Assembly: GCA_900318115.1 (NCBI GenBank)
Contig: ONJJ01000014.1
Location: forward strand, 1 to 64,000
Direction: 5' to 3'
From: an uncultured Prevotellaceae bacterium
GTDB taxonomy: Bacteria; Bacteroidota; Bacteroidia; Bacteroidales; Bacteroidaceae
Length of the DNA stretch: 64,000 bases
Shown: piece by piece, positions 1 through 64,000 of the stretch
Layout of the letters: each line of letters starts with the position of its first letter
Position numbering within the stretch: the stretch's first letter is position 1
Notes under the pieces: model-generated
Seen by the model: only the letters and a program-made list of their open reading frames with translations
What the model was told of the DNA's origin: nothing
Databases searched by the model: none
Made by a program: the position numbers and the translations under genes

Positions 1-396
1 TTCATCACCATACCCCTGCACTCCAAGTAGTGAACCTGTTGCAATCACATCGAAGCGTCCGTCCTCCTTGAAGAACTTCAGTGAAGTGCGTGCTTCAGGG
101 CATTCTTGTATTTCATCAAAGATAAAACACGTCTCTCTGGGAGTGAAAGTCACTCCAGAAATCTGTGCGGACAAGTTCAATAAAATGGTGTTCACATCTT
201 TTGCACCAAGAAACGCTGTGATAAGCTCAGGCTGCTTTATGAAATTGATATAGACAACAGTCTTGTAGTTTGTTTCTGCGAAGTGCTGTGCTATGAATGT
301 CTTACCACACTGACGAATGCCCATTATCACCAAAGGCTTGTGTCCAGCAGAGTCTTTCCACTGGATAAGAGAGTCTTGTATTTTCCTTTTCAACAT
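1..396 (-). CDS. AAA ATPase, N-terminal part (DUF4143-type ATP-binding protein)
   Basis: The reading frame starts at 396 and runs off the left edge of the window, so only about 132 N-terminal residues are visible. They contain a P-loop of the form GIRQCGKT near residue 26 and a Walker B strand ending in FDEIQECP near residue 95, followed by the sensor-like segment ATGSLLG. This arrangement is typical of the large family of prokaryotic ATPases annotated as ATP-binding protein/DUF4143, whose C-terminal half often carries a nuclease-like fold; that half lies outside the window. The family is usually found as single, phase-variable-looking accessory genes in Bacteroidales, and its physiological role is not established. 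The upstream region carries a -7 box and three spaced repeats, described separately. Confidence 0.85.
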   Translation of the reverse strand, partial: MLKRKIQDSLIQWKDSAGHKPLVIMGIRQCGKTFIAQHFAETNYKTVVYINFIKQPELITAFLGAKDVNTILLNLSAQISGVTFTPRETCFIFDEIQECPEARTSLKFFKEDGRFDVIATGSLLGVQGYGDE

Positions 397-418
397 GTTT
401 TAAAACGATTTTGTGCTG

Positions 419-426
419 CAAAGATA
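419..426 (-). promoter_or_regulatory. -7 box for the AAA ATPase gene
   Basis: TATCTTTG on the minus strand, 23 bp upstream of the ATG, matches the Bacteroidota -7 consensus TAnnTTTG. No convincing TTTG lies at the usual 19-21 bp further upstream; instead a repeated motif abuts the box. Confidence 0.6.
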
Positions 427-509
427 CACTTTTTCAAACGAATAGCCATCATTCCAACGCACTTTTTCCAACGAATATTATATGTTTTAACGCATTTTTT
501 CAAACGAAT
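426..509 (-). repeat. Three 18-bp repeats at 33-bp spacing upstream of the AAA ATPase
   Basis: On the minus strand the motif ATTCGTTTGAAAAAgtG occurs at 426-443, 459-476 and 492-509, each exactly 33 bp apart (about three helical turns), with one or two mismatches between copies. The 397-634 interval holds no gene besides these repeats and the terminator of the next gene. The position next to the -7 box and the helical phasing suggest protein-binding sites, which is inference. Confidence 0.7.
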
Positions 510-634
510 GTATCAAATTCCTTTTTGAATGATTTAGTCTGACACGCGTTTGACACACCATTGAGGAATGTTACCCAACACTTGATTCCTCTGCGGATAA
601 AAAAGTATTTCAACATTCACTCAAATGAGATACT

Positions 635-666
635 AAAAAGGGACCTGCCCAATTGGACAGGTCCCT
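635..666 (-). terminator. Rho-independent terminator of ppdK
   Basis: An 11-bp stem (GGGACCTGTCC / GGGCAGGTCCC with one wobble) around an AATT loop is followed on the minus strand by TTTTTAG. It lies just downstream of the ppdK stop codon. Confidence 0.85.
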
Positions 667-688
667 CTCATTATTGTAAGAGTGATAA

Positions 689-3409
689 TTACTCCTCAAC
701 AGCAGCCTGCGCGGCTGCGAGGCGGGCGATGGGCACGCGGAAGGGCGAGCAGGAGGCGTAGTTGAGGCCGATCTTGGCGCAGAACTTGACGGAGCTGGGT
801 TCACCACCATGTTCGCCGCAGATACCGCAACGAAGAGTGGGACGAACTTCGCGGCCCTTCTCAACGGCGTACTTCACGAGCTTGCCGACACCGTTCTGGT
901 CGAGCACCTGGAAGGGATCTACCTTCAGAATCTTCTTCTCGAGGTAAGCGGGGAGGAAGCTGGCGATATCGTCGCGGCTGTAGCCGAAAGTCATCTGTGT
1001 GAGGTCGTTGGTTCCGAAGGAGAAGTACTCGGCCTCGGTGGCGATGCGGTCGGCGGTGAGGGCTGCGCGAGGAATCTCGATCATCGTACCAATCTCGAAC
1101 TCAACTTCGATGCCGTACTCGGCGAAGACTTCAGCGGCGACCTTCTGGATGATGGCCTTCTGCTGCTTGAGCTCATAGAGGATACCAATCAGGGGCACCA
1201 TGATTTCGGGCTTCGGATCGAAGCCTTCCTTCTTCAGCTCGCAAGCGGCGCTGAGGATGGCGCGGGTCTGCATAGCGGTAATCTCGGGGAAGGTGATGCC
1301 CAGACGGCAACCACGGTGACCCAGCATCGGGTTGTTCTCGGCCAGGCTGGCCACACGGCGCTTGATGGTAGCGAGGTCAACGCCCATTTCCTTGGCCATG
1401 GTCTGCTGACCGGCTTCATCGTGGGGAACGAACTCGTGCAAGGGAGGATCGAGGAGACGGATATTGACAGGCAGTCCATCCATAGCCTTCAGGATGCCCT
1501 TGAAGTCAGCCTTCTGATAGGGGAGGAGCTTGGCCAGTGCCTTCTCGCGACCCTCGGCGGTGTCGGCGAGGATCATCTGACGCATGGCGATGATCTTCTG
1601 GTCGTCGAAGAACATGTGCTCTGTACGTGTCAGACCGATACCCTTGGCACCGAATGCACGGGCGACTTCTGCATCGTGCGGGGTGTCAGCGTTGGTGCGG
1701 ACCTGCAACTTGGTGTACTTGTCGCAGAGGTCCATGAGCTCCTTGAAGTCGCCGCTGAGTTCGGCAGCCTTCGTGGGAACTTCGCCTGCGTAAACCTGAC
1801 CGGTGGTACCATTGATGGAGATATAGTCGCCTTCCTTGTAAACGACGCCGTCGATTTCGACAGTCTTTGCCTTGTAGTCAACGTTGAGGCTGCCTACGCC
1901 AGAGACGCAGCACTTGCCCATACCGCGAGCCACAACGGCTGCGTGAGAGGTCATGCCGCCGCGAGCGGTGAGGATGCCTTCAGCAGCGCTCATACCGGCG
2001 AGGTCTTCGGGCGACGTCTCGATACGTACGAGGACCACCTTGTGGCCATCGTTGTGCCAGGCTTGAGCGTCATCAGCGTGGAAGACAATCTGTCCGCAAC
2101 CGGCGCCGGGGCTGGCGGGCAGACCCTGGGCAATGACCTTGGCGAAAGCGAGAGCCTTCTTGTCGAAGACGGGGTGGAGGAGTTCGTCGAGCTTCTGGGG
2201 CTCGCAGCGCATGATGGCGGTCTTCTCGTCAATCTTGCCCTCGTGCAGGAGGTCGATGGCAATCTTCACCATGGCAGCACCGGTGCGCTTGCCGTTACGT
2301 GTCTGGAGGAACCAGAGTTTACCCTCCTGGACGGTGAATTCCATATCCTGCATATCGCGGTAGTGCTCCTCGAGTTTGTTCTGGATAGCATCGAGTTCGG
2401 CATAGATTTCGGGCATGGCTTCCTCCATGGAGGGATACTTGGCCTTGCGCTCTTCCTCGCTGATGCCAGCGCGCTCAGCCCAGCGCTGCGAACCAATCTT
2501 GGTGATCTGCTGCGGAGTGCGGATACCGGCTACGACGTCTTCGCCCTGAGCGTTGACGAGGTATTCACCGTTGAAGAGGTTTTCGCCGTTGGCGGCATCG
2601 CGGCTGAAGCAAACACCTGTTGCGCTGGTGTCGCCCATGTTGCCGAATACCATGGCCATGACGCTTACGGCTGTTCCCCACTCGTCGGGTATTCCTTCCA
2701 TCTTACGGTAGAGGATAGCGCGCTCGTTCATCCAGCTGCGGAACACGGCGCAGATGGCACCCCAGAGCTGTTCAATGGGATCGCTGGGGAAGTCCTTGCC
2801 GGTACGTTCCTTGATGGCCTTCTTGAATCGGACGACCAGTTCCTTCAATTCATCGACACTGAGGTCCTTATCCAGCTTCACGCCACGGATAGCCTTCACC
2901 TGTTCGATGATTTCCTCGAAGGGGTCGATATCGGTCTTGTTAGCGGGCTTCAGTTCCAGCACGACGTCGCCGTACATCTGCACGAAGCGGCGGTAGCTGT
3001 CGTATACGAAGTGGGGGTTGCCGGTCTTTCTGACCATACCCTCAGCGACCTCATCGTTCAGACCCAGGTTGAGGATGGTGTCCATCATACCGGGCATGGA
3101 GGCACGTGCACCGGAACGCACGCTGACGAGCAACGGGTTCTGTGCATCGCCGAACTTGGAGTTCATCAGGGTCTCGATGTGCTTGACGGCTGCCATGACG
3201 TCGTCGTTCAGCAGCTCCATGATCTTCTCCTGTCCGACCTCGTAGTACTCGTTGCAGACGTCGGTGGTGATGGTGAAGCCCGGAGGAACGGGAACGCCAA
3301 TGAGGTTCATCTCGGCCAGGTTGGCACCCTTGCCACCCAGCTGTTCGCGCATCTGCGCGTTACCTTCGGCCTTACCATTGCCAAAGGTGAAAACTCTTTT
3401 CTGACTCAT
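689..3409 (-). CDS. ppdK: Pyruvate, phosphate dikinase
   Basis: This enzyme interconverts pyruvate, ATP and Pi with phosphoenolpyruvate, AMP and PPi in the cytoplasm, linking glycolysis and gluconeogenesis. The 906-residue protein has the family's full three-domain plan. It has an N-terminal ATP-grasp domain beginning with GGKGANLAEM, a central swivelling domain with the phosphorylated histidine in GGMTSHAAVVARG (about residue 489), and a C-terminal PEP/pyruvate-binding barrel ending with LRCGICGEHGG, which contains the catalytic cysteine. The family is usually 870-910 residues, so it is complete. The start MSQKRVFTFGNG is preceded by a consensus promoter about 55 bp upstream, and the gene has its own terminator, so it appears monocistronic. 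PPi-dependent glycolytic enzymes are common in Bacteroidales. Confidence 0.98.
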   Translation of the reverse strand: MSQKRVFTFGNGKAEGNAQMREQLGGKGANLAEMNLIGVPVPPGFTITTDVCNEYYEVGQEKIMELLNDDVMAAVKHIETLMNSKFGDAQNPLLVSVRSGARASMPGMMDTILNLGLNDEVAEGMVRKTGNPHFVYDSYRRFVQMYGDVVLELKPANKTDIDPFEEIIEQVKAIRGVKLDKDLSVDELKELVVRFKKAIKERTGKDFPSDPIEQLWGAICAVFRSWMNERAILYRKMEGIPDEWGTAVSVMAMVFGNMGDTSATGVCFSRDAANGENLFNGEYLVNAQGEDVVAGIRTPQQITKIGSQRWAERAGISEEERKAKYPSMEEAMPEIYAELDAIQNKLEEHYRDMQDMEFTVQEGKLWFLQTRNGKRTGAAMVKIAIDLLHEGKIDEKTAIMRCEPQKLDELLHPVFDKKALAFAKVIAQGLPASPGAGCGQIVFHADDAQAWHNDGHKVVLVRIETSPEDLAGMSAAEGILTARGGMTSHAAVVARGMGKCCVSGVGSLNVDYKAKTVEIDGVVYKEGDYISINGTTGQVYAGEVPTKAAELSGDFKELMDLCDKYTKLQVRTNADTPHDAEVARAFGAKGIGLTRTEHMFFDDQKIIAMRQMILADTAEGREKALAKLLPYQKADFKGILKAMDGLPVNIRLLDPPLHEFVPHDEAGQQTMAKEMGVDLATIKRRVASLAENNPMLGHRGCRLGITFPEITAMQTRAILSAACELKKEGFDPKPEIMVPLIGILYELKQQKAIIQKVAAEVFAEYGIEVEFEIGTMIEIPRAALTADRIATEAEYFSFGTNDLTQMTFGYSRDDIASFLPAYLEKKILKVDPFQVLDQNGVGKLVKYAVEKGREVRPTLRCGICGEHGGEPSSVKFCAKIGLNYASCSPFRVPIARLAAAQAAVEE

Positions 3410-3463
3410 TCGTTAATGAATTATTAATTGTGTGAAATGTGATGTAGTTATTAATAAGGTGTG

Positions 3464-3494
3464 CAAAAGTACTCTTTTTTTGCAAACGTTCCAA
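3464..3494 (-). promoter_or_regulatory. ppdK promoter
   Basis: Minus-strand TACTTTTG (3464-3471) preceded after a 19-bp spacer by TTGG (3491-3494), close to the Bacteroidota -33/-7 consensus. It lies 55 bp from the ppdK start. Confidence 0.65.
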
Positions 3495-3629
3495 GAAAAT
3501 TGCCGAATAATTCTCTGCAGCCCGTTATTTTTCCCTTTTTCGTCGTCTTTTTCAGCTATTGTGCCCTCTGTGGCGTACTATTATTCTGCTCTGCAAAGGG
3601 ACGTAGAATTGTCAAATCGGTTGCGCGGA

Positions 3630-5012
3630 TTAATGAATTAGGATTTTGCGCCCTCCCTGGATGATGAGGCCACGGTGGGGGCGTGCCAGCCGGTGTCCGC
3701 TGAGATCGTAGTACTCTGAGAAGTCGCTCATCCGGGAATGCGCGGGTTGTGTCCGGTCGGTCTCCTTGAGGTTGGAGATTCCGACGTATCCACCCTCGCC
3801 ATAGTAGCCTTCCATCATGGATTGCACGAGGTCGGGTTCGTTGAATTCTGGCACGGATCGATGTTCTCCGTCGGAGAGTCCCATCCAGTAGAAGAGCCCG
3901 ATGCCGTTAGCCTTGCATCGCTGGGCGAAGAACTTCACAAAGTCCACGTGGTTCTGTCTGTTGTCTCCGCCGGCACTGATGCCCCATTCTCCGAAGATGA
4001 GTGGAGCTCCCTTCCTGATGAGGTTGGACTTCAAGTTGCTGATGGTCGTATTGACGGTGCTTTTTGCCGAGCTGAGGTTCGTGATGTCCGGGTAGGAGTG
4101 TACCTCGAAGATGAGATGCCCTTCGGCAGGGTCTTCCGGCAGTTTCATCTGCTTCAGTGGATCCTGCAGGTGGCTGTTCCAATTACCGTTGCCGTCGCAA
4201 GCACCATAGGTGCATACGACGAGGTTGCGCTGGGCGTTGTTCCCGCCGGTTGCGCGCACGGCGTTGACAAAACTCTGGGCGTAGCTGTTGATGGCATTGT
4301 AAGCGGATTTGGCCATAGCCGCGTCGTAGCGCTTCTCGCTGGCGAACGAAGCAAAGCACCAGGAGCGTTTGATGTCCAGCATCTCATTGTATCCTTCAAA
4401 GAGCAAGTGCTCGTCGTAGTCTTTGAATTCCTCGGCAATCTGTGTCCAGATGGCTTCAAACCGTTCGCGCTGTTGTGCGTAGATGTCCTCGTCGGCAATG
4501 AGCCATGCGGTGTTGGCAGCGCCGGTGTCATGGTGGACATTCAGGATGCAATACATATCCTGACTGATGATGTAGTCCACCACTTGGTGTATGCGCTTCA
4601 TCCACACCTTGTTGATCTGTGTGCCAAGCGGATCCTTGGATGGGTACCAGATGCTGTTGCTGCTGGTGCTGAAGTGGAACTTGGCCTCGAGGTGGGGATA
4701 CCAGGTCACGGGCACTCGAATCGCATTGAATCCTGCTTCTTTGAACATCTTGAACAGTGAGGGCACGGTCGGAACCTGTCCCCAAGCCTTTTCGTAGTCC
4801 GCCGGTGTCCGGCTGGTCCAGTGTTCAATCCACATATTCAGCGTGTCGCCGCTGTTGCTGTCGAAGGTGTTTCCCAGATTCCATCCTACCCGCATGTTTT
4901 CCACCGCCTGGCGAGCACTTTCGAATGTGGTCTCATCACTCTCTTGGGCTTGCACGGCAGCAGAGGCGAGAGCTACGAAAATCAGGAGTATGTTTCGTGA
5001 TAGTTTTATCAT
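3630..5012 (-). CDS. Secreted glycoside hydrolase family 5 (endoglucanase-like)
   Basis: Probably cleaves beta-1,4-glucans outside the cell. The start at 5012 gives a 460-residue protein with a clear signal peptide (MIKLSRNILLIFVALASAAVQ, cut before Q-E-S). The frame extends 28 codons further upstream, but that extension overlaps the promoter and would bury the signal peptide. GH5 signatures are in order: GWNLGNTFD, FNAIRVPVTWYPH, the acid/base glutamate in FEGYNEML, the histidine in FEVHSYPD and the nucleophile glutamate in IFGEWGIS. The last 26 residues (YDLSGHRLARPHRGLII, then a GGRK segment) resemble the conserved C-terminal tail of many secreted Prevotella/Bacteroides proteins, which is related to sorting tails. 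Substrate specificity cannot be read from the sequence. No SusCD-like genes are adjacent, so it is not in a classical polysaccharide locus. Confidence 0.92.
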   Translation of the reverse strand: MIKLSRNILLIFVALASAAVQAQESDETTFESARQAVENMRVGWNLGNTFDSNSGDTLNMWIEHWTSRTPADYEKAWGQVPTVPSLFKMFKEAGFNAIRVPVTWYPHLEAKFHFSTSSNSIWYPSKDPLGTQINKVWMKRIHQVVDYIISQDMYCILNVHHDTGAANTAWLIADEDIYAQQRERFEAIWTQIAEEFKDYDEHLLFEGYNEMLDIKRSWCFASFASEKRYDAAMAKSAYNAINSYAQSFVNAVRATGGNNAQRNLVVCTYGACDGNGNWNSHLQDPLKQMKLPEDPAEGHLIFEVHSYPDITNLSSAKSTVNTTISNLKSNLIRKGAPLIFGEWGISAGGDNRQNHVDFVKFFAQRCKANGIGLFYWMGLSDGEHRSVPEFNEPDLVQSMMEGYYGEGGYVGISNLKETDRTQPAHSRMSDFSEYYDLSGHRLARPHRGLIIQGGRKILIH

Positions 5013-5043
5013 AGGATATTTTTCTCTTTTCGGATTGTGGGGG

Positions 5044-5051
5044 CAAAAATA
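5044..5051 (-). promoter_or_regulatory. -7 box for the GH5 gene
   Basis: Minus-strand TATTTTTG, 32 bp upstream of the chosen start. No good -33 element at standard spacing. Its position supports the internal start at 5012. Confidence 0.55.
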
Positions 5052-5313
5052 CAAATAATCATTGAAAAACACTCCCTCTTTGCAAATAAAATTCACCTTA
5101 TATATAATAAATGGAACAAAATAGAGGTCTGCTGCGTCTGTTCGTGAATCAATCGGGCTCTTCTGCCTCTGAGTTTTGGCCTCCTCGGGAGCGCCGTTTC
5201 TGGAAATTCATCTTCTTATGGCTTTTAATGTTCATTTATCGGCTTTAAAATGTTCCCTTATCGATGCTAAAATGCTTAGAAATGATTCCAAAAGAATCAA
5301 AAAGGAGGAAAGT

Positions 5314-5345
5314 TTTGGTCGGATGGAAAGTTTGGAGTACCTTTG
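5314..5345 (+). promoter_or_regulatory. rlmD promoter
   Basis: TTTG (5314-5317), 20-bp spacer, TACCTTTG (5338-5345): a near-perfect Bacteroidota promoter 45 bp upstream of the rlmD ATG. It fixes the start at 5390 rather than the in-frame ATG at 5264, which lies upstream of the promoter. Confidence 0.8.
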
Positions 5346-5389
5346 CGGCGAAATTCAAGGAATTCAGAATAAAGACCCCAGAAAACGAT

Positions 5390-6856
5390 ATGAGCAGAAA
5401 ACGCAAAGAGCTCCCCTTGCTGGAGAGTGTTGAGATTACGGACGTCGCTGCCGAGGGAAAGGCCTTGGTGCGCGTGAACGAGATGGTTGTCTTCGTCCCC
5501 TTCGTGGTGCCAGGCGATGTGGTGGACTTGCAGCTGACGCGTAAGAAACACTCCTACGCAGAGGCCGAAGCGGTCCGGATGGTGCGCCCGTCCAAGGACC
5601 GCGTGGAGCCGTTCTGCCCCCACTTTGGTGTCTGTGGTGGTTGCAAATGGCAAATGTTGCCCTATGAGCTGCAACTACGTGCCAAGCAGAAGCAGGTGAT
5701 GGATGCCTTGACGCGCATAGGTAAGGTTGAACTGCCGGAGTGCAGTCCTATTCTGGGCTCCAAGAAGACGCAAGAATATCGCAACAAACTTGAGTTCGGC
5801 TTCTGCAACCGTCGCTGGCTGACGAAGGAGCAGATTCGCTCGGGCGTGCAGTTCGAGCATCAGGAAAGTGTGGGATTTCACACGACAGGGTCGTTCGATA
5901 AGATTTTGCCCATCGAGGAATGCCACTTGATGGAGCCCGTGAACGACCGCCTGCGCTTGTTCATCCGTGATTATGCCTATGAGCATGGACTCACTTTCTA
6001 CGACCAGCGGGAGCACACGGGACTGCTGCGTGGCATGATGATCCGCACTTCCAACACAGGAGGACTGATGTTGCTTATTCAGTTCTGCATGATGACGGAG
6101 GAGGAGCGTTCGCAGGCTAAAGCCTTGCTCGAGGCTGTTGCTGATAACTTTCAGGAAATTACTTCATTGCTGTATGTGGATAATAAAAAGTGGAACGACA
6201 CTTTCGGTGACCTTCCGGTGGAGGTGTTCAAGGGCGACGACCACATCTTCTTGGCTATGGAAGACCTGCGCTTCAAGGTGGGAGCGAAATCGTTCTACCA
6301 GACCAATACGGAGCAGGCCCTGGAGTTATATAAGGTGGCCCGGGAGTTTGCCTTTGGGAGTGAAGATGAAAACCCGGGAAACCTCGTCGGTTCTGAGAAC
6401 GGTTCCGCAGAACGGCCTCTGGTCTATGACCTCTATACGGGCACGGGCACGATAGCAAACTTCGTGGCCCGACAGGCGCGGGAGGTGATAGGCATCGAGT
6501 ATGTTCCGGAGGCCATCGAAGATGCGAAAGTGAATAGCGACCTGAACGGCATCACGAACACGAAGTTCTTTGCAGGCGACATGAAGGATATCCTCACCGA
6601 GGATTTCGTGAGGCAGCACGGTCGCCCGGATATCATCATCACCGATCCCCCACGTGCCGGGATGCATTCTGATGTGATAGAGGTCATCCTGAAAGCTGCT
6701 CCGAGGCGCATTGTCTATGTCAGCTGCAACCCTGCAACGCAAGCGCGCGACCTTGCGCTGCTGGATGCAGACTACAAGGTCACGCGTATTCAACCGGTGG
6801 ATATGTTTCCTCACACGCAGCACGTGGAGAATGTCGTACAGCTCGTGAGGCGCTGA
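5390..6856 (+). CDS. rlmD: 23S rRNA (uracil-5-)-methyltransferase, RlmD type
   Basis: Methylates C5 of a uridine in 23S rRNA (U1939 in E. coli numbering for RlmD) using S-adenosylmethionine. Starting at 5390 the protein has 488 residues. It has a TRAM RNA-binding domain at about 1-65, an iron-sulfur cysteine cluster CPHFGVCGGCKW at about 72-83, an AdoMet motif DLYTGTGTIANF near residue 352, the TDPPRAG motif, and the catalytic cysteine in YVSCNPATQARDLA. The length matches the Bacteroidota members. Which of the related uridines (RlmD, RlmC or TrmA-like) it modifies is an inference from the family, and the FeS cluster excludes TrmA. It is convergent with the next gene, with only 15 bp between stop codons. 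Confidence 0.93.
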   Translation: MSRKRKELPLLESVEITDVAAEGKALVRVNEMVVFVPFVVPGDVVDLQLTRKKHSYAEAEAVRMVRPSKDRVEPFCPHFGVCGGCKWQMLPYELQLRAKQKQVMDALTRIGKVELPECSPILGSKKTQEYRNKLEFGFCNRRWLTKEQIRSGVQFEHQESVGFHTTGSFDKILPIEECHLMEPVNDRLRLFIRDYAYEHGLTFYDQREHTGLLRGMMIRTSNTGGLMLLIQFCMMTEEERSQAKALLEAVADNFQEITSLLYVDNKKWNDTFGDLPVEVFKGDDHIFLAMEDLRFKVGAKSFYQTNTEQALELYKVAREFAFGSEDENPGNLVGSENGSAERPLVYDLYTGTGTIANFVARQAREVIGIEYVPEAIEDAKVNSDLNGITNTKFFAGDMKDILTEDFVRQHGRPDIIITDPPRAGMHSDVIEVILKAAPRRIVYVSCNPATQARDLALLDADYKVTRIQPVDMFPHTQHVENVVQLVRR

Positions 6857-6871
6857 TTCCCTTTGGCTTAC

Positions 6872-7810
6872 TTATTGCGCGGCTGGAATTCCGGCTTGGA
6901 CGAACGCGAGTGAATCGCGCAGCTCGTTTTGTGCTGCGTTGATGGAGTCGAGCCGTGCCTTGGCCTCCCTCACGCTGGCGCGGTCACGCTCGATGTAGGC
7001 TTGGCCGATGTGCTCCCCGTCCTCGTGGCGCTCAATATATAGGTTGTATGCGGCAGCAGATCCTTTGCGGTCGGCCTCAAGCCAGTCGAGCGAATCAATT
7101 TTGAAGAGTGCTGCGGACTTGTGTATGGAGGTTGGGTTTTGGTCGATGAAGTCCTGCAGTTGGCGGCTGTCTTTAGCGTTGCAGGCAGAGCGCCATTCGT
7201 TCTCTATGCGTTGCAGCTCCTTCAGTCGCGAACGCACATTCTCTATGTGGCGACTTTCGGGGTAGCGGTTGATGAAGTCCTGGTAGTTCTCTATTTCGGT
7301 GCAGTTCTTCAGGCTTTCGTAGTCTTTCTCCTCCGTGGCTTCGTGCATTCTGTAACTGAAATAGAAGAAACCGCCCACGGCGACCATGACAATGGCCAGC
7401 ACGAGGAGCCACCAGGGGGAGGACTTCTCCTTCTTCGGCGGGGTGGGGGAGGTGCCGTCGGTGGACGGGCCGCTGGATTCCGCTTCGGGACGAGTGGGGA
7501 CCGATGGTTCCTTGGGAGTGGGGAGCGGCTGTTCCTCAGGGGCGGAAGCCGTGGGGGACACGGCAGCGAGGATGGGTGCGGCGGCGGCAACAGGTGCGGC
7601 AGGTGTGGCCAGTGGGGCAGGGGCTGGTCCTGTCTTCTCGACGAGGAAACGAGCCGAACAATGGGGACACTGTTCGGCATCCATCAGTACGAGGTTGTTG
7701 CAGATAGGACAACGCTTGATATTGTTCTGAATGGCGACTCCGCAGTTGGGGCATGTGGGTGCCTTGGTCGACACTTCATGACCGCATTCAGGGCACTTGA
7801 TAATACTCAT
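6872..7810 (-). CDS. Zinc-ribbon, single-pass membrane protein with coiled/TPR-like C-terminus
   Basis: The function is unknown. Residues 1-55 carry two zinc ribbons with CPECGHE...CPNCG and CPICNN...CPHC pairs. A Pro/Ala-rich linker follows at about 60-130. A single transmembrane helix (WWLLVLAIVMVAVGGFFYF) lies at about 134-152. The remaining C-terminal part is helical, charged and rich in spaced ENYQDFINRYPES-like segments that resemble degenerate TPR or Sel1-type repeats. With the ribbons inside, the C-terminal domain would face the periplasm. Related zinc_ribbon_2 plus TM proteins are common in Bacteroidales, and none has a settled role. It has its own promoter and no operon partners. 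Confidence 0.75.
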   Translation of the reverse strand: MSIIKCPECGHEVSTKAPTCPNCGVAIQNNIKRCPICNNLVLMDAEQCPHCSARFLVEKTGPAPAPLATPAAPVAAAAPILAAVSPTASAPEEQPLPTPKEPSVPTRPEAESSGPSTDGTSPTPPKKEKSSPWWLLVLAIVMVAVGGFFYFSYRMHEATEEKDYESLKNCTEIENYQDFINRYPESRHIENVRSRLKELQRIENEWRSACNAKDSRQLQDFIDQNPTSIHKSAALFKIDSLDWLEADRKGSAAAYNLYIERHEDGEHIGQAYIERDRASVREAKARLDSINAAQNELRDSLAFVQAGIPAAQ

Positions 7811-7886
7811 AGTTTTTTACTCCTTTTGATGTTTTCAATTTCCGTTATTCTTGTTCTATGTGCCTTTTCAGGCTCCATTTTCTCTG

Positions 7887-7919
7887 CAAAGGTACACTTT
7901 TTTTGCGTTATCGCGCAAA
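7887..7919 (-). promoter_or_regulatory. Promoter of the zinc-ribbon protein gene
   Basis: Minus-strand TTTG (7916-7919), 21-bp spacer, TACCTTTG (7887-7894), 76 bp upstream of the start codon. Confidence 0.65.
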
Positions 7920-7985
7920 AAAAAGAGAAAAAAGTTTGGCGGAACGACAAAATAGCATTACCTTTGCAGCGCAAAACAGAGAAAT

Positions 7986-8059
7986 GGGGCATTAGCTCAT
8001 CTGGCTAGAGCGTTTGACTGGCAGTCAAGAGGTGGCGAGTTCGAGTCTCGCATGCTCCA
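7986..8059 (+). tRNA. tRNA-Ala (anticodon GGC)
   Basis: Seventy-four nucleotides fold into a canonical cloverleaf. The acceptor stem is GGGGCAT/ATGCTCC with one G-U pair, the D arm is GCTC/GAGC, and the anticodon stem is TTTGA/TCAAG around the loop CTGGCAG, which reads GGC. The T arm is GCGAG-TTCGAGT-CTCGC and the discriminator is A. The CCA end is not encoded, as is usual in this phylum. It decodes GCC/GCU alanine codons. A terminator follows 7 bp later. Confidence 0.95.
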
Positions 8060-8066
8060 CAAAGTT

Positions 8067-8106
8067 CCCTGCTACATCGAAGGATGCAGCGGGGTTTCTT
8101 TTTCTT
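8067..8106 (+). terminator. Terminator after tRNA-Ala
   Basis: Stem CCCTGCT/AGCGGGG with an additional inner CATC/GATG pairing, followed by TTTCTTTTTCTT. It directly follows the tRNA. Confidence 0.85.
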
Positions 8107-8177
8107 CCTGGGTAACTTGAATGCCTTATATCTTATTTCCCTTAAACTTTATATGCACACAATTAGTTTACATTTTA

Positions 8178-8237
8178 GACACAGAGACGCAGAGTCACAA
8201 AGAATATATAAACTCTGTGTCTCCGTGCCTCTGTGTC
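8178..8237. repeat. Dispersed palindromic repeat (copy A)
   Basis: An imperfect inverted repeat whose arms read GACACAGAGACGCAGAGT and the complement of ACTCTGTGTCTCCGTGCCTC. Two related copies lie at 33628-33751. It sits in the 8107-8290 spacer between the tRNA terminator and the end of dinB, where no gene is visible. Confidence 0.75.
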
Positions 8238-8290
8238 CTGAAGATTGTGTCAGTTCGTTTTGATTGGTTTCTTACCACATCCCTTTGACC

Positions 8291-9418
8291 TTAGACTTGA
8301 CTCCCTTCCATGATTTCGTCCTCCCACGGGAGGAAGTCAAATTCCAGTTGGGTGAAGGACGTTCCCTTGGTGCCGTCGTCTGCTTCGTCGTGAGCCGAAT
8401 GGCTGACGGAGAGCCCCAGCAGGCGGATAGGCTGCGCCGTGGTCGTCGGATCCTGCAGGATAATGAGCGCCAGCTCGAGGATGCGTTCCGCCTCAGGCTC
8501 CACGGGTTCAGGCAGTGTCAGGCTGCGGGTGATTTGCTGGAAGTCGGCGAATTTGACTTTCAAGGTCAGCGTGCCTCCCCGGAACTGTGTTCGCAGCAGT
8601 CTTCGTGCGAGTTCGGTGGCAAGTCGGCTCAGGGCATCGCGCAACTGGTCAGGCTCTGTGAGGTCGGTCTCGAAGGTCTGTTCGCAGCCCACGGATTTGC
8701 GCTCCCTGGTGGGCTCCACAGGGCGCAGGTCGATACCTCGTGCGAAGTTGTAGAGTATTCCTCCCATCTTTCCGAAGCGTTCGATGAGGTAAGGCAGGGA
8801 TTTCTGGCGCAAGTCACTCCCCTTGAAGATTCCGTATTGGTGCAGCGCCTCGGCTGTGCGCGGTCCTACTCCCCAGAACTTCTCTATGCCCAGGTTGTCG
8901 ATGAACTGCTGGGCGCGTGAAGGATGAATGGTGCTCAGGCCATCGGGCTTGCGCAAGTCAGAGGCAATCTTGGCCAGGAACTTGCAGTAGGAGACGCCCG
9001 CCGATGCTGTCAGCTGCAGTCGTTCGCGGATTTTCTGCTTTATCTCGCGTGCAATTTCCACAGCCATCGTTTGCCCTGTCTTGTTCTGTGTGACGTCGAG
9101 GAAGGCCTCGTCCAGCGAAATGGGTTCGATGAGGTCGGTGTACTCGTGAAAGATGGCGTGCATCTGGGCCGACACCTCCTTGTAAACGTGGTAGCGTCCA
9201 GGCACGATGATGAGGTTGGGACAAAGTCGCTTGGCGGTAGCTATGGGTTGTGCGGAATGCACTCCGAAGGGACGTGCCTCATAGCTCGCTGTGGCCACCA
9301 CGCTTCGTGGTCCGTCGTGCCCTACAACGATGGGCTTCCCCCTCAATTCGGGGAAGTCCCGCTGCTCCACGGATGCAAAAAATGCATCCATGTCTACATG
9401 TATGATTTTTCGTTCCAA
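8291..9418 (-). CDS. dinB: DNA polymerase IV (Y-family translesion polymerase)
   Basis: Error-prone polymerase that bypasses damaged template. The 375-residue protein shows the Y-family palm residues in HVDMDAFFASVEQRD at the N-terminus, the YEARPFGV segment, and the catalytic SLDEAFLDVT near residue 103. It also has the helix-hairpin-helix region KFWGVGPRTAEAL and a little-finger domain. It ends without an obvious beta-clamp-binding peptide longer than EFDFLP near residue 365, which could serve as one. It is the third gene of a unit on the minus strand behind a zeta-toxin-like kinase and a 56-residue protein, with only an 8-bp gap to the latter, so it is probably co-transcribed with them. 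No LexA-like box was recognised. Confidence 0.96.
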   Translation of the reverse strand: MERKIIHVDMDAFFASVEQRDFPELRGKPIVVGHDGPRSVVATASYEARPFGVHSAQPIATAKRLCPNLIIVPGRYHVYKEVSAQMHAIFHEYTDLIEPISLDEAFLDVTQNKTGQTMAVEIAREIKQKIRERLQLTASAGVSYCKFLAKIASDLRKPDGLSTIHPSRAQQFIDNLGIEKFWGVGPRTAEALHQYGIFKGSDLRQKSLPYLIERFGKMGGILYNFARGIDLRPVEPTRERKSVGCEQTFETDLTEPDQLRDALSRLATELARRLLRTQFRGGTLTLKVKFADFQQITRSLTLPEPVEPEAERILELALIILQDPTTTAQPIRLLGLSVSHSAHDEADDGTKGTSFTQLEFDFLPWEDEIMEGSQV

Positions 9419-9426
9419 GAGCGGAG

Positions 9427-9597
9427 CTATTGCCTGGTCGCCAACAGTTCCTCCGGCCTGACTTCTACGACGCGCCCTTCTCGAGCGACAACGACGGTAG
9501 AGTGGAACAGGCGCGAGCGTTCTAACATTCTCTCCTGGGCCAGAAGAATTCCCTTGTCGATTTTCTTCTGCATTTCAAATACTTCTCTGTCACTCAT
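9427..9597 (-). CDS. Small protein coupled to the zeta-toxin-like kinase
   Basis: A 56-residue frame beginning MSDREVFEMQKKIDKG whose ATG lies inside the 3' end of the preceding kinase gene (8-bp overlap), indicating translational coupling. The N-terminal half is a charged amphipathic helix (EMQKKIDKGILLAQERMLER), and the C-terminal half contains two beta-strand-like stretches (HSTVVVAREGRVVEV). The family has no recognised name. Similar small proteins follow this kinase type in other Bacteroidota as far as I recall. Because of its place it could be the cognate antitoxin or accessory subunit, which is inference. It ends 8 bp before dinB. Confidence 0.7.
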   Translation of the reverse strand: MSDREVFEMQKKIDKGILLAQERMLERSRLFHSTVVVAREGRVVEVRPEELLATRQ

Positions 9598-10195
9598 CGT
9601 TCTCGGGGGCTTTATAGGTTTCTGACAAGGTGGTGTAGCGTTCTTCGTCGATGACGTTGATCCGTTGGTCCTTCCATCCGCAGGCAATCTTGTAGGATGG
9701 CACAGTGGAGTTATCATAGAGTGTCCAGTAGTCCACAACGGGCATATACAGCTGGAAGAGGTTCTGCAGCCCGGCTTTGAAGCGGCGATAGATGACTTCT
9801 TCCGGGATGTTGTGGCCGCCCTGGCTGACACGCTTGGCCACTCGGGCCACAGCCTGCTCCGGTGAGGACAGCGAGAAGAACAAAAGTGTGACGAAATAGC
9901 CTCTTTTCTGGGCCTGCTGAATGAGCTTGATGTAGGAGCGAGTGGCCAAGGTGGTCTCGAAGGCGAAGGTGTCGCCCTCCTTCAGCAGGTGGATGATTCG
10001 GTCGATCATCAGCCGACCAGCCTGGATAGCCACGCCCTCGGGATTGAAGGGCGAGAGACCCTTGGCAATCTCGTCGGCGTTGACGAATTCCCGGCAATTC
10101 AGCATCTCCGGCAAGACGGTGAATGAGGCAGTGGTCTTGCCGGCGCCGTTGCATCCGGCGATGATGTATAAGTTGAGCTTTTTTTGTTCTGCCAT
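9590..10195 (-). CDS. Zeta-toxin-family P-loop kinase
   Basis: A 201-residue protein with Walker A AGCNGAGKTTASF near residue 12, the substrate-loop motif FVNADEIAKGLSPFNPEG, and the FAFETTLATRSY segment. These are characteristic of zeta-toxin-like kinases, some of which phosphorylate UDP-N-acetylglucosamine and poison peptidoglycan synthesis. It is a standalone short version typical of chromosomes and lacks an epsilon-type antitoxin upstream. The small downstream protein overlaps it by 8 bp. Whether it is a toxin or another small-molecule kinase is unresolved. It is the first gene of the kinase / small protein / dinB unit. Confidence 0.82.
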   Translation of the reverse strand: MAEQKKLNLYIIAGCNGAGKTTASFTVLPEMLNCREFVNADEIAKGLSPFNPEGVAIQAGRLMIDRIIHLLKEGDTFAFETTLATRSYIKLIQQAQKRGYFVTLLFFSLSSPEQAVARVAKRVSQGGHNIPEEVIYRRFKAGLQNLFQLYMPVVDYWTLYDNSTVPSYKIACGWKDQRINVIDEERYTTLSETYKAPENDE

Positions 10196-10221
10196 AAGTT
10201 CAAAAGACGTTGTTCAGGGCA

Positions 10222-10229
10222 CAAAGATA
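10222..10229 (-). promoter_or_regulatory. -7 box of the zeta kinase / dinB unit
   Basis: Minus-strand TATCTTTG, 27 bp upstream of the kinase ATG; -33 element unclear. Confidence 0.5.
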
Positions 10230-10307
10230 GGCTTTCTGGGAATGAAAGCTTCCCGTTTGCGGCGCAAAGTGCGATGGCTGGGCCCATTCTTGGCATTTTT
10301 TAACGTT

Positions 10308-10988
10308 TTACTTCTTCTTCAGGAGGTCTGGGCGCAGCCGTTGTGTGCGTTCCAGACTCTGCTGCAGTTCCCATTCCTTGATGCGCGCTTCGTGTCCCGA
10401 GAGGAGCACTTCGGGCACTCGCCACCCTCGGTACTCTGCGGGGCGTGTGTACACGGGTGCGGCCAAGAGGTTGTCCTGGAACGAGTCTGAGAGGGCGCTC
10501 TGTTCGTCGCCTATGACCCCGGGGATGATTCGCACGATGGCGTCTGCCATGACCGCGGCTGCCAGTTCACCTCCCGTGAGGACATAGTCGCCGATGCTCA
10601 CTTCCTTGGTTATCAGGTGCTCACGGATGCGATAATCTATTCCTTTGTAGTGTCCGCAGAGGATGATGATGTTTTCGCAGAGTGAGAGTTCGTTGGCCAT
10701 GGGTTGGTCGAACTGTTCGCCATCGGGCGTGGTGAAGATGATCTGGTCGTAGTGGCGCTCGGCCGTGAGTGCGCTGATACAGCGGTCAATGGGTTCGCAT
10801 TGCATGACCATTCCCGCAAATCCGCCGAAGGGGTAGTCGTCGATGCGGCGGTCCTTGCGCACGGCATAGTCGCGCAGGTTGTGCAGGTGGATTTCCACCA
10901 GTCCTTTCTTCTGGGCGCGTCCGAGGATGCTCTCTTGGAGGAAACCCTCGATGAGTTGGGGTATGACGGTGATAATGTCTATTCGCAT
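10308..10988 (-). CDS. trmD: tRNA (guanine-N1-)-methyltransferase
   Basis: Methylates G37 of tRNAs next to the anticodon, preventing frameshifting. The start at 10988 ([16 protein letters not shown]) gives 226 residues, the family's normal size; the frame is open further upstream but without homology. SPOUT trefoil-knot motifs are visible: [23 protein letters not shown] and the AdoMet loop [16 protein letters not shown], followed by [15 protein letters not shown]. It is not next to rpsP/rimM/rplS as in many bacteria, which is common in Bacteroidota. The 70-bp spacer to the helicase gene upstream contains four copies of an ACGGATTT/ACAGATTT octamer. Confidence 0.97.
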
Positions 10989-11058
10989 TATGGTGGATTT
11001 AGGGATTAACGGATTTACAGATTTACGGATTTGCGTCTTTACGGATTTGTGTGCGCTA

Positions 11059-14000
11059 TTACCATTGATTCGAAAGCATTTCGAGCATATCCTTGGCCGT
11101 GAGCTTGAAGTTCTGGTCGGCGCCTTCGAGAATGCTGTCAGAGAGTGCGCGTTTGCTTTCGTGGAGACGCAGTATCTTCTCCTCGATGGTGTGGTGACTG
11201 ATGAGGTGATAGACGGTGACGGCCTGTTTCTGTCCGATGCGGTAGGCTCGGTCCGTGGCCTGCTGCTCGATGGCGGGGTTCCACCATGGATCCAGGTGGA
11301 TGACATAGTTTGCTGCGGTCAGGTTCAGTCCCACGCCCCCAGCCTTCAGGCTGATGAGGAACACGGGGCACTTTCCTTTCTGGAAGTCCGCCACCAGCTG
11401 TTCGCGCTGCTTGATGGTGTTGCTCCCGTCGAGGTAGAGGAAGGGTATGTTGTTCTTCCTCAGCGTGCTTGAAACAATCTGCAGGAAGGATGTGAACTGG
11501 CTGAATACGAGCACGCTGTTTCCTCCTTCCACGATGGGCTGCACCAGCTCCATGAAGGCGGTGACCTTGCTTGAGCCCGCAGTCCAGGTGGGGTCCAGGA
11601 GCTCCGGTGAGCAAGCCGTGCGGCGCAGTCGCGTCAGCTCGGCCAGGGCGTTGATGGTCAGTTGGTCGCCTTCCTCCTTGAATTTCTGTTCGGCATCGCG
11701 GCGGATGACCTCGTAGAATGCCATCTCCTCGTCGGTGAGTTCCACATTGATGTTGATTTCGGTCTTCTCAGGCAGCTCCTGTACCACGGCCTGCTTTGTG
11801 CGTCGAAGCATGAAGGGTGCCACCAGCGTTTGCAGTTGCTGCTGACGTTCGGTGTCCTGAAGGTTGCTGATGGGGATGATGTATTTCTGACTGAATTGTT
11901 CGTAGGTGCCCAGCAGTCCGGGATTGATAAATTGGAATAGGTTCCATAGTTCGCCCAGATGGTTCTGGACCGGTGTACCCGTCAGGATGAGACGGTTCAT
12001 CGCCTGAAGCTTCATGCATGCGGCGCTGGTCTTGGTACCTCTGTTCTTGATGTTGTGGGCTTCGTCCAGCACGGCGCAGTTCCATTGCTTGTTGGTCAGC
12101 GGGTTATGGAGGGTTACCACGAGTCCATAAGTGATGATGACGATGTCGTTCGCTGTGGCATCCTCGATGGCGGCTGTTCGGTTGGGCTGTTCGCTGAGGA
12201 CACAGGGGTTGAGCGTTGGTGCGAAGCGCTTGATTTCGTTGCGCCAGTTGGGTGCCACGCTGGCCGGAGCCACCACGAGCGATGGTCCCTCGCTGGCATG
12301 ATCCAGCAGGAGTGCAATGGTCTGCACGGTCTTTCCCAGACCCATATCGTCCGCCAGACACGCCCCTGCGCCCCACATGGCCAGTTTGCTCATCCATTGG
12401 TAGCCCTCCACCTGATAGGGTCGGAGTGTGGCCTCCAGCTTTTCGGGCACCTTGGGCGTGGTCTTTTCGGCTTCTTCTATGCGCTTCTTCATATCCAGGA
12501 ACTTGGCATCGTGGTGGATGTCAATTTCTCCGCTGACAATGTCTCCGAGCAATCCTGTCTGCAGCGAGGGTATGGAGGGGCGTCCGTTTTCAATGGTGGT
12601 CAGACTCTCGAGGGCATCGAGCTGCTTGCGCAGTTTCTCCGAGAGCCAAAGGTAGTCGCCGTCCTGCAGTTGAACGTATCCGCCATGGCTGTTGCCTATG
12701 GCTTGCAGGAGTTGTTGTGCTGTGAGAATGCTGTTGTCGTCGAGGTGCACCTGTCCTTCCACCTCGAACCATCTGCCGCGCGGCTTGAGGCTGATGTTCC
12801 AGTCGCTCTGCTGGCTGGCGTGGTGCATGCGCAGTTTTTCTCCCTCGGGCCATTCCACGGCGCTGATTTCCGGGTGCGAACTGACGTAGGCCAGGATGTC
12901 CAGCACTTGTGGCGTGCTGAGGTGTGCTCCCAGGTTCTCTGTCAGTTCGATGTCGCGTTCCTGGCAGAAGTTGAGGAAAACGCTGAGGTTGCGTGCTTCG
13001 CCTTCGAGGTCGCGCTCGATGCGCACTCGTCGGGAGGTCTCGTTCTGGTCGATGATGCATCGTTCGCCCTGGGCCGGAGTGAGTGCCATGCGGCCGCCTT
13101 TGAGCGGTCGGACGATGGCGTAGGCATCGAACATCGTCTGGGTCGTGGGGTCGGGTGTGAGCCGGATGATGAGGGTGTTCTGCGGTTCCAGCGACAGCAA
13201 CTCTTGTTCTTCAGGGACGAGGTCGCTGTGGATGTCTGTTACGTTGACGAGCATCGGCAGCAGCTTGGACAGCTTCTCTTCGGCCTCGGCAGGGAGGTCG
13301 CTGACGGACAGCAGCTCGCTGAGCACGGCGCGCTCGTGGTCGCTCATGGGGAAGTGGACATACTGCATGGAATCCACACGATGATAGACGCTCGTCTGCG
13401 AGAGCAGATCCTTGAACTCGATGTTCGACTGCAGGTGGAATCCCCCTTCGGGCTTGCGCTCCACGATGACGTAGGGCTTCTGCTGCTCGATGGTCACGCG
13501 CCGGTAGGGGCTTTGTTCGCCGGTATAGACGCGGTCGGATCCTACCAGGTGTGGCAGGATGACGCCCACCGTCAGGCGGTTCATTCCCAGGAAACGGATG
13601 TCGGCCACCACGGCCTGGTCCGTACGGTCCATGAAGGGCTCCGTGCCGCTGATGAATCGGTTCCAGGGAAGCATTTTTCCGACTCCCCATCGCCCGTCGC
13701 GCAGTCGGTTCTGCTCGCGCAGTTCCACGCTCTCGCCGTCGCTGAGAATGATGTACATCACGCGATGCTCACCTTCCTCACCCTCGTTGTGCAGTTTGGT
13801 CTCTGAGGCGATGAGGCGGTCCAGCATCTGCTCCCAGGGATCCTTCATCCGGATGAAGTTGCAGACGGGTTTGTTGCCGAAGTTGGTGGAGAAGGTCTTC
13901 TTCTCGAACTTGCTCAGCTTCAGGTACTCTGCACCCTCGTGGCGGAGGAAGGCGGAGCGGGGCTGGAAGTTGTCGCTCGTGAGCTGGTAGTCTGCGAATT

Positions 14001-15087
14001 GGGCAGCCAGCAGCTTCACCAGCTGTTGCTGGAGGATGAATTCCTGGTCGGCCAGGTCGATGGGGTTCATCAGCTGGCTGAGCAGTTCCAGGTCCATCCT
14101 GCATGTGGGACTGATGAGTGTGTCGGCCAGCAACACGGCCGCTCCCACCTTTCGCAGGGCGGTTCCCTTGGCTTCCTTGGCCTGTGCCACAAAGGTGCGC
14201 AGGCGGCTCTTGCTGTTGCTCTCCTTGCTGGTCCACGTGGCGATGACCCAGTAGAATGCTGCGATGCCGTCTGTCAGGAACCGGTCCTCCTCACTCTTTT
14301 CCTTGTTGGCGCGGGAGAAGGCCGTGGTGGCCTCGGAGAAGACTTTGCAGGCCAGGTCGCTCTTGCCTTGCGTCATGGCGTGGACGCCCTTCAGCAGCAG
14401 GTCTGAATAGGTCATCCGGATACTCGTGGGTGGCGTGTACACTCCCTGGCATACAAACCGGTGGTAGTTCACCAGGGCGTTCATCTCCCTCACGTCCGGG
14501 TCGGTCTTGTCCAGCTTGCGCAGGCTCAGCTGTCGGCGCAGCATCTCTTCGGGGTCGGGATTGTCGTCCTTCATCCACTTGTGTACTACGGCGCAGATGA
14601 AGGCCGGGAAGTCGTGGTCGCGAATCATCGTCACCAATGGCTCGAAGCATCGTTCCTGCACCAGGCTCAGCAGGTAGGGTGGGAGGGTGCTGTCCAGCAC
14701 CAGGGGGGCCGGAGCCTTGCCCAGATACAGACGGCGAACGGTCTTCTGCAGCGCGTCGAATTCGCGGTAGCGGGTCAGCGGCCACGTGTCGAACTCGTCC
14801 AGCCACTCGGGATGCTCTTCGAGGGCAAAGAGCAGGACTTCGCCATACATGCGCGGGCGGATCATCTGCTGCGCAGGACCGAAGTGTGTGGCCGGGTGGT
14901 GCACCACCAGATTCTGCTTGATGAGTTCGCCCGATAAGATGGACAATTCGCCCAGCATGCAACTGCCATGGACGCTCAGTTGGGTGCGGTCGTCGTCCTT
15001 CAGGTCACCGCCTATATATGCGTAGAGGCAAGCCAGCTTCTGTAGAGCCTCTTTTTGGTTCAGTAAGTATTGTCTTATAGGTGTCAT
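11059..15087 (-). CDS. SNF2-family DEAD/DEAH helicase (RapA-like, large)
   Basis: An ATP-dependent nucleic-acid translocase that probably remodels protein-DNA or RNA polymerase complexes. Starting at MTPIRQYLL it has 1342 residues. The last ~450 form the SNF2 motor, with motif [12 protein letters not shown] near residue 914, motif [12 protein letters not shown] near 1006 and motif [17 protein letters not shown]. It also has the family ILRRTK box and the C-terminal RecA lobe with [18 protein letters not shown] and [13 protein letters not shown]. The 900-residue N-terminal part has no recognised motif; it is alpha-helical and then beta-rich, as in other Bacteroidales SNF2 proteins. No methylase or nuclease is adjacent, so it does not look like a DISARM- or type I-like defence component. 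It is divergent from ligA. Confidence 0.92.
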
Positions 15088-15113
15088 AAGGTCAATTTTC
15101 GTGTTCGCGGCTG

Positions 15114-15144
15114 CAAAGTAACAGCTTTTTTTTGATATTTGCAA
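15114..15144 (-). promoter_or_regulatory. Promoter of the SNF2 helicase gene
   Basis: Minus-strand TTGC (15141-15144), 19-bp spacer, TTACTTTG (15114-15121), which deviates from TAnnTTTG at one position. It lies 27 bp upstream of the chosen ATG at 15087 and so favours it over the in-frame ATG at 15159. Confidence 0.5.
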
Positions 15145-15196
15145 GCCCTTTCGCATCATTTTTCGCCTTTTTTTCGATTACGTCAAATTTTATACT

Positions 15197-17236
<2,040 letters not shown>

Positions 17237-17269
17237 GGCACGGAAGGATGTTTCGGCTATAGAAAGCTT

Positions 17270-17307
17270 TTACCCCAAATCAGTCCGGATGAACCGATTT
17301 GGGGTAA
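17270..17307. terminator. 12-bp perfect inverted repeat between convergent ligA and yggS
   Basis: TTACCCCAAATC and GATTTGGGGTAA flank a 14-nt loop. Position between convergent genes suggests a bidirectional terminator. There is no strong T-run on either side, so the function is tentative. Confidence 0.6.
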
Positions 17308-17392
17308 GTCTTAATGCGTCGTGGGGTAGGGTAGGCGTCCTCAGACGTAGAGTGGGAGAGGCGATGGCTGCGGGTCTGTTGATTCGGCGAGG

Positions 17393-18052
17393 TCAGTATT
17401 GCCGCTCGCCGAAGATCTGCGTGCCGATGCGGATGAGTGTAGAGCCCTCGTCGATGGCGATGTGCCAGTCGCCGCTCATGCCCATGGACAACTCGGCGGC
17501 ATCGGGCAGGTAGTCGCGGCGCAGCTGTTCGAAGAAGAGGCGGGCACGGTGGAAGTCCTCGCGGATGCGGCGGGTGTCGTCGGTGTTGGAGGCCATGGCC
17601 ATGACGCCAGCGATGCTGACACCCTTGAACTGCTGCCACTCTCCGCTGTCGAGATAGGCGAGGGCTTCGTCGGTGGTGAATCCGAACTTGGTCTCCTCCT
17701 CGGCCACATGGAGCTGGAGCAGGCAGGGGATGATGCGCCCGGCCTTCAGGGCTTGCTTGTTGATTTCGGCGAGCAGGTGGGGCGAGTCCATGGAATGGAT
17801 GAGGTGGACGTAGGGGGCTATGTACTTGACCTTGTTGGTCTGCAGGTGTCCGATGAAGTGCCATTCGGGCTGCAGGTCTGCCAGCTCCTGGTGCTTGCGC
17901 TGCAGTTCCTGGGCATGGCTCTCGCCGAAGAGACGCTGCCCGGCGGCGTAGGCCTCGCGGATGGCGTCGGCAGGATGGTACTTGCTGACGGCCACGAGGC
18001 GCACTCCGGCGGGCAGCGCCTGTGTGATGTTGTGTATTTCTTCTGCTATCAT
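17393..18052 (-). CDS. yggS: YggS-family pyridoxal-phosphate homeostasis protein
   Basis: A PLP-binding protein without known catalytic activity that influences vitamin B6 and amino-acid pools. The 219-residue barrel has the PLP lysine in LVAVSKYHP near residue 24, the GESHAQEL segment, WHFIGHLQTNK, and the phosphate-binding region SMGMSGDWHIAIDEGSTLIRIGTQIFG. All of these are strongly conserved in the family. Its ATG overlaps the stop codon of the upstream DUF4494 gene (ATGA), so the two are translationally coupled. Confidence 0.96.
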   Translation of the reverse strand: MIAEEIHNITQALPAGVRLVAVSKYHPADAIREAYAAGQRLFGESHAQELQRKHQELADLQPEWHFIGHLQTNKVKYIAPYVHLIHSMDSPHLLAEINKQALKAGRIIPCLLQLHVAEEETKFGFTTDEALAYLDSGEWQQFKGVSIAGVMAMASNTDDTRRIREDFHRARLFFEQLRRDYLPDAAELSMGMSGDWHIAIDEGSTLIRIGTQIFGERQY

Positions 18053-18513
18053 TGCTCGAACTCAGGTTTCTGGTCGACCTGCTTGTAGCGGTAAACGTCC
18101 ATGATGGGGGTCTCGGTGATGGTCACGATGACCCAGTCGCCGAGGGTGCCTTCCATGCAGCGGTCGAGGTTCTTGACGGCATCGCGGAAGTCTGTGGCCT
18201 GAATGAGCACCTGCTGGGCTGTGCGCTTCTCGGCGCCGGTTTTCTCGTCGAGGGTGATGAATGCCACCTTGGCCTTGAACCAGCGGTCGGCGGCAGCATC
18301 CTGGCTCTCGAAGAGCTCCGCCAGACGTGCACGCTTGATGTCCGTGACGGTGAACTCGCCGCTGATGAAGGGCGTCATTTCCTCGATGAAGCGGCGCTCG
18401 GCCTCGGTGAAGCTGAGTGCCTCTACGATGTAGGTCTCTGTTGTTTTCTTGAGCAAGCCCGTCTCCATGGTCTTGTCGTAGCGGACTTTGCATTCAAACC
18501 ATTCGTTGTTCAT
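18049..18513 (-). CDS. DUF4494 domain protein
   Basis: A 154-residue protein beginning MNNEWFECKVRYDKTMETG, a pattern typical of the Bacteroidota-restricted DUF4494 family of unknown function. It looks like two related alpha/beta halves, each starting with an (F/W)(E/K)(C/A)KV strand (WFECKVRYDK at the start, WFKAKVAFITLDEKTG near residue 77), suggesting an internal duplication. No signal peptide or membrane helix is visible. It is co-transcribed with yggS downstream, and a consensus -7 box lies upstream. The coupling with YggS is the only functional hint. Confidence 0.85.
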   Translation of the reverse strand: MNNEWFECKVRYDKTMETGLLKKTTETYIVEALSFTEAERRFIEEMTPFISGEFTVTDIKRARLAELFESQDAAADRWFKAKVAFITLDEKTGAEKRTAQQVLIQATDFRDAVKNLDRCMEGTLGDWVIVTITETPIMDVYRYKQVDQKPEFEQ

Positions 18514-18558
18514 TGTTCGTTTGTATGTTTTTTGTGTGAGTTTTCCGTTTTGCGGGCG

Positions 18559-18566
18559 CAAAGTTA
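18559..18566 (-). promoter_or_regulatory. -7 box of the DUF4494-yggS operon
   Basis: Minus-strand TAACTTTG, 46 bp upstream of the DUF4494 start. Confidence 0.6.
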
Positions 18567-18630
18567 CGCTTTTTGTCTATAAAAAGCATGGTTTTATTGA
18601 TAAAAAATCTCAAGTCTGACGTTTTATTGC

Positions 18631-18638
18631 TAACTTTG
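18631..18638 (+). promoter_or_regulatory. -7 box of the sensor kinase gene
   Basis: TAACTTTG, 22 bp upstream of the ATG at 18660; supports that start over the upstream in-frame ATG at 18573. Confidence 0.6.
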
Positions 18639-18659
18639 CATCGTTTTGAACGCGAAGTT

Positions 18660-19790
18660 ATGTCTAAATCCTCCCTTTCCTCCCGTCAGGAGAATCTGAC
18701 TTACGCCATGATCTGGCTGTTGCTGCTGGTGGCTCCCCTGTTGTCGGAGTGGCTGGCTGCGCACAGCAGCGGCGAGAGCCTGTTCGAGTGGTCGCGTGTC
18801 GTGCGAGCGTGGAGGGGTCTGATTCCCTTCTTCCTGGCATTCGTGGTGCACAACTGGTTGCTGGCACCGCTGATGGTCTATCGCCGACGTAACGCCTACT
18901 ACTTTGCGGGTGTGCTCGCGGTGGTTGCTCTCTTCTCTGTATATCAATGTACGTCGCGCCCGCCCATGCACAGAGGCCCCCAAGGCCCCAGTCCCCAGGA
19001 ACTCCGCGGCGACGTCCCTCCTCCCCGCCACCCCGAACCGCACCTGCGGCCAGACGGCCACCGGCCTCCCGCCGTCATGGGAGAGCACGACCTCGTGGCC
19101 ATCATCGTGCTGGTGCTCATGCTGGGGATGAACCTGGGCATCAAGTTCTACTTCCGCCAGCGCACCAATGAGCAAAAGCTGGACGAGCTCGAGCGGCAGA
19201 ACCTGGAACATCAGCTGGCCTACCTGCGCTATCAGGTGAATCCGCATTTCCTGATGAACACGCTGAACAACATCCACGCCCTGATAGACATCGACTCCGA
19301 GAGCGCGCAGGCATCCGTGGTGGAGCTCTCCCGCCTGCTGCGCTATGCGCTGTACGATGCCGAGCGCCCCACCGTGTCGCTGCAGAAGGAGGTGGATTTC
19401 GTGGGCAACTACATCGCGCTGATGCGCATCCGCCTGGATGACCAGGTGGAGGTGCGCTTCGACGTCCCCTCGCCCGTTCCCTCGGGCAATGTGCCTCCGC
19501 TGCTCTTTGCTTCCTTCGTGGAGAATGCCTTCAAGCACGGCGTCAGCTACCAGCAGCCCTCGTTCGTCCACATCGCTATCGCGGCCGCGGAGGGGCGTCT
19601 GGTCTTCAGCTGCGCCAACAGCCGTTTCGCCGACATGAAGCCTACGGACGACGGTGCCGGAGGACTGGGACTGCGCAATGTGCGGCAACGCCTGGACCTC
19701 CTCTTCCCCGGAAACTACTGGCTGGACTTTCAGGAAACCTCTGGCACCTATGCCGTACGCCTCGACATACCCCTCGACTCTAAACTTTAA
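18660..19790 (+). CDS. Sensor histidine kinase, LytS/YehU type
   Basis: The membrane sensor of a two-component system. The 376-residue protein has four predicted transmembrane helices (at about 14-34, 58-80, 83-100 and 144-163). A Pro/His-rich, probably extracytoplasmic loop lies between the third and fourth (HRGPQGPSPQELRG...PPPRHPEPHLRPDGH), which could bind metal. It then has a His_kinase domain with the phospho-acceptor motif YQVNPHFLMNTLNNIHALID and a short HATPase segment (FVENAFKHGVSYQ, GGLGLRNVRQRL). It is followed by its LytTR response regulator; the pair is typical of Bacteroidales. The signal is unknown. Confidence 0.93.
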   Translation: MSKSSLSSRQENLTYAMIWLLLLVAPLLSEWLAAHSSGESLFEWSRVVRAWRGLIPFFLAFVVHNWLLAPLMVYRRRNAYYFAGVLAVVALFSVYQCTSRPPMHRGPQGPSPQELRGDVPPPRHPEPHLRPDGHRPPAVMGEHDLVAIIVLVLMLGMNLGIKFYFRQRTNEQKLDELERQNLEHQLAYLRYQVNPHFLMNTLNNIHALIDIDSESAQASVVELSRLLRYALYDAERPTVSLQKEVDFVGNYIALMRIRLDDQVEVRFDVPSPVPSGNVPPLLFASFVENAFKHGVSYQQPSFVHIAIAAAEGRLVFSCANSRFADMKPTDDGAGGLGLRNVRQRLDLLFPGNYWLDFQETSGTYAVRLDIPLDSKL

Positions 19791-19843
19791 ACTCTAAACT
19801 CCAAAACTACTCTAAACTCTAAACTCTAAACTCTACACTCTAC
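19777..19843 (+). repeat. Heptamer tandem repeat (AACTCTA-like)
   Basis: About eight degenerate copies of CTCTAAA/AACTCTA begin inside the last codons of the kinase gene and fill the 59-bp gap to the regulator gene. The reverse-complement type of array occurs at 58955-59008. Confidence 0.85.
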
Positions 19844-19849
19844 ACCCCC

Positions 19850-20581
19850 ATGCTCCGAGTAATAGCCATAGACGACGAACCGCTGGCCTTGCGCCAGATA
19901 GCCGCATATATCAGCAAGGTGCCCTTCCTGCAGCAGGTCGCCCTCTGCCAGAGTGCTGTGGAAGCGCAGCACGTGCTGGACACCAATGAGGTGGACGCCA
20001 TCTTCTGCGACATCAACATGCCAGACCTCAGCGGGCTGGATTTCGTGCGATCGCTGCCCGCACCGCCGCTCGTGGTCTTCACCACCGCCTACAGCGAGTA
20101 CGCCATCGAGGGTTTCAAGGTCGAGGCCGTGGACTACCTCCTGAAGCCCTACACCATCCGCGAGTTCACCGAGACCGCCGAACGCCTGCGCTCCCGCCAG
20201 CAACTGTTGCAGAAGGCGCGCGGTGCAGAGCAGAGCGAGGACGCCGGCGATGTCCTCTGCGTCCGAGCAGACCGCATGGACATTGCGCTGCCCCTGAAGG
20301 CCGTGCGCTACATCCAGGGCATGGGAGAATACCTGCGCATATACCTCACCGACCGCCCCCGCCCCGTCATCACCCTGGCCACCATGAAGTCCATGGAGGA
20401 ACGCCTGCCGGCCGACAGATTCATGCGCATACACCGCTCCAACATCGTTGCCCTGGCTGCCATCCGCGAGGTGGGCAGAGGATACCTCGTGCTGACCGAC
20501 GGCACGCAACTCAGCGTGGGCGACAACTACCGCCACGCCCTCGATGCATGGGTGGCAGAACGGGGCATCGTCCACCATTAG
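19850..20581 (+). CDS. LytTR-family response regulator
   Basis: A DNA-binding response regulator, 243 residues. The receiver domain (1-120) contains the acidic pair in IAIDDEP, the phosphorylated aspartate in FCDINMPDLSG near residue 54, the threonine in VVFTTAYSEYAIEGF and the lysine in DYLLKPYTI. The C-terminal LytTR domain starts about residue 140 (VRADRMDIALPLKAVRYIQGMGEYLRIYL) and ends with the conserved FMRIHRSNIVAL and GRGYLVLTDG segments. It pairs with the kinase upstream. The downstream 5'-nucleotidase lies 35 bp away on the same strand and may be in the same transcript. Confidence 0.96.
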   Translation: MLRVIAIDDEPLALRQIAAYISKVPFLQQVALCQSAVEAQHVLDTNEVDAIFCDINMPDLSGLDFVRSLPAPPLVVFTTAYSEYAIEGFKVEAVDYLLKPYTIREFTETAERLRSRQQLLQKARGAEQSEDAGDVLCVRADRMDIALPLKAVRYIQGMGEYLRIYLTDRPRPVITLATMKSMEERLPADRFMRIHRSNIVALAAIREVGRGYLVLTDGTQLSVGDNYRHALDAWVAERGIVHH

Positions 20582-20616
20582 GCGGAATCTGTTCATCTCC
20601 GACTCAATACTTAATC

Positions 20617-22377
20617 ATGAAACTAACTAAATCTCAACTCCTCGCAGCCCTGGCTGCAATCGCCATGACCCTGAACCTCACCTCCTGCTCCACCCAGCCC
20701 ACCGAAAACCTGCACCTGCGCATCCTCCACACCAGCGATGTCCACGGCCACGTGCTCGACTCCCTGCCTCGGCTGGGGCAGTACGTGGCACAGTGCCGCG
20801 CGGAAATGCCCGGCGCAGTCATCCTCACCGATGGCGGCGACGTGCTCCAAGGTCACCCCGCAGCCTACTACTACAACTTCGTAGATACCCTCGCCCCGCA
20901 CATCGTAGCCCAGACCATGAACCGCATGGCCTACGGCGTAGCCGTGATAGGCAACCACGACATCGAGACCGGGCACCCCGTGTACGACCGGTGGGTCAGC
21001 CAATGCAACTTCCCCGTGCTCGGAGCCAACGTCGTCCGGGAGACGTCGGGCCAGCCCTACCTCACACCTTATTATATTATAGAGCGCCAGGGCGTGCGCA
21101 TAGCCTTCCTCGGACTGCTCACGCCCGCCATCCCCAACTGGGTGCCCCGCAACCTCTGGACGGGCATGCACTTCGACGACATGGTGGCCGCGGCCAAGCA
21201 CTGGGTCCCCATTATCCAGGAACGGGAACACCCCCACCTGATCGTGGGACTCTTCCACTCCGGCATCGACGAGGAAGGAGGCATACAGACCGACGACTAC
21301 TGCGAGAACGAAGCACGGATGGTGGCGCAGCAAGTGTCAGGACTCGACCTCGTACTCTACGGCCACGACCACCGACGCCACATGGAGCGAGTAGCCACGC
21401 CCGACGGCGACAGCATACTCTGCATCGGACCCACCAGCACCGGAGCCAACATCTGCCAGGTGGACATCCGGCTGCAACGGCGCGGCGAACGCATCCTCAG
21501 CGTCAGCACCGAAGGACGCATCCTGGACGCCGGCGAACTCCAGCAGGCGGGCACCTGCGAAGTCAACCCCGACGACTGGTTCCCCCGCGAGCGCGACGCC
21601 GTGGCAGCCTACATGAAGGAGGACGTGGGAGTGTTTGAGGCCGCCGTGCACGAGCGCGACGCCTTCTTCGGACCATCAGCCTTCATAGACCTCATCCACG
21701 ACCTACAGCTCGAAATCAGTCAGGGAGCTGAAATATCCTTCGCGGCACCCCTCTCCTTCGACGCCACCATCGCCGCGGGCATGACACACATCTCCGACAT
21801 GTTCGCCCTCTACAAGTACGAGAACCTCCTCTACACCATGCGCCTCACAGGCCGCGAGATACTCGGCTTCCTCGAGATGAGCTACGACCTCTGGACCGCC
21901 ACCATGCACTCGCCCGACGACCACATCCTCCTCCTCGACAGCGTGCTCGACGGCGGACGCCGCCTCGGCCTGAAGAACATGGCCTTCAACTTCGACTCCG
22001 CAGCAGGCATCTGCTACACCGTGGACGCCTCCAAGCCCGACGGGCAGAAGGTCACCATCCTCTCCATGGAGGACGGGCGCCCCTTCGACCTCGACCGCGA
22101 ATACCTCGTGGCCACCAACAGCTATCGCGGCAACGGAGGCGGCGAGCTCCTCACCCGCGGCGCCGGCATCCCCCTCGCCGAACTCCCGTCGCGAGTCGTC
22201 GCCAGCACGGACCACGACCTGCGCTACCACCTCATCCAACGCATCCGCCAGAAAGGCCGCATCCGTCCCCGCACCCGCCACAACTGGCGCTTCATCCCCG
22301 ACGACTGGGCCCCCGCAGCCCTCCAGCGCGACCGCGCCATCCTCTTCCCGTCGGAGGGCACCGCCTGGCAGCACTAA
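20617..22377 (+). CDS. Lipoprotein 5'-nucleotidase / 2',3'-cyclic phosphodiesterase family
   Basis: A surface or periplasmic nucleotide scavenger of 586 residues. The start at 20617 gives a lipoprotein signal peptide with lipobox LTSC near residue 24. The metallophosphatase domain shows LHTSDVHGH, DGGDVLQGHP, VIGNHDIETG, FHSGID and YGHDHRRH, all metal ligands. The C-terminal 5_nucleotid_C domain contains the substrate-stacking segment (FAAPLSFDATIAAG) and the TNSYRGNGGGELLT loop. It follows the two-component genes and could be a target gene of them, which is inference. Confidence 0.94.
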   Translation: MKLTKSQLLAALAAIAMTLNLTSCSTQPTENLHLRILHTSDVHGHVLDSLPRLGQYVAQCRAEMPGAVILTDGGDVLQGHPAAYYYNFVDTLAPHIVAQTMNRMAYGVAVIGNHDIETGHPVYDRWVSQCNFPVLGANVVRETSGQPYLTPYYIIERQGVRIAFLGLLTPAIPNWVPRNLWTGMHFDDMVAAAKHWVPIIQEREHPHLIVGLFHSGIDEEGGIQTDDYCENEARMVAQQVSGLDLVLYGHDHRRHMERVATPDGDSILCIGPTSTGANICQVDIRLQRRGERILSVSTEGRILDAGELQQAGTCEVNPDDWFPRERDAVAAYMKEDVGVFEAAVHERDAFFGPSAFIDLIHDLQLEISQGAEISFAAPLSFDATIAAGMTHISDMFALYKYENLLYTMRLTGREILGFLEMSYDLWTATMHSPDDHILLLDSVLDGGRRLGLKNMAFNFDSAAGICYTVDASKPDGQKVTILSMEDGRPFDLDREYLVATNSYRGNGGGELLTRGAGIPLAELPSRVVASTDHDLRYHLIQRIRQKGRIRPRTRHNWRFIPDDWAPAALQRDRAILFPSEGTAWQH

Positions 22378-22383
22378 GCCTCG

Positions 22384-22493
22384 CACGAATGCTGCGCACG
22401 AATCCCCAGCGCACGAATCCCCAGCGTACGAATCCCCAGCGTACGAATCCTCTGCACACGAATCCCCTGCACACGAATCCCCTGCGCACGAAA
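22384..22493 (+). repeat. 15-bp tandem repeat (core YACGAATCC)
   Basis: Eight CACGAAT/TACGAAT cores begin at 22384, 22397, 22412, 22427, 22442, 22457, 22472 and 22487, seven of them in a regular 15-bp phase. The array fills the space right after the nucleotidase stop codon. A 75-codon open frame across it is a by-product of the repeat length and is not annotated. Confidence 0.9.
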
Positions 22494-22568
22494 CCTCCTT
22501 CTTCCCCCTTTTTCCCGCCTCGCAGCAAAATTCCTTGCCCGAAAGCGCGGCGAATGAGAAATAATTTG

Positions 22569-22576
22569 TACCTTTG
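22569..22576 (+). promoter_or_regulatory. -7 box of the nucleotidyltransferase gene
   Basis: TACCTTTG, 36 bp upstream of the ATG at 22613. Confidence 0.55.
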
Positions 22577-22612
22577 CGGCGGAAAAACTATTCCTAAGCA
22601 TCCCACGGACCT

Positions 22613-22972
22613 ATGAAGAGTAATATCCTCGAACGCACCCGCGACCACATCACAGCCCTCTGCCGCAAGCACAGGGTTCGCCACCTCTATGCCTTCGGTT
22701 CCGTGCTCACTCCCCGCTTCAACGACCACAGCGACATCGATTTCCTCGTGGACTTCGACACCGCCGCCATCCCCGACTACCTCACCAACTACTTCGAGCT
22801 GAAGCACTCGCTCGAAGCAGCTCTCGGCCGCAGCGTGGACCTCGTGGAAGAACAAGCCATCCGCAACCCCATCTTCAAGCGAAATGTCGAACGCACAAAA
22901 ACTGTCGTCTATGGAGGAAAAAATGAAGTTGGCAAAGCTGAACGCCCTCTACGGCGCTTGGAGCGGGGATGA
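22613..22972 (+). CDS. MNT-type nucleotidyltransferase (toxin-antitoxin-related)
   Basis: A 119-residue minimal nucleotidyltransferase. The catalytic motif is LYAFGSVLTPRFNDHSDIDFLVDF, with the GS pair and the two aspartates of the hallmark GSx(n)DxD, and a third acidic site in GRSVDLVEEQAI. MNT proteins normally pair with a HEPN toxin, which they neutralise by AMP addition; no HEPN gene follows here. The last ~17 residues overlap another gene in a different frame and look unlike the family's usual end, so the C-terminus may be altered by a fused or shifted end. It marks the left border of the accessory island. Confidence 0.85.
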   Translation: MKSNILERTRDHITALCRKHRVRHLYAFGSVLTPRFNDHSDIDFLVDFDTAAIPDYLTNYFELKHSLEAALGRSVDLVEEQAIRNPIFKRNVERTKTVVYGGKNEVGKAERPLRRLERG

Positions 22973-23078
22973 CGGCGAACGCATTGAGGCTGCAGTCAAG
23001 GACGCCCGCAATGCAGACTACGAGCGCGAACTGATATCAATGGATGAACGAGACGATGGCAAAAAAGTACCTTCTTGA
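22923..23078 (+). CDS. Small antitoxin-like protein (VapB position)
   Basis: A 51-residue frame starting MKLAKLNALYGAWSGDDG, preceded by a good ribosome-binding site (GGAGG, 5 bp before the ATG) inside the 3' end of the nucleotidyltransferase gene. The short acidic sequence with a LYGAW...DARNADYERE pattern resembles antitoxins that precede PIN-domain toxins in Bacteroidales. Consistent with that, its 3' end overlaps the first codons of a PIN-toxin-like start that is truncated. Identity is inferred mainly from this context. Confidence 0.6.
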   Translation: MKLAKLNALYGAWSGDDGERIEAAVKDARNADYERELISMDERDDGKKVPS

Positions 23079-23091
23079 TGGGCTGAGATAG
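23056..23091 (+). pseudogene. Start of a PIN-domain (VapC) toxin, truncated after 11 codons
   Basis: A frame reading MAKKYLLDGLR then stop. Bacteroidales VapC-like toxins commonly begin MxKKYLLDTNI, with the D being the first catalytic aspartate. The overlap with the antitoxin-like frame (23 bp) is the usual vapBC arrangement. Everything after the first aspartate is missing, and the following DNA is a terminator-like hairpin, so a toxin body appears to have been deleted. Confidence 0.5.
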
Positions 23092-23108
23092 AGATAAAGG
23101 ACAAAGAA

Positions 23109-23143
23109 ATTCCCCGTCGCAGAGTGCTCTGCAGCGGGGATTC
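23109..23143 (+). terminator. Terminator-like hairpin
   Basis: ATTCCCCGTCGCAGAG pairs with CTCTGCAGCGGGGAT (one bulge) around a 2-nt tip, followed by TCTTAG. It closes the nucleotidyltransferase/antitoxin unit. Confidence 0.65.
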
Positions 23144-23253
23144 TTAGTATTACCTATTTGGCGGTGTTCGGGTGCATAGATAGTTATAAAATCGTTATCT
23201 GCTGCAAGAAAATGAAGAAAAAGTGCCTGAAAGTGAAGAATTATGGAGAATTA

Positions 23254-23285
23254 TTTGGATTGCAACTAAAATATAGTTACTTTTG
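23254..23285 (+). promoter_or_regulatory. Promoter of the solo hicB gene
   Basis: TTTG (23254-23257), 20-bp spacer, TACTTTTG (23278-23285), 26 bp upstream of the ATG. Confidence 0.75.
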
Positions 23286-23310
23286 TGGCACAATTAAGGA
23301 GGACAACGAC

Positions 23311-23655
23311 ATGAATACAATGACTTACAAGGGCTATCTTGGCTCGGTTGCCTTCAGCGAGAAGGACAACGTGTTTTTCGGAAAGATAGAGGGCATCAAC
23401 GGACTGGTGAACTTCGAAGGCCAGAGCGTGCAGGAACTGACCGAAGCCTTCCACGAGGCCGTGGATGACTATCTGGCCTACTGTGCGGACGAAGGCATAG
23501 AGCCCGACAAGAGCTACAGCGGTGTGCTGAACGTCCGTCTGACACCAGCCATCCACCGCCAAATTGCCATCCTCGCGCGCCAGGCCGGCGTGACGCTGAA
23601 TGCCTATATCAAGGAGGCACTGGAAGAGAAGGTCGAGGCCGAAGTGGCGATGTAG
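23311..23655 (+). CDS. HicB-family antitoxin (solo)
   Basis: A 114-residue protein. The N-terminal degraded-RNase-H fold is typical of HicB (YKGYLGSVAFSEKDNVFFGKIEGINGLVNFEGQSVQELTEAFHEAVDDYL). The C-terminal ribbon-helix-helix segment (LNVRLTPAIHRQIAILARQAGVTLNAYIKEAL) is DNA-binding. A strong ribosome-binding site (AAGGAGG) sits 9 bp before the ATG at 23311. No HicA toxin is found on either side, so it is an orphan, perhaps an anti-addiction or regulatory remnant. It is distinct from the complete hicAB pair at 28.1-28.8 kb. Confidence 0.88.
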   Translation: MNTMTYKGYLGSVAFSEKDNVFFGKIEGINGLVNFEGQSVQELTEAFHEAVDDYLAYCADEGIEPDKSYSGVLNVRLTPAIHRQIAILARQAGVTLNAYIKEALEEKVEAEVAM

Positions 23656-23664
23656 AGATTGACC

Positions 23665-23892
23665 ATGATGTACGACATCTTCGAGGCCCACGCCCAGCGG
23701 GAATCCTCAGACTTGCATATCGACCGCCACACCATCCCCATACTGAAAGACTACCTGAATGACGAACGCCTGTCGCTCACCCAGATAGCCGACCTGATGC
23801 ACTTCACCTCCCTCTCAAACTTCAGCCGCTACTGCACCAAGCATCTTGGCCAGTCGCCCAGTGAGTACCGCCAGAGCCTTCAGCCAAGATAA
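23665..23892 (+). CDS. AraC-type helix-turn-helix fragment
   Basis: Seventy-five residues that match only the C-terminal part of an AraC-family regulator: LSLTQIADLMHFTSLSNFSRYCTKHLGQSPSEYRQSL is the second helix-turn-helix with its conserved Y and R. Intact members need a further helix-turn-helix and an effector domain, absent here. The upstream DNA is occupied by hicB 10 bp away, so this is probably a truncated remnant, although a short HTH-only protein could still be expressed. Confidence 0.6.
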   Translation: MMYDIFEAHAQRESSDLHIDRHTIPILKDYLNDERLSLTQIADLMHFTSLSNFSRYCTKHLGQSPSEYRQSLQPR

Positions 23893-23901
23893 CTTACTCA
23901 T

Positions 23902-24141
23902 ATGTGCAAATATAAGGACACAAATCTGGGTATAAAGAAACTGGACTTCAGCGTGAAGCGCGGCTTTATGGCAGCCTTCCTGACCGATGGCCGTGAAATC
24001 ATCGTTCCAGTCTCCATGTTTCCTGACATCAAGCGTCTCAGCGTCAAGCAGCGTCAGGAATGGATGATTATGGACGACCTGTACTTCTCCTTCGAAGCCC
24101 TCAGCCGCATTTTCTCGGTGAAGGACTTGCTGAAAGTATAA
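23902..24141 (+). CDS. DUF2442 domain protein
   Basis: A 79-residue protein with the DUF2442 pattern: FMAAFLTDGREIIVPVSMFPDIKRLSVKQRQEWMI followed by a final EALSRIFSVKDLL. Members are small proteins often found in toxin-antitoxin or mobile contexts beside DUF4160 genes; no DUF4160 partner is present. Function is unknown. It starts 10 bp after the AraC fragment and is the last plus-strand gene before the convergent HNH gene. Confidence 0.85.
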   Translation: MCKYKDTNLGIKKLDFSVKRGFMAAFLTDGREIIVPVSMFPDIKRLSVKQRQEWMIMDDLYFSFEALSRIFSVKDLLKV

Positions 24142-24153
24142 AGTCATCAGTCC

Positions 24154-25251
24154 TTATTTATTCCCTTTTCTGCTATTGCATGCCCTGCAAAGTAGTTGCG
24201 CATTAGAGAGAACAGTTCTACCACCAATGCTCCATGCCTTTATGTGGTCTATAGTCAGCTCGTCAATGGTGAAGTGTTGATGACATTCGTCACACTCATA
24301 CATGCCATCTGCATTAGGCGTGAGTTTAGAAATCAGTTCTGCTTTGTCATCTTCTGTAAAACGCCTTTTTGGGTCAACGCGCAAGTTGCCAACTATCCCA
24401 AGTATCATTGCTTCAATATCCTCATCTTTGCTTTGGGATAGTTTGTAGCCTTCACTTTGCATAAAGGCGTTACATTCTTTGACAATGGCATCTTTGTTCA
24501 TTAGCCAGATGGCACGATCTTTAAGGTATTTTACCGATAGCATAAACTTCAGGTTAACACCTATCTTGGATTTATCACCAAATACATCACGAATGAAACT
24601 AATATAGGGCTTTAATTTTTTCACTTCCTCATTAAATGACTCGTCCTTGTGCTGCTGAACATAATCATCCAATTCGCTTCGTTTAGGAAAGACACCGCCA
24701 TTACGAACATAATAGATATATTCAAGCAAATGATATCTATTATCTCCTCTATCAACGCTTGCATTAGGCAAAACCTTACGTACGTTGGTGTCTTGTGCAA
24801 AGTAGTCGTTCAGCCCCTCTATATAATCGCCGTGGTATAATCCATTGAGTACTTCGAACTTAGAGAGAGGAACGCCTAATGTGTTGATGCGTTTGAATAT
24901 CTCGCGTTTTTTTTCCTCAGTTCCACTACAGATGATAGTTGTGAGTTCTGCCTCATCTACCTTTTGTTGTAAGTCACTATCATAGGCGTATGCCTTCCAC
25001 GTCTTGCCTTCATATAGCAGATTCCCTTGCTTGAATTTCTTGATAGCCTCTATGCGTTGTTTTCCATCCAGGACTTCCAATATTCCATCTTCGCGTTTCC
25101 AAAGATAAAATGCAGGCAAGGGTATCCCCTTGTAAATACTGTCAATAACCAACGCTTGTTTATCAGCATCATAAACAATGGCCCTCTGCAATTCGATATC
25201 ACTAATGATAATACCATTGACGACATTATCATATAATTCTTTAACTGTCAT
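24154..25251 (-). CDS. DUF262-HNH nuclease (GmrSD/BrxU-like organisation)
   Basis: A 365-residue protein with an N-terminal DUF262 domain (about 1-190). Its characteristic nucleotide-binding motif is EVLDGKQRIEAI near residue 62, after the IELQRAIVYD segment. The C-terminal HNH/zinc-finger nuclease (about 310-365) shows CDECHQHF, then TIDHIKAWSIGGRT with the metal-binding D-H, then NAQLLCRACNSRKG. DUF262-HNH proteins include restriction enzymes acting on modified DNA and other anti-phage nucleases. Here the ATG lies 3 bp after the stop codon of an adenine methylase, so the pair is co-translated and probably forms a restriction-modification-like system. The local DNA is A+T richer than the surrounding core genes. 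Confidence 0.88.
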   Translation of the reverse strand: MTVKELYDNVVNGIIISDIELQRAIVYDADKQALVIDSIYKGIPLPAFYLWKREDGILEVLDGKQRIEAIKKFKQGNLLYEGKTWKAYAYDSDLQQKVDEAELTTIICSGTEEKKREIFKRINTLGVPLSKFEVLNGLYHGDYIEGLNDYFAQDTNVRKVLPNASVDRGDNRYHLLEYIYYVRNGGVFPKRSELDDYVQQHKDESFNEEVKKLKPYISFIRDVFGDKSKIGVNLKFMLSVKYLKDRAIWLMNKDAIVKECNAFMQSEGYKLSQSKDEDIEAMILGIVGNLRVDPKRRFTEDDKAELISKLTPNADGMYECDECHQHFTIDELTIDHIKAWSIGGRTVLSNAQLLCRACNSRKGNK

Positions 25252-25254
25252 GGT

Positions 25255-26271
25255 TTAGTCCTCCTTTCTTCTTTTTATTACCATTCTGTCCCAAAGACGA
25301 CGGTAGTGCTTGTCGCCTTCTTTGAGATAGAACCGGATTCCTCCCTTTTCATAGGTGGCATCCTTTTCTACCAAATCTTTAATTGGTTTCCCCAATTGAA
25401 TACTTGACCCAATAATCTCAAATTGCTTGGGATTGTATTTCTGCATAAACGTAATAGGAACTCCCATCTCTCCATAATAGTCGTATGGTATGTCAGCTAC
25501 GGTAGGAACTTCTATAGCATCATAGTTTACGTATTTGGGATACTTTTCAGGATTCTCTTCATAGGACGCCGTTAGTATTAGCTCCTTAACCTTTGGGTCA
25601 ACCTGCATATTGGTGTACCACATACAGCTTCGTGGAGTGTTGTGCTGTTTGGGTAAGGTTGTACCATCAGGACGATTGAAACCGCTTAGATGATAATGAT
25701 AACCAATGCGTATGTTTCCTTCTTGGAAATGTTTGATGATGCTTTTCTCTGTAGGTGCCGTCTGGGGTCCAATAACCAGGAATTCCTTGCTGTTCTCTAT
25801 CAGCAAGTCGATGAACTCATCAAACTGGCTAAATGGCGGATTTGTGATGATGACATCGTAATAGCTGTAATCTATGTCCTGAAAGCGTACGCCCTCGTTC
25901 TTTTGTGGGTTGTAGCCACTTACGCTGATTGAGCGGAAGCCCCATTCCTCTGCCTGATTCAGCAGATAGTACACGAACTGGCATTTCACCTTGTCCATTC
26001 GTTTCTGTATCTTCTCTCGCGTCTTGGCTATATCAATGTTCTTGATGGTTCCTTCTGAGCCAAACAAGTCACGCCCCAACACATATCCCTCTTCTTTATA
26101 GACAATCTCCTCATTGTAGCTCTCATCCCAATCACACGGACACAGAATCCGCTTACCTCGCAACTGAGGGAGATACAGGCTCACTTCATCTGCGATGTCT
26201 TGGAACAAGGTGTAGTACTCGTCATCTTTCTTTTTCTTGCTGCCTTGCAGCCTGGATGTGCGTGCAACCAT
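25255..26271 (-). CDS. Adenine-specific DNA methyltransferase, EcoRI-methylase family
   Basis: A 338-residue protein with the catalytic motif DVIITNPPFSQFDEF near residue 140 and an N-terminal RTSRLQGSKKKKDDEYYTLFQDI segment seen in EcoRI_methylase-family proteins. The putative AdoMet site is RILCPCDWDES. It would make N6-methyladenine in a specific sequence, protecting host DNA. The partner HNH nuclease gene is directly downstream with a 3-bp gap, and no EcoRI-like endonuclease is present. Upstream lies an unusual structured leader (26272-26585). The target sequence cannot be predicted. Confidence 0.88.
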   Translation of the reverse strand: MVARTSRLQGSKKKKDDEYYTLFQDIADEVSLYLPQLRGKRILCPCDWDESYNEEIVYKEEGYVLGRDLFGSEGTIKNIDIAKTREKIQKRMDKVKCQFVYYLLNQAEEWGFRSISVSGYNPQKNEGVRFQDIDYSYYDVIITNPPFSQFDEFIDLLIENSKEFLVIGPQTAPTEKSIIKHFQEGNIRIGYHYHLSGFNRPDGTTLPKQHNTPRSCMWYTNMQVDPKVKELILTASYEENPEKYPKYVNYDAIEVPTVADIPYDYYGEMGVPITFMQKYNPKQFEIIGSSIQLGKPIKDLVEKDATYEKGGIRFYLKEGDKHYRRLWDRMVIKRRKED

Positions 26272-26585
26272 AGGGTTAGTTCATTTTTGGTTATACGTTC
26301 TGCTTTTCGATAAGAACGTACAGCTAACCCAAACACCCCATTGTTCTATGCGAACAAAAAACGTGGACAATCTTCCTCGTCCACGTCCTTGGGTGTTTGG
26401 CCTAACCCGTACCAACAGACAATTCAGATATCCACGTTAGTGGACACCTGCTTTCTTCCGTTGGTTCGTCTATCAGTGGCCAAACTTCAAGGACGTCCTT
26501 TGAATAAGCAAATGTTCTTATATTAAAATGAATAGGGCACCTCCGCTGAGTTTGCATAGGCATTATGGCCTAATTCGTGCCTTTT
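26272..26585 (-). promoter_or_regulatory. Highly structured leader of the methylase-nuclease operon
   Basis: About 310 bp without a gene, packed with inverted repeats. They are GGGTTAG/CTAACCC (26273-26279, 26324-26330) enclosing TACGTTCT/AGAACGTA (26294-26301, 26313-26320), and CCAAACACCC/GGGTGTTTGG (26329-26338, 26391-26400) enclosing TTGTTC/GAACAA and ACGTGGAC/GTCCACGT (26361-26368, 26379-26386). TCCAC/GTGGA (26431-26444), AAGGAC/GTCCTT (26489-26500) and GGCAC/GTGCC (26536-26581) enclosing TAGGC/GCCTA follow. A second CTAACCC at 26402-26408 competes with the first for GGGTTAG, which abuts the methylase ATG. A minus-strand -7 box at 26592 would transcribe it as a 5' leader. Confidence 0.7.
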
Positions 26586-26591
26586 CGGGGG

Positions 26592-26599
26592 CAAAGATA
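26592..26599 (-). promoter_or_regulatory. -7 box of the methylase operon
   Basis: Minus-strand TATCTTTG, about 320 bp upstream of the methylase start; implies a long untranslated leader. -33 element weak. Confidence 0.45.
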
Positions 26600-26661
26600 A
26601 CAACAATTTTTTATATGCCGTCATAAAAGTAGTAAAAAGTGGGAGTAATAGGGCAAAATTA

Positions 26662-26693
26662 TTTGCAGAATCAGAGAAATGTTTGTATTTTTG
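26662..26693 (+). promoter_or_regulatory. Promoter of the 430-residue unknown gene
   Basis: TTTG (26662-26665), 20-bp spacer, TATTTTTG (26686-26693), 38 bp upstream of the ATG. Confidence 0.75.
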
Positions 26694-26731
26694 TAGCGTT
26701 TTAAACATATAAACTGAAAATTATTACAATA

Positions 26732-28024
26732 ATGAATGAAAGTTTATTAGACAAGATTGCTCAAGGCTGCAATACTTTCTGCTTATGTAACGAATGGCGC
26801 AATGGTAAAGCCGGTTCCATTTCCGATATTGAAGGGAAGTGCATCTTCCGTTTTTATGAACTCATAAGTAACGAAAATGGAGATCAAAGATATGCTGGCG
26901 AACGCGACGACAGCGCTCCAGTCGTGGCTGTTGGCATTGTTGCTGTTTGGCTGCAGCACAGAAAGAACAATGAAATTTTTTCCAGATTGTTCTTAACCAA
27001 ACCGAATACTTCAATGTCTATCAGAGAACAATTCGATTCCTATACTAAAATCAGATATGATGGATTCAAGGCTGAGCATAAGGATGATCCTGACGCTTGG
27101 AAATTAGACTGGGATCGTGAGTTCTTCGGAAAGTATATTATTCCACATGAAATGAGGCTTAATGTACTTTCAGAAGCCTTGTTCGAGTATGTTACAGAAT
27201 CAGACGTACAGTTGTTGCAACGTCTAATGGAGAACTATATCAACTACTTGAAAATGCGTCGGGAAGAATTGGGCTACTACGTATGCGATGAATTAAAGGT
27301 CATGCGCGCAATCGAGTCTAAAGATGAATTTCAGTTAGAAGATTTAGAAAACTTCGAAATACGCACTATATTAGACAATCTTGAAAGTGAAGGATATGTG
27401 AAAGTCGCCTGGTGCGAAGGCGATAGTTCATACGATGATGTCAGATTACTGGATAAAGGAAGGGCGTACTTAAAGCAGTTGGAATCCCAATTGAGGCCCA
27501 GCTCGAGGAACAAGGAGAGAGTTGCAGAATCTTTTCCAAATCAACTTTGGGACAACAGTCAGGATACTGTCTTTGACAGCCGGATAGACCCAAAGAAGTT
27601 GTTTTATGAACTGAAAGATATGTACCGGCCTAATCTGAAGGATTATCGTCCACGATTCTTTGTCTATTATACCGTGCTAAGTTATTTGGAATGGGTCGTG
27701 GGTTCTCAGGCAGATTTCCTCAGATGGGCAAATCTGCATTGGGGCTGTGGATGGAACGACAAGAATGCCCAGCACTTCAAATTCACGTCAATCAAAAAAG
27801 AACTTCGGGACGAACCTCTGAAAAACTGGTATGCAGGCACTGTACCAGGCAGCAATATAGGCTTAGAGTATCGTAAACTGGCCGAGGATGTCATCGGTCT
27901 CTTAACAGAAACCGTGGGCAAAGAATGGCTACAGGACAAGCCATTGTTCTATTGTGAAGGAGTGAAGCCGGAGAATTATATTAATAAGGGTGACCGCAAA
28001 CATCCTTTCCCAAGCACAGTTTGA
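26732..28024 (+). CDS. Uncharacterised 430-residue protein of the methylase locus
   Basis: I do not recognise this protein. The N-terminal ~150 residues look alpha/beta (GCNTFCLCNEWRNGKAGSISDIEG, PVVAVGIVAVWL). The middle part resembles a winged helix (ELKVMRAIESKDEFQLEDLENFEIRTILDNLESEGYVKVAWCEGDSSYDDVRLLDKGRAYL, about 190-250), suggesting DNA binding. The C-terminal third is rich in aromatic residues (YYTVLSYLEWVVGSQADFLRWANLHWGCGWND). There is no signal peptide or membrane helix. It is transcribed divergently from the methylase-HNH operon from its own strong promoter and shares the low G+C content, so it may belong to the same acquired unit as a regulator or effector. That is inference. 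Confidence 0.75.
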   Translation: MNESLLDKIAQGCNTFCLCNEWRNGKAGSISDIEGKCIFRFYELISNENGDQRYAGERDDSAPVVAVGIVAVWLQHRKNNEIFSRLFLTKPNTSMSIREQFDSYTKIRYDGFKAEHKDDPDAWKLDWDREFFGKYIIPHEMRLNVLSEALFEYVTESDVQLLQRLMENYINYLKMRREELGYYVCDELKVMRAIESKDEFQLEDLENFEIRTILDNLESEGYVKVAWCEGDSSYDDVRLLDKGRAYLKQLESQLRPSSRNKERVAESFPNQLWDNSQDTVFDSRIDPKKLFYELKDMYRPNLKDYRPRFFVYYTVLSYLEWVVGSQADFLRWANLHWGCGWNDKNAQHFKFTSIKKELRDEPLKNWYAGTVPGSNIGLEYRKLAEDVIGLLTETVGKEWLQDKPLFYCEGVKPENYINKGDRKHPFPSTV

Positions 28025-28025
28025 A

Positions 28026-28051
28026 AATCCCCCGCACCTCACGGCGCAGGG
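28026..28051 (+). terminator. Terminator-like hairpin after the unknown gene
   Basis: TCCCCCGCACC pairs with GGCGCAGGGGA (two mismatches) around TCAC, immediately after the stop codon. No long T-run follows. Confidence 0.45.
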
Positions 28052-28123
28052 GACTCAAAAGTTCTTTGTATAAGCTGTATAATGAACGTTCATGCTGGTG
28101 GCATGGAACGGGCATTATCTTTT

Positions 28124-28558
28124 CTAAATCTGGACATAAGCCGTGGTAGGTTTGCTGATGAGTGAGTCGGCATCCATCCACTGAAACATACGCACCAGAC
28201 CATCGTGAATACGTTGGAGCTGCTTGGCCTGCGGCACATGAACGCCACTCACGTACTGCCGCAAAAGTGATGCGTTAATTCCAATGCGCTTTGCCGTTTC
28301 GGTTACATTCAGCGGGTAGTAGTCAAAGAACGATCCCACGTCAAACTTGAAATCAAATTCCAGTTCAGGCATCTGTTGCCCCATATTCGTCAGTTCTTCA
28401 CGTGTCTCCTTGAGTGCAACGTGGAGATCGTCAATAGCTTCCTGCGCAGAGTGTCCATAGCCTGCCAGTCCGAACCCTGGCAGTTCATCCGCCATGAAAC
28501 AGGCGAAGTTCTTATCACCCTTGCCTTTTTCTACCACGATAGTAACCTTTTGTGCCAT
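28124..28558 (-). CDS. hicB: HicB antitoxin with helix-turn-helix domain
   Basis: A 144-residue antitoxin. The N-terminal HicB fold (KVTIVVEKGKGDKNFACFMADELPGFGLAGYGHSAQEAIDDL) binds HicA. The C-terminal part contains an XRE-like helix-turn-helix (PLNVTETAKRIGINASLLRQYVSGVHVPQAKQLQRI, about 83-118) that would autoregulate the operon. It follows hicA on the minus strand with an 82-bp gap, the common toxin-first order of hicAB. Confidence 0.93.
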   Translation of the reverse strand: MAQKVTIVVEKGKGDKNFACFMADELPGFGLAGYGHSAQEAIDDLHVALKETREELTNMGQQMPELEFDFKFDVGSFFDYYPLNVTETAKRIGINASLLRQYVSGVHVPQAKQLQRIHDGLVRMFQWMDADSLISKPTTAYVQI

Positions 28559-28640
28559 ATATTTTTTTGTTTAGCTCTCTTTTTGAAAAAGTTCTTCTCC
28601 GGCAATCCGTCATGTCTTCTGGCAGAAAGGTTGCCCGGGG

Positions 28641-28826
28641 TTATTCCCCGAGCAACGTTTTCATGATGTCCCGGAGGATGCCTTTCGGTACCTCCTCATA
28701 ACCATGTCGGCTGAAGATATGGGTCTTTCCCGTGATGGGACTAAACCACAACTCATGCCGACCACCTTGTCGAAGCAGAAAGCAGCCTGCTTTCTTCAGC
28801 TTCCGATGAAGTTCATTATACTTCAT
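28641..28826 (-). CDS. hicA: HicA mRNA interferase toxin
   Basis: A 61-residue double-stranded-RNA-binding-fold toxin that cleaves mRNA independently of ribosomes. It shows the family features: LHRKLKKAGCFLLRQGGRHELW with the catalytic histidine in GRHELW (about residue 24), and FSRHGYEEVPKGILRDIMKTL. Its length is normal. It is the first gene of the hicAB operon and has a near-consensus promoter 42 bp upstream embedded in a large dyad. Confidence 0.94.
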   Translation of the reverse strand: MKYNELHRKLKKAGCFLLRQGGRHELWFSPITGKTHIFSRHGYEEVPKGILRDIMKTLLGE

Positions 28827-28867
28827 GCTTTCAAAGAACTTTTATCGCGCCTTTCGGTTTGACGTTG

Positions 28868-28899
28868 CAAAAGTAGCAATAAAGTTACAAACGGCCAAA
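28868..28899 (-). promoter_or_regulatory. hicAB promoter
   Basis: Minus-strand TTTG (28896-28899), 20-bp spacer, TACTTTTG (28868-28875). Confidence 0.85.
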
Positions 28900-28929
28900 T
28901 AAATTTGGAGGAAAATATAACTTTATTGC
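28876..28929. promoter_or_regulatory. Candidate HicB operator (nested dyads over the hicAB promoter)
   Basis: A perfect 12-bp inverted repeat, GCAATAAAGTTA (28876-28887) and TAACTTTATTGC (28918-28929), directly abuts the -7 box. Its centre holds a second dyad CCAAAT/ATTTGG (28895-28900, 28903-28908) covering the -33 element. The position suits repression by the HTH domain of HicB. Confidence 0.6.
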
Positions 28930-29113
28930 AATAATTTAATGAAAATCCCCTAATTCAGAGCCAAAAGGGCGTCCGAAACGCATATTGATGCTGCGCCATA
29001 ATTGTGCGTATTTTGCCCTACCGGGTACTACCAGTATTCTTTACCTACCCTATACCTACCCATACCTGATGCACCTTCGTGAAGTATTGAAGAAGTATTT
29101 TCGTTGGCTGCCC

Positions 29114-29144
29114 TTGACACATTTTGGGCGATTTTGTACCTTTG
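29114..29144 (+). promoter_or_regulatory. Promoter of the primase-helicase unit
   Basis: TTGA (29114-29117), 19-bp spacer, TACCTTTG (29137-29144). The remaining 28930-29256 spacer holds no gene; it has short TACCTACCC direct repeats at about 29042-29066. Confidence 0.6.
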
Positions 29145-29256
29145 CACCAGCTTTTGAGGCACGAAGCCGCGTGCCAATCATGAAGTGGTGGCAAAGCAGG
29201 TGAGCGACGGCAAGTAATCCTGAGACCACACAACTTCCTTAAAATAAAAAAGCATC

Positions 29257-29427
29257 ATGAAAAAGGAAGTTATTACATCAAACGAGGGCCAGCGCGCCCT
29301 CATCGAGGCCTATAAGGCCATCAGTGATTTGCTGCCGGAGACACCGGCCGCCGCGTGGAATGCGTGGGTAAGGCTGGGTCGGAGGACAGCAGTATGTGGA
29401 ACCTTTATCAAAAAAGCAAGACCATGA
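29257..29427 (+). CDS. Small protein translationally coupled to the primase-helicase
   Basis: A 56-residue frame, MKKEVITSNEGQRALIEAYK onward, ending RTAVCGTFIKKARP. Its stop overlaps the next gene's ATG (ATGA at 29424-29427), which argues that it is translated and fixes the downstream start at 29424. The sequence is a single long helix with an aromatic patch (PAAAWNAWVRLGRR). No family is recognised. It may be an accessory factor of the replication protein or only a coupling leader. Confidence 0.6.
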   Translation: MKKEVITSNEGQRALIEAYKAISDLLPETPAAAWNAWVRLGRRTAVCGTFIKKARP

Positions 29428-32204
29428 ACAGACAAGATTCTTTGCAGCAAGTCTATGCTGCCTCCAACAGCGGACTTGAAATCATCCTGAGCGTTTGCCC
29501 TCAAGCGGCAGATGCAGTTGGCAACAAGCGGAACTTCAAGTTCCGCACAGAAGAGCGCACCGCCTCTGCGCACCTCTATCCGCCCGATAACAGGTGTGAC
29601 TACTGGCGAATCGTGGACTATGGCCTCGGAGAAGGCGAGCGCTGTCTATCGCCTATTGACCTCTATATGATGGATCGGGGCTATTCGCAGTCAGACTTTG
29701 CCCTGGCCCTTCACGAATTGATGGAGGAGTACGGCGTGGCGGAGGAACTATCTTCTAAAGTCAACCGTCCTGAGATAGAGCGACGTCCGGCTACACCCGA
29801 CGAGGTTGGCCAACCGCCGAGAGTGGTTACCCGCGATGGCTTCACCGTCGACGAGCTTCAGGTGTGGGGCCCATGTGTCAAGGCTGAGCACCTGGAACAG
29901 CAGGGGTGGAAGGCCGTGGTTTCCGTGGCACGTTGCAAGGATGGCGAGACCATCGTCACGAAGGCCACGCCGACGTTCCCCATCTTCGCGCAGGCGTGCA
30001 CGTACCTTGATAATACTGGCGCGCAGAAGTCATTCCAGAAGCTCTACGAGCCCAAGAATCCCAACAAGGCGTTCCGTTTCAGCATCGTAGGACAAAAGCC
30101 GCAAAACTACCTCTTCGGACTCGATGCCCTGCGGCGTACATTCCAGCAGCGCGGCGAGGAGAAACTGGACGAAGTGGTGCTGGTCAGCGGTGGCAGCGAT
30201 GCCGCCAACTGCCTGAGCATGGGCTACCAGCCAGTGTGGATGGGCAGTGAGACGGAGGAACTGAGGGAAGAGGACTTACAGCTGCTGCTGAAATATGCGC
30301 GCCGCGTGGTCAACATCCCTGATATCGACAGCACTGGCGTGCGACAAGGGAAGCGACTGGCGCTGCGACTGCCTATGATCTACACGTCATGGCTTACGCC
30401 CAAGGACCTAGGGCAGCTTCACGACAACCGAGGCCGCCAGCGCAAGGATCTGAAGGACTACATCCAGCTGCATCCCAACCGCAAGGCCATGAAGTTGCTC
30501 ATCGACCGTGCGAAGATTGCCCAATTCTGGCTCCGCCAAGAGGACAAGCAGCGACCCGGACATTTTGAGTACATCATCTCCCGCACCCGCTTGGACTATT
30601 TCCTCGACCTTCAGGGATTCTGTACCACAAAGGATGACCAGACACCGAAGCCGCAGTACGTCCGCATCGTGGACAATGTGGTTACACGGATTAAGGCCAA
30701 GAGCATTTCCGTCTTCCTCAACAATTGGTGCGAGCAACAGGGGCTGGATGAGCAACTGCGGAACAAACTGCTTCGCAGCCACGACCTGCCCAATAACGAG
30801 ACTTCCACCCTGCGCGAACGCGACGACCTGGACTTCACCCGCGCGACCCCCACTTCGCAAAGGTTCTATTTCCGCAATTGTTGGGTGGAGGTGGACAAGG
30901 ACGGCTGCGTCATGCACCGGTATCAAGAACTGACCGACCGCTATGTGTGGGCAGAGAACATCATCGACCACGACTACCGCCCGTTCCCGCCGATGTTCGA
31001 GGTAGAACCGCTATCGGACGGCACTTTCAAACTTACTATTGCTCCGGACCAACCGAGCAAACTGCTGAAATTCGTCGTCAATGCCTCACGCCTATATTGG
31101 CGCAAGGCTGATGAGCTCGGACTCCCACTTTCCGAGGCTGAAATTGCAGAGGAACTACAATGCCTAATCAGTAAACTGGTCGCCATTGGATATCTGCTCC
31201 ACAGCTACAAATCCGAGTCGCAGGCATGGGCCGTCATCTGCCAGGACAGCACCATGGGCGAGACCGAGGATGAGTGCAACGGGCGCAGTGGCAAGTCTTT
31301 CTTTCTCAAGGCCATAAGCCAACTACTCAACATGTTCTTCCTTGACGCCCGCGTGCCTGCGATTGTAGACAACCGCTTCATCTTCGACGGCGTCACGGAG
31401 GCTACCGACCTCATCATCGTGGACGAGTGCGCCAAGCAACTCAACCTGGATTTCTTCTTTGGAAAAATTACTGGTGACCTGCGTTATGAGGAGAAGGGAA
31501 ATCACCCACGGCTCATCCCGTTCGATCAAAGTCCCAAGTTCTGTTTCGCTACAAATTATGTCCTACGCAAACATGATCCCTCGACGGACGGACGCCTTTG
31601 GCCGCAGACATTCAGTGATTATTATCATGTGTCAACCAAGACGAACACCTATCGCGAGACGCGTACCATCCGCGACGACTTTGGCCAGAACCTCATGGGC
31701 ACCGAGTACTCTGAGGCTGACTGGCAGGCCGACATAGCATTCTTGCTGCAGTGCCTGCAGTTTTACCTCTCGCTGCCCGTGGAGCAGCGCCGCATCCTGC
31801 CGCCGATGTCCCGCATCGAACAGCGTGAGCAGCGGGCTGCTGTAGGAAGGGACTTCGAACAGTGGGCCAACGAGTATTTCGCACCTGACAGCGGTAATCT
31901 CGACCGTGAAATCAAGTGCGCGGATGTGTTGGCTAACTTCAATCAGGAGACCCACTTCAACTACTCGCCGACGAAGTTAACCCGGCACTTGAAGGCGTAC
32001 TGCGAGTTTTCGCCGCACATAAGTTGCCTCAATCCTGCATCCATAACGGGCAAGCAAAACGACGGCGATCCGTGGGTGAAAAGAGAAAACAACAGTCAAG
32101 TCCGCTACTATTACGTTCAGTCTGCCACGGCCAGGAAGCCGATAACAGAACAACCATTAGAGTCACTGTTCGACGGCACCGAGGAAGCTGATGCACCATT
32201 CTGA
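29424..32204 (+). CDS. Primase-helicase of a mobile element (TOPRIM-like plus SF3/DUF5906-like ATPase)
   Basis: A 926-residue cytoplasmic replication-type protein. The N-terminal part resembles CHC2-like primases without the zinc ligands (NFKFRTEERTASAHLY, WRIVDYGLGEGERCLSPIDLYMMDRG). A TOPRIM-like core follows at about 250-320 (DEVVLVSGGSDAANCLSMGYQPVWMG, then VVNIPDIDSTGVRQGKRL). The C-terminal ATPase has Walker A CNGRSGKSFFLKAIS near residue 618, Walker B DLIIVDECA near 660 and the superfamily-3 sensor FCFATNYVLRKHDPSTDGRLW. Such proteins belong to Bacteroidales integrative elements and cryptic islands. No integrase or portal genes are nearby, so it seems to be a remnant or a domesticated gene. 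It is followed by a strong terminator and an unusual repeat region. Confidence 0.82.
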   Translation: MNRQDSLQQVYAASNSGLEIILSVCPQAADAVGNKRNFKFRTEERTASAHLYPPDNRCDYWRIVDYGLGEGERCLSPIDLYMMDRGYSQSDFALALHELMEEYGVAEELSSKVNRPEIERRPATPDEVGQPPRVVTRDGFTVDELQVWGPCVKAEHLEQQGWKAVVSVARCKDGETIVTKATPTFPIFAQACTYLDNTGAQKSFQKLYEPKNPNKAFRFSIVGQKPQNYLFGLDALRRTFQQRGEEKLDEVVLVSGGSDAANCLSMGYQPVWMGSETEELREEDLQLLLKYARRVVNIPDIDSTGVRQGKRLALRLPMIYTSWLTPKDLGQLHDNRGRQRKDLKDYIQLHPNRKAMKLLIDRAKIAQFWLRQEDKQRPGHFEYIISRTRLDYFLDLQGFCTTKDDQTPKPQYVRIVDNVVTRIKAKSISVFLNNWCEQQGLDEQLRNKLLRSHDLPNNETSTLRERDDLDFTRATPTSQRFYFRNCWVEVDKDGCVMHRYQELTDRYVWAENIIDHDYRPFPPMFEVEPLSDGTFKLTIAPDQPSKLLKFVVNASRLYWRKADELGLPLSEAEIAEELQCLISKLVAIGYLLHSYKSESQAWAVICQDSTMGETEDECNGRSGKSFFLKAISQLLNMFFLDARVPAIVDNRFIFDGVTEATDLIIVDECAKQLNLDFFFGKITGDLRYEEKGNHPRLIPFDQSPKFCFATNYVLRKHDPSTDGRLWPQTFSDYYHVSTKTNTYRETRTIRDDFGQNLMGTEYSEADWQADIAFLLQCLQFYLSLPVEQRRILPPMSRIEQREQRAAVGRDFEQWANEYFAPDSGNLDREIKCADVLANFNQETHFNYSPTKLTRHLKAYCEFSPHISCLNPASITGKQNDGDPWVKRENNSQVRYYYVQSATARKPITEQPLESLFDGTEEADAPF

Positions 32205-32216
32205 TCACTATTCTTG

Positions 32217-32244
32217 GAGACCCGCCCTGTGGCGGGTCTCTTTT
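32217..32244 (+). terminator. Terminator of the primase-helicase gene
   Basis: A perfect 10-bp stem GAGACCCGCC/GGCGGGTCTC with a CTGT loop and TTTT tail, 13 bp after the stop codon. Confidence 0.92.
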
Positions 32245-32342
32245 GTGCTATACTTTTTTTGCTATTATTTCTTCAGGGTCTCTGATGCTCCATTCTTTTC
32301 TATTTACTATCATACCTCTGATTTTCCCCTTTTAGAAGTGTA

Positions 32343-32475
32343 AAAGTGTAGCAGAAGCATTTAAATAGAATGTAATTATCTATGTGGCAATGATTTAAAT
32401 ACTATATTGCGCTGCTACACTTTGCGCTATATTTTGCTACACTTCCAGAATCGCTATTCAAAGTATAGCAGATTC
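32343..32475. repeat. Iteron-like cluster of GTGTAGCAG motifs
   Basis: AAAGTGTAGCAG (32343-32354) is repeated perfectly as CTGCTACACTTT (32412-32423). It recurs as TGCTACACTT (about 32435-32444) and as GTATAGCAG (about 32464-32472). Two ATTTAAAT octamers lie between the first pair. The stretch contains no gene. An origin or control region is possible because it follows a replication protein, but this is inference. Confidence 0.65.
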
Positions 32476-32500
32476 ACGAACGCCCAAGGATAAGACGCGA

Positions 32501-32562
32501 AACACGAGCGGTCATGATGCCTGTTATGACCGCTCGTGTTGCCTGTTACGACCGCTCGTTTT
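32501..32562. repeat. 15-bp perfect palindrome with a third arm copy
   Basis: AACACGAGCGGTCAT (32501-32515) pairs with ATGACCGCTCGTGTT (32526-32540) across a 10-nt loop. The right arm plus its flank is repeated directly at 32541-32562 with two changes. It lies in the noncoding gap between the primase-helicase and the HU-like gene. Confidence 0.85.
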
Positions 32563-32631
32563 TGTCAATATCTTTCGTCAGAAATATTTAATGAATTTTT
32601 GCGGTTGAATTTGAAAATAATGGCGAAAATA

Positions 32632-32662
32632 TTTGGTAGTTTCGCGAAAAATGCGTATCTTT
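32632..32662 (+). promoter_or_regulatory. Promoter of the HU-like gene
   Basis: TTTG (32632-32635), 19-bp spacer, TATCTTTG (32655-32662). The resulting leader is about 135 nt long. Confidence 0.8.
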
Positions 32663-32804
32663 GCAGTGTCAAAAGGATAAGGAAGTCGGAGACCGCGAAG
32701 GCCGAAGGCCAAGGCCGGAAAGGAAGCTGACGGACGAGTCCCGGAGATAGCGATTAACGCTCAATCAACCCATTTTTTCAATCACTCTAAAACTTGTTTC
32801 CACC

Positions 32805-33311
32805 ATGGCAGCAAAAAAGATTCAGTACAGCGTCTCTATGAGACCCAATCCTCAGCACGAGGACGACCCCCAGAAGGCTTATGCCTCCATCCAGCTCACC
32901 GGAAAGTACACCCTCGACGACCTGGCGGAGCACATGAACGAACACTACGGCACCTACTCCAAGGGCACCTTCAAGGGTATCATCGAGGACATGGCCGTGT
33001 GCATCCGTGAGCTCCTCCTGCAGGGCTACAGCGTGCAGCTCGACAACCTCATCACCCTCACTCCCCGCCTGCGCTGCAAGGGCGCCGTCAGCCGCGACGA
33101 GTTCACCACCGCCAACATCCTCGCCATGCCCGTCGGCATCCGTGCCGGACGCTACATCAAGGGGCTGCGCGATGTTGCGGAGTTCGAGGAGACCACCACG
33201 CGAGCCATCCAGCGCGCTACCCTGAAGGCTGCAAAGGCCGGACAGACCACCGCCGACTGGACGCCCGCTCCCGAGGACGGCGAAGGCGGCGAAGGCAACG
33301 ACGAGCCTTAA
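32805..33311 (+). CDS. HU-like DNA-binding protein (HU-HIG type)
   Basis: A 168-residue histone-like protein. The sequence MAAKKIQYSVSMRPNPQHEDDPQKAYASIQLTGKYTLDDLAEHM, then the helical pair (YSKGTFKGIIEDMAVCIRELLLQGYSVQLDNL) and the beta arm (PRLRCKGAVSRDEFTTANI) match the HU-HIG-like DNA-binding proteins of Bacteroidales. The C-terminal 40 residues are an acidic, Gly/Glu-rich tail. This gene type habitually sits next to VapE/primase-like genes in cryptic islands and capsule regions of the order. It has its own promoter and a long leader. Confidence 0.88.
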   Translation: MAAKKIQYSVSMRPNPQHEDDPQKAYASIQLTGKYTLDDLAEHMNEHYGTYSKGTFKGIIEDMAVCIRELLLQGYSVQLDNLITLTPRLRCKGAVSRDEFTTANILAMPVGIRAGRYIKGLRDVAEFEETTTRAIQRATLKAAKAGQTTADWTPAPEDGEGGEGNDEP

Positions 33312-33351
33312 AGGAGAAAATTAAAAAATGAGAAAATTAAAGAATTAAGGG

Positions 33352-33390
33352 AATCCCCGCTGGCCTACGGATGAGAGGTCGGCGGGGATT
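33352..33390 (+). terminator. Hairpin after the HU-like gene
   Basis: AATCCCCGC pairs perfectly with GCGGGGATT and the stem continues as GGCC/GGTC; there is no T-run, so termination is tentative. Confidence 0.5.
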
Positions 33391-33454
33391 GAAGGATTCG
33401 AAGATTCAAGGATTGAAAGATTCGAAGATTCAAAAATACAAGGATTGAAAGAAT
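33387..33454 (+). repeat. 24-bp tandem repeat
   Basis: Two adjacent 24-bp copies (33387-33410 and 33411-33434) that start GATTGAA and contain TTCGAAGATTCAA, plus a partial third copy at 33442-33454. Noncoding. Confidence 0.8.
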
Positions 33455-33466
33455 AGATTATATTCC

Positions 33467-33570
33467 GATTGACGTAAAGATTGACGTCGATTGACGACAA
33501 AATCGCTATTATTAAGGACGTCAATCTTATCGTCAATCTTATCGTCAATTTTATCGTCAATTTTATCGTC
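33467..33570. repeat. Opposed 12-bp repeats forming a potential long hairpin
   Basis: GATTGACG occurs at 33467, 33479 and 33489. Its complement CGTCAAT occurs in a strict 12-bp phase at 33519, 33531, 33543 and 33555, with a partial copy at 33567. The two blocks are complementary and could form a slipped hairpin. Confidence 0.8.
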
Positions 33571-33627
33571 CGCTTGGCGCTTGGCGACGTTTGCCCTTCA
33601 AGTATCTATTTAAATAAAGGTACAAAG

Positions 33628-33751
33628 CCACAGAAGCACGGAGAAAAGGAAAAATTAAAAAATGAGGAAATTAAAAAATTAAAGAATATGATTCAAAGCC
33701 ACAGAGGCACGGAGAAAAGCATGAACTCTGTTTCTCTGTGCCTCTGTGTCC
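33628..33751. repeat. Dispersed palindromic repeat (copies B and C)
   Basis: A half copy CCACAGAAGCACGGAGAAAA (33628-33647) and a full palindrome with arms starting CCACAGAGGCACGGAGAAA (33699-33717) and ending CTGTGCCTCTGTGTCC (33724-33751). Both relate to the element at 8178. An A-rich direct repeat around AAAATTAAAAAATGAG appears at about 33316 and 33648. The whole 33312-33805 gap lacks genes. Confidence 0.75.
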
Positions 33752-33805
33752 TAAAAAAAGATTGCGGATTTCGCGGCTTTTCTCTTTCCTCTTTTCTCTC
33801 TCCTC

Positions 33806-34699
33806 TCAGTACTTGATGTTCAGTTCGCTGAGTATGGCGGAGATTTGCTCCATGGTGGTCAGACGGGTGGGCACCAGCGGCAGTCGCAGCTGGTTCTCTA
33901 TCATGCCCATGGCGTGGAGCATGGCTTTGACGCCTGCGGGGTTGCCGTCGACGAAGAGGAGCTTGAAGAGTTCGGCGAACTTGTGGTGGATGTGCAGGGC
34001 CGAGGCGTAGTCGCCGCGCAGGGCCAGTCGCACCATGCGTGAGAACTCGCGGGGCAGGGCGTTGCCGATGACGGAGATGACGCCCACGGCGCCGAGGGTG
34101 ATGAGGGGGAAGGTGATGCCGTCGTCGCCGGAGATGACGTCGAAGCCGTCGGGCTTGTTCTTGATGATGTCGTCCATCTGGGTGATGTTGCCGCTGGCTT
34201 CCTTGATGGCGACGATGTTCTCGAAGTCGCGCGCCAGGCGGAGGGTGGTCTCGGCGGTCATGTTCACGCCCGTGCGCCCGGGTACATTATATAATACTAC
34301 GGGCACGGGCGATGCCTGCGCGATGGCGCGGAAGTGCTGGTAGAGTCCTTCCTGCGAGGGCTTGTTGTACATGGGGCAGACGGAGAGCACGCCGTCGATG
34401 CCCGTCCAGTCGGTGTCTTGCAGTTCCTGGACCACGGCGTTAGTGCAGTTGCCTCCGCATCCCATGAGCAGCGGCACCCTTCCGGCCACGCGCTCTACGA
34501 GCAGCGCCTTCAGCCATCGTTTCTCGTCGCGGGTGAGGGTGGGGGTCTCGGCGGTGGTTCCCATGATGCAGAGGAAGTCCGCGCCGCCCTGTATCTGGTA
34601 TTCCACGAGGCGGACGAGGGCGTCGGTGTCTATGGTGCCGTCGGCCTTGAAGGGGGTGATGAGTGCGATGCCCAGACCGCGGAATTTATTTTGTGCCAT
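33806..34699 (-). CDS. dapA: 4-hydroxy-tetrahydrodipicolinate synthase
   Basis: Condenses aspartate-semialdehyde and pyruvate in the lysine/diaminopimelate pathway, needed for peptidoglycan. The 297-residue barrel has the pyruvate-binding segment CIMGTTAETPTLTRDEK, the tyrosine in VLYNVPGRTGVNMTAET and the Schiff-base lysine in NIVAIKEASGN near residue 166. It is the second gene of a minus-strand unit after a MaoC-like gene, with an 79-bp gap that is strongly G-rich on the plus strand. Confidence 0.98.
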   Translation of the reverse strand: MAQNKFRGLGIALITPFKADGTIDTDALVRLVEYQIQGGADFLCIMGTTAETPTLTRDEKRWLKALLVERVAGRVPLLMGCGGNCTNAVVQELQDTDWTGIDGVLSVCPMYNKPSQEGLYQHFRAIAQASPVPVVLYNVPGRTGVNMTAETTLRLARDFENIVAIKEASGNITQMDDIIKNKPDGFDVISGDDGITFPLITLGAVGVISVIGNALPREFSRMVRLALRGDYASALHIHHKFAELFKLLFVDGNPAGVKAMLHAMGMIENQLRLPLVPTRLTTMEQISAILSELNIKY

Positions 34700-34778
34700 A
34701 GGGGGTGGAGGGTTGTGTGTTGCTGTGTGGGTGAGGTGGGGGATTGGGGGTTTTGTTGACTGGGTGCGGAGTGGGGGC

Positions 34779-35252
34779 TCAGGCTTGTTTCTTGAAGAAA
34801 TAGACGAAGGTGGCCACGCCTTCGAGGGCGGTCTTGCCGGTCTCCTGGATCTCGATGCGGAATCGGATGCTCATGCGTATGGCTCCGCGCAGGTTGGCCA
34901 AGGCTTCCATGTGGGTGGTCATGCGCACGCTCTGCCCGCTGAGCACGGGCTGGCCGAACTTCATCTTGTCCATGCCGTAGTTGACCAGTCGCTCGAGGTT
35001 GTTGACCTGTATGATCTGGTCCCAGAGGTAGGGCAGGAGTGATAGTGTGAGGTATCCGTGGACGATGGTCTGGCCGAAGGGGCTCTCCTTGCGGCAGCGT
35101 TCTTCGTCGACGTGTATCCATTGGTGGTCGAGTGTGGCGTCGGCGAAGAGGTTGATGCGCTCCTGATCAACCTTGAGATAGGGTGATGAACCGATTTCCT
35201 TGCCGAGCAGTTTCTCGAAATCTTCGTAGTTGTTAATAATGACTTTGGACAT
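34779..35252 (-). CDS. MaoC-like hotdog hydratase/dehydratase
   Basis: A 157-residue single hotdog-fold protein with the (R)-hydratase signature ATLDHQWIHVDEERCRKESPFGQTIVHGYLTLSLL (catalytic D and H near residues 41 and 46). Family members hydrate enoyl-CoA thioesters or act in acyl metabolism; the substrate here is unknown. It is divergent from kdsA, sharing a 128-bp promoter region, and is probably co-transcribed with dapA downstream. Confidence 0.92.
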   Translation of the reverse strand: MSKVIINNYEDFEKLLGKEIGSSPYLKVDQERINLFADATLDHQWIHVDEERCRKESPFGQTIVHGYLTLSLLPYLWDQIIQVNNLERLVNYGMDKMKFGQPVLSGQSVRMTTHMEALANLRGAIRMSIRFRIEIQETGKTALEGVATFVYFFKKQA

Positions 35253-35273
35253 AATTCAAATCGTTTTCGGGTG

Positions 35274-35281
35274 CAAAAGTA
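35274..35281 (-). promoter_or_regulatory. -7 box of the maoC-dapA unit
   Basis: Minus-strand TACTTTTG, 22 bp upstream of the MaoC start. Confidence 0.6.
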
Positions 35282-35333
35282 GTTCTTTTTGTTCAAATAA
35301 TCGGAACGAACGGCGTTTTTTTCTCCGAAAACT

Positions 35334-35363
35334 TGCTTACGCGCGCGTTTTCCTGTAATTTTG
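35334..35363 (+). promoter_or_regulatory. kdsA promoter
   Basis: TTGC (35334-35337), 18-bp spacer, TAATTTTG (35356-35363), 17 bp upstream of kdsA. Confidence 0.6.
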
Positions 35364-35380
35364 CACGCTGAAAAGCAAAA

Positions 35381-36157
35381 ATGCATAAAACTCTCAGCCC
35401 TTTGAAACCTCTTTTCATCGCCGGACCGTGTGTCATCGAGAGCGCCGAAGTGCTCGACGTCGTGGCCTCGGAACTGGTCCGCCTGGAGCGGAAATATGAC
35501 ATCGACGTGTACTTCAAGGCCTCGTTCGACAAGGCCAACCGTACCAGCCTCTCCTCGTTCCGCGGACCGGGGATGGAGCGCGGTCTGCAGATGCTGGCGG
35601 ACGTGCGCAGCAAGCATGGCCTGCGACTGCTGACGGACATCCATGAGTCCTATCAGGCAGAGCCTGTTGCGGAGGTCGTGGATGTGCTGCAGATTCCGGC
35701 TTTCCTCTGTCGGCAGACGGACTTGCTGGTGGCTGCTGCCCGCACGGGCCGTGTGGTGAACGTGAAGAAGGCGCAGTTCCTCTCGGGCGCGGACATGCAG
35801 TACCCGGTGGAGAAGGCCCGGCAGAGCGGCGCCGTGGACGTGTGGCTCACGGAGCGCGGCAACGCGTTCGGCTACAACAACCTGGTGGTCGATTTCCGCA
35901 ACATTCCGGACATGCTGCGCTGGACGCCGAGGGTCATCATGGACTGCACCCACAGCGTGCAGCGGCCTGGTGCCGCAGGAGGCCGCACGGGAGGCAACCG
36001 CGAGTTCGTGCCCGCCATGGCCTTGGCTGCCAAGGCGTTCGGCGCCACGGGCTATTTCTTCGAGACGCATCCTGACCCCGACAGCGCACTCAGCGACGGA
36101 CCGAACATGCTGCGCCTGGAGGACCTGGAACGGGTGGTCGTGAGTCTGATAAGTTAA
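35381..36157 (+). CDS. kdsA: 3-deoxy-8-phosphooctulonate synthase
   Basis: Condenses arabinose-5-phosphate with PEP to KDO-8-phosphate for lipopolysaccharide core synthesis. The 258-residue barrel shows IAGPCVIESAE at the start, KASFDKANRTSLSSFRGPG (PEP/A5P binding), FLCRQTDLLVAA, NVKKAQFLSG, ERGNAFGYNN and CTHSVQRPG. The Cys in the AGPC motif suggests nothing on its own about metal dependence. It is followed 5 bp later by kdsD, the enzyme that supplies its substrate. Confidence 0.98.
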   Translation: MHKTLSPLKPLFIAGPCVIESAEVLDVVASELVRLERKYDIDVYFKASFDKANRTSLSSFRGPGMERGLQMLADVRSKHGLRLLTDIHESYQAEPVAEVVDVLQIPAFLCRQTDLLVAAARTGRVVNVKKAQFLSGADMQYPVEKARQSGAVDVWLTERGNAFGYNNLVVDFRNIPDMLRWTPRVIMDCTHSVQRPGAAGGRTGGNREFVPAMALAAKAFGATGYFFETHPDPDSALSDGPNMLRLEDLERVVVSLIS

Positions 36158-36162
36158 AGAAC

Positions 36163-37125
36163 ATGGTCAATAATATCAATGTCAAGGAGGTCGCCATCCG
36201 ATGCCTGCGCGATGAGGCCGACGCCATCCTGAACATCATACCCCAGCTGGACGATGCGCTGGACCGGGTGGTGGAACTGATAGCCCACTGCACGGGCAAG
36301 GTCATCGTCACCGGCGTGGGCAAGAGCGGGCACGTAGCGGCCAAGGTGGCTGCCACGCTGGCCAGCACGGGCACGCCCTCCTTCTACCTCAATCCCCTCG
36401 ACGCCTTCCACGGCGACCTGGGAATGATTTCCACCACGGACGTCGTCCTCGCCATGAGCAACAGCGGCAACACCGACGAGCTCCTGCGCATCATCCCCTC
36501 GCTGAAGGAGCGGGGCATCAAGCTCGTGGGCATCTCGGGCAACGCCGATTCCCTCCTCGCTCGCCATTCCGACCTGCACATCCTGCTGCACGTGACCCAC
36601 GAGGCATGTCCCCTGAACCTCGCTCCCACCAGCTCCACCACGGCGCAGATGGCCATCGGCGACGCACTGGCCATAGCCCTGATGGAGGTGCGCCACTTCA
36701 AGGCACGCGACTACGCGCAGTTCCACCCCGGAGGCTCGCTGGGACGCCGCCTGCTCACCACCGCACGCGATGTGATGCGCACGGAGGACCTGCCCGTTTG
36801 CCCCCTGAACACTCCGCTCGCCGAGGCCGTCATCCTCGTCAGCCGGTCCAGGCTGGGACTGGTGGTGCCGCAGACGGACGACGGGCGTGTGGCAGGCATC
36901 ATCACGGACGGCGACGTCCGCCGGGCCATGGAACGTCTGCAGGATCGCTTCTTCTCGGTCACCGTGGCCGATGTGATGACCAGTTCGCCCAAATGTGTCC
37001 GTGAGGACATGAAAATCAATGAGATTCAGCAACTGATGTATCGCAACAAGATTCATGCTGTGCTGGTGACCGATGAGATGCACCGTCTCATCGGAATTGT
37101 GGACTCCTTCTCTTGTGCGGTATAG
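36163..37125 (+). CDS. kdsD: Arabinose-5-phosphate isomerase
   Basis: Makes D-arabinose-5-phosphate from ribulose-5-phosphate, the precursor used by KdsA. The 320-residue protein has a SIS sugar-isomerase domain (TGVGKSGHVAAKVAATLASTGTPSFYL, MSNSGNTDELLRIIP) and two C-terminal CBS domains from about residue 200 (ARDVMRTEDLPV, VADVMTSSPKCV). The metabolic link with kdsA and the 5-bp gap establish an operon. Its stop codon directly abuts the ATG of the next gene. Confidence 0.97.
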   Translation: MVNNINVKEVAIRCLRDEADAILNIIPQLDDALDRVVELIAHCTGKVIVTGVGKSGHVAAKVAATLASTGTPSFYLNPLDAFHGDLGMISTTDVVLAMSNSGNTDELLRIIPSLKERGIKLVGISGNADSLLARHSDLHILLHVTHEACPLNLAPTSSTTAQMAIGDALAIALMEVRHFKARDYAQFHPGGSLGRRLLTTARDVMRTEDLPVCPLNTPLAEAVILVSRSRLGLVVPQTDDGRVAGIITDGDVRRAMERLQDRFFSVTVADVMTSSPKCVREDMKINEIQQLMYRNKIHAVLVTDEMHRLIGIVDSFSCAV

Positions 37126-38670
37126 ATGAGACGACTGTTTTTGCTGATTGCTGTCTGCGTGTGGTTGCCTCTTTGGGGCTCGGTCGGGGATCCGTCCGAG
37201 GTCTCCGCTTCCGTCCCCTCCTCCCTTGATTCCTCCTGCGCCGCCGTTCCTCTCCCCTTGAGTTCCCCCTCCAAGGTCTCTTCTTCCCTTGATTCCTCTT
37301 CCTCTTCTTTTGAGGGAGTGGTTTCAGAGGTGTCCCCTGAAGGTTTCTCCAGCGGCGCAGTCCCGTTTCTTCTCCGCGATTCTATCGCGGCTCCCCAGCC
37401 TTCCTCCTCTGTCCTCACTTCCGACAGCGTAATCCGGAGGGCTTTCGAGCAGGAACTGGGCGTGACCTTCACGAACAACAACAGCGTCGTGCTCATCCAC
37501 ACCGGGCGCAAGAAGTTCGACGCCATGTTCGCCGCCATCCGTCAGGCCCGCCACTTCATCCACCTCGAATACTTCAATTTCCGCAACGACAGCATCGGAC
37601 TCGCCCTCTTCGACCTCCTGGCCGTGAAAGCCCGCGAGGGAGTGGAGGTCCGCGCCATGTTCGACGGATTCGGCAACAGCAGCAACGACAGCCCCCTGCG
37701 CGAGCGCCACCTGCGCAAGTTCCGCGAGGCAGGAATCAAGGTGGCGGAGTTCGACCCCATGAAGTTCCCCTGGATCAACCATGCCTACCACCGCGACCAC
37801 CGCAAGATTGTGGTCATCGACGGCGCCGTGGGCTATGCCGGAGGCATGAACGTGGCCGACTACTACATCCACGGGCGGCCCGAATACGGCGAGTTCCGCG
37901 ATATCCACATGGAGCTGACGGGCGACGTCGTGGCGCACTACGAGGCCATCTTCGCCCGGATGTGGTGGCAGCAGACAGGCGAGGTGCTGCTCAACGAGAT
38001 CTATGCTCCCCAGGCCGTGGGCACCTCCTTCCTGCCCGAGACGGACAAACGCTTCATTCCACGCGTGCGCCCCGCCTCGGAATTCCACTTGCTGGGCGAC
38101 ACCAGTGCCACGGCCGGCCGGAAACTGATAGGCGTCGTGGAACGCCGTCCCTACGCAGGCTCCAAGAACATGCGCAAGGCCTACGTGGCTGCCATCGATG
38201 CGGCGCAGGAACTCATACAGATTGTAAACCCCTATCCCACGAACGTGAAGAGCGTTCGACGGGCACTGCGAAGGGCGCTGAAACGGGGCGTGAAGGTCGA
38301 AATCATGGTCTCGGCCAAGAGCGACGTGCCCATCACTCCCGACATTGTTGCGCTGGAAATGAAAAAACTGGCCAAGCGAGGAGCCGACGTACTCTACAAC
38401 CAGACGGGATTCCATCATTCCAAGGTGATGATGGTGGACGGCCGCCTGTGCACCATCGGAAGCACGAATCTCGATGCGCGCAGCTTCCTCTTTGACTACG
38501 AGGTGAACAGCTTCATCCTCGACCGCCCGACCACTCAGGAACTGCAGCATATCTTCGAGGACGACAAGCTGCATTGCACTCCCTTCCGCGAGGAGGACTA
38601 TCGCCGCAACTACAACTTCGGCCACCGCTTCATCGGCCACTTCTTCAGCCTCTTCCGCGGTTTCTTCTGA
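37126..38670 (+). CDS. cls: Cardiolipin-synthase-like phospholipase D protein with serine-rich insert
   Basis: A 514-residue protein with two PLD active-site motifs, HRKIVVIDG near residue 225 and HSKVMMVDG near residue 429, each followed by the GSTN/GGMN element. It therefore probably transfers phosphatidyl groups to form cardiolipin in the envelope. It starts with a signal peptide or anchor (MRRLFLLIAVCVWLPLWGS). Residues ~20-98 form a low-complexity Ser/Val/Pro-rich stretch with SSLDSS repeats that typical cardiolipin synthases lack; they normally have two transmembrane helices at this end. The gene begins at the nucleotide after the kdsD stop. Confidence 0.88.
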   Translation: MRRLFLLIAVCVWLPLWGSVGDPSEVSASVPSSLDSSCAAVPLPLSSPSKVSSSLDSSSSSFEGVVSEVSPEGFSSGAVPFLLRDSIAAPQPSSSVLTSDSVIRRAFEQELGVTFTNNNSVVLIHTGRKKFDAMFAAIRQARHFIHLEYFNFRNDSIGLALFDLLAVKAREGVEVRAMFDGFGNSSNDSPLRERHLRKFREAGIKVAEFDPMKFPWINHAYHRDHRKIVVIDGAVGYAGGMNVADYYIHGRPEYGEFRDIHMELTGDVVAHYEAIFARMWWQQTGEVLLNEIYAPQAVGTSFLPETDKRFIPRVRPASEFHLLGDTSATAGRKLIGVVERRPYAGSKNMRKAYVAAIDAAQELIQIVNPYPTNVKSVRRALRRALKRGVKVEIMVSAKSDVPITPDIVALEMKKLAKRGADVLYNQTGFHHSKVMMVDGRLCTIGSTNLDARSFLFDYEVNSFILDRPTTQELQHIFEDDKLHCTPFREEDYRRNYNFGHRFIGHFFSLFRGFF

Positions 38671-38730
38671 TGTCATTTCAAGGTTTCTGCTGACATCATT
38701 CCGCGTTCCCCTCTGACGTCATTTCAAGGT
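38666..38730. repeat. Duplicated 19-bp sequence at two convergent gene ends
   Basis: TCTGATGTCATTTCAAGGT (38666-38684) recurs at 38712-38730 with one change. One copy contains the stop codon of the cardiolipin-synthase-like gene and the other overlaps the stop of the convergent TPR gene. Confidence 0.8.
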
Positions 38731-40986
38731 GATGGCGTCCTGCATGATGGCAATGTCGCGTTCGCTGAAATGCGCTGCCAGGAGGTTGCGGGCGTCCTCG
38801 CGAAACGCCTCCGACCAATGGCGGAAGCTCTGGCGCTGCGCTTTCTTCGAGCGGTTGAAGGTCGTGGCAAAGTGGCGATAGGCCTCTACGGCTTCGGAGG
38901 TGCGTCCTTGGAGCCAGAGGGCATGTCCGAGGTTGATGTAGTCCTCCCATTGGGCATGGCGCGAGCCGTCGATGAGTTTCTGGTAGTATTGCTCCGCACG
39001 TTCGTATTTCCCCTGATGCAGCGAGCACCAACCGATGCCGCGCTGGCAGACGCTGAGGTGCTCGCCCATGAATTCCAGCTGGAAGAAACGCTGCGCGGCT
39101 TCGTCCCAGCGGCGCAGCTGAACCAGGCAGCGGGCTATCTCCTCGATGAGGTCGGCGTCCTTGCTCTCATTGCGCTGGTCTGCCTCGACCAACAGCGGCA
39201 GGGCACTTTCCCATTCCTGCATCGCCTCGTAGCAGCGGGCCACAGCCAGCCGCGCTCCGGGATTCTCCTGGATGAGGTGTTCTTGCTGGAAACAACTGAT
39301 GGCGCTGCGCCATTGACGCAGTTGCATGAGGGCCACTCCCTTCAGCTCTAAGGCTTTGGCGGTGGTGCCGTAGCGTTCCATGATGTAGTCCAGCAGGACG
39401 ATGGAGTGGTCGAAGTCGCCCATCTGGAGGTAGGAATTGATGCTCTCTTCCACTTCGCTGAATTCCGTGTACATCCCTTCGAAGAGGGGCTGCAGCGGAA
39501 GTAGTATGTTATCCGTCGGCGCAAAGACGAAGGCGTAGTCATCGCCCATGATCTGGCTGTGGAAGAAGCGGTAGCACGTCTGGCAGAAATTGACGTAGGG
39601 ATTCAGGCGGTATTCCGCACTCTCCTCGGGGTCCAGGGGCTGCTCCGCTTCGTCCTCCGCCTCGCCGAGTTCTTCCATGAGTCTGTCGCTCATGGACTTG
39701 CCCTTTTCGCGGCGCAGGAAAGCCATCATGGAGGCGTAGGAGTAGCGGTCGCTGTCGCAGAAACGGCTGTGGTCCATGATATTCAGCGTCATCACGTCCA
39801 GCTTGCCGCTGGGGTGGTGCAGCCCCCGTTGGATGGTAGGCTCGTTGAGGTCGAAGGGATAGAACCAATGGGCGGGGTGCTTGAAGAATTCAAAGCGCTT
39901 CAGGTTCGTGAAGTTGATGTGGTTGACGTCCATGTCGTTCTGCCGCATGAAGTCCACATCCTCTGCGTAGTTCACCATCTCGCGGAACAGCTTCTTGCCT
40001 GCCTTCTTGTCCAACTTGCTCACCTTGATGTTGACTCCGTCGCCATGCTGCTCGCCGTCGGGGTCGTTGCTGGCGTTGGACCCCAGGCGGGGCTGCAGGT
40101 CTCCCACCACCTGCTTGATGATGGACATGATGTCGTCCACGCGCTTGCCTGCGCGGTCGGTCATGGACTGACAGACGAAGGCGTTCAGGATGTCCGATGC
40201 GGAATCCTTTGTCAACGGGCTGTGGAACAGCTCCCGCAGGGCATCGCACAGGTCCTGCGAGTGAGCGATGAAGACCGAGTAGTGCTGGACGATGAGTATC
40301 AGCGCCACGTTGGCGCGTGCAATCAGGTCCGTGGCTTCGCTTTCCATCGTTTGTCTCTGGGCCTCGTCGTCCACGAGTGAGGCGTTGGTCAGGCTCTTTC
40401 CCGCCTGGACGTCGAGGGAGATCAGCAGTCGGATCTTCTCAATGGAATAGTTGTCGAGAACGCCCAGCAGCAGACCTCCGACGAGCACACGCTTGACGAA
40501 GTTGTCCGTCTGCTCCAGCTGTTTCTCCAGCGAGTCCGTGACCTGGATGTCGCAGCACCAGGCGATGCTGAAGGCTGCATCCAGGGCTTCTTCGTAGGCG
40601 GGGTCCTCCAGCTTGCACAGCGTGGTGCGGCGCAGCTGGTCTGTGAGGTCCTTCTCCGTGATGTCCGAGAGTTGCGCAGCCATCCTGCCATAGCTGGTGG
40701 CCTTATGGTCCATCTGCCACCTTGCCTTGACTTTATGCAGATGGCTAATGAGTTCGTCGTAGATTTCGCTCAAGGCCTGTTCTTTCTTCGCGTCGAAGCC
40801 GTCGGCAATGAACGCGCCCACGAGGTCTTCGTAGCGCGAATGCAGCTGGCTGAACACCGCCTCGTCGCTGATGCTCGGGCAGTCTTTCTGAATGGCTTCG
40901 GCGAGCGAAATGGCATCGATAATCCGATGCTCGGCAATGGCATCAACGGCTTCGCCGTAGAGCTTGTTGAGTGCTTTTAAGTCCAT
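38719..40986 (-). CDS. Large tetratricopeptide-repeat protein
   Basis: A 755-residue, mostly helical cytoplasmic protein. The C-terminal ~250 residues contain TPR units (GTTAKALELKGVALMQLRQWRSAISCF; ARLAVARCYEAMQEWESALPLL; DLIEEIARCLVQLRRWDEAAQRFF; EDYINLGHALWLQGRTSEAVEAY). The N-terminal 500 residues are an unassigned region conserved in Bacteroidales TPR proteins; it includes DILNAFVCQSMTDRAGKRVDDIMSIIKQ and an acidic stretch. It probably acts as a scaffold, with no specific partner evident. Its start overlaps the end of the upstream lipoprotein gene by 44 bp, so the two are co-transcribed. Confidence 0.85.
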   Translation of the reverse strand: MDLKALNKLYGEAVDAIAEHRIIDAISLAEAIQKDCPSISDEAVFSQLHSRYEDLVGAFIADGFDAKKEQALSEIYDELISHLHKVKARWQMDHKATSYGRMAAQLSDITEKDLTDQLRRTTLCKLEDPAYEEALDAAFSIAWCCDIQVTDSLEKQLEQTDNFVKRVLVGGLLLGVLDNYSIEKIRLLISLDVQAGKSLTNASLVDDEAQRQTMESEATDLIARANVALILIVQHYSVFIAHSQDLCDALRELFHSPLTKDSASDILNAFVCQSMTDRAGKRVDDIMSIIKQVVGDLQPRLGSNASNDPDGEQHGDGVNIKVSKLDKKAGKKLFREMVNYAEDVDFMRQNDMDVNHINFTNLKRFEFFKHPAHWFYPFDLNEPTIQRGLHHPSGKLDVMTLNIMDHSRFCDSDRYSYASMMAFLRREKGKSMSDRLMEELGEAEDEAEQPLDPEESAEYRLNPYVNFCQTCYRFFHSQIMGDDYAFVFAPTDNILLPLQPLFEGMYTEFSEVEESINSYLQMGDFDHSIVLLDYIMERYGTTAKALELKGVALMQLRQWRSAISCFQQEHLIQENPGARLAVARCYEAMQEWESALPLLVEADQRNESKDADLIEEIARCLVQLRRWDEAAQRFFQLEFMGEHLSVCQRGIGWCSLHQGKYERAEQYYQKLIDGSRHAQWEDYINLGHALWLQGRTSEAVEAYRHFATTFNRSKKAQRQSFRHWSEAFREDARNLLAAHFSERDIAIMQDAITLK

Positions 40987-41956
40987 GGAAATCAGTTATT
41001 AGGGTGTCTGTAGTATATTTGCTCCGTGCTTTCTCGCGCGAGCGTAGCCATCGGAGTGCGGCTGCGGCATTGTCCTCGGAGGGGCGTGTCAGCGGCTGGA
41101 ATGCGGGAATGGCACGTGCCACAGAATCGATGATGGAATCCGGTGTGAAACACAGCTCGCGCAGCAGCGAGGGAAGGCTGTCGCGCAGCGCGAGTGCTTC
41201 TTCGTAACCCTGGAACAGCAGTTGCAGCTGGCGCGTGCGGGTGCTGTCGCGGAGCACCCACGAAGGCACCAGGAATGCACCCAGGTGGGGGCGCAGTCCT
41301 CGGGTCGAGAAGTTGCGGGCGTTGCCCCGCAGGCGTGCTTCGCTGGCATAAGGTTCCGGCAGGAAGGCCGCATCCATGGTGCCGTTGCAAATCATGTCTG
41401 TGCGAATGCGGACATCATTGATCTGTGGGCGGAAGATGGCAGTCTGCTCCATGCGTGCGGAGTCCATCAGGCGGTCGCTCCAGTAGTCGGTGATGCTGTG
41501 GCGGGCCACGGCCACCATGCGTTCCTTCAGTTGTGAGATATTGCGCACGCGACCGCGGCGGGCTGTGATGAGTTCCAGCTCAGCAGGCGCGGCAGCGATG
41601 GCGCGGAGGTCGAACGTATCGGTCTGCTGAATCATGATGGCTCGCGCCAAGTCGCTGTAAACCAGTTCTGCTCGCCGGCGCAGGAGGGCGGTGTCGGTGT
41701 CGAGCTGTGCCTGCAAGGTGAGGATGCGCAGGTCGAGGCCGAGTCGTTCGTAGATGCCGCAACGTTGGGCGAGATAGAAGGGGAAGCAGTCGGCCACGGG
41801 CATCAGCGCCACGTGCAGAGCAGCAGAGTCACGCCTCGCCTGCTCCTCGGGCGAAGGGGGAGGAGAGGAGTGGCAGGAGGTGAACAAAAGAATGTATAGT
41901 GCAAAGCGCACGATGCACTTTGCACTATACCTGAAGTGGGGAATGATTTTGCTCAT
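40943..41956 (-). CDS. ABC-type substrate-binding lipoprotein (NMT1/SsuA-like)
   Basis: A 337-residue type-II periplasmic-binding-protein fold with a lipoprotein signal (lipobox FTSC near residue 28). LHVALMPVADCFPFYLAQRCGIYERLGLDLRIL, the ELELITARRGRVRNISQLKERMVAV hinge and MICNGTMDAAFLPEPYASEARLRG resemble proteins for nitrate/sulfonate/thiamine-precursor uptake. No permease or ATPase gene is adjacent. It lies 8 bp after pgk and overlaps the following TPR gene by 44 bp. A perfect 13-bp inverted repeat sits inside its signal-peptide codons. Confidence 0.85.
   Translation of the reverse strand: MSKIIPHFRYSAKCIVRFALYILLFTSCHSSPPPSPEEQARRDSAALHVALMPVADCFPFYLAQRCGIYERLGLDLRILTLQAQLDTDTALLRRRAELVYSDLARAIMIQQTDTFDLRAIAAAPAELELITARRGRVRNISQLKERMVAVARHSITDYWSDRLMDSARMEQTAIFRPQINDVRIRTDMICNGTMDAAFLPEPYASEARLRGNARNFSTRGLRPHLGAFLVPSWVLRDSTRTRQLQLLFQGYEEALALRDSLPSLLRELCFTPDSIIDSVARAIPAFQPLTRPSEDNAAAALRWLRSREKARSKYTTDTLITDFHGLKSTQQALRRSR
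41894..41930 (-). terminator. Perfect 13-bp inverted repeat inside the lipoprotein signal-peptide codons
   Basis: GTATAGTGCAAAG and CTTTGCACTATAC flank an 11-nt loop. On the minus strand it is followed by ATTCTTTTG and lies 35-71 bp beyond the pgk stop, which fits a terminator or attenuator for pgk overlapping the next gene's start region. Confidence 0.55.
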
Positions 41957-41964
41957 TCTGGGAA

Positions 41965-43233
41965 TTAACCTTTGATGGCAGCAACGCCGGGGAGCACCTT
42001 GCCTTCGATGGCTTCGAGCAGGGCACCGCCACCAGTGCTGATGTAGCTGACCTTGTCCTCAAGACCGAACTTGTGGACGCAGGCGACGCTGTCGCCACCG
42101 CCGATGAGGGAGAAAGCGCCTTCGGCAGTAGCCTTGGCAACAGCCTCGCCGATGGCACGGCTGCCGGCGGTGAATTCGTCGCACTCGAAGCAGCCGGCAG
42201 GACCGTTCCAGAGGATGGTCTTGGCACCTTCGATGGCACGGGTGAACTTGGCCTGGCTCTTCGGACCGACGTCGAGGCCGTCCCAGCCTTCCTCGATGGC
42301 GTTGGAGGGGAACGTCTTGATTTCGGCACCGGGCTTCACGCAGAAGTTGGCGAAGTCATAGCCTGTGCAGCAGACGCTGTCTTCGGCCAGGACCAGCTCC
42401 ACGCCGTTCTTCTTGGCCAGCTCTTCCACGCCGAGGGCCACATCCAGCTTGTCCAGCTCAACGATGGAGTTGCCGATTTCGCCGCCGTGGGCCTTCATGA
42501 AGGTGTAGGTCATGCCGCCGCAGAGGATGAGGCGGTCCACCTTGCCCAGCAGGTTCTCGATGATACCGATCTTGGTGCTGACCTTGCTGCCGCCCATGAT
42601 GGCGACGAAGGGGCGCTGGATGTTGGTCAGGACGTTGTCCACGGCCTGCACTTCCTTCTCCATCAGCAGGCCGAGCATCTTGTTGTCTGCATCGAAGTAG
42701 TCGGCGATGACGGCGGTGCTGGCGTGGCGGCGGTGAGCGGTGCCGAAGGCATCCATCACATAGCAGTCGGCATAGCTGGCCAGCGTCTTGGCGAACTCTT
42801 TCTGGCTCTCCTTCATGGCCTTCTTGGCTGCGTCGTAGGCGGGATCTTCCTTGTCGATGCCCACGGGCTTGCCTTCCTCTTCGGGATAGTAGCGGAGGTT
42901 CTCCAGCAGGAGGACTTCACCGGGCTTCAGGGCGGCTGCCTGCTCCTGAGCCTTGGCGCAGTCGGGAGCGAACTGAACGGGAACACCGAGGGCGGCGCTC
43001 ACGGCGGGAACAATCTGCTGCAGAGAGAGCTTGGGGTTCACCTTGCCCTTCGGCTTGCCCATGTGGGACATGATGATGAGGGCACCGCCATCTTCCAGAA
43101 TCTTCTTCAGAGTAGGAAGGGCTCCGCGAATGCGGGTGTCGTCTGTGATGTTTCCGTTTCCATCGAGGGGCACGTTGAAGTCCACGCGCACGATGGCTTT
43201 CTTGCCAGCGAATTTGTAATCGTGAATGGTCAT
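41965..43233 (-). CDS. pgk: Phosphoglycerate kinase
   Basis: Glycolytic enzyme that makes ATP from 1,3-bisphosphoglycerate. The 422-residue protein (start [11 protein letters not shown]) contains the N-terminal signature [10 protein letters not shown], the substrate segment [23 protein letters not shown], the hinge [14 protein letters not shown] and the nucleotide site [19 protein letters not shown] followed by GGGDSVACV. The frame opens 21 codons further upstream, but the -7 box lies there. It is the first gene of a likely unit with the lipoprotein and TPR genes. Confidence 0.98.
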
Positions 43234-43285
43234 TGTTGTTAATTGTTTGTTGGTTATAAAAATGGATGTTTCTTGATTTCGGGTG

Positions 43286-43293
43286 CAAAAATA
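43286..43293 (-). promoter_or_regulatory. -7 box of pgk
   Basis: Minus-strand TATTTTTG, 53 bp upstream of the pgk start. Confidence 0.6.
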
Positions 43294-43321
43294 CACTTTT
43301 CTGCTGAGTCGAGCAAAGAAA

Positions 43322-43963
43322 TTAAGACTTTTTATTAAAGAACGCGCACGCGCGCTGCAATCCGCACTCCAAACAATGGGGGCGCAGGGCCGTGCAGACG
43401 TATCTGCCGTGCAGAATCAGCCAGTGGTGGGCGCGCGGGATGACGTCTTCGGGGAAATTCCTCACCAACTCCGTCTCCACGGCCAGTGGTGTGCGCGCTT
43501 TCGCTCCTACGAGACCCAGGCGGTGGCTGACGCGGAAGACGTGGGTGTCCACGGCCATACGCGCCTGGCCGAAGGCGACGCTCATGACCACGTTGGCCGT
43601 CTTGCGACCCACACCCGGCAGCGACGTCAGTTCCTCCAGCGTCTCGGGCACTTGACCGCCGAAGCGTTCCACCAGTTGGCGGGCGGTGGCGACGAGGTGG
43701 CGCGCCTTGCTGTTGGGGTAGCTGACGCTCTTGATGTACTCCAGCACCGATTCCTCGCTGGCGCCAGCCATGGCCTCGGCGGTGGGGTAGGCCTCGAAGA
43801 GGGCTGGGGTGACGAGGTTCACACGCTTGTCTGTGCATTGGGCGCTGAGCATCACGGCCACGAGCAAGTGGAAATCCGACTGGAAGTGCAGCTCGGTCTC
43901 GGCCTCGGGCATTGCCTGACTGAAGTAGGCGACGACGGCTGCATAACGTTCTTTTTTGGTCAT
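43322..43963 (-). CDS. nth: Endonuclease III
   Basis: DNA glycosylase/AP lyase that removes oxidised pyrimidines. The 213-residue protein has the helix-hairpin-helix [12 protein letters not shown] with the catalytic lysine (about residue 121), the aspartate in AVDTHVFRV, and the C-terminal [4Fe-4S] ligands in [17 protein letters not shown] with the C-x6-C-x2-C-x5-C spacing. It is monocistronic with its own -7 box, sits upstream of pgk and is divergent from the outer-membrane protein gene. Confidence 0.97.
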
Positions 43964-43982
43964 GAGAAGGGTCTTTTGCGTG

Positions 43983-43990
43983 CAAAATTA
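43983..43990 (-). promoter_or_regulatory. -7 box of nth
   Basis: Minus-strand TAATTTTG, 20 bp upstream of the nth start. Confidence 0.55.
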
Positions 43991-44054
43991 TTGTATTTCT
44001 CCGACCTCGGCAAAATTATTGGGCAGAAAGTGTGGTTTATCGGCAAACAAAGTG

Positions 44055-44062
44055 TATTTTTG
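44055..44062 (+). promoter_or_regulatory. -7 box of the outer-membrane protein gene
   Basis: TATTTTTG, 22 bp upstream of the ATG at 44084; it decides that start over far-upstream in-frame codons. Confidence 0.6.
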
Positions 44063-44083
44063 CACGCAAAATCCCTTTCACGT

Positions 44084-45304
44084 ATGCGCAGACGTACCTC
44101 TTTCTCACTCTTTCTCCTGCTTGTCGCCTTCCAGGCCGGCGCTCAGGACTTGGCATCCCGCATGGCGTCCTCAGACTATCGGCTGGATTATGCTGCCACG
44201 CGCACGCTCTCCTTCGAGCTCGATAATATTTCGTTCTTCAAGGACAATGAATTCGAAGGCCAGCAGGCCCGTGGCTACTCCCTGCCGGGGTTGTGGCTGC
44301 AGCCCAAGTTGACCTATCAGCCGCTGGATGCCGTGCGCCTCGAGCTCGGACTTCATGCGCTCATCTTTGATGGTGCCAACAAATATCCTTGCTACGCCTA
44401 CCACGACATCGGCCGATGGAAGGGAAATCAGTATCAGAGCGGTGCTCACCTGTTGCCGTTTTTCCGCGCTCAGGCTCGGTTGGGGAAGGTGACGTTTGTG
44501 CTGGGAGACATCTTTGGCGGAGCCAACCACCGGGTGATGGAACCGTTGATGAATCCGGAACTTAATCTCACGCAAGACCCTGAAATGGGCTTCCAACTCA
44601 TTGCCGATCTGCCTCGCTGGCACCTGGATGCCTGGTTGAACTGGCAGAGCTATATCTTTGAGGAAGACACGCATCAGGAAGCTTTCACGGTTGGCTTTAA
44701 CCAGCGCGTACAATTAAATGACCCTCAAAGTACTATTGCCTGGTACATCCCCATCGACATCCTTGTGCAGCATCGCGGCGGTGAACAAGACACGACTTCC
44801 ATGGGTGTGCAGACAATCACCAATGGCGGAGTAGGGCTGGGAATGAAGTGGAAAACCGGCAGACGGGTGCTCCGCAGCCTGACTGCTGAGGCTGCCGTGC
44901 TGGGCTGCTGGCAGCAGAGTGGTCATCTCTGGCCTTTCAATACTGGGGTGGGCGGCTCCCTTTCGGTGTCGGCAGAATTCGCGAAAGACTTCCGCGCTTT
45001 CGCCAGCTTCTTTGCTGCCCGTGACTTCGTGTCGCTCTATGGCGCTCCGTTCTATTCCACACTCTCGCAGAAAGAGCCCGGTGCCCGCTTTTCGAGAATG
45101 TTAACTCCTCATGTGGGCGTCGAGTGGCATCATACTTTTGCGCGCCACTACACCTTGGGGTTGAAGGCAGATGTGTATCCGCTCGCTGCTGGTCGTCTGA
45201 CTCATGCCGACGGCCAGGTGGATGCGGCTGCCTTCTCGAACAATTTCTCGTTTGGCGTCTATATTCGCTGCAATCCCCGTTTCCTCTTGAAACGGTTCAG
45301 ATGA
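44084..45304 (+). CDS. Putative outer-membrane beta-barrel protein
   Basis: A 406-residue exported protein (signal peptide MRRRTSFSLFLLLVAFQAGAQ). The mature part is rich in alternating aromatic/hydrophobic strands and has about 14-16 candidate transmembrane strands (RLELGLHALIFDG, LGKVTFVLGDIF, HLDAWLNWQSYIFEED, GLGMKWKTGRRV, HYTLGLKADVYPLAAGRL). It ends in ...FSFGVYIRCNPRFLLKRFR without the usual terminal aromatic residue of a barrel. No family name is recognised; porin-like or carbohydrate-selective behaviour is possible. Its last 38 bp are duplicated downstream. Confidence 0.7.
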   Translation: MRRRTSFSLFLLLVAFQAGAQDLASRMASSDYRLDYAATRTLSFELDNISFFKDNEFEGQQARGYSLPGLWLQPKLTYQPLDAVRLELGLHALIFDGANKYPCYAYHDIGRWKGNQYQSGAHLLPFFRAQARLGKVTFVLGDIFGGANHRVMEPLMNPELNLTQDPEMGFQLIADLPRWHLDAWLNWQSYIFEEDTHQEAFTVGFNQRVQLNDPQSTIAWYIPIDILVQHRGGEQDTTSMGVQTITNGGVGLGMKWKTGRRVLRSLTAEAAVLGCWQQSGHLWPFNTGVGGSLSVSAEFAKDFRAFASFFAARDFVSLYGAPFYSTLSQKEPGARFSRMLTPHVGVEWHHTFARHYTLGLKADVYPLAAGRLTHADGQVDAAAFSNNFSFGVYIRCNPRFLLKRFR

Positions 45305-45356
45305 TATGAAATTCCGCAGCTGCAATCCCCGTTTCCTCCTGAAACGGTTCAGATGA
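45267..45356. repeat. 38-bp duplication of the outer-membrane gene's 3' end into the murB 3' end
   Basis: The sequence 45267-45304, which ends with the outer-membrane gene's stop codon, recurs at 45319-45356 with one substitution. The second copy supplies the murB stop codon (TGA at 45349-45351). Each copy contains a CCGTTTC/GAAACGG hairpin with a 5-nt loop that may act as a terminator. Confidence 0.85.
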
Positions 45357-46377
45357 AGTTGACTTCCGGGATGATGTTGATGGCGAAGCGTTGCTGTACG
45401 TCCGATTGAATCGTGCGGCAGAGTTGCTCGATGTCGCTACCGGTGGCTCCGCCGAGGTTCACCAGCACTAAGGCTTGCTTCTCATAGACGCCGGCGCGCC
45501 CCAGGGCCTTGCCCTTCCATCCGCATTGCTCAATCAGCCATCCGGCAGGTATTTTCACGTGGTCCGCGTCCACCTCGTAGTGCGGGACGTCGGGCCATTG
45601 GGCTGCAATTCGTTCGTAGTCAGCTCGCTGTACGATGGGGTTCGTGAAGAAACTGCCCGCGTTGCCCACCACTTTCGGGTCGGGTAGCTTGCTGTTGCGC
45701 AGGTCGATGATGAGCTTCCTGAGCTGGACGGCGTCCACCTGAGCTTCCTCCATGCCACTCTTCGCGAGGGCTTGGCGCAAGGCACCATAGCCGAGGTTGG
45801 GCTGGAACTTGTGCGAAAGCCGAAAATGGACGTGAGTGACGGCATAGCGGCCTCGCAGTTCCGTCTTGAAGATGCTGTGGCGGTAGGCATACTGGCATTC
45901 GGCGTTGCTGAAACGCCGTACCTCGCCACTTCGAAGGTCCACGGCTTCCACCAGCAGGATGAAGTCTTTGGCTTCAGCACCATAGGCGCCGATGTTCTGC
46001 ACGGCACTGGCTCCCACTTCGCCTGGAATAATCGACAGGTTCTCGAGTCCGAACCATCCCTTGCGAACGGCCAGTTCCACCCAGTCGTCCCATACCATAC
46101 CTGCGCCCACGCGCACGCTCACCTCTTCATCGTTGTCCTCCGTGATATGGAGGTCGAGGATGCGGCTGTGGAGCACCGTTCCGTCGAAGTCCTTCAGGAA
46201 CAGCAGGTTCGAGCCGCCTCCGATATGGAGTAGGGGAGAGCTGTCGCCGCGGAGGTTCCGCTGGCGGATGAAGTCTTGCAGCTCCTCCACGCTGTCGTAT
46301 TCCACGAAGTGGCGAGCCCGGGCTGCGATGCCGAATGTGTTGTGCTCAAGGAGCGAGCAGTTCTCTTGTGTCTTCAT
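45349..46377 (-). CDS. murB: UDP-N-acetylenolpyruvoylglucosamine reductase
   Basis: FAD-dependent second step of UDP-N-acetylmuramate synthesis. The 342-residue protein belongs to the type I (E. coli-like) class. It has the N-terminal NTFGIAARARHFVEY, the FAD-binding LHIGGGSNLLFLKDFDG, GLENLSIIPGEVGASAVQNIGAYGAE, YRHSIFK and NAGSFFTNPIV with the catalytic Ser, and ends at the glutamate segment INIIPEVNFI. Its 5' end is part of a local duplication: the codons for MKTQENC are copied just upstream as MKIQENC in a micro-ORF. The lipoprotein gene upstream is on the same strand, so murB is probably translated from a shared transcript. Confidence 0.97.
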   Translation of the reverse strand: MKTQENCSLLEHNTFGIAARARHFVEYDSVEELQDFIRQRNLRGDSSPLLHIGGGSNLLFLKDFDGTVLHSRILDLHITEDNDEEVSVRVGAGMVWDDWVELAVRKGWFGLENLSIIPGEVGASAVQNIGAYGAEAKDFILLVEAVDLRSGEVRRFSNAECQYAYRHSIFKTELRGRYAVTHVHFRLSHKFQPNLGYGALRQALAKSGMEEAQVDAVQLRKLIIDLRNSKLPDPKVVGNAGSFFTNPIVQRADYERIAAQWPDVPHYEVDADHVKIPAGWLIEQCGWKGKALGRAGVYEKQALVLVNLGGATGSDIEQLCRTIQSDVQQRFAINIIPEVNFI

Positions 46378-46407
46378 TTATAGTGGGCAGTTCTCTTGTA
46401 TCTTCAT
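46378..46407 (-). CDS. Micro-ORF MKIQENCPL directly ahead of murB
   Basis: Ten codons (ATG...TAA) whose stop abuts the murB ATG. The first seven codons nearly repeat the murB start (MKTQENC), so it arose by duplicating the murB 5' end. Translation is plausible through coupling but not shown. Confidence 0.45.
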   Translation of the reverse strand: MKIQENCPL

Positions 46408-46489
46408 TTATCTGCTTACCAGCTTCATTTCCTATTTATCTGCTTACCAGCTTCATTTCCTATTTATCTGCTTACCAGCTTCATTCCTT
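46406..46489 (-). repeat. 28-bp tandem repeat, each unit a start-stop micro-ORF
   Basis: Three units (46406-46433, 46434-46461, 46462-46489). On the minus strand each contains AGGAA or AAGGA, then ATG AAG CTG GTA AGC AGA TAA (MKLVSR, stop). The micro-ORFs occupy 46464-46484, 46436-46456 and 46408-46428; the last stop abuts the MKIQENCPL frame. The first repeat overlaps the stop codon of the upstream lipoprotein gene. Confidence 0.85.
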
Positions 46490-47360
46490 AATTCTCGAAC
46501 TCCGTCAGCCGCCATCTGCCTCCGCCGTCGCGGTGGAAGACGAACAGATTCTGCATGCTGTCGCTGAAGCCGCGCATCTGCATCACCACTCGGTTGGGGT
46601 TGTGGAACTGCTGGCCGTAGTTGATGTTGACCAGCACGGCTTGAGGCATCTCGGGAGCAAACTCGAACCACTGATCCACATCGATGGTGCCTTGCACCAT
46701 GCCTTCCTCGGTGTCCTCGCTGGCCATGGAGAAACGCAGCGGGTCGTGGACGTGGCGGCGCTGGAAGACGCTGTCCGTGGCAAACTCGCGGTAGAAGTCG
46801 ATGAAGTTGGTCAGTTCGTAGTCGTCCAAGGGCACAGAGCGCTGGGCGGTTAGCATCCATTGGCCATTCAGGCTGTCGCGCTCGAAGTAGAAGACCTCCA
46901 CCAGACGGCTGTGCAGATAGATGTGCTCCACGCGTGCCTCGTTCTGCATCTCGTTGCTCATCTCCATTTGGCGGTGCCCGTTCCAGAGTACGGTGCAGAA
47001 ATCCTGCCCCAGCGACATTGAATGGTGCTGCCACTGGCGGCGCTCTATCTCATGGCGGTCGCCGTTGGCCTCCGTTACGGGTAAGGGAAAGCGCACGCGG
47101 TGGCGCTGGAATCGGTTGCTGTGGTCGAAAAGAAAGAGAAAATCGTCGAACAGCTCGTCCGCCGAAGTAGGCAGTGGCTCGTCTGCCAGTTCCTCATCAA
47201 GCAGCAGCGTGTCCGCTTCTGCCAACAGCGAGTCCTCCTGCTCGTCGGTCAGCGCAGGCGGCGCTTCCGGAGCGAGGGCTTCCTGTTCTTGTTTCTGCTT
47301 GATGCAAGCCGCAACGAATAGGCTGCCAAAAAGAGCCCAAAGGACCCATTTCTGTTTCAT
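46488..47360 (-). CDS. DUF4348 lipoprotein
   Basis: A 290-residue predicted lipoprotein; the start at 47360 places the lipobox VAAC near residue 19. An acidic, low-complexity segment (ALTDEQEDSLLAEADTLLLDEELADEP) is followed by the conserved domain from about residue 68 (DELFDDFLFLFDHSNRFQRHRVRFPLPV ... LTNFIDFYREFATDSVFQRRHV), matching the Bacteroidota DUF4348 family of unknown function. It probably sits at the outer membrane. It precedes murB on the same strand with only the micro-ORF repeat array between, and is divergent from pheS. Confidence 0.88.
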   Translation of the reverse strand: MKQKWVLWALFGSLFVAACIKQKQEQEALAPEAPPALTDEQEDSLLAEADTLLLDEELADEPLPTSADELFDDFLFLFDHSNRFQRHRVRFPLPVTEANGDRHEIERRQWQHHSMSLGQDFCTVLWNGHRQMEMSNEMQNEARVEHIYLHSRLVEVFYFERDSLNGQWMLTAQRSVPLDDYELTNFIDFYREFATDSVFQRRHVHDPLRFSMASEDTEEGMVQGTIDVDQWFEFAPEMPQAVLVNINYGQQFHNPNRVVMQMRGFSDSMQNLFVFHRDGGGRWRLTEFEN

Positions 47361-47399
47361 TTTTGCAGTGCTTTTTCTTTCCTTTTTGATAAAATCGCG

Positions 47400-47407
47400 C
47401 AAAAATA
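47400..47407 (-). promoter_or_regulatory. -7 box of the DUF4348-murB unit
   Basis: Minus-strand TATTTTTG, 40 bp upstream of the lipoprotein start. Confidence 0.55.
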
Positions 47408-47451
47408 CGCTTTTCTTTCCATTCAACGTGCATTTTTCGGCAGAAAATCGT

Positions 47452-47459
47452 TACCTTTG
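47452..47459 (+). promoter_or_regulatory. -7 box of pheS
   Basis: TACCTTTG, 40 bp upstream of the pheS ATG. Confidence 0.6.
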
Positions 47460-47498
47460 CGCAGTTTTTGAAGATAAATCAATAGAAACTCACGAAAT

Positions 47499-48518
47499 AT
47501 GCTCGAAAAAATCAAGCAACTGCTCGAAGAAATCAATGCCCTGACGGCCGCTACTCCTGAGGAGGCAGAAGCCCTGCGCATTAAGTATCTTAGCAAGAAA
47601 GGTGAAGTCAGCCGACTCATGGATGACTTCCGTTCCGTGCCGGCCGAGATGAAGAAGGAAGTCGGCATGCGAATCAATGAACTCAAGACGCGCGCCACCG
47701 AGCGCATCAACGAACTCAAGGCAGCCGCTGCCGCTAAGGAAACGGTGGCGGACGATGTCGATCTGACGCGCACGCCGTACCCCATCCCCCTGGGAACGCG
47801 CCATCCGCTGTCCCTCGTCAAGAACGAGATCGTGGACATCTTCTCCCGACTGGGCTTCACCCTCGCCGAGGGACCCGAGGTCGAAGACGACTGGCACGTT
47901 TACAGCTCCATGAACTTCGCCGACGACCATCCTGCGCGCGATATGCAGGACACCTTCTTCGTTGAAGCACACCCCGACATCATCCTGCGAAGCCACACCA
48001 GCAGCGTCCAGGCGCGCGTCATGGAAAAGCAGCAACCGCCCATCCGAGTAATCTGCCCGGGACGCGTCTATCGCAACGAAGCCGTCAGTGCACGTGCCCA
48101 TTGCTTCTTCCATCAGGTCGAAGGACTCTACATCGACAAGAACGTCAGCTTCAAGGACTTGAAGCAGGTGCTCCTGCTCTTTGCCCAGGAGATGTTCGGA
48201 CCCGACACCAAGATCCGACTGCGCCCCAGCTACTTCCCCTTCACCGAGCCTTCGGCTGAGATGGACGTCAGCTGCACCATCTGCGGAGGCAAGGGATGCT
48301 CCATGTGCAAGGGCTCTGGCTGGCTCGAGATTCTCGGCTGCGGTATGGTGGATCCTGCTGTGCTCGACGCCAACGGCATCGACAGCACTCAGTACACCGG
48401 CTACGCATTCGGCATGGGCATCGAGCGCATTGCCAACCTCAAGTATCAGGTGAAGGACCTCCGCCTCTTCTCCGAGAACGACGTCCGCTTCCTCGAAGAA
48501 TTCACGGCCGCCAACTGA
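47499..48518 (+). CDS. pheS: Phenylalanine--tRNA ligase alpha subunit
   Basis: Catalytic subunit that charges tRNA-Phe; the beta subunit gene (pheT) is not in the window. The 339-residue protein has the N-terminal coiled coil, then class-II motif 2 (ICPGRVYRNEAVSARAHCFFHQVEGLYID), FRPSYFPFTEPSAEMDV-like motif (RLRPSYFPFTEPSAEMDVSC) and motif 3 GYAFGMGIERIANLKYQV. A four-cysteine cluster (CTICGGKGCSMCKGSGW) is inserted after motif 2, a feature of Bacteroidota enzymes. The stop overlaps the ATG of the ABC gene downstream. Confidence 0.98.
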   Translation: MLEKIKQLLEEINALTAATPEEAEALRIKYLSKKGEVSRLMDDFRSVPAEMKKEVGMRINELKTRATERINELKAAAAAKETVADDVDLTRTPYPIPLGTRHPLSLVKNEIVDIFSRLGFTLAEGPEVEDDWHVYSSMNFADDHPARDMQDTFFVEAHPDIILRSHTSSVQARVMEKQQPPIRVICPGRVYRNEAVSARAHCFFHQVEGLYIDKNVSFKDLKQVLLLFAQEMFGPDTKIRLRPSYFPFTEPSAEMDVSCTICGGKGCSMCKGSGWLEILGCGMVDPAVLDANGIDSTQYTGYAFGMGIERIANLKYQVKDLRLFSENDVRFLEEFTAAN

Positions 48519-49141
48519 TGATTGCCGTCCGCTCTGCTTCCATCGCCTTTGGCGACCGCGTACTCTTTAGTGACCTCGACCTCGATGTGGGCCGGGGTCA
48601 GTTCGTTGGCCTCGCGGGAGAGAGCGGTCGCGGCAAGACATCGCTGCTGCGTGCCCTGATGGGCTTTGTGCCGCTGGCGGCAGGGTCTGTAGAGATTTGC
48701 GGGCTCCCGCTGGATGTCCATCATGTTGCAGCCATCCGCCGGCAGGTGTCCTATGTTCCCCAGGAACTGCAGCCCCCGGCAGCCACTGGTGCAGACCTCA
48801 TTCGCCTGACCCACGGATTGGAGATTAATGTCTCTCTGGATGGCAGCAACTCCCTGGCGTCCATCATGAAGTCGCTGGGGCTGGAGGCCAGCTTGCTGGA
48901 ACTCTCTGCTGCCAAACTCTCTGGCGGTCAGCGCCAGCGCCTCCTCCTGGCTGCTGCTCTGGCTTTGCACAAGCCCCTTTTGCTCCTTGACGAGCCGACC
49001 TCTGCCCTCGATGAGGAGAGCACACAGCGCGTGGCACTCTCCTTGCTGCGGGTCTGCCACGAGGAAGGCTGTGCGGCCCTCGCCGTAAGCCACAATCCAT
49101 CCCTCCTGGCTTTCTGCGATAAGGTCATCACCATCGCCTGA
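48518..49141 (+). CDS. fetA: ABC transporter ATP-binding protein, FetA-like
   Basis: A 207-residue ATPase with Walker A GESGRGKTSLLRA near residue 34, Q-loop SYVPQEL, the signature LSGGQRQRLLLAAAL near 136, Walker B LLLLDEPTSALDEES and the switch histidine AVSHNPS. Its size and sequence style fit FetA/YbbL, the ATPase of the UPF0014 iron-export family. The FetB-like permease lies 2.7 kb downstream on the same strand beyond two polyamine genes, which supports this assignment. Its ATG overlaps the pheS stop codon (TGATG), so it is coupled to pheS. Confidence 0.8.
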   Translation: MIAVRSASIAFGDRVLFSDLDLDVGRGQFVGLAGESGRGKTSLLRALMGFVPLAAGSVEICGLPLDVHHVAAIRRQVSYVPQELQPPAATGADLIRLTHGLEINVSLDGSNSLASIMKSLGLEASLLELSAAKLSGGQRQRLLLAAALALHKPLLLLDEPTSALDEESTQRVALSLLRVCHEEGCAALAVSHNPSLLAFCDKVITIA

Positions 49142-49156
49142 CATCCCGCCTCCGTT

Positions 49157-49230
49157 TCTCCGCCCTTCGTCCTCCGCCCTCCGTCTTTCGCCCTTCGTCC
49201 TCCGTCCTTCGCCCTTCGTCTTTCGTTCCT
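49157..49230 (+). repeat. Pyrimidine-rich heptamer array
   Basis: About ten degenerate copies of CCTTCGT/CCTCCGT/CTTTCGC in a seven-base phase fill the gap between the ABC gene and the amidase gene. Confidence 0.8.
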
Positions 49231-49267
49231 CATTTCCTTTTTCTCATAAATTAATCCCCAACATCCC

Positions 49268-50143
49268 ATGCTCACCGCCCTCATCCAGCAATCCTGCACA
49301 CCCTCTGTGGAAGACAACCGTTCGCGTCTGGCCGCCTCCATTGCTGAGGTCGCAGCCCTTGGTGCCCGTCTCGTCGTCTTGCAGGAGTTGCACAACACAC
49401 CCTACTTCTGCCAGGTGGAGTCCGTCGACAACTTCGACCTCGCCGAGCCCATACCAGGTCCCTCTACCTCTTTCTTTAGTGCGTGTGCGCGCGAGAACAA
49501 CGTAGTCCTCGTCACCAGCCTCTTCGAACGCAGGGCGCCCGGGCTCTACCACAATTCAGCCGTCGTCTTCGAGCACGATGGCACCATTGCCGGCATCTAT
49601 CGCAAGAACCACATCCCCGATGATCCTGCCTACTACGAGAAGTTCTACTTCACGCCCGGCGATCTCGGATTCCGTCCCATTCAGACGAGTGTCGGCTCTC
49701 TGGGCGTGCAGGTCTGTTGGGACCAGTGGTACCCCGAGGGAGCACGGCTGATGGCCTTGGCTGGGGCTGACATCTTGATCTATCCTACAGCCATCGGCTT
49801 TGAGAGCAGCGACACCCCAGAGGAGCAGGCACGTCAGCGTCAGGCATGGCAACTCGTGCAGCGCGGTCATGCCGTGGCCAACGGACTTCCTGTCGTTGCC
49901 GTGAATAGGGTAGGGCACGAGCCCGATCCCAGCGGTCAGACGCGTGGCATCCAGTTCTGGGGAACCAGCTTTGTGGCAGGGCCGCAGGGCGAAATCCTTG
50001 CCGAGGCCTCGCAGACAGAACCCGAGAACCTCCTCGTGGACATCGATCTCCAGCGTTCCGAGCAGGTGCGTCGCTGGTGGCCCTTCCTCCGTGACCGCCG
50101 CATCGACGCCTATCAGGACCTCTCCCTCCGCTTCCGAGATTAA
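49268..50143 (+). CDS. aguB: N-carbamoylputrescine amidase
   Basis: Hydrolyses N-carbamoylputrescine to putrescine, CO2 and ammonia, the last step of the agmatine route. The 291-residue nitrilase-family protein shows the catalytic triad in order: Glu in LQELHNTPYF, Lys in YRKNHIPDDPAYYEKFYF and Cys in VQVCWDQWYPEGAR near residue 147. The agmatine deiminase gene that makes its substrate follows 216 bp downstream. The pairing makes the substrate assignment firm. Confidence 0.95.
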   Translation: MLTALIQQSCTPSVEDNRSRLAASIAEVAALGARLVVLQELHNTPYFCQVESVDNFDLAEPIPGPSTSFFSACARENNVVLVTSLFERRAPGLYHNSAVVFEHDGTIAGIYRKNHIPDDPAYYEKFYFTPGDLGFRPIQTSVGSLGVQVCWDQWYPEGARLMALAGADILIYPTAIGFESSDTPEEQARQRQAWQLVQRGHAVANGLPVVAVNRVGHEPDPSGQTRGIQFWGTSFVAGPQGEILAEASQTEPENLLVDIDLQRSEQVRRWWPFLRDRRIDAYQDLSLRFRD

Positions 50144-50202
50144 CCTCCGCCTCCCCGCTTCCCCCTTGCCCTCGCTTCCCCCTTCCCTCCGCTTTCCTCT
50201 TG

Positions 50203-50302
50203 CCCTCCGCTGTCCCCTTGCCCCCGCTTCTGTAATTGACATCTCCTTCCCTCCGCTGTCCCCTTGGCCCCGCTTCCGTAATTGACATCTCCTTCCCTCC
50301 GC
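50203..50302 (+). repeat. 46-bp tandem repeat
   Basis: Two adjacent 46-bp units (50203-50248, 50249-50294) differing at two positions and a short third start. Each begins CCCTCCGCTGTCCCC and contains GTAATTGACATCTCC. Degenerate CCCTCCGCT-like pieces continue upstream to about 50145. Confidence 0.85.
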
Positions 50303-50359
50303 CTCGCGTTTCTCCCTCACTGTGTTCGGCGGTTTTCCCGCCGAAAAAAATCTTCTTCC

Positions 50360-51763
50360 ATGCCCCTCCACTACACCCCCACAACTCCCTCTATCAGCGA
50401 CCTCACGCTGCATCTCGAACTTCCCGAGCTCCCCAAGACCGAGGAAGCAGCTCTGCGCGACACCTTCTTCCCCGCTGAGTGGCACCCTCAAAGCGGGGTG
50501 CAGCTCACCTGGCCTCATGCAGCCACGGACTGGGCCCCCATCCTCAGTGAGGTTGACGACTGCTTCGTGCGCATCGCCTTCGAAATCCTGAACCACGACG
50601 AACGACTGCTCATCGTCACTCCCGAGCCCGACCGCATCAGCGCCCTCCTCGCAGAACGTCTGCCTGCCCGCCTCCTCCCTGCCGTCCGCTATTTCGAATG
50701 TCCCACCAACGACACCTGGGCTCGCGACCATGCCTTCCTCACCCTCGTCTCTCCCGAAGGTCCCCTCCTCCTTGATTTCCAGTTCAATGGCTGGGGCAAT
50801 AAGTTCCCCTCCGACCTCGACAATCAAATCTGCCGCCACCTCGCCTCTCCCTCCATATCTTCCCCCTCCTCCTCGTCCTCTTCTGCCTCCTCCTCGTCCT
50901 CTTCTGCCTCCCCCTCGTCCTCTTCTTCCGTGCCCTCTTCCGCCTCCCCCTCTTCTGCCGTGCACTCCTCCTCGTCCTCCCCCTCTTCTGCCGTGCCCTC
51001 CTCCGCCGCCTCGTCCTCTTCTGCCGTGCCCTCCTCGCCCTCCTCTTCCCCCTCTTCTCCCCGGTTGGGTGCCGCGCGTATTCGCGCGGATCATCCTTCT
51101 TCCCCCCTTCGCGGCCGCTATGTTCCCCATTTAGACTTCGTCTTCGAAGGCGGCAGCATCGAGAGCGACGGACGTGGCACCCTGCTGACCACCAGTCAGT
51201 GTCTCCTTTCTCCCCAGCGCAACCCGGGCCTCACTCGTCAGGAAATCGAGCAGCGCCTCCTCCAATACTTCCGCGCTCGGCGCGTCCTCTGGCTGGATCA
51301 CGGCTACCTCGCAGGCGACGACACCGACAGCCACATCGATACCCTTGCCCGCCTGGCCCCCTCCGACACCATCCTCTACGTCCAATGCACCGACCCTTCC
51401 GACGAACACTACGAAGCACTTCAGGCTATGGAAGCCCAGCTCCGCACCTTCTGCGTGCTCGGCGCTGCCGGAAGCGAAGGCGAAGCAGAGCACTACCGTC
51501 TGCTCCCCCTGCCGATGCCGGCGCCCATCTATGACCCCGACGATGGCCATCGCCTCCCTGCCACCTACGCCAACTTCCTCATTCTCAACTCTGCAGTCCT
51601 CCTGCCCACCTACGGCCAACCCGCCAACGACGAACTCGCTCGCCGCCAGCTCCAGCGCGCCTTCCCCCGCCACGACATCGTCCCCGTCGATTGCCGCATC
51701 CTTATCCGTCAGCACGGCTCGCTCCACTGCTCCACCATGCAATACCCCGTCGGAGTCCTTTAG
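50360..51763 (+). CDS. aguA: Agmatine deiminase with serine-rich insertion
   Basis: Converts agmatine to N-carbamoylputrescine. Motifs of the peptidyl-arginine-deiminase fold are all present: FFPAEWHPQSGVQLTWPHAATDW, NDTWARDHAFLTL, LDFVFEGGSIESDGRGTLLTT, HGYLAGDDTDSHIDTLARLAP and the catalytic Cys in SLHCSTMQYP near the end. At 467 residues it is about 100 longer than usual. The excess is a run of some 72 residues made almost only of Ser, Pro, Ala and Val (about 162-233), placed between the NKFPSDLDNQICRHLA segment and the conserved PHLDF strand. The frame is preserved on both sides, so the enzyme may still be active. Confidence 0.93.
   Translation: MPLHYTPTTPSISDLTLHLELPELPKTEEAALRDTFFPAEWHPQSGVQLTWPHAATDWAPILSEVDDCFVRIAFEILNHDERLLIVTPEPDRISALLAERLPARLLPAVRYFECPTNDTWARDHAFLTLVSPEGPLLLDFQFNGWGNKFPSDLDNQICRHLASPSISSPSSSSSSASSSSSSASPSSSSSVPSSASPSSAVHSSSSSPSSAVPSSAASSSSAVPSSPSSSPSSPRLGAARIRADHPSSPLRGRYVPHLDFVFEGGSIESDGRGTLLTTSQCLLSPQRNPGLTRQEIEQRLLQYFRARRVLWLDHGYLAGDDTDSHIDTLARLAPSDTILYVQCTDPSDEHYEALQAMEAQLRTFCVLGAAGSEGEAEHYRLLPLPMPAPIYDPDDGHRLPATYANFLILNSAVLLPTYGQPANDELARRQLQRAFPRHDIVPVDCRILIRQHGSLHCSTMQYPVGVL
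50844..51060 (+). repeat. TCC/TCT-rich low-complexity insert inside aguA
   Basis: About 217 bp of degenerate CCCTCCTCC/TCTTCTGCC repeats coding the serine-rich segment. The composition resembles the noncoding pyrimidine-rich arrays that flank this gene. Confidence 0.85.
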
Positions 51764-51874
51764 CCCTTCAAGCTCCCCACGCTCAACTCTCTCTTCCCCC
51801 TCGGCTCCCGCTGGCTCGTTTGTTCCTTCAAGAATCATCACCTCTCAATCCTCAACCTCTCCGCCCTGCACTCC

Positions 51875-53323
51875 ATGGACATCACTCTTCCTTCCCTGGC
51901 CATTGGCCTCCTGCTCCTGCTCATTCCGCTCTATTTCCTCTGGAAATTGCGGACAGACCTCGTGCGACCCACCCTCGTGGCCGCTCTGCGCATGATCGTG
52001 CAACTCTTCCTCATCAGTATCTATCTGCGCTATCTCTTTGAGTGGGACCTCCCATGGCTGAACACCCTCTGGGTCATCATCATGGCCCTCATCGCCACCC
52101 ACACCACCGTGCAGCGTACAGGCCTCCCGCGCCGGGTCGTTGCCCTGCCTGCCTTTGCCGGTTTCCTCATCGCAGCCTTGGTCGTCGGTTTCTTCTTCCT
52201 GCTTTTTGTGCTGCAGCTCGACAATCCTTTCACCGCTCGCTACTTCGTCCCCATTATGGGTATCCTGATGGGCAATATGCTCGGAGTCAATGTGCTCACC
52301 CTCAGCACCTTCTATAGCGGCATCCAGCGTGAGCAGGCCACCTACTATTACCTCCTCGGCAACGGCGCCACGCGCTTCGAGGCCTGGCAGCCCTTCATGC
52401 GCGAAGCCGTCACCAAGAGCTTCACCCCCTGCATCGCCAATATGGCCGTCATGGGCATCGTCTCCCTCCCTGGCACCATGATAGGCCAGATTCTGGGCGG
52501 CTCCTCGCCCGACGTCGCTATCAAGTACCAGATGATGATCGTCATCATAACAATGTCCGCCTCCATGCTCTCCCTCATCCTCTCCCTCTGGCTGTCCACG
52601 CGCCGTTCCTTCGACGCCTTTGGTCGCCTCCTGCTCGTGCTTGTGCTGTGCAGCCTCCCCTTCGGCGCGCAAGCCAAACCCAAGTCCCGTCCTGCCGTTG
52701 TCCGTCTGGAGACTACGGCTGGCGTCATCCGCGTTCAGCTCAGCGACGAGACCCCCATCCACCGCGACAACTTCCTCAAGCTCGCTCGCGAAGGCATCCT
52801 CGACAGCACCCTCTTCCATCGCGTCATCAAGGACTTTATGATTCAGGGCGGCGACCCCGACAGCCGTGTCCGCACGGCTCCCGACGGCCAGCTCCTCTCG
52901 CCTCCACGCGACCGCGAGCTGGGCAACGGCGACCTCGGCTACACCCTGCCTCCTGAGTTTGACCTCCCCTGGCTTTTCCACGAGCGAGGCGCGCTGGCTG
53001 CTGCCCGTGAGGGCGACGATGTCAACCCCGAGCAGCGCAGTTCCTCCACCCAGTTCTACATCGTCTATGGCCGCTCCTGGGGCGAGAATTCTCTCGGAAA
53101 GGTACGTGCCTCATTGGCGGAGAACGACATCGAGATGACCTACGACATGTGGCAAACCTACCTCACCAAAGGCGGAGCACCTCACCTCGATGGCACCTAC
53201 ACCGTCTTCGGTCATGTCATCGACGGCATGAAGGTCGTCAAGGCCATCCAGGCCGTTCCCACCGACTCCCTCGACCGTCCCCTGCAAGATGTCATTCTCC
53301 TCCATGCAGTCGTAGAGAAGTAA
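51875..53323 (+). CDS. FetB-like ABC permease fused to a cyclophilin-type prolyl isomerase
   Basis: Residues 1-250 are a UPF0014/FetB permease with about seven transmembrane helices and the conserved SFTPCIANMAVMGIVSLPGTMIGQILGGSSPDVAIKYQ segment. It probably exports iron with the FetA-like ATPase encoded at 48518. After the last helix and RRSFDAFGR, the frame continues through a further hydrophobic stretch (LLLVLVLCSLPFGAQA, about 250-265) into a complete cyclophilin domain (VRLETTAGVIRVQLSDETP, STLFHRVIKDFMIQGGDPDS, SSTQFYIVYG, YTVFGHVIDGMKVVKAI). The junction looks like a free-standing isomerase whose signal peptide was joined to the permease. No start codon with a normal signal-peptide n-region exists at the junction. 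Confidence 0.85.
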   Translation: MDITLPSLAIGLLLLLIPLYFLWKLRTDLVRPTLVAALRMIVQLFLISIYLRYLFEWDLPWLNTLWVIIMALIATHTTVQRTGLPRRVVALPAFAGFLIAALVVGFFFLLFVLQLDNPFTARYFVPIMGILMGNMLGVNVLTLSTFYSGIQREQATYYYLLGNGATRFEAWQPFMREAVTKSFTPCIANMAVMGIVSLPGTMIGQILGGSSPDVAIKYQMMIVIITMSASMLSLILSLWLSTRRSFDAFGRLLLVLVLCSLPFGAQAKPKSRPAVVRLETTAGVIRVQLSDETPIHRDNFLKLAREGILDSTLFHRVIKDFMIQGGDPDSRVRTAPDGQLLSPPRDRELGNGDLGYTLPPEFDLPWLFHERGALAAAREGDDVNPEQRSSSTQFYIVYGRSWGENSLGKVRASLAENDIEMTYDMWQTYLTKGGAPHLDGTYTVFGHVIDGMKVVKAIQAVPTDSLDRPLQDVILLHAVVEK

Positions 53324-53334
53324 GTGCCCTCCCT

Positions 53335-53396
53335 CCTTTCTCGTGGCGCTCCGTTCCTTTCTCGTGGCGCTCCGTTCCTTTTATCGTGGCATGCCG
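53335..53396 (+). repeat. 21-bp tandem repeat
   Basis: Two identical 21-bp units (53335-53355, 53356-53376) starting CCTTTCTCGTGGCGC and a diverged third, directly after the fusion gene. Confidence 0.85.
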
Positions 53397-53400
53397 CCTG

Positions 53401-53463
53401 ATACATCAGGGCTTACCGCTCGACACGTCCTGATGTATTGGCGAGTACCACCGCTGGTACTCG
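53401..53463 (+). terminator. Two adjacent perfect hairpins
   Basis: ATACATCAGG/CCTGATGTAT (53401-53410, 53429-53438) and CGAGTACCA/TGGTACTCG (53442-53450, 53455-53463, loop CCGC). They probably end the transcript from the fusion gene; no strong T-run. The rest of the gap to 53634 shows a duplicated GCAGCCTGCTCT but no gene. Confidence 0.55.
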
Positions 53464-53634
53464 TCCACGCAGCCTGCTCTGTTGCCTTCTGCAGCCTGCT
53501 CTTTTCCGCATTCGCTTTTGATTGGAAAGGTATAATATGTCTGTTTGGAGCGTATGAGAGGGATTTTTGAACGTTTTGGGACGGAAATGAAAGAAAAGGG
53601 GACAATGGAGGACAGCGAGTTCGCGGAAATGTCG

Positions 53635-53642
53635 TATATTTG
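53635..53642 (+). promoter_or_regulatory. -7 box of the GH51 gene
   Basis: TATATTTG, 36 bp upstream of the ATG. Confidence 0.55.
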
Positions 53643-53678
53643 CAGCGGAAATAATCGTAAATCCATAAATCCGTAAAT

Positions 53679-55685
53679 ATGAAAACTTATGTATTGAGTG
53701 CTGTCCTCTTGGCAGCAGCGATGGGACTGGGCGCCCAGCAACCCATGAAAGCCCCTAAGGGGGGCAAGGCAATCAGCGATGAGCTGATAGGTATATTCTT
53801 CGAGGACATCAGTTCCGCGGCCGACGGCGGTCTGTATGCAGAGCTGGTGCAGAACGGCTCCTTCGAGTTCAATCCCACGGAGCGCGACGGATGGGGTCCG
53901 GGCACAGCCTGGCATTTCCAGCGCCCTGGTCATTCGCTGGGCTACATGCAGCCCCGTATGGACTCGCCCATTCATCCCAACAATCCTACTTACATGCGCC
54001 TGCATGTGGAGCGAGTGGGGCATTACTATGACTTCGACGGCTGGACGGGCGTAGGGCTGGGCAACAGCGGCTTCGACGGCATCAGCGTGAAAGCAGGTGC
54101 CCGCTACGACTTCTCTGCCTTCCTGCGCAATGTCAGTGGCGAGGCCAAGGAAGTGCGCGTGGTGCTGGCTGTTCCTCAGGGGTGGGGCAAGAGTCCCAAG
54201 CTGCTGGCAGAGGCCACCATGTCTGTCGGTTCCGCCGACTGGAAGAAATACGAGGCCACGCTCGCTCCGGCGGAAGATGCGCCGAACGCCCAGCTGCAAC
54301 TGCTGGTGCTGACGGTGGGCGATGTGGACGTGGATCAGGTTTCGCTCATGCCTCAGGATACCTACAAGGGTCATGGCCTGCGCAAGGATCTGGCCGAGGC
54401 GCTGGAAGGTCTGCACCCCAAGTTCATGCGCTTCCCCGGCGGTTGTGTGGTGCACGGTGGCGGCGACGGCTTCTGGAACACCTATCGCTGGAAGAACACC
54501 ATCGGTCCCAAGGAGCAACGCCGTCCGCTGAAGAACACCTGGGGCTACCACCAGTCCATGGGGCTGGGCTACTACGAGTACTTCCAGTTCTGCGAGGATA
54601 TGGGAATGCAGCCGCTGCCCATCCTGCCTTGTGGCGTCAGCTGTCAGGGCACCAACGGCGGTTGGGGCATGAAGGGGCAGGCTCAGGACGTGGTGTCGAT
54701 GTCGGAAATGGACGAATGGGTGGACGAGGCGCTGGACCTCATCGAGTGGGCCAACGGCGACCCTGCCACCTCCAAGTGGGCCCGCTTGCGCGCCGAGGCT
54801 GGTCATCCGGCCCCCTTCGGACTGAAGTACTTAGGACTGGGCAACGAGGAGAAAATCACCCCGGAGTTCGCCGAGCGATTCCGCTACATATATAATAAGG
54901 TACGCGCGAAGCACCCCGAAATCATCATCGTCGGCACGGCAGGTCCCGGTTCCCACAAGGGCAATCCCGACTTCGACAACGGATGGAAGTTGGCCGAGGA
55001 ACTGGAGGTGCCCATCCTGGACGAGCACTACTACGAGCCGAACAGCTATTTCCTCCGCTCGCGCCAGTACGACAGCTATCCGCGCGACCGCAAGACGAAG
55101 GTCTATCTGGGCGAGTACGCCGCCAAGGACAAGAAACTCATCGACGCGCTGGCCGAGGGCCTGTACTTGCTGCATGTGGAGCGCAACGGCGATGTGGTCT
55201 GCATGACCAGCTATGCTCCGCTGTTCGCCCGCAAGAACGCCACGAACTGGAACCCCGACCTGATTTACTTCGACAACGAACGGCCGTTCCTGACCTGCAG
55301 CTACTACGTGCAGCAGTTCTTCGGCCAGTCCGCAGGTCAGTACTACTACGGCAACTGCGTCCGCTTCGAGGGCGATGCTGCCGGCACGGTTCAGCCCGTG
55401 GAGGACAGCCACTACGGCCAGAGTGTGGTGCTGAACGTGAAGACGCGCCACCTCTACGTGAAGCTGTGCAACGCCAGCGGGGAGACCAAGAAGGCTAACA
55501 TTGACCTCAGCCGATTCCCCCTGAAGAAGGCTTGCACGAAGACCCTGCTGACGGGTGCTGCCGATGCAGAGAACAACTTCGAGCAGCAGCCCATAGCTCC
55601 GCAGCACGAGGCCATGAAGGTCCAGAAGAAGTTCACCATGGAACTGGCACCCTACAGCTTCGTCATGCTTGACTACCAGCTGTAA
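53679..55685 (+). CDS. Secreted alpha-L-arabinofuranosidase, glycoside hydrolase family 51
   Basis: Removes arabinofuranosyl side chains from arabinoxylan or arabinan. The 668-residue protein starts with a signal peptide (MKTYVLSAVLLAAAMGLGAQ). The catalytic domain shows IGIFFEDISSAADGGLYAELVQNGSFEF, KFMRFPGGCVVHG, the acid/base Glu in LGLGNEEKI near residue 388 and the nucleophile Glu in VYLGEYAAKDK near 477. A C-terminal beta domain ends at ...LAPYSFVMLDYQL. A carbohydrate-binding-like domain may occupy residues ~90-230. The esterase-like gene at 57.4 kb is near but not in the same unit. Confidence 0.94.
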   Translation: MKTYVLSAVLLAAAMGLGAQQPMKAPKGGKAISDELIGIFFEDISSAADGGLYAELVQNGSFEFNPTERDGWGPGTAWHFQRPGHSLGYMQPRMDSPIHPNNPTYMRLHVERVGHYYDFDGWTGVGLGNSGFDGISVKAGARYDFSAFLRNVSGEAKEVRVVLAVPQGWGKSPKLLAEATMSVGSADWKKYEATLAPAEDAPNAQLQLLVLTVGDVDVDQVSLMPQDTYKGHGLRKDLAEALEGLHPKFMRFPGGCVVHGGGDGFWNTYRWKNTIGPKEQRRPLKNTWGYHQSMGLGYYEYFQFCEDMGMQPLPILPCGVSCQGTNGGWGMKGQAQDVVSMSEMDEWVDEALDLIEWANGDPATSKWARLRAEAGHPAPFGLKYLGLGNEEKITPEFAERFRYIYNKVRAKHPEIIIVGTAGPGSHKGNPDFDNGWKLAEELEVPILDEHYYEPNSYFLRSRQYDSYPRDRKTKVYLGEYAAKDKKLIDALAEGLYLLHVERNGDVVCMTSYAPLFARKNATNWNPDLIYFDNERPFLTCSYYVQQFFGQSAGQYYYGNCVRFEGDAAGTVQPVEDSHYGQSVVLNVKTRHLYVKLCNASGETKKANIDLSRFPLKKACTKTLLTGAADAENNFEQQPIAPQHEAMKVQKKFTMELAPYSFVMLDYQL

Positions 55686-55707
55686 GGCGCGAGTCCGCAT
55701 TTATGCG

Positions 55708-55760
55708 GGTTGCACGAACCGAGGAATCCTCATCTTCCCGATTCGTGCAATCCGTATTTT
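55708..55760 (+). terminator. Terminator of the GH51 gene
   Basis: TTGCACGAA (55710-55718) pairs with TTCGTGCAA (55742-55750), extended by GG/CC, followed by GTATTTTATT. Confidence 0.65.
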
Positions 55761-55792
55761 ATTGTTGTGGAAACAAGAGGGCGATGAATCTT

Positions 55793-57217
55793 TCAGTCCT
55801 GCGGGTCCGCAGCCTCTTCTTCCTGCTTGCTCTTGGCTTCCAGGGCAGGCACTTCGTCGATATCTATCAGTTGGGGCAGGGGATTCTTGTCAGACTGCTT
55901 GGCACCGAGTTTCTGCAGCTTGGCGCAAGTCTGGAGGATGCTCTGTCCCTGCGGTTGCAGCTTGCGACCGCCGTCTTCGAACGCCTGCTGCGCCTTCTCC
56001 AGAGCAGTGCCGATGGCAGTATATTTCTTCATGAACTGCCCCACGCGGTCCATCATCTCGTTGGCCAGCGCATAGACCTTTTCGTGGTTCTCGGCTTGTC
56101 GGATTTGTGTCCAGGTGAGGCTGATGATGCGCAGGGCGGCAAACAGCGTCTGCTCGTCGGCGATATAGACTCCCCGCTCCATCGCTTTGCGCCAGAGGTC
56201 CGGCTGGGCGTTCAATGCCGTCCACAGGGCGCCTGTGTTGGGCACGAACATGATGACATAATCCATCCGCACGTGTGGCGGCTGGATGTAGGCGCTGTAG
56301 TCCTTGCCCGCCAGCAGGTTCACCTGACTTCGGATACTGTTCACGTGAGCCGTCAGGTGTTTTTGGCGTTCACCCTCGTCCGTGGCGTTGACGTAATCCA
56401 TGTATGCCGCCAGGGAGACCTTGGAGTCGATGATGACCTCTCGCCGTTGGTCCAGATGCAGGATGACGTCGGGGCGCAGGCGTGCTCCGTCCTCGCCGAG
56501 CACGGCCGTGCCTGCGGCATCGCGGATGGTGGGCTGCAAGTCATAGTGCACGCCTGGCGTGAGTCCTTGGCTCTGCAGCAGTTCGTCCAGCACCGTCTCG
56601 CCCCACACTCCCTGCACGTTGTTGCTCTTTCGGAAGACGTTGGTCAGGCGGTCGGTGCTCTGCCGGGCTTCCTGGCTGGCTTGCATCATTTCTTGGATGA
56701 TGGTCTTGAGGGCCCCGCTGTCTGCGCTCTGGCGCGTCTGAGCCTCGGCCATGGCTTGTTGCATCTTGTCGATGGTCTCGCGCAGGGGAGTGACAATCTG
56801 CCCGATACTGGTTCCTGAGCTCTCCTGAAACTCCTTCTGGCGCTGGCGCAGCATCTCGTTCGTGGCGTCCTTCATCTGGGCAGCCACCTTGGCGATGGTC
56901 TCGTCGAAGCGAGCTTGCTGTGCAGCCACGGCCTCGCTGTGGCGTTGCTCCTGCGCGGCCATGGCCTGTCGTGCCTGTGCCTGCACCTCCTCCAGCCGGG
57001 TGCTGAGCACCTTCGCCTGGATATCCAGTTGCTGGCGAGCCTCGGTCTGGGTTGCCAGCTCCTGCTCTCGCTGCCGGATGACTTGCTGGAACTGCTCTCC
57101 CTCGGAAGTGCGTTCTTCGAGGATGGTGCGGGCGACATTGAGCTTGCCGCGCATGACGAGCCACGTGATGAGGGCACCCAAGGCGGCACCCGCGATGATA
57201 TACAGTATGATGGTCAT
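55793..57217 (-). CDS. rmuC: DNA recombination protein RmuC
   Basis: A 474-residue membrane-anchored protein of the RmuC family, linked to limiting recombination at inverted repeats. The start at 57217 gives an N-terminal transmembrane helix (IILYIIAGAALGALITWLVM). A long coiled coil (about 25-150, EEVQAQARQAMAAQEQRHSEAVAAQQ) and the conserved nuclease-like domain follow (NNVQGVWGETVLDELLQSQGL, DVILHLDQRREVIIDSKVSLAAYMDYV, VRMDYVIMFVPN). The C-terminus is acidic. It has its own near-consensus promoter and is divergent from the hydrolase gene. Confidence 0.96.
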   Translation of the reverse strand: MTIILYIIAGAALGALITWLVMRGKLNVARTILEERTSEGEQFQQVIRQREQELATQTEARQQLDIQAKVLSTRLEEVQAQARQAMAAQEQRHSEAVAAQQARFDETIAKVAAQMKDATNEMLRQRQKEFQESSGTSIGQIVTPLRETIDKMQQAMAEAQTRQSADSGALKTIIQEMMQASQEARQSTDRLTNVFRKSNNVQGVWGETVLDELLQSQGLTPGVHYDLQPTIRDAAGTAVLGEDGARLRPDVILHLDQRREVIIDSKVSLAAYMDYVNATDEGERQKHLTAHVNSIRSQVNLLAGKDYSAYIQPPHVRMDYVIMFVPNTGALWTALNAQPDLWRKAMERGVYIADEQTLFAALRIISLTWTQIRQAENHEKVYALANEMMDRVGQFMKKYTAIGTALEKAQQAFEDGGRKLQPQGQSILQTCAKLQKLGAKQSDKNPLPQLIDIDEVPALEAKSKQEEEAADPQD

Positions 57218-57248
57218 TTTTCTTGCTGCCGGAAAAAGGTTTGCGCCA

Positions 57249-57279
57249 CAAAAGTACGGAAAGAATTTGAACTCACAAA
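57249..57279 (-). promoter_or_regulatory. rmuC promoter
   Basis: Minus-strand TTTG (57276-57279), 19-bp spacer, TACTTTTG (57249-57256). Confidence 0.8.
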
Positions 57280-57295
57280 AGAATCTCTTAAAAAA

Positions 57296-57327
57296 TTTGG
57301 CGGGGCAGGGAAGAATCCCTACCTTTG
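57296..57327 (+). promoter_or_regulatory. Promoter of the alpha/beta hydrolase gene
   Basis: TTTG (57296-57299), 20-bp spacer, TACCTTTG (57320-57327), 34 bp upstream of the ATG. Confidence 0.8.
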
Positions 57328-57361
57328 TGGCGAAAAACCAATCCGTAAACACAAAAGAACG

Positions 57362-58165
57362 ATGAAAAGACTGCTCATTATCTGCGTTTGTTGCCTGCTG
57401 GCGGCAACGCTCTCAGCTCAGGATTACCGCTGGGCCAAGGACATAGCCTACACCACGAAGGACGATGCCTATGCGCTCGAACGCCTGAAGCTTGATGTCT
57501 ATTATCCGGAGGGGAAAACCGATCTGCCTGTTGTCGTATGGTTCCACGGAGGAGGACTGGAGGCCGGAGCGAAGGAAATCCCTAATGAATTGAGGAACAG
57601 AGGCTATGTCGTCGTCGGAGTCAACTACCGCCTGCTGCCGCGGGTGACGGTGGACCAGACGTTGGACGATGCGGCAGAAGCTGTTGCATGGGTGTTCCGC
57701 CACGCCAAGGACTACGGCGGCAGCGCCCGCAAGATCTTTGTCACGGGGCACTCGGCAGGGGGCTACCTCTCGATGATGCTCTGCCTGAATAAGGCGTGGC
57801 TGGCAAAGTACAGCGTGGATGCAGATTCCGTGGCTGCCTACGTCCCCTTCAGCGGGCAGGCGGTCACCCACTACAATGTCCGCAAGATGCAGGGAATAGA
57901 CGCGCTGAAGCCGACCATAGACGAGTATGCACCGCTCTACTGGGTGCGCAAGGATTGCCCGCCGCTGGTCCTCATCTGTGGCGACAGGGAACTGGAACTC
58001 TACGGGCGATATGATGAAAACCAGTATCTGGCGCGCATGATGAAGTTGGTAGGACACACGCAGACCAGCCTCTATGAGATTCAGGGCTATGACCACGGAG
58101 GCATGGCTCATCCCGCCTTTGGCATCCTCTTTAACCACATGCGCGAGGTGCTGAAGACGAGATAG
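57362..58165 (+). CDS. Secreted alpha/beta hydrolase (esterase, HGGG type)
   Basis: A 267-residue exported carboxylesterase of the hormone-sensitive-lipase-like type. It has a signal peptide (MKRLLIICVCCLLAATLSAQ), the oxyanion motif VVWFHGGGLEAG, the nucleophile Ser in VTGHSAGGYLSMM near residue 137, the probable Asp in LVLICGDRELELYGRYDEN and the His in GYDHGGMAHPAF. Similar enzymes deacetylate plant polysaccharides. The GH51 enzyme encoded nearby makes that role plausible but unproven. Confidence 0.9.
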   Translation: MKRLLIICVCCLLAATLSAQDYRWAKDIAYTTKDDAYALERLKLDVYYPEGKTDLPVVVWFHGGGLEAGAKEIPNELRNRGYVVVGVNYRLLPRVTVDQTLDDAAEAVAWVFRHAKDYGGSARKIFVTGHSAGGYLSMMLCLNKAWLAKYSVDADSVAAYVPFSGQAVTHYNVRKMQGIDALKPTIDEYAPLYWVRKDCPPLVLICGDRELELYGRYDENQYLARMMKLVGHTQTSLYEIQGYDHGGMAHPAFGILFNHMREVLKTR

Positions 58166-58190
58166 GCGGGAAGGTGCACTACGAATTGTC

Positions 58191-58226
58191 GTCTGCAGGC
58201 AGAATTACTTGCTTGCAGACAGTTTT
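58191..58226 (+). terminator. Terminator between convergent hydrolase and PHP genes
   Basis: GTCTGCAGGC pairs with GCTTGCAGAC (one mismatch) and is followed by AGTTTTGTG; 25 bp after the hydrolase stop. Confidence 0.7.
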
Positions 58227-58232
58227 GTGTTC

Positions 58233-58949
58233 CTACAGATCGATGTGCAGGTATTCCATGCACCGCTCAGGCCAATAGTTCATCACCAGCTCATCGGGGA
58301 AATCCGTTTCGGCCAGCAGGGGAAGAGCGTATTGATAGTCGGCGATGGAGAAGGAGATGTGGGCGTCTGACCCCAGGATGATGGGAACATCGTACTTGCG
58401 GCAGAGGCGCAGGATCTCGAGGTTGTTGGGGCGTGCGGCTTCTTTCTTGCGCAGGGGAATCATACTGGAGGAATTGATTTCCAGCAGCGTCTGGGTCTCA
58501 CGCGCGGCCAGCACGATGGGCTCGAACAGCAGGTCGGCAGTGCCGTCGCCAGGATGGCTGATGATATGAGTCCACGGGTTGTGGATGGCGGCCAGCATCC
58601 CGTCGGTGTTCTGGGTGCGCGTGCCGCCTTGCCAGCAGAGGATATGCACGCCGGCTATGCGCAGGTCGCAGCAGCGATAGTGGCGCTCGTCGAGGTCCAG
58701 CGTGCCGTGGGTGTCGAGGATGTTCAGTTCTGCTCCCAACAGCAGCCGCACACCATACATCTGGCGTGGAACGACGTGGAGGTTGCGGAAGTAGATGGCA
58801 TTGCAGGCACCGGGCAGGCTGGGGGCGTGTTCCGTGATGCCCAGGATCTGAAGTCCTTTCTGCGCTGCGGCCTGGGCCATCTCCTGAATGGTGGAGTAAG
58901 CATGACCGCTGGCGATGGAGTGAGTATGGAGGTCGAGTAGGGGAGTCAA
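58233..58949 (-). CDS. PHP-domain phosphoesterase (YcdX-like)
   Basis: A 238-residue metal-dependent phosphatase of the PHP superfamily. The metal ligands are visible in LLDLHTHSIASGHAYSTIQEM, ITEHAPSLPG, LLGAELNI, IISHPGDG, LEINSSSMI and ILGSDAHISFSI. This matches the YcdX trinuclear-zinc family, whose physiological substrate is not firmly known. It is monocistronic between the hydrolase and antiporter genes. Confidence 0.93.
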   Translation of the reverse strand: MTPLLDLHTHSIASGHAYSTIQEMAQAAAQKGLQILGITEHAPSLPGACNAIYFRNLHVVPRQMYGVRLLLGAELNILDTHGTLDLDERHYRCCDLRIAGVHILCWQGGTRTQNTDGMLAAIHNPWTHIISHPGDGTADLLFEPIVLAARETQTLLEINSSSMIPLRKKEAARPNNLEILRLCRKYDVPIILGSDAHISFSIADYQYALPLLAETDFPDELVMNYWPERCMEYLHIDL

Positions 58950-58954
58950 AAGGA

Positions 58955-59008
58955 GTGTGGAGTTTAAAGTGTAGAGTTTAGAGTGTAGAGTTTAGAGATT
59001 AGAGTGGG
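58955..59008 (+). repeat. Heptamer tandem repeat (TAGAGTT-like)
   Basis: About seven degenerate TAGAGTT/TAGAGTG copies in the spacer between the PHP start and the antiporter stop. This is the reverse complement of the array type at 19777. Confidence 0.85.
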
Positions 59009-59039
59009 GAGCTGAGGGTCGTTCCTCAGTTTGGGATGA

Positions 59040-61343
59040 TTACTTCTGGATAACGCCCGACCCGAGACGGGTGTGCGCAGGGGCTTCCTTTGCAATCTCC
59101 AACCGGGCGAGGTTTGCCTCTTCGCCCACGACCCAGATGATGTCGCCGATGTGCAGCGTATGGGTGGGAGTGGGTGTGTGGAGTGCTTCCTCATCCTCGA
59201 ACTCGATGCCCACGATGAGGCAGTGGAAGTCATCGCGAATACCACAATTTCCGATGGTCTTGCCGACGAAGGGCGAACCGAACTCCAAGTAGAGACGTCG
59301 GAGTTTCATCTCGTCATCGACGGATGTTGCCGTCTTGGTGGCAGCGACGGACAGTTGTTCCAAAGCTTGTCCGAAGGTGGCCAGCTGCTTGTCGGAACCG
59401 ATGACTTGCAGGCGGTCGCCAGGGAGAATGAGCGTGGCGGCAGAGGGGATGTTTATTCGCAGGGGTCCGCGCAGGAGGGAGACGATCTGGATGCCATATT
59501 TCCGTCCCAGATTCAGCTCGGCCAGCGTGTGGCCGCACCAATCGATGCCCACGGGAATGGTGAAGTTGGAGAGGTGCACGTCGCGCTGCATCAGGCTACC
59601 GGCGAATTTAGGCCGATTGGCTTGTTGGCTGGCACGTTGTTCGCGCTGTGTAAGGTTGTCCGTGAAGGTCTGCTCCAGCAGCAGTCCCTGTTTCTTGATA
59701 CGGCGGCTGAAGAGGATGGTGAAGAGGATGGCAATAATCACGAACAGACCCAGCGTGCCGCTCCAGTGGACGGTGTGTCCCAGGACGTAGCTGAGAATGG
59801 CAGCGCCCAGCACGATACGCAGCAGCTGCACGGCAATGAGGGGAGCCCGGTTGAAGTGATTGTCGGTCCACAGAGCTTGGAACTCCTCGCTGTGGTTGCG
59901 CTTGATCATCAGCAGACGAAGGAATGGTGACAGCAATATGATCGTGATGACTGCTAAGGCGATGTTGTTCCAGGGGGCAGGCAACAGGCCGTCGAGCAGC
60001 GGTTGGGCAAAGTTGAACATGATGGCCACGACGGCAACGCAGAGCACGCCGTAGATAAGGATGATGACAGCCACTTGCTTGAGGTAGCTGTTCCAGTGGC
60101 TTTCGTGTCCCACCACGTCGGGGGCCCCATTGGCGTAGCGGTCGAGTGCGTTCTTCCACCGTGTCGGCAGGTGGCGTTCCAGCACGGCATAGGCCGGTTC
60201 TGCCAGACGTATCATATAAGGTGTGGTGAAAGTCGTGAAGACAGACACGGCAACGACGATGGGGTAGAGGAAGTCGCTGGTGACGCCCAGCGAGGTGCCT
60301 AAGGTGGCGAGGATAAAGGCGAATTCGCCTATCTGTGTCAGGGAGAAACTGCATTGCATGGCTGTCTTCAGCGACTGGCCGGAAAGCAGGAAGCCAAGGG
60401 TGCTGAACAGGGTCTGACCCACCATGATGGCTGCGATGATGCACAGGATGGGCACGATGTACTCGATGATCAGCGACACGTCCACCATCATGCCCACAGA
60501 AACGAAGAAGATGGCGCCGAAAAGATCTTTGACGGGGGTGACGACGTGCTCTATTCGCTCTGCTTCGATGGTCTCGGCCAGGATGCTGCCCATGATGAAC
60601 GCTCCGAAGGCGGCGGAGAACCCTACGCTGGCGGCCAGCACCACCATGCCGAAGCATAATCCCAGCGCCACGATGAGCATCGTCTCGTCGCTCATCAGGG
60701 ACCGGGTCTTCTTCAGGAACAGGGGAATCAGATAAATGCCCACCACGAACCACAAGACAAGGAAGAACACCAGATAGGCGATGCTGCCTAACATCTGAGT
60801 GCCCTCGAACTGCTGGCTCACGGCCATGGTTGAGAGCATCACCATCAGCACAATGGCCAGGATGTCCTCAATGATGAGCACGCTCAGCACCAGTCCCGCA
60901 AAGCGTTGTTGCCGCAGGCCCATATCGTCGAAGGCCTTGAAAATGATGGTCGTACTGGACATCGCCAACATACCGCCCAGGTAGATGCAGTCCATCTCTC
61001 CCCAACCGAAGGCATAGCCCGTGAACGCCCCGACCACCATCATGCTGATAATAGTCGTGCAGGCTGCAATGATGGGGGCAGAGCCCATCTTCACTATCTT
61101 CTTGAAGGAGAACTCCAGTCCGAGGGCAAACAAGAGGAAGATAACACCGATATCGCTCCATAGATGCACGTTTTCCATATCCGTGACGCTGGGCATGTAC
61201 GGCATATTCGGCGAAGCCAGGAAACCTGCCACAATGTAGCCCAGTACTAAGGGCTGCTTCAATCGTTTGAAGATTAGGGTCATGACGCCTGCACAGATGA
61301 GAATAAGTGCGAGGTCGGCAATCATCGGTTCGAGTTCAGACAT
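59040..61343 (-). CDS. CPA2 cation:proton antiporter with two RCK-C domains (Kef/YbaL-like)
   Basis: A 767-residue inner-membrane protein. The N-terminal ~400 residues hold about 12 transmembrane helices with CPA2 features (PLVLGYIVAGFLASPN, FLLFALGLEFSFKKI, LSVLIIEDILAIVLMVML with the conserved aspartate). Further helices follow to about residue 560, and the C-terminal part carries two TrkA-C (RCK-C) domains (VGIDWCGHTLAELNLGRKYGIQIVSLLRG; LEFGSPFVGKTIGNCGIRDDFHCLIVGIEFEDEE), which gate transport by binding nucleotides or other ligands. It probably exchanges K+ or Na+ for protons. The canonical RCK-N Rossmann domain is absent. Confidence 0.92.
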   Translation of the reverse strand: MSELEPMIADLALILICAGVMTLIFKRLKQPLVLGYIVAGFLASPNMPYMPSVTDMENVHLWSDIGVIFLLFALGLEFSFKKIVKMGSAPIIAACTTIISMMVVGAFTGYAFGWGEMDCIYLGGMLAMSSTTIIFKAFDDMGLRQQRFAGLVLSVLIIEDILAIVLMVMLSTMAVSQQFEGTQMLGSIAYLVFFLVLWFVVGIYLIPLFLKKTRSLMSDETMLIVALGLCFGMVVLAASVGFSAAFGAFIMGSILAETIEAERIEHVVTPVKDLFGAIFFVSVGMMVDVSLIIEYIVPILCIIAAIMVGQTLFSTLGFLLSGQSLKTAMQCSFSLTQIGEFAFILATLGTSLGVTSDFLYPIVVAVSVFTTFTTPYMIRLAEPAYAVLERHLPTRWKNALDRYANGAPDVVGHESHWNSYLKQVAVIILIYGVLCVAVVAIMFNFAQPLLDGLLPAPWNNIALAVITIILLSPFLRLLMIKRNHSEEFQALWTDNHFNRAPLIAVQLLRIVLGAAILSYVLGHTVHWSGTLGLFVIIAILFTILFSRRIKKQGLLLEQTFTDNLTQREQRASQQANRPKFAGSLMQRDVHLSNFTIPVGIDWCGHTLAELNLGRKYGIQIVSLLRGPLRINIPSAATLILPGDRLQVIGSDKQLATFGQALEQLSVAATKTATSVDDEMKLRRLYLEFGSPFVGKTIGNCGIRDDFHCLIVGIEFEDEEALHTPTPTHTLHIGDIIWVVGEEANLARLEIAKEAPAHTRLGSGVIQK

Positions 61344-61365
61344 AGTTCTTTTCGCTTTTTGCGCG

Positions 61366-61373
61366 CAAAGTTA
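61366..61373 (-). promoter_or_regulatory. -7 box of the antiporter gene
   Basis: Minus-strand TAACTTTG, 23 bp upstream of the start codon. Confidence 0.6.
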
Positions 61374-61448
61374 CGCATTTTTCCCCGAAGAATGTCTTCT
61401 ATGGAAAGATATTTCTACGTGCATGCGGCAGATTTGGAAATAAATACC

Positions 61449-61456
61449 TACCTTTG
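61449..61456 (+). promoter_or_regulatory. -7 box of the RND efflux operon
   Basis: TACCTTTG, 32 bp upstream of the adaptor ATG. Confidence 0.6.
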
Positions 61457-61487
61457 CGCCCAAAATCGGATAAAAAAAGCATAAGAA

Positions 61488-62528
61488 ATGAAGCTACTTA
61501 ATGTACTTGGCCTATGCCTCGTCTTTGTGATCGTGGGATGTGGCCAGCAAGCACAAAAGCGCGAGAAAGCCCCCACACGTGTCAGGACGGAGGTCGTGGA
61601 ACCCGCCTCCAAGGAATCGTCACAATCTTATGTCGGGGTTGTAGAAGAGAATGAAGCCACTGCCGTCAGTTTTACGACCATGGGCACCGTCCGCCGTGTG
61701 CTGGTCTCTGAAGGTCAGGCCGTGGCGCGCGGACAACTGATAGCAGAACTTGATGACACCCAGGCGCGCAACATCCTTGAAGGAGCTCGCGCGAGCATGG
61801 CTCAGGCTGAGGACGCCCTGGCCCGATATGGCCAACTCCACGCAAAAGGCTCGATGACGGATGCCCAGTGGGTGGAAGTCCAGAGCAAGGTCGCTCAGGC
61901 ACGTTCACAACTCGCGGTGGCAGAGAAGAATCTGTCCGACTGCCGACTGCTGGCTCCCGTCTCGGGGATTGTCGGTCGGAAAAATGTCAGTGCCGGCGAG
62001 ACGGCTATGCCCTCGCAGGCTGTGGTCACACTGCTCGATATCACCAGCGTCAAGGTTCGTTTCTCGGTGCCCGAGGCAGAGATGGCTGCCATCACTCCCC
62101 AGTCGCCCACCCGTATTCTAGTCGAAGCCATCGGACGTGAGTTCCAGGGAGGCCGCATCGAAAAGGGTGTGCAAGCCGATGCACTCACACATACCTACGA
62201 TGTCCGCGTGCGTGTAGAAAATAAGGAACGCGCGTTGTTGCCAGGCATGGTTGCCAAGGTGGCTCTCGGCTCTGTGTCCGAGGCAACATCTGTTGCTACT
62301 ACTTCGGAACGTCCTCTTTCGCTGCCTCTGACTTCTCTGCAACGTCGGCCGGATGGCACGCTCTTTGTCTGGACTGTGAGTTCAGATAATACTGCCCATC
62401 GTTCGTCCGTCACCATAGGAGCCCCGCAGGGTAACCGAGTGGAAATCAGTACTGGAATTGCCGAGGGGACGCGCGTGGTCACCGAGGGCTATCAGAAACT
62501 CAGCGAAGGAACCAAAGTCGTCTATTAA
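61488..62528 (+). CDS. RND efflux periplasmic adaptor lipoprotein
   Basis: A 346-residue membrane-fusion protein anchored by a lipobox (IVGC, near residue 18). It has the family order: barrel-sandwich first half (GTVRRVLVSEGQAVARGQLIAELDDTQARN), a helical hairpin (about 95-140), the second lipoyl half (LLAPVSGIVGRKNVSAGETA), a beta-barrel domain (ITSVKVRFSVPEAEM) and the membrane-proximal domain (GTRVVTEGYQKLSEGTKV). It bridges the RND pump encoded 3 bp downstream to an outer-membrane channel. Confidence 0.95.
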   Translation: MKLLNVLGLCLVFVIVGCGQQAQKREKAPTRVRTEVVEPASKESSQSYVGVVEENEATAVSFTTMGTVRRVLVSEGQAVARGQLIAELDDTQARNILEGARASMAQAEDALARYGQLHAKGSMTDAQWVEVQSKVAQARSQLAVAEKNLSDCRLLAPVSGIVGRKNVSAGETAMPSQAVVTLLDITSVKVRFSVPEAEMAAITPQSPTRILVEAIGREFQGGRIEKGVQADALTHTYDVRVRVENKERALLPGMVAKVALGSVSEATSVATTSERPLSLPLTSLQRRPDGTLFVWTVSSDNTAHRSSVTIGAPQGNRVEISTGIAEGTRVVTEGYQKLSEGTKVVY

Positions 62529-62531
62529 CCC

Positions 62532-64000
62532 ATGGAAAAGATTAAAAGCTGGTTCGCCTGGCCCCTCAAGTACTATCGCATTTCCCTGCTCATCGTTGTC
62601 ATTCTCTTCGGCATAGGCATCTATGGGATGTACGTCATGCCGAAGGATGAGTTCCCACCCTTCACCATCCGTCAGGGGGTGGTCATCGCTGTCTTCCCCG
62701 GCGCCACGTCCGAAGAAGTAGAGCAGCAGGTGACGCGCCCGCTGGAGCGTTTCCTCTTCACTTATCCCGAGGTGAAGCGTGCCAAGACCACTTCCACTTC
62801 CCAGAATGGTATGGCGATGGTGCTCGTCCACCTGAACGATGACGTCAACAACAAAGATGAGGTCTGGAGCAAGATCAAGCACGGACTCGCCCTCTATAAG
62901 CAGAGTCTGCCTCAAGGAGTCCTTGCGCTGGTGGCCAACGACGATTTCGGCGACACCTCTGCCTTGCTCATCGCTATTGAGAGTCCGGAGCGTAGCTACC
63001 GCGAGTTGCAGGACTACAGCGACCGCCTCAGCGACTGCTTGCGCCAGATTCCCTCCGTGGCCAATGTGCGGCAGTATGGTGAACACAAAGAACAGATCTC
63101 TCTTTACGTGGACCGCGACCGCCTCGAGGCCTTCGGTATCGGGCAGGCATCGTTGCTCTCGACCTTGCAGGCAGCAGGCTTAACCACGCTGGCAGGGGCC
63201 GTCGTCAACGATCACCAGCAGACACTCATCCACATCGAACCCACAGAGAACAGCGAGCAGGAAGTGGCCGACCAGATCGTCTTCAGCGACCCTGCCTCTG
63301 GCAAGGTGGTGCGAATACGCGATATCGCCACGGTGCGCCGCGAATATGACCTCAGCGAGAGCTACATCCTGCAGAACAACCATCCTTGTGTGCTCCTCTC
63401 CCTCGAGATGAGCAAGGGACACAACATCATGGCCTATGGCGATGAGGTGGATCGGGTGCTCGATGATTTCCGTTTCAGCGAATTGCCCGACGATGTCACG
63501 CTCACTCGGATTGCCGACCTGCCGATGGTCGTGAGTGGTAGCATCCATGATTTCCTGCGCGACCTGCTGCTGTCCATGGCCGTCATCATTCTTGTGATGA
63601 TGGTGCTGTTTCCCTTGCGCTCGGCCATCGTGGCCGCCATCACCATCCCGCTGAGCACCTTCATCAGCGTGGCCATCATGTATTTTGCCGGCATTCCGCT
63701 GAATATTATCACCTTGGCCGGACTTATCGTGGTGCTCGGAATGATTGTGGACAACAGCATTGTCGTCATCGATGGCTATCTCGAATACGTGGGCAAGGGC
63801 GAGCCGCCCGTCCAGGCTGCCATCCATTCCGTAGAACAATATTTTATGCCGATGGCGCTGGCTACCATCTGTATCTGTGCGCTCTTCTATCCTTTCCTGT
63901 TCACGTTCAAGGGTGCTTTTCTCGATGCCATCGGCGATTTCCCGTGGACCATCACCATCAACCTGATGATCTCGCTGCTTATCGCTGTGGCCGTCATCCC
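62532..64000 (+). CDS. RND efflux pump permease, N-terminal part
   Basis: Starts MEKIKSWFAWPLKYYRISLL and runs off the right edge after about 489 codons; full-length pumps have about 1000-1050 residues. Visible parts are the first transmembrane helix, the porter subdomains (FPGATSEEVEQQVTRPLERFLFTYPEVKRAKTTS) and the helices from residue ~345 with the hallmark GLIVVLGMIVDNSIVVIDGYLEYV, which contains an aspartate of the proton relay region. It is co-transcribed with the adaptor (3-bp gap). The substrate is unknown; the sequence resembles the heavy-metal/hydrophobe branches only loosely. Confidence 0.95.
   Translation, partial: MEKIKSWFAWPLKYYRISLLIVVILFGIGIYGMYVMPKDEFPPFTIRQGVVIAVFPGATSEEVEQQVTRPLERFLFTYPEVKRAKTTSTSQNGMAMVLVHLNDDVNNKDEVWSKIKHGLALYKQSLPQGVLALVANDDFGDTSALLIAIESPERSYRELQDYSDRLSDCLRQIPSVANVRQYGEHKEQISLYVDRDRLEAFGIGQASLLSTLQAAGLTTLAGAVVNDHQQTLIHIEPTENSEQEVADQIVFSDPASGKVVRIRDIATVRREYDLSESYILQNNHPCVLLSLEMSKGHNIMAYGDEVDRVLDDFRFSELPDDVTLTRIADLPMVVSGSIHDFLRDLLLSMAVIILVMMVLFPLRSAIVAAITIPLSTFISVAIMYFAGIPLNIITLAGLIVVLGMIVDNSIVVIDGYLEYVGKGEPPVQAAIHSVEQYFMPMALATICICALFYPFLFTFKGAFLDAIGDFPWTITINLMISLLIAVAVI

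Follow-up and report, generated by a model that had tools for sequence, protein, structure and literature searches.

What do so many inverted repeats do in front of a restriction-type operon? The window, i.e. the whole stretch of 64,000 nucleotides analysed here, carries on its minus strand a methylase gene followed by a nuclease gene, and the 310-nt gap 5' of this operon (minus strand, 26590 to 26272) is its leader. We suggest that this leader is one of many cis-acting leader RNAs of Bacteroidota which together form a large class, apparently not described so far. From sequence comparison and folding models, it is probable that this class is new and phylum-wide, and that the version found before restriction genes acts as a two-state switch.

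The window locus and its leader

The original prediction described the gap as rich in repeats, and this agrees with the sequence: 18 inverted-repeat pairs of at least 7 nt lie within 26150-26700. The perfect 10-bp pair CCAAACACCC/GGGTGTTTGG is found where it had been placed, at 26329-26338 with 26391-26400, and GGGTTAG (26273-26279) and both of its CTAACCC counterparts (26324-26330 and 26402-26408) have exactly the positions claimed. The minus strand folds with a minimum free energy of -115.6 kcal/mol (z -7.84) and the plus strand with a z of -6.82; for both, none of 100 dinucleotide shuffles is equally stable. The strand of relevance for the leader is the minus strand, i.e. that of the methylase operon.

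The features of the locus are collected in Table 1, including a TAnnTTTG box which we take to be the Bacteroidota promoter -7 motif. The methylase also matches PADLOC MTase_II (E 2.6e-54) and belongs to the EcoRI_methylase family. The predicted nuclease beside it matches PADLOC REase_II (E 5.6e-29), and a homologue lies directly behind the methylase in 13 of 13 named orthologous loci. The same nuclease matches PADLOC NsnA (E 2.9e-30) slightly better than REase_II. A divergent 430-aa gene (26732-28024, plus strand) has no Pfam match; a 50% identical homologue adjoins another gene led by the 5' module M1, of HSDR_N type (L005), and the 430-aa gene may therefore be a defence partner.

Table 1. 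Coordinates of genes, promoter box and leader elements in the window, with the basis of each assignment.
Feature	Position	Strand	Basis
EcoRI-type adenine DNA methylase, 338 aa	25255..26271	-	PF13651 E 4.4e-58
GmrSD_N + HNH nuclease (predicted), 365 aa	24154..25251	-	PF03235 E 1.3e-17, PF01844 E 1.2e-13
Putative Bacteroidota-type promoter -7 box TATCTTTG (TAnnTTTG)	26592..26599	-	read from sequence
5' module M1 (GGCAC..hairpin..CUCAGCGGAGGUGCC)	26509..26591	-	model R1 match E 2.7e-15 (window is a training row)
Leader-RNA core, model R2	26375..26507	-	82.6 bits, E 2.0e-15; window is one of 34 training rows
P1 5' strand, pairs 26383-26391	26488..26496	-	inverted repeat I7; covariation; permutation 0/2000
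P1 3' strand	26383..26391	-	as P1 5' strand
P2 5' strand, pairs 26395-26402	26478..26485	-	inverted repeat I14; covariation; permutation 0/2000
P2 3' strand	26395..26402	-	as P2 5' strand
P3 (26457-26468 with 26408-26419), encloses P4	26408..26468	-	inverted repeat I5, 83% complementary
P4 hairpin	26425..26450	-	covariation; permutation 0/2000
P0 5' strand, alternative partner of 26445-26459	26502..26514	-	permutation 0/2000 in two sets
P0 3' strand, overlapping P4 5' side	26445..26459	-	as P0 5' strand
PX: P4 3' strand, alternative partner of tail 26360-26367	26431..26438	-	I12; permutation 0/2000, two sets
P5 hairpin, then U tract; P5 3' strand is the PX tail	26361..26386	-	inverted repeat I13
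Z strand, alternative partner of P2/P1 3' strand (26391-26400)	26329..26338	-	I4; permutation 0/2000 in 34 leaders, weak in 19 (20/2000)
P7, hairpin near start codon	26294..26320	-	part of I1; both-side changes, columns 213/262 and 219/256
CUAACCC adjoining start codon, can pair GGGUUAG 26324-26330 or 26402-26408	26273..26279	-	I16, I17

At its gathering threshold Rfam 15 finds only tRNA in the window and nothing in the leader, and a permissive Rfam scan of 26100-26800 gives two matches only, both with E 2.5 and neither relevant. No similar DNA was found in the phages and plasmids searched, and no relatives of the methylase were confirmed among viral contigs.

A palindromic mobile element, such as a MITE, had been offered as one explanation of the gap. 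An architecture that is present several times per genome would fit it: besides the window leader, the same genome holds five more matches to the core covariance model described below, six in all. However, the copies keep the architecture and differ in sequence, the proposed search of the genome for further copies gave a single copy at the DNA level, and the copies sit behind a promoter box and before genes. Dispersed near-identical copies were not found, and the mobile element is therefore rejected as extremely improbable.

Relatives of the leader in Bacteroidota

The orthologue set (n=15) consists of the window, 13 named loci (L021-L033) and one locus from the genus search (L002), while L003 was left out as it lies on the same contig as L024. 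The named loci are assigned to Prevotella, Prevotellaceae, Bacteroidaceae or Bacteroidales and come mostly from ruminants; by these names, the genus of the window appears to be Prevotella-like. The core is strongly conserved, with 67 consensus pairs of which 13 have changed on both sides, among them pairs of P3 at columns 56-65 of the orthologue alignment (A1). M1 is replaced by other 5' modules in most orthologues; L024 has a short M1-like form (by eye). Two kinds of replacement can be seen by eye: a hairpin with a GGAGAAAT(-like) loop and a varying stem in the place of M1 (L021-L023, L025, L026, L002), and another 5' module type, GGCGATAC..GTATCTGCC-like (L027-L032).

Of the EcoRI-type methylase loci of the genus, 30 were fetched: 15 have an R2 leader (R2 being the model of the core, see below), ten a related variant, assigned by eye only, and five none. 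A larger variant at such loci, missed by R2, has an ATGCAT..GCGTGRTGCAT-like hairpin plus an extra inserted stem (L319, L324, L328, L333, L335, L337, L339, L340, L342, L345).

The 5' module of the window also matched other genomes, upstream of different genes. With R1, the covariance model of M1, 49 of the 139 genus genomes have matches, 117 in all (E<=0.01), and 100 loci were fetched out of 109 listed at E<=0.001. The 270 nt behind M1 fold with z <= -4 in 83 of the 99 loci with enough DNA (20 shuffles each), the lowest being -12.5. M1 also occurs without the core, since z is only -2.5 to 0.3 where a gene or a repeat array follows it immediately (L112, L116, L148, L144, L072); it may be an independent module of 5'UTRs. 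At L112 and L116, and by sequence also at L154, a lone M1, with no long leader, precedes a PD-(D/E)XK gene (PF12784), 5 nt away from its start codon. On the minus strand of one contig (G107:C1; L020/L068/L072) two M1 copies are about 700 bp apart, and the second precedes an array of 47-bp repeats and spacers, by eye a CRISPR array.

According to Pfam and PADLOC matches of representatives, the genes behind M1 loci include an EcoRI-type methylase with a GmrSD_N-HNH nuclease, MmeI type IIG enzymes, N6 and D12 methylases, a type III-like methylase with ResIII, MutH with a cytosine methylase, and SNF2/PLD helicases. One M1-type leader is followed by a protein with a PAPS-reductase domain, which we read as DndC-like, and other M1-type copies sit before secreted-protein-like genes. 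As to the suggested role in expressing the methylase before the nuclease, related leaders also head operons that start with an SNF2-type helicase, a type IIG fusion or HSDR_N, and thus the leader is not tied to a methylase-first order.

Long leaders before different genes, 34 in number, align as one architecture, in which the strand sequences are system-specific, and R2, the covariance model of the core, was built from this alignment (A4). R2 matches are found in 120 of 139 genomes of the genus of the window (E<=0.01), in at least 281 of 399 genomes sampled from the family, and in at least 36 of 395 sampled from the phylum (E<=0.001), 3 of these 36 being from the window's own family; the family and phylum counts are lower bounds, as filters were strict and few candidates were scored per genome. 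The specificity of R2 is judged from E-values and from 96 sources (622 kb) with 81 matches and never two per source; in a separate check of 32 sources one gave a second match, antisense and within the same element. Restriction-type genes are over-represented among the best R2 matches, because R2 was built from loci found through M1; its training rows are mostly restriction-gene leaders. In 36 related loci from family and phylum, Rfam 15 finds no family at the gathering threshold, tRNA apart.

The position of the core is constrained on both sides. Out of 80 fetched loci, those with enough upstream DNA were counted, and 66 of 75 have TAnnTTTG at 50-160 nt upstream of the core, against 4 of 75 on the other strand and 3 of 74 further upstream. 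The start codon follows 50-125 nt downstream of the core in 104 of 127 copies, with a median of 89. This placement between promoter box and start codon favours a cis-acting leader. An RNA that acts in trans, with the core excised and bound to enzymes or other targets in the manner of an RNA antitoxin, would agree with the strong stand-alone fold and the system-specific strands; however, the core lies about 90 nt before start codons and on the coding strand, and unrelated genes are preceded by the same class, which makes it very unlikely.

Alternative pairings, the Z arm and a candidate switch

Covarying stems, which the original prediction had proposed to look for, are present in the orthologues, in the 34 leaders and in 19 leaders outside the family. 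Among the 34 leaders, 94.2% of the cells are paired and 198 cells are changed on both sides, compared with 48.9 in shuffles; covariation is 0.623, against 0.280 when shuffled and at most 0.173 in slid controls. Both-side changes are seen in 7 of 7 pairs of P1, 8 of 8 of P2 and 5 of 9 of P4, and in 0 of 6 in the outermost helix (columns 1-6). The second set of 19 phylum-level leaders, found by R2 but aligned with MAFFT without the model, recovers P1, P2 and P4, with 91.4% paired, 53 both-side cells versus 18.4 shuffled, and a covariation of 0.492 versus 0.228 shuffled and at most 0.149 in slid controls. This set is a separate replication, although its loci came through R2.

Partner-swap permutations extend the analysis to pairings that exclude each other. 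In the 34 leaders, P1, P2, P4, PX, Z and P0 each give 0 of 2000 (control pair 1996 of 2000), and in the 19 leaders P1, P2, P4, PX and P0 each give 0 of 2000 (control 1235 of 2000); these figures, like the Mann-Whitney value below, are not independent counts, because the loci are related. The P0 pairing in the window has one mismatch (by eye). Because crossings occur between PX and Z and between P0 and P1, we do not claim a single "fold 2". Enforcing PX or P0 in the window gives a fold that is 24.5 or 9.9 kcal/mol, respectively, less stable than the P1/P2 fold, in nested folding, which cannot score pseudoknots.

Two further pairings were tried and discarded. A direct pairing of the 5' leader with the tail is unsupported, as 1996 (34 leaders) and 1235 (19 leaders) of 2000 permutations are at least as low. 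The Z pairing is weak in other families (20 of 2000), without energy gain; their 19 leaders have no Z arm (gain 4.0 versus 3.6 shuffled). In other Bacteroidota families (L218-L236), the last hairpin before the start often has a GGAACT-type loop, complementary to an AGTTCC-type tail. For this contact 2 of 2000 permutations are at least as low in the 19 leaders, and the own partner is better than the row mean in 13 of 19, for a region picked after looking; it may be a pseudoknot that replaces Z in these families.

Within the genus, the Z arm goes with the type of gene. Among the best 150 R2 matches listed, 130 have downstream DNA: 93 stand before R-M-like genes, 24 before secreted/membrane-type genes, 10 before other genes and 3 before no ORF. 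Here, "R-M-like" means that the first or the second ORF has a blastp match (E<=1e-10) to one of 30 Pfam-supported representatives, which include two below the Pfam cut-off (L272, L291) as well as defence-type SNF2/PLD and ResIII helicases, and "secreted/membrane-type" was assigned by a regular expression instead of a signal-peptide predictor, and at least one was missed (G026:C46, placed with the others). For Z, 127 of the best 150 listed matches are compared (20 are without fetched downstream DNA and 3 are too short), and an arm is present when its energy gain exceeds the shuffled mean by more than 2 sd. By this measure 88 of 92 R-M-like leaders have it, compared with 5 of 23 of the secreted/membrane type and 8 of 12 others (Mann-Whitney p 3.5e-11, on loci that are not independent). 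The association is not built into the model, as R2 ends before Z.

The window's own genome contains both kinds of leader, one with the arm (that of the window) and others without (C46, C47). The arms of the window leader gain 20 and 24 kcal/mol (up and down), while the down arm of two leaders of membrane-type genes gains 6, versus 5 when shuffled. Over the 15 orthologues, the P2/P1 3' strand gains about 24 kcal/mol with either of its partners, the median difference between the two being 3.1. In the window, the Z fold (-118.1 kcal/mol) and the P1/P2 fold (-115.6) are 2.5 kcal/mol apart. The idea of a long leader with competing folds is thus backed by the permutation tests together with near-equal fold energies.

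A constitutive structured leader, serving mRNA stability or insulation and with the alternative pairings as a by-product, would also account for the members from other families, which have the core but no Z arm and of which several precede unrelated secreted-protein-like genes. This explanation is unlikely, given that locus-specific pairing is seen for P0 and PX in the 34 as well as in the 19 leaders, and for Z in the 34, that the two partners of the P2/P1 3' strand are so closely balanced in the orthologues, and that the Z arm is specific to a gene class. Z switching cannot be the function of the whole class, because the 19 RNAs of other families are without the arm.

For the restriction-gene leaders we suggest the following two-state switch. 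The conserved core consists of P1-P2-P3-P4, and the alternative pairings P0 and PX take P4 apart. Z, a downstream arm added in the R-M-like leaders of the genus, competes with P1/P2 for one strand, which results in two folds of nearly equal stability, and would thereby gate expression. In this clade, the OFF state would be the P1/P2 fold, which hides the CUAACCC beside the start codon (predicted unpaired at 0.04), and the ON state the Z fold, which partly frees it (0.45), so that the output would most likely be translation initiation. This read-out is weak and not general, since the Z fold leaves the ATG triplet open to a lesser degree (0.59) than the P1/P2 fold does (0.77), and a CTAACC-like partner of GGGTTAG on the start-codon side, present in 8 of 15 orthologues, is not found in 7. 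The core or the exchangeable 5' module would sense a ligand, a protein or the state of the cell, and sensing would delay or condition the production of the restriction enzyme.

Alternatively, the output could be transcription attenuation, if P5 and its U tract form an intrinsic terminator whose formation is decided by PX or P1. In the window and seven other orthologues four or more U come immediately after GUCCACGU, and the P5 3' strand has a conserved alternative partner in PX. However, the U tract is interrupted in 7 of 15 orthologues (CCUUUAUG, UCUUUGUG, UUCUGUGU), a decay that also weakens a terminator as the sole function. A simple terminator scanner did not call P5, whose loop of 10 nt exceeds the scanner limit of 8, and it reported 2 sites resembling terminators, where shuffles have 0.9 (sd 1.0). 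Attenuation thus appears rather doubtful, and from the folding models translation initiation is the likelier output than attenuation at P5.

By computation, the leaders are shown to be conserved with compensatory changes, to keep their position and strand, to have alternative pairings and balanced energies and, in the genus, to combine the arm with restriction-type genes. A broader reading, which we hold tentatively and at somewhat less than even chances, is that Bacteroidota have a phylum-wide, undescribed leader class which unrelated immune systems have adopted and furnished with a bistable arm, a single RNA mechanism then conditioning many restriction systems. The adopters would then be type I, II, IIG and III R-M systems, SNF2-helicase systems and perhaps DndC-like loci, and the conditioning could, if this is true, occur for example upon infection or on entry into a new host.

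Comparison with known regulatory systems

Riboswitches are defined by direct binding of a small ligand to a conserved aptamer. Judged by sequence, the leaders of the window genus appear to have a riboswitch-type architecture, i.e. a conserved core joined to mutually exclusive helices. Like riboswitches and attenuating leaders, they are 5' leaders with such helices near the gene start. However, the known leaders serve one pathway, whereas the window class precedes both restriction-type and secreted-protein-type genes, and its leaders are without an Rfam 15 family in the window and the 36 related loci.

The RNAs of type III toxin-antitoxin systems (ToxI) are tandem repeats of a pseudoknotted unit, and the RNA neutralises the toxin protein. 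Like the window leader, they are structured and lie immediately 5' of an operon with a potentially harmful nuclease. In contrast, the repeat listing of 26150-26700 shows only short scattered direct repeats and no tandem array in the window leader, and the window class is not limited to one protein family. Such toxin-antitoxin RNAs are mentioned in a passage of PMC8040213, and the candidate list of that paper might contain fragments of the RNA described here. In the open-licence literature searched, supplements being outside its scope, this RNA is not described. Term matches in the reviews PMC3874152 and PMC12707154 show no control of R-M by a riboswitch or leader structure, the one match to "leader" in the former concerning SymE.

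It is a long-standing question how R-M systems entering a cell spare the unmethylated DNA of the host, and the known answers include regulation by the methylase. They also include, according to the papers cited, controller proteins (PMC3695507, PMC8053105) and antisense RNA (PMC3874152). The C-protein controlled type II systems use a regulator gene and answer the same need, i.e. conditional or delayed expression after entry, whereas the ORF list of the window shows, between leader and methylase, none that reaches 80 aa. The EcoRI and Eco29kI systems are, in the part of PMC3874152 that treats them, controlled by antisense RNA that is transcribed from reverse promoters within the operon. A type II R-M operon controlled at the level of RNA would thus be common to both, predicted in the case of the window; however, the EcoRI and Eco29kI RNA is antisense, while that of the window is a cis leader with internal competing folds. 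The question can be tested directly, since the strands in competition are known to the single base, and one genome holds leaders with and without the arm. If true, a cis RNA switch common to unrelated R-M types would be a new answer, beside controller proteins and antisense RNA, to the problem of cutting the host's own DNA.
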